DNA of 5,507 bases from contig JADFZC010000200.1 of NCBI GenBank assembly GCA_015232735.1, positions 1-5,507 on the forward strand. The letters run 5' to 3'. Below, piece after piece: positions 1 through 5,507 of the stretch. The notes under the pieces are model-generated. The model saw nothing but the letters and a program-made list of their open reading frames with translations. It made no database searches and was not told the DNA's origin. How positions within the stretch are numbered: position 1 is the stretch's first letter; every line of letters starts with the position of its first letter. The DNA comes from Oligoflexales bacterium (GTDB lineage: Bacteria; Bdellovibrionota; Oligoflexia; Oligoflexales; Oligoflexaceae). Made by a program: the position numbers and the translations under genes.

Positions 1-1302
1 CTTTTGCCCAGAAACTGCAAGTTGACAATAAATGGAAAAATAAAGCTCATCGAGATGGACTGGAACTACATAGTCAGCAATAATCTGATAAAAAGGGTTA
101 TTGCAACCGTGCGCGATGTCACTGAAATAAAAAGGCTTGAGCAGGAATCTCTTGAACATCAGAAGGAGATGGAAATAATAAGTGAAATCCTCCCTGTTTC
201 CAGGATGGATTTTTCAGATTTCATATGCAACTCAAAGGAATTTATCTGTCAGAACCATATGCTTATCGAGAAGATTGACGGAAGAAGCACTGACATGATT
301 GCAGTTCTTTTCAGAAATATGCATACCATTAAAGGCGAAGCGCGGCTCTATGGTTTCAAGAGCATTTGCAGCAGCGTGCACAAGGCGGAACAGACCTATG
401 ACATTTTAAGATTGACCGGTGTGGATGTGCAGGAATCGGACAAGAGACAGATGAAGGAGGAACTGAAAGACGTCGAGAAATTGATTGCAAGATATAATGA
501 CATCAGCACAAACAAGCTTGGCAGGGCAGCTTCCGAGGTCGACCATGATAAAGTCGTTCTGAACAGAAGTCTTATAAAGTCGGTCTCCGAGCCTTTGCTT
601 CAGATCGATATTGATAAAACCGGCGAACATAAAAGCACCTTTGAAAGATTGCGTAATTTCTTTATATGGGCAAACACTTATGATTTTTCAATCTGCTTGT
701 CAGGCATGTTGAAGGGGATGCCCATATTGGCCAGGGAGCTGGAAAAGGAATCCCCGGAAATATTGATCGCAAACGGCAAAATCCGGATAACAAAGGAGGA
801 GAACGATCTTATCAAAAAAGTGCTCATACATGCATTTCGCAATTCAATCGATCATGGCATTGAAACCCCTGAGGAACGGAGGAGAGCTGGCAAATCGGAA
901 AAAGGGAAAATAGAGATTTCAACGGACATAGTTGATGAAAATTTAAGGATTCTTTACAGGGATGACGGAAGAGGTCTCAATTTGTATGCGATCAGGGAGA
1001 AGGCGATTCAAAGAAAATTGATTGGAGAGAGTCATAATCTCGGATGGCAGTACATAGCCGAACTGATTTTCACATCCGGGATGTCGACGTCAAACAAAGT
1101 CACCAAGATTTCAGGGCGCGGCGTCGGAATGAACGCCATCAAGAAATTTGTGGAATCATACGGGGGAAGCGTCAATCTGATCCTGGAAGGAGAGGTGCCT
1201 CTATCGGGCTTTGCCCCTTTTACACTCTCCATCACCATCCTGCGAGGCAGGCAGCACATGCTCCATGCTGTGCACAGGCAGTTATTCGATTTTGCAGCCT
1301 GA
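1..1302 (+). CDS. CheA-like histidine kinase: PAS end, Hpt, CheA-type ATPase (5' partial)
   Basis: C-terminal part of a cytoplasmic-facing signalling kinase. The frame is open from base 1, so the apparent TTG start at 4 is not real and the gene begins upstream. Residues (counted from base 4) 1-45 look like the end of a PAS/PAC domain (TVRDVTEIKRLE), followed by a short helix. Residues 65-165 form an Hpt domain with phospho-acceptor His107 in HTIKGEARLYGF. Residues 215-412 form a CheA P4-type ATPase: N box LIHAFRNSIDHGIETPEE (274-291), G1 box YRDDGRGLN (318-326) and G2 box SGRGVGMNAIKKF (370-382). The family autophosphorylates the Hpt His and passes phosphate to a response regulator. The P3 dimerisation helices are not recognisable, and the protein stops about 20 residues after P4, so no CheW-like P5 domain is present. 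It is therefore probably not a standard receptor-array CheA. No response regulator lies in view. The class is secure; the partner and signal are unknown. Confidence 0.88.
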   Translation, partial: LLPRNCKLTINGKIKLIEMDWNYIVSNNLIKRVIATVRDVTEIKRLEQESLEHQKEMEIISEILPVSRMDFSDFICNSKEFICQNHMLIEKIDGRSTDMIAVLFRNMHTIKGEARLYGFKSICSSVHKAEQTYDILRLTGVDVQESDKRQMKEELKDVEKLIARYNDISTNKLGRAASEVDHDKVVLNRSLIKSVSEPLLQIDIDKTGEHKSTFERLRNFFIWANTYDFSICLSGMLKGMPILARELEKESPEILIANGKIRITKEENDLIKKVLIHAFRNSIDHGIETPEERRRAGKSEKGKIEISTDIVDENLRILYRDDGRGLNLYAIREKAIQRKLIGESHNLGWQYIAELIFTSGMSTSNKVTKISGRGVGMNAIKKFVESYGGSVNLILEGEVPLSGFAPFTLSITILRGRQHMLHAVHRQLFDFAA

Positions 1303-1321
1303 AAGGGAAAGGTTTTTTTTT
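1296..1321 (+). terminator. possible weak intrinsic terminator after the kinase gene
   Basis: The stop codon region AGCCT (1296-1300) can pair with AGGTT (1310-1314) through a nine-base loop, including one G-U pair, and a run of nine T (1313-1321) follows. The stem is short and overlaps the stop codon, so the case rests mainly on the T tract and its place in a 25-bp gap between convergent genes. On the opposite strand the same tract is a run of A and would not end the minus-strand operon. Confidence 0.3.
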
Positions 1322-1327
1322 GGTCTG

Positions 1328-2008
1328 TCAGTGTCCAAGTTCCGTGCCGCCCTGGGATGTGCGTCCGGTGATTTCACGGAGCCTTTGAATGATGATTGCA
1401 GTCTCGACGCTCTTTGGATTTATCACAAGCGAGGTCTCATATGCCCTCAGCGCCTTTACGTACTGTTTCTGCAGGTAAAAGACGTTTCCCTGAAGATCAT
1501 AAAGCACGCTTACATGGGGAAACTCCGATATAAGCTGGCCGAGCTTTACATTTGCGACATCATAATCGCCCCTGAGTATCGTAGCCTGGGTCGATGCGAT
1601 GCCTTCGGAAAGTCTGTTCATGGATTCTCTTGAAATCTCCTTGCACTGGTCGAGCTTCTTTGCCGCCTCTTCGGACATTCCTCCCGAGGCCGTGGAATTT
1701 GCAAGCGGTATGAGGTTAAAGTTGACTCTGTGGCGGCTGGTGAAGGAAGACCTTGGAAGAACGACGGAGTTTTCGAAGTAACCCTCCTTTAAAACCGTGA
1801 TGCGCGCGTAGTCCCTGTCGCCTGAATCAAAAACCCGGTCAAGGGAAATGTCAAGCGGCGTCTGTCCTATGACTGTCCTGTTGTTGTTGCTGTTTATGAC
1901 GATAACATCAGATTTTTCAGGCGTAGAGGTCACAGTCAGGGTGCCTATGCTTGCGCATCCCGTCATGCACATTATAAATGGCGTCAATAATACACTTTTC
2001 ATAGGCAT
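1328..2008 (-). CDS. outer-membrane lipoprotein with PEGA-like domain and C-terminal TPR
   Basis: A 226-residue predicted lipoprotein. Residues 1-17 are a short signal peptide ending in lipobox MTGC with Cys18 as the lipidated residue. Position +2 is Ala, not Asp, which favours sorting to the outer membrane. Residues about 22-100 read as a PEGA-type beta domain: TLTVTSTPEKSDVIV, then GQTPLDISL and ITVLKEGYF. A Ser/Gly-rich linker and a helix (112-145) follow, then TPR-like helices (147-200), the clearest being LQGNVFYLQKQYVKALRAY with a closing NPKS. PEGA domains are known from surface and envelope proteins, and TPRs are protein-docking modules, so a scaffold role in the periplasm is likely. 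ATG at 2008 is preceded by GGAAAG four bases upstream. The second ATG (2002, Met3) has ten-base spacing and gives an equally good signal peptide. It is last in the minus-strand block, 104 bp after the barrel gene. Specific function unknown. Confidence 0.82.
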   Translation of the reverse strand: MPMKSVLLTPFIMCMTGCASIGTLTVTSTPEKSDVIVINSNNNRTVIGQTPLDISLDRVFDSGDRDYARITVLKEGYFENSVVLPRSSFTSRHRVNFNLIPLANSTASGGMSEEAAKKLDQCKEISRESMNRLSEGIASTQATILRGDYDVANVKLGQLISEFPHVSVLYDLQGNVFYLQKQYVKALRAYETSLVINPKSVETAIIIQRLREITGRTSQGGTELGH

Positions 2009-2112
2009 TATTCTTTCCGCTCATAATTTTGGTCTGAATTCTTCAAACCTCATTTTTATAAATCGGAAAAAAAATTTTTTTCTTTAGTGAAAAAAAGACG
2101 GAAAACTCTGAA
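2009..2112 (-). promoter_or_regulatory. AT-rich gap between barrel and lipoprotein genes, possible promoter
   Basis: This 104-bp gap is the only real break in the minus-strand block and is much richer in A and T than its flanks. On the minus strand it carries GATTTATAAAAATG (around 2054-2066), which contains a TATAAA -10-like element, downstream of an A7T8 tract that would bend DNA or act as an UP-like element. No convincing -35 box at standard spacing was found. The lipoprotein ribosome-binding site GCGGAAAG sits at its downstream edge. The lipoprotein may thus have its own promoter, or be read through from the operon. Confidence 0.25.
2067..2096 (-). terminator. A/T hairpin followed by T8 tract downstream of barrel gene
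   Basis: On the minus strand TTTTTTTC (2096-2089) pairs perfectly with GAAAAAAA (2082-2075) across the six-base loop ACTAAA, and eight T follow directly (2074-2067). The geometry is that of an intrinsic terminator placed 17 bases after the barrel stop codon. The stem is almost all A-U, so it would be weak and could give partial termination, lowering lipoprotein expression relative to the motor genes. It may also be a by-product of the low-complexity tract. Confidence 0.35.
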
Positions 2113-2742
2113 TTATAAGGAAGCTCCTATGCCGCCCATGACATTATACTCGGAAATATGGCTGGTTAGGGGACCTTTGAGGGAGATGTAGCGGATTTTC
2201 GTCGTGATATAGTACTTTTCGCTGAATTGGTAATCGATAGAGAGGGTTATTCCTGCCCCGGCGTAGGATGAATTTATCGATTGGTACTGCCTCTGGTTGA
2301 AGGAAAATCCTATCGATGGCCTGAAGACCTCAAAATATGACCAGCTTATCGTCCTGTCATTATATTGAAAGGGGCGGTTGAAGGTAAATGGGTAGTAGGC
2401 CAGCTCAAGGTCGAAACCGAAGCCGAGGTCCATGCTTTTTGTTCCGAGGATATAAAAACTGTAGGATGGTCTGAAAACAAACCGGTCCCCTATCTCGCTT
2501 TCGTAGACAAAATGATAGATCCCAAGATTTGCGAGTTTGTCCCTGGTCGTCTTTGTTTTTGCGTCAAGCTGGAAATATCCGCCCATTATGCTGTAACCCG
2601 AGGCAAGTATGATTTCCGGGATGAAGATGAGGGATGCAAGGTATAGTGCCAGGGAACGGACAAGAAGATTTGTATTAAATCTTCTTTTATGGCGGCATAT
2701 GTATTTCATATGTCTAACCGGCTTTTGGAAGGGTTGTGTCAT
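2113..2742 (-). CDS. probable small outer-membrane beta-barrel protein
   Basis: A 209-residue secreted protein that I do not recognise as a named family. The basic stretch RHKRRF (17-22) precedes a hydrophobic segment LALYLASLIFIPEIILA (31-47), a signal peptide with likely cleavage near Ala47/Ser48. The mature part (about 160 residues) has alternating polar/aromatic strands with turns, such as RFVFRPSYSFYILG, SYFEVFRPSIGFSFN, AGAGITLSIDYQF and KYYITTKIRYISLKG, and closes with a Gly-rich strand ending in Leu. This fits an eight-strand-type barrel, though the last residue is not the usual Phe. Start choice is uncertain. ATG at 2742 overlaps the preceding gene by 29 bases and has AAGGA eight bases upstream, which is also that gene's Lys/Glu coding. 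ATG at 2709 lies four bases after that gene's stop, gives a shorter signal peptide, but lacks a ribosome-binding site. Tight linkage implies translational coupling and a shared role with the rotor-like protein. Confidence 0.72.
   Translation of the reverse strand: MTQPFQKPVRHMKYICRHKRRFNTNLLVRSLALYLASLIFIPEIILASGYSIMGGYFQLDAKTKTTRDKLANLGIYHFVYESEIGDRFVFRPSYSFYILGTKSMDLGFGFDLELAYYPFTFNRPFQYNDRTISWSYFEVFRPSIGFSFNQRQYQSINSSYAGAGITLSIDYQFSEKYYITTKIRYISLKGPLTSHISEYNVMGGIGASL
2662..2686. repeat. perfect 10-bp inverted repeat inside the start of the barrel gene
   Basis: AAGAAGATTT (2662-2671) and AAATCTTCTT (2677-2686) are exact reverse complements around a five-base spacer. In the minus-strand mRNA this is a stable-geometry hairpin beginning about 23 bases after the ATG at 2709 and about 56 after the ATG at 2742. 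It encodes part of the signal peptide n-region. No T tract follows on the minus strand, so it is not a classic terminator. It could mask or pause translation at the operon junction, or limit mRNA decay. Confidence 0.6.
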
Positions 2743-4894
2743 TTTCCTTTTCCTTATCCGCTTCGCTGGGCGATTTATCCTTGTCGCTTATATTCTCGTC
2801 TGGTTTTTTTGCATCAGCACTGGAATCCGCCGGCTTTTTATCACCATCTGCCTGCGCTGGAGGTATCGGCTGTGAGGCCTGAGGCGGTTTTGGCGCCTGA
2901 GGGGCCATTGGAGGTCTCGGCGCGCCGACGGGAGCCTGAGGCGGTCTGGGCGTCTGCGCTGATTGGGGCGTTTGCGGTGCTGCAGGTGCCATGGGAGGTG
3001 TCGGAGCAGGTCTCGATGCAGGCGGTGCTGAAGGAGCAGTCGCTGCCTGCGTCTCGGCGGTTTTTTGAACCAGCCCGGGGGCCGGCGTCTGGACTGTCTG
3101 GGGAGGGCTTTGCTGGGCTGAGGCGCTTTGAACCGGTTTTGGAGCCTGCGGCTGATGTGCGGCTCTTTGCTGCTTGAGCCTTTCCGCCTGTTCCTCCTCA
3201 CTTGCCTGGCTGTCTTCCAATGTCTTTTCAGATTCTCTTCTCAACAATATTTCTTCAAGGGCAAAGGCGATTGTTTCCCGGACCTTGCCTATTTCCGTCT
3301 TATTGAAGGTCTTGCTCTTGTCAAGGTTCTTGAATCCCTCGAAAAGGAGGAATTTCTGTTTTTCGTTCATTATTTCTTCAAAATTGCGTCTCTGGTCCTT
3401 GGGGACATTGAAAAGGGCCATAGTCCAGTCGTTGAGGGTGAATCTCGGAAAGATCTCTCCGATCACATCCATCGGCTGGTTGAACAGGACATAAAAGGGC
3501 GGCCTTATGGTTTTAAGAAAAGAGTCCGGACCGCTGGCCTCGTAAACCTCCTTTTCCTCGTTTGTGTCGGCGGAAAGCAGAAATTCGACCAGGCCCCGTT
3601 CATGCTCATAATATTCAAGCATCTTCGGATCATTGAGAGGTTTCAGCTTCAGAGCCATCTCCCTTATGGAAGCAACCTCCTCCTTTGGCAGAAGATCGGG
3701 CTTGAATGTCGGGTCGAGAAGCTTGCCCCATGCGCCGGGGAATGCCATCTTCCCGTACCGGATGGACACGCTGGAAGGCATGTATGCAAGGATTGAGAGC
3801 GCCTTCCATTGTCCAAGTTCCCGGAGAATTTCAACGACGTCATTTTCGAGTCTCCACAGGTATGTCAGAAGTTCGTCAAAGTCAAGGCGCAGCGCCGCTT
3901 TCCTGTTTTGTGTAAGGCTGTTGAGAAGCTCCCACGACTGAAGGCCCATCTGTGCCTTGCTGAACATGACCGATAGCCATTGCCTTCCTGTTGTCAGTGA
4001 GAAAATCTTGTTCTGTATCTGAATAGGGAATTCCTTGACAGCCCCGGTGACTATCCTGGGATCTGTTTTCAGGTATTCGGAGAAGATGAGGATATCCTGG
4101 AGCCTCGGGAACGCCGGGTCGCTGACGAGCGTAAGGATAAGCGGCTTTGCGTGTTCCTTGAGTTTTACAGGATCCTGGAACACCATGTTTGCGCGGTTAT
4201 CGTCATCCTTTCCATGTTCACTCCTGGAAGCTGTGATCGGCTGTGCAGGCATCTGGGAAGTCCCTCCCATTCCTCCGGCCTTGCTTGAAACCTCCAGAAG
4301 TCCCTTTCTGATCTGCGATGAGAGATTTCTTATTATCAGGAATATACCGAGAAGAAAGAGGACAAGCGCCGATCCTGCGATAACGATGTATTCGGTCCTG
4401 ATACCTCCGTCCTTGTTTACCCAGGGCCTGAGCTCGAATTTTATGTTGTCCCGTCCAAGGACAAGTCCAAGGTTGCTGAACAGCGCCTCCCTGAGCTCGG
4501 TAAGCTCATCGCTTGTCACTGATGAGGGAAGGGTCACGATCATATCGACGGATTGTATCCTGGGCATCAGATCATGAACCGACTTTGACTCATCGTCCCA
4601 TACATCAACTACTTTCATGTCAGGTGCCGCGTGAAACGGAAGCATGATTTGAGGGGATTGGGCAGGAGGGATCATCCCTCCCATGTCGCGGCGCAGCGGC
4701 ATGACTTTTATGGTGACAAGGACCGGCATCATGGGAAAGCGTCCCTTGATGAACTCTATGGCCTTTCCAGTGAGGTAAGATTCAACCTCGACCACCTTGG
4801 GACTCTTTTGCATCGTCTGGGCTTTCATGATAGCCGGGACCAGGATCGAAAGACCGGCGGTCAGCAGTATCAGCCATTTGATAAAAGTCTTCAT
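2714..4894 (-). CDS. FliF-FliG-like fusion: reduced M-ring domain, membrane segment, rotor/switch domain
   Basis: A 726-residue inner-membrane protein. In flagella, FliF builds the MS ring and FliG binds it and receives stator torque; here both appear in one chain. Residues 5-22 are a signal/first membrane segment. Residues 33-158 are periplasmic and match the third ring-building motif of FliF: VEVESYLTGKAIEFI then PVLVTIKVMPL, a Pro/Met-rich insert (70-113) where FliF carries its beta-collar, and VDMIVTLPSSVTSDEL ending in GRDNIKFELRPW. A second membrane helix is at 169-188. After a linker, residues 245-420 are helical and resemble FliG N/middle repeats (DPRIVTGAVKEFPIQIQNKI; LRELGQWKALSILAYMP). 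Residues 466-553 resemble the FliG C domain, including ALFNVPKDQRRNFEEIMNEK and KVRETIAFALEEIL. Residues 575-685 are Pro/Ala/Gln-rich, and the end is charged. ATG at 4894 overlaps the MotB-like stop as ATGA, with GGAG seven bases upstream. The core is smaller than FliF plus FliG. Homology is judged by eye; the fusion order is the strongest evidence. Confidence 0.72.
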   Translation of the reverse strand: MKTFIKWLILLTAGLSILVPAIMKAQTMQKSPKVVEVESYLTGKAIEFIKGRFPMMPVLVTIKVMPLRRDMGGMIPPAQSPQIMLPFHAAPDMKVVDVWDDESKSVHDLMPRIQSVDMIVTLPSSVTSDELTELREALFSNLGLVLGRDNIKFELRPWVNKDGGIRTEYIVIAGSALVLFLLGIFLIIRNLSSQIRKGLLEVSSKAGGMGGTSQMPAQPITASRSEHGKDDDNRANMVFQDPVKLKEHAKPLILTLVSDPAFPRLQDILIFSEYLKTDPRIVTGAVKEFPIQIQNKIFSLTTGRQWLSVMFSKAQMGLQSWELLNSLTQNRKAALRLDFDELLTYLWRLENDVVEILRELGQWKALSILAYMPSSVSIRYGKMAFPGAWGKLLDPTFKPDLLPKEEVASIREMALKLKPLNDPKMLEYYEHERGLVEFLLSADTNEEKEVYEASGPDSFLKTIRPPFYVLFNQPMDVIGEIFPRFTLNDWTMALFNVPKDQRRNFEEIMNEKQKFLLFEGFKNLDKSKTFNKTEIGKVRETIAFALEEILLRRESEKTLEDSQASEEEQAERLKQQRAAHQPQAPKPVQSASAQQSPPQTVQTPAPGLVQKTAETQAATAPSAPPASRPAPTPPMAPAAPQTPQSAQTPRPPQAPVGAPRPPMAPQAPKPPQASQPIPPAQADGDKKPADSSADAKKPDENISDKDKSPSEADKEKENDTTLPKAG
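2780..3170 (-). other. low-complexity Pro/Ala/Gln-rich tail of the FliF-FliG-like protein
   Basis: This segment encodes about residues 575-705 of the fusion protein. It is dominated by Pro, Ala and Gln with recurrent QAPKP, QTPQ, RPPQAP and PPMAP motifs, then turns into a Lys/Asp/Ser/Glu-rich end. It follows directly on the torque-domain-like region and on a charged helix (ESEKTLEDSQASEEEQAERLKQ in register 554-575). Such tails are normally disordered and act as tethers or binding platforms. The biased codons create long open frames on both strands here, which are not genes. Confidence 0.8.
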
Positions 4895-5507
4895 GATTTG
4901 ACTCCAACAGGCTCTATGACAAGCATTATTTTGCGGGCAAGCGCCAGTTCCTCGGTTTGATTTTTTGGCATTTCATCTTTCAGAAGGTCCGTTTTCACCC
5001 CGTGGCCCATAAGTTTTATTCGTGAAAGGGGTATCCCTTTCTCCTCTATCAGCCTCAGGGCGCTGACCGCCCGCAGTGTCGACAGTTCAAGGTTGTCCCT
5101 GAATTTTCTGAAGGAGCCGCTGCGGACCGGTCTTCTGTCAGCAAAACCGACTATATTGAGGGTATTTTGCCCTGCGAACGGCAGGTATGCCTCCACAAAC
5201 CTTGTCAGGACAGCTATGCCCTCTTTTTTAAGGCTGGTACTTGCATTGTCGAAGAAGGAGACGTTCGGGAAAGTTATAACCATCGTTTCCGCAACCCTTC
5301 TCACTTCGGCGTTGAGCGCCGCGATGGTGACGATCCCTTCTTTTACATCCTTGTTCAAAGCCGCATCTTTCTGTTTTGCATCACTCAGTTTTTCATCCTT
5401 GTTCAAAGCCACCTCATTCTGCCTTGCATCACTCAGTTTTTCATCCTTGTTGAAAGCCGCATCTTTCTGTTTTGCATCACTCAGTTTTTCATCCTTGTTC
5501 AAAGCCA
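4891..5507 (-). CDS. MotB/OmpA-like peptidoglycan-binding protein (5' partial)
   Basis: C-terminal part of a probable stator-like anchor. The frame is open to the window edge, and the TTG at 5502 lies inside a repeat, so the start and any N-terminal membrane helix are outside. Counted from 5502, residues 1-51 are a highly charged 16-residue tandem repeat (ALNKDEKLSDAKQKDA type). Residues 55-72 form a helix, and residues 73-197 are an OmpA/MotB domain: ITFPNVSFFDNASTSLKKEG, then LNIVGFADRRPV, DNLELSTLRAVSAL, GIPLSRIKLMGHG and ARKIMLVIEP. Asp122 and Arg144 occupy the positions that bind diaminopimelate in this family. The NLELSTLRA block and RRPVRSGSFRKF spacing are closer to MotB than to OmpA or Pal. 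The usual GHTD motif is GFAD here. The stop codon overlaps the start of the FliF-FliG-like gene (ATGA), so the two are co-translated. A MotA-like partner would be expected upstream. It could instead be a plain OmpA-type anchor without an ion channel. Confidence 0.82.
   Translation of the reverse strand, partial: ALNKDEKLSDAKQKDAAFNKDEKLSDARQNEVALNKDEKLSDAKQKDAALNKDVKEGIVTIAALNAEVRRVAETMVITFPNVSFFDNASTSLKKEGIAVLTRFVEAYLPFAGQNTLNIVGFADRRPVRSGSFRKFRDNLELSTLRAVSALRLIEEKGIPLSRIKLMGHGVKTDLLKDEMPKNQTEELALARKIMLVIEPVGVKS
4902..4905 (-). promoter_or_regulatory. ribosome-binding site of the FliF-FliG-like gene
   Basis: GGAG on the minus strand lies seven bases before the ATG at 4894, inside the last codons of the MotB-like gene. 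It supports this start and, with the ATGA overlap, translational coupling of the two genes. Confidence 0.7.
5347..5507 (-). repeat. 48-bp in-frame tandem repeats, at least 3 full copies
   Basis: Full units on the minus strand are 5505-5458, 5457-5410 and 5409-5362, with a partial unit 5361-5347. Each unit encodes 16 residues of the form A-L/F-N-K-D-E-K-L-S-D-A-K/R-Q-x-x-A/V. The first and third units differ at one of 48 bases, while the middle unit differs from its neighbours at five or more. The 13 bases at the window edge match the middle type. The array runs off the window, so its true length is unknown. The product is charged and helix-prone, probably a spacer or coiled coil between the membrane and the peptidoglycan-binding domain. 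Confidence 0.92.

Follow-up and report, generated by a model that had tools for sequence, protein, structure and literature searches.

A conserved FliF-FliG-like fusion linked to its own MotA and MotB in Bdellovibrionota, proposed as the rotor subunit of a second motor

We found that an open reading frame in a 5,507-nucleotide stretch of Oligoflexales DNA (the window) joins in one chain a FliF RBM3/collar-like domain outside the inner membrane, a TM2-like helix, and an inside, FliG-like half with FliG-C. This fusion shows conserved linkage with a dedicated MotA and MotB, with an outer-membrane barrel, and with lipoproteins. Because the fusion has an ion-driven stator and outer-membrane proteins of its own, apart from the flagellum genes, the cells probably carry a second motor. 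We favor the reading that the open reading frame encodes the rotor subunit of this second, non-flagellar, ion-driven motor, and we consider it reasonably probable. The first-pass annotation had described a natural FliF-FliG-like fusion; this observation was confirmed, its interpretation was supported, and the fusion recurs in relatives.

Domain order and family of the fusion

The fusion (2714..4894) is 726 amino acids long and, like its parts, lies on the minus strand. A signal peptide was predicted from the sequence at residues 1-26 (4817..4894), with hydrophobic 19-mers beginning at residues 4-5. It is followed by the periplasmic FliF RBM3/collar-like domain (residues 27-159; 4418..4816) and a single transmembrane helix (approximately residues 167-190; 4325..4396) that aligned with FliF TM2. 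Confident helices occupy the place of FliG-N (approximately residues 241-340; 3875..4174), and a helical region without the EHPQ motif occupies the place of FliG-M (approximately residues 341-440; 3575..3874). The FliG-C torque domain (approximately residues 460-555; 3230..3517) contains K512, which aligns with FliG R281. The window fusion is long because of a Pro/Ala/Gln-rich C-terminal tail (residues 580-726; 2717..3157) that was not found in the eight relatives compared.

The window fusion alone gave no significant or useful Pfam, NCBIfam, or PDB family match. A protein search recovered eight relatives with 24-37% identity, and a profile search recovered three more. Scanning named genomes yielded 24 loci, labeled Bdellovibrionales, Bdellovibrionota, Bdellovibrionaceae, Bdellovibrio sp., Bacteriovoracaceae, Oligoflexia, or just 'bacterium' or 'Proteobacteria'. 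The genomes of 18 of these loci were opened, and all 18 fell inside one phylum set of 368 genomes. There were 73 matching genomes in this set, and 68 of the 368 contained the fusion type after five were dropped as fragments or FliG-only matches (G082, G255, G271, G275, and G287). Complete members ranged from 545 to 797 amino acids (median 571, n = 58), and FliG halves in the family were 19-36% identical to that of the window.

The N-terminal part of the fusion matched canonical FliF of the same genomes (hhalign P 2.9e-4, against 0.66 and 0.24 in crossed controls), and the alignment was in register with the last helix and strand of RBM3 and with TM2. An RBM3 domain with the collar fold was found in the fusion. 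There was no TM1, RBM1, or RBM2: only one domain, of approximately 130 periplasmic residues, separates the signal peptide from the transmembrane helix. The proposed FliF half comes down to RBM3 and a TM2-like helix, with RBM1, RBM2, and an uncleaved TM1 not seen. FliF of the flagellum forms a ring of about 34 subunits.

A FliG-C torque domain was also found. Pfam FliG_C was matched in 6 of 28 family members (best E 1.2e-6), and a profile of 58 members reached PDB FliG chains at E 1.7e-4, with unrelated chains appearing from 0.036. Direct comparison of the fusion family profile with that of canonical FliG was weak (E 0.055; P 0.016 in the hhalign test). With a profile of the C-domain segment, the values were 1e-6 for a sister family, 0.0031 for canonical FliG, and 0.062 for FliF. 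The column of K512, in the register of FliG R281, held Lys or Arg in 60 of 60 sequences. Residue 519, at the place of D288, was Glu or Asp in 36 of 59, and residue 520, at the place of D289, was not conserved. R281 is the basic torque-helix residue of FliG; one study lists MotA-FliG residue pairs (PMC7564593).

EHPQ, present in 14 of 14 canonical FliG proteins, was found in 0 of 61 family members; it is the FliM-binding motif of FliG. At the FliG-M place, the FliG rows of VIA-align gave coverage from model residue ~98, with an rmsd of 10-19 Å for the two-domain range. The profile of this segment alone reached canonical FliG at P 0.13, out of register. Foldseek alignments with full-length FliG spanned approximately 330 columns and reached the FliG-N place. 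The FliG rows of VIA-align left that place uncovered, and its segment profile match was out of register.

The first-pass annotation had proposed a FliF-like ring domain, a membrane helix, and a FliG-like domain, in that order. Structure put the first half with FliF RBM3 and the second half with FliG. Sequence support covered RBM3-TM2 and FliG-C; FliG-N and FliG-M had no secure match of their own.

Genes linked to the fusion

In the window, the fusion lies between genes on the same strand for a MotB-like protein (4891..5505) and a small putative outer-membrane beta-barrel (2113..2742). The MotB-like protein has an OmpA-type domain (Pfam OmpA, E 7.5e-9); its 5' end, including the transmembrane part, is off the contig. 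The Pfam matches of the barrel to MipA and OmpG were below the cut-off, and its cluster was conserved in 56 of 62 loci. The MotB stop overlaps the start of the fusion by 4 bases and the 3' end of the fusion overlaps the barrel by 29 bases, so the three genes very likely form one transcript. Also on the minus strand is a gene for a lipoprotein with PEGA and TPR matches (1328..2008), both below the Pfam cut-off in the window and above it in L001. A CheA-like gene cut by the contig end occupies 1-1302 on the plus strand.

We examined 62 loci, consisting of the window, the 24 named loci, and 37 regions picked from the matching genomes, rather than all 68 genomes. Duplicate loci (L063-L075) were excluded from the locus, torque-helix residue, and C-terminus counts. 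Six-frame profile searches detected MotB at 61 of the 62 loci, MotA at 58, the barrel and the lipoprotein at 56 each, and an NHL protein at 45, 12 of these on the other strand. Four loci showed no MotA: L091, and three at which the contig ends (the window, L021, and L104). L091 had no MotAB within approximately 7 kb of the fusion, which counts against the second-motor reading. The commonest order was lipoprotein-MotA-MotB-fusion-barrel-NHL. Exceptions were the window, with the lipoprotein after the barrel; L019 and L089, which are rearranged; and some loci with NHL upstream. The suggestion in the first-pass annotation that this is not an evident flagellar operon held up, as the relatives have stator and envelope proteins in its stead.

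The identity of the neighbors was supported by Pfam matches on examples: MotA_ExbB in two of two MotA proteins, from relatives (E 8e-20 and 3e-17; the window shows no MotA because the contig ends), MotB_plug and OmpA in two of two MotB proteins, and NHL in two of two large proteins. The MotA Pro-Pro motif was found in 58 of 58 proteins, and the MotB transmembrane Asp in all 58 that have that segment (57 by pattern, and L013 by eye). The peptidoglycan-binding motif of the MotB OmpA domain was found in 56 of 61. Of the lipoproteins, 39 of 56 had a lipobox pattern, as did 39 of the 45 NHL proteins; a single NHL protein had Asp following the Cys. The last residue of the barrel was Phe in 27 of 55.

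Among proteins whose 3' end was not cut by a contig end, a C-terminus of the form [AVSTI][AS] was found in 57 of 58 fusions (AA in 38) and 52 of 57 MotA proteins (AA in 34). The sole exception among the fusions was that of the window, which ends KAG. Elsewhere the form was found in 12 of 427 other open reading frames from a simple caller (AA in 4), 3 of 56 MotB, 1 of 55 lipoproteins, 0 of 53 barrels, and 0 of 38 NHL proteins. The codons of the C-terminal Ala residues varied. In the same genomes, flagellar MotA ended in AA in 14 of 14 cases and secondary MotA did not. Such a terminal Ala occurred in 9 of 18 canonical FliF proteins as called, and canonical FliG (14 read in the correct frame) was without it. 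The ssrA-type ClpXP/ClpAP signal has a terminal Ala-Ala at its core. The Ala-Ala-like ends of MotA and the fusion suggest, from sequence, that both could be removed by ClpXP or ClpAP at a life-cycle switch.

Relation to the flagellum and alternative readings

In a second motor of this kind, the RBM3 domains would assemble into a membrane ring bearing a ring of torque domains. The ring would be turned by peptidoglycan-anchored MotA/MotB units pushing against the FliG-C helix, and it would rotate or drag a complex in the envelope made up of lipoprotein, barrel, and NHL-propeller lipoprotein. Lacking its own FliM, rod, and export apparatus, the ring would not build a filament. The most likely use of the motor would be surface movement (gliding) or handling of prey surfaces, and we regard it as a candidate for the gliding engine of Bdellovibrionota. 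Points that weigh against this reading are that the window fusion itself has neither a significant sequence match nor the Ala-Ala end, that residues 519 and 520 are incompletely or not conserved, and that FliG-N and FliG-M are without secure matches while the direct profile match to canonical FliG is weak.

Almost all genomes that carry the fusion have flagellar genes as well. Canonical FliF was found in 18 of 18 opened carrier genomes and 49 of 50 further carriers, and each of the 18 opened genomes had a FliG_C match of canonical strength and exactly one FliM. In the phylum set, 323 of 368 genomes had FliF, eight of these with weak matches (E 1e-5 to 1e-11). FliF was more common in carriers (67 of 68) than in other genomes (256 of 300; p 9e-4, kinship uncorrected), which counts against the second-motor reading. 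It favors an alternative in which the fusion forms an accessory ring of the polar flagellar motor, that is, an extra membrane ring whose MotAB pair contributes torque to, or around, that flagellum. Three other observations point the same way. The AA ends shared with flagellar MotA hint at joint control, and in G206 a single contig carries both the fusion and canonical FliF, approximately 10 kb apart. In addition, three MotAB pairs of B. bacteriovorus reportedly contribute to a single flagellum (Morehouse et al. 2011, by title); if a locus of the sister families described below holds one of those pairs, its stator is not solely non-flagellar. Passages of another paper give three motAB pairs for B. 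bacteriovorus (PMC11323537).

We consider the accessory ring unlikely, for several reasons. The fusion type was missing from 256 of the 323 FliF-positive genomes in the phylum. Genes for rod/hook proteins (PF00460) and FliP (PF00813) lay elsewhere in all 18 opened genomes; they were not on the fusion contig in 17, and in G018 the nearest was approximately 220 kb away. The fusion locus encodes envelope proteins instead. In a tree of 46 MotA proteins, the 24 from fusion loci grouped in a single clade (100/100), to which none of the 14 flagellar and 8 secondary MotA belonged. Finally, the fusion has no EHPQ motif.

A different possibility is a non-rotary force transducer of the Tol-Pal/ExbBD or Agl-Glt type, in which MotAB energizes the system and the fusion couples conformational force to the outer membrane. 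The lipoproteins and barrel resemble the parts lists of envelope-energizing systems, and the retained peptidoglycan-binding motif of MotB (56 of 61) is consistent with such a role. However, the family keeps both FliG-C, with its basic helix residue, and the FliF ring-building domain, and we know of no need for either in Tol-Pal/ExbBD or Agl-Glt systems. We therefore give this reading a small chance of being correct. A decaying flagellar gene copy with no function of its own would account for the missing RBM1, RBM2, TM1, and EHPQ, but is highly improbable given that gene order is conserved and residues are invariant despite deep divergence (FliG halves 19-36% identical to that of the window).

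Sister families and known systems

Other FliG_C matches led to related proteins with a signal peptide, a periplasmic part, a transmembrane helix, and FliG. The first sister family (739-766 amino acids; L113, L114, L115, and L118, which is cut) was present in 40 of 368 genomes and passed the Pfam cut-offs for FliG_C and FliG_M in three of three members scanned. MotA and MotB adjoin it in four of four loci. There is a TPR lipoprotein in L114, and a small protein in L113, L114, and L118, which in L114 is a cNMP-binding domain.

The second sister family occurs in Bdellovibrio-like genomes (L157-L164 and L116; 577 amino acids in L160) and was present in 26 of 368 genomes, including the single-contig genome G147 (3,782,950 bases), whose MotA ends KKAA. 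Two members were scanned and passed the cut-offs for FliG_C and FliG_M. MotA and MotB were found in eight of nine fetched stretches, with none in L164, which is cut. In L157-L163, an other-strand gene and a PEGA/TPR-type lipoprotein lie between the fusion and the MotAB region; barrel-type matches were below the Pfam cut-off. The profile of the window family matched that of the second sister family at E 1.5e-9 over 459 columns, and the latter reached FliG at 1e-9, FliF at 4e-4, and the first sister family at 1e-70. A further protein (L117, 586 amino acids) has FliG_C and FliG_M beside MotAB and fits neither sister family. The three families together occur in 115 of 368 genomes, with L117 not counted on its own account.

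Compared to the flagellar rotor of FliF and FliG with MotAB, the fusion shares the RBM3/collar-like fold, the TM2-like helix, FliG-C, the basic residue of the torque helix, and adjoining MotA and MotB. It differs in being one chain, in having no RBM1, RBM2, or TM1, and in the absence of EHPQ (61 of 61). Its locus also differs, with a barrel and lipoproteins present, rod/hook and FliP genes elsewhere (18 of 18), and separate FliF, FliG, and FliM also encoded. The myxobacterial Agl-Glt gliding motor has a MotA/TolQ-type stator and envelope partners as well; we know of no FliF or FliG part in it. Nor, to our knowledge, does the T9SS/Gld rotary gliding motor (GldLM) of a different phylum, Bacteroidota, have a FliG-type rotor. 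It resembles the proposed system in that a pmf-driven stator is proposed, in passages of a 2026 review, to move outer-membrane-associated proteins (PMC13104615).

Natural FliF-FliG fusions have a precedent: passages of one paper describe one, with the FliG middle domain, in Chlamydiaceae, together with artificial fusions (PMC4768692). Like ours, the chlamydial protein is natural and joins FliG sequence, on its cytosolic side, to a shortened FliF. It differs in that its cytosolic part is described as a homolog of the FliG M region and considered in connection with the injectisome, and those passages do not mention FliG-C or a dedicated MotAB (PMC4768692). Passages of a MotAB study name Bdellovibrio once, for AglRS (PMC12505986). 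The full-text literature searched, a body that leaves most subscription papers and bioRxiv outside its reach, yielded no account of a FliF-FliG fusion accompanied by a dedicated MotAB. The FliG-MotA torque pair is already known, and is regarded as flagellar; its stand-alone arrangement is not known. Here the torque pair is found with a reduced FliF and envelope proteins in one compact locus, and the bacteria concerned have flagellar genes as well.

The 2026 review states that Bdellovibrio gliding depends on neither flagella nor pili and that its machinery is unidentified, and it calls the gliding machinery of Bdellovibrionota a major open challenge (PMC13104615). The fusion locus offers a testable candidate for this machinery. 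More broadly, and only tentatively, the Bdellovibrionota may have a new class of stand-alone rotary motor whose rotors are FliF-FliG fusions. It would comprise three or more parallel families, together in 115 of 368 genomes and with MotAB and lipoproteins at most loci viewed, and one of them, in Bdellovibrio, might be the gliding motor. If true, this would be a living example of the flagellar motor core operating without an export apparatus, rod, or filament. It would provide a small system for asking how torque gets to the outer membrane, and how the core of the flagellar motor could exist before or without protein export.

Membrane-anchored FliG proteins with their own MotA and MotB

Two sister families of the window fusion also carry FliG on a membrane anchor. 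In the first, with loci at L113:6280-8499, L114:5250-7550 and L118:2-1702, the transmembrane (TM)-anchored FliG proteins are 739-766 aa long, the L118 member being cut, and they are adjoined by MotAB and a small protein. In L114 this small neighbor is a cNMP-binding domain, which perhaps puts the motor under cyclic-nucleotide control. The second family is that of the Bdellovibrio-like genomes (loci L157-L164), and its locus at L160:6421-13119 (genome G147) encodes a TM-anchored FliG protein of 577 aa. Near the TM-anchored FliG, in single-contig and other Bdellovibrio-like genomes, are MotA, MotB, a PEGA/TPR-type lipoprotein and barrel-like proteins. This locus is a possible model-organism counterpart of the proposed fused rotor with its own MotAB.

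At L117:1234-2994, a protein of 586 aa that carries both FliG_M and FliG_C has MotA and MotB alongside and fits none of the three families. Several genomes (at L043, L044 and other places) also have extra short open frames of about 145-170 aa with FliG_C only; these match FliG_C strongly, the best (1e-29) being a frame with an internal stop.

Surroundings of the fusion

A CheA-like gene with Hpt/HATPase (window 1-1302, + strand) converges on the operon, and its homologue in L017 is an 831-aa ORF after the barrel. Such a gene lies near the system in these two of 25 clustered sources. In the linker of MotB (window 4891-5505, - strand), a NKDEKLSDAKQKDAA-type repeat recurs several times almost unchanged. 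On contig C69 of genome G206, about 10 kb separates canonical FliF from the fusion, which differs from the first 18 fusion-carrying genomes examined.

C-terminal alanines of flagellar proteins

All 14 main flagellar MotA proteins of these genomes (L128-L141) end in Ala-Ala, and similar C-terminal Ala was found in 9 of 18 canonical FliF proteins (L045-L053). These terminal residues possibly mark the proteins for degradation, as a way to control motility over the life cycle.
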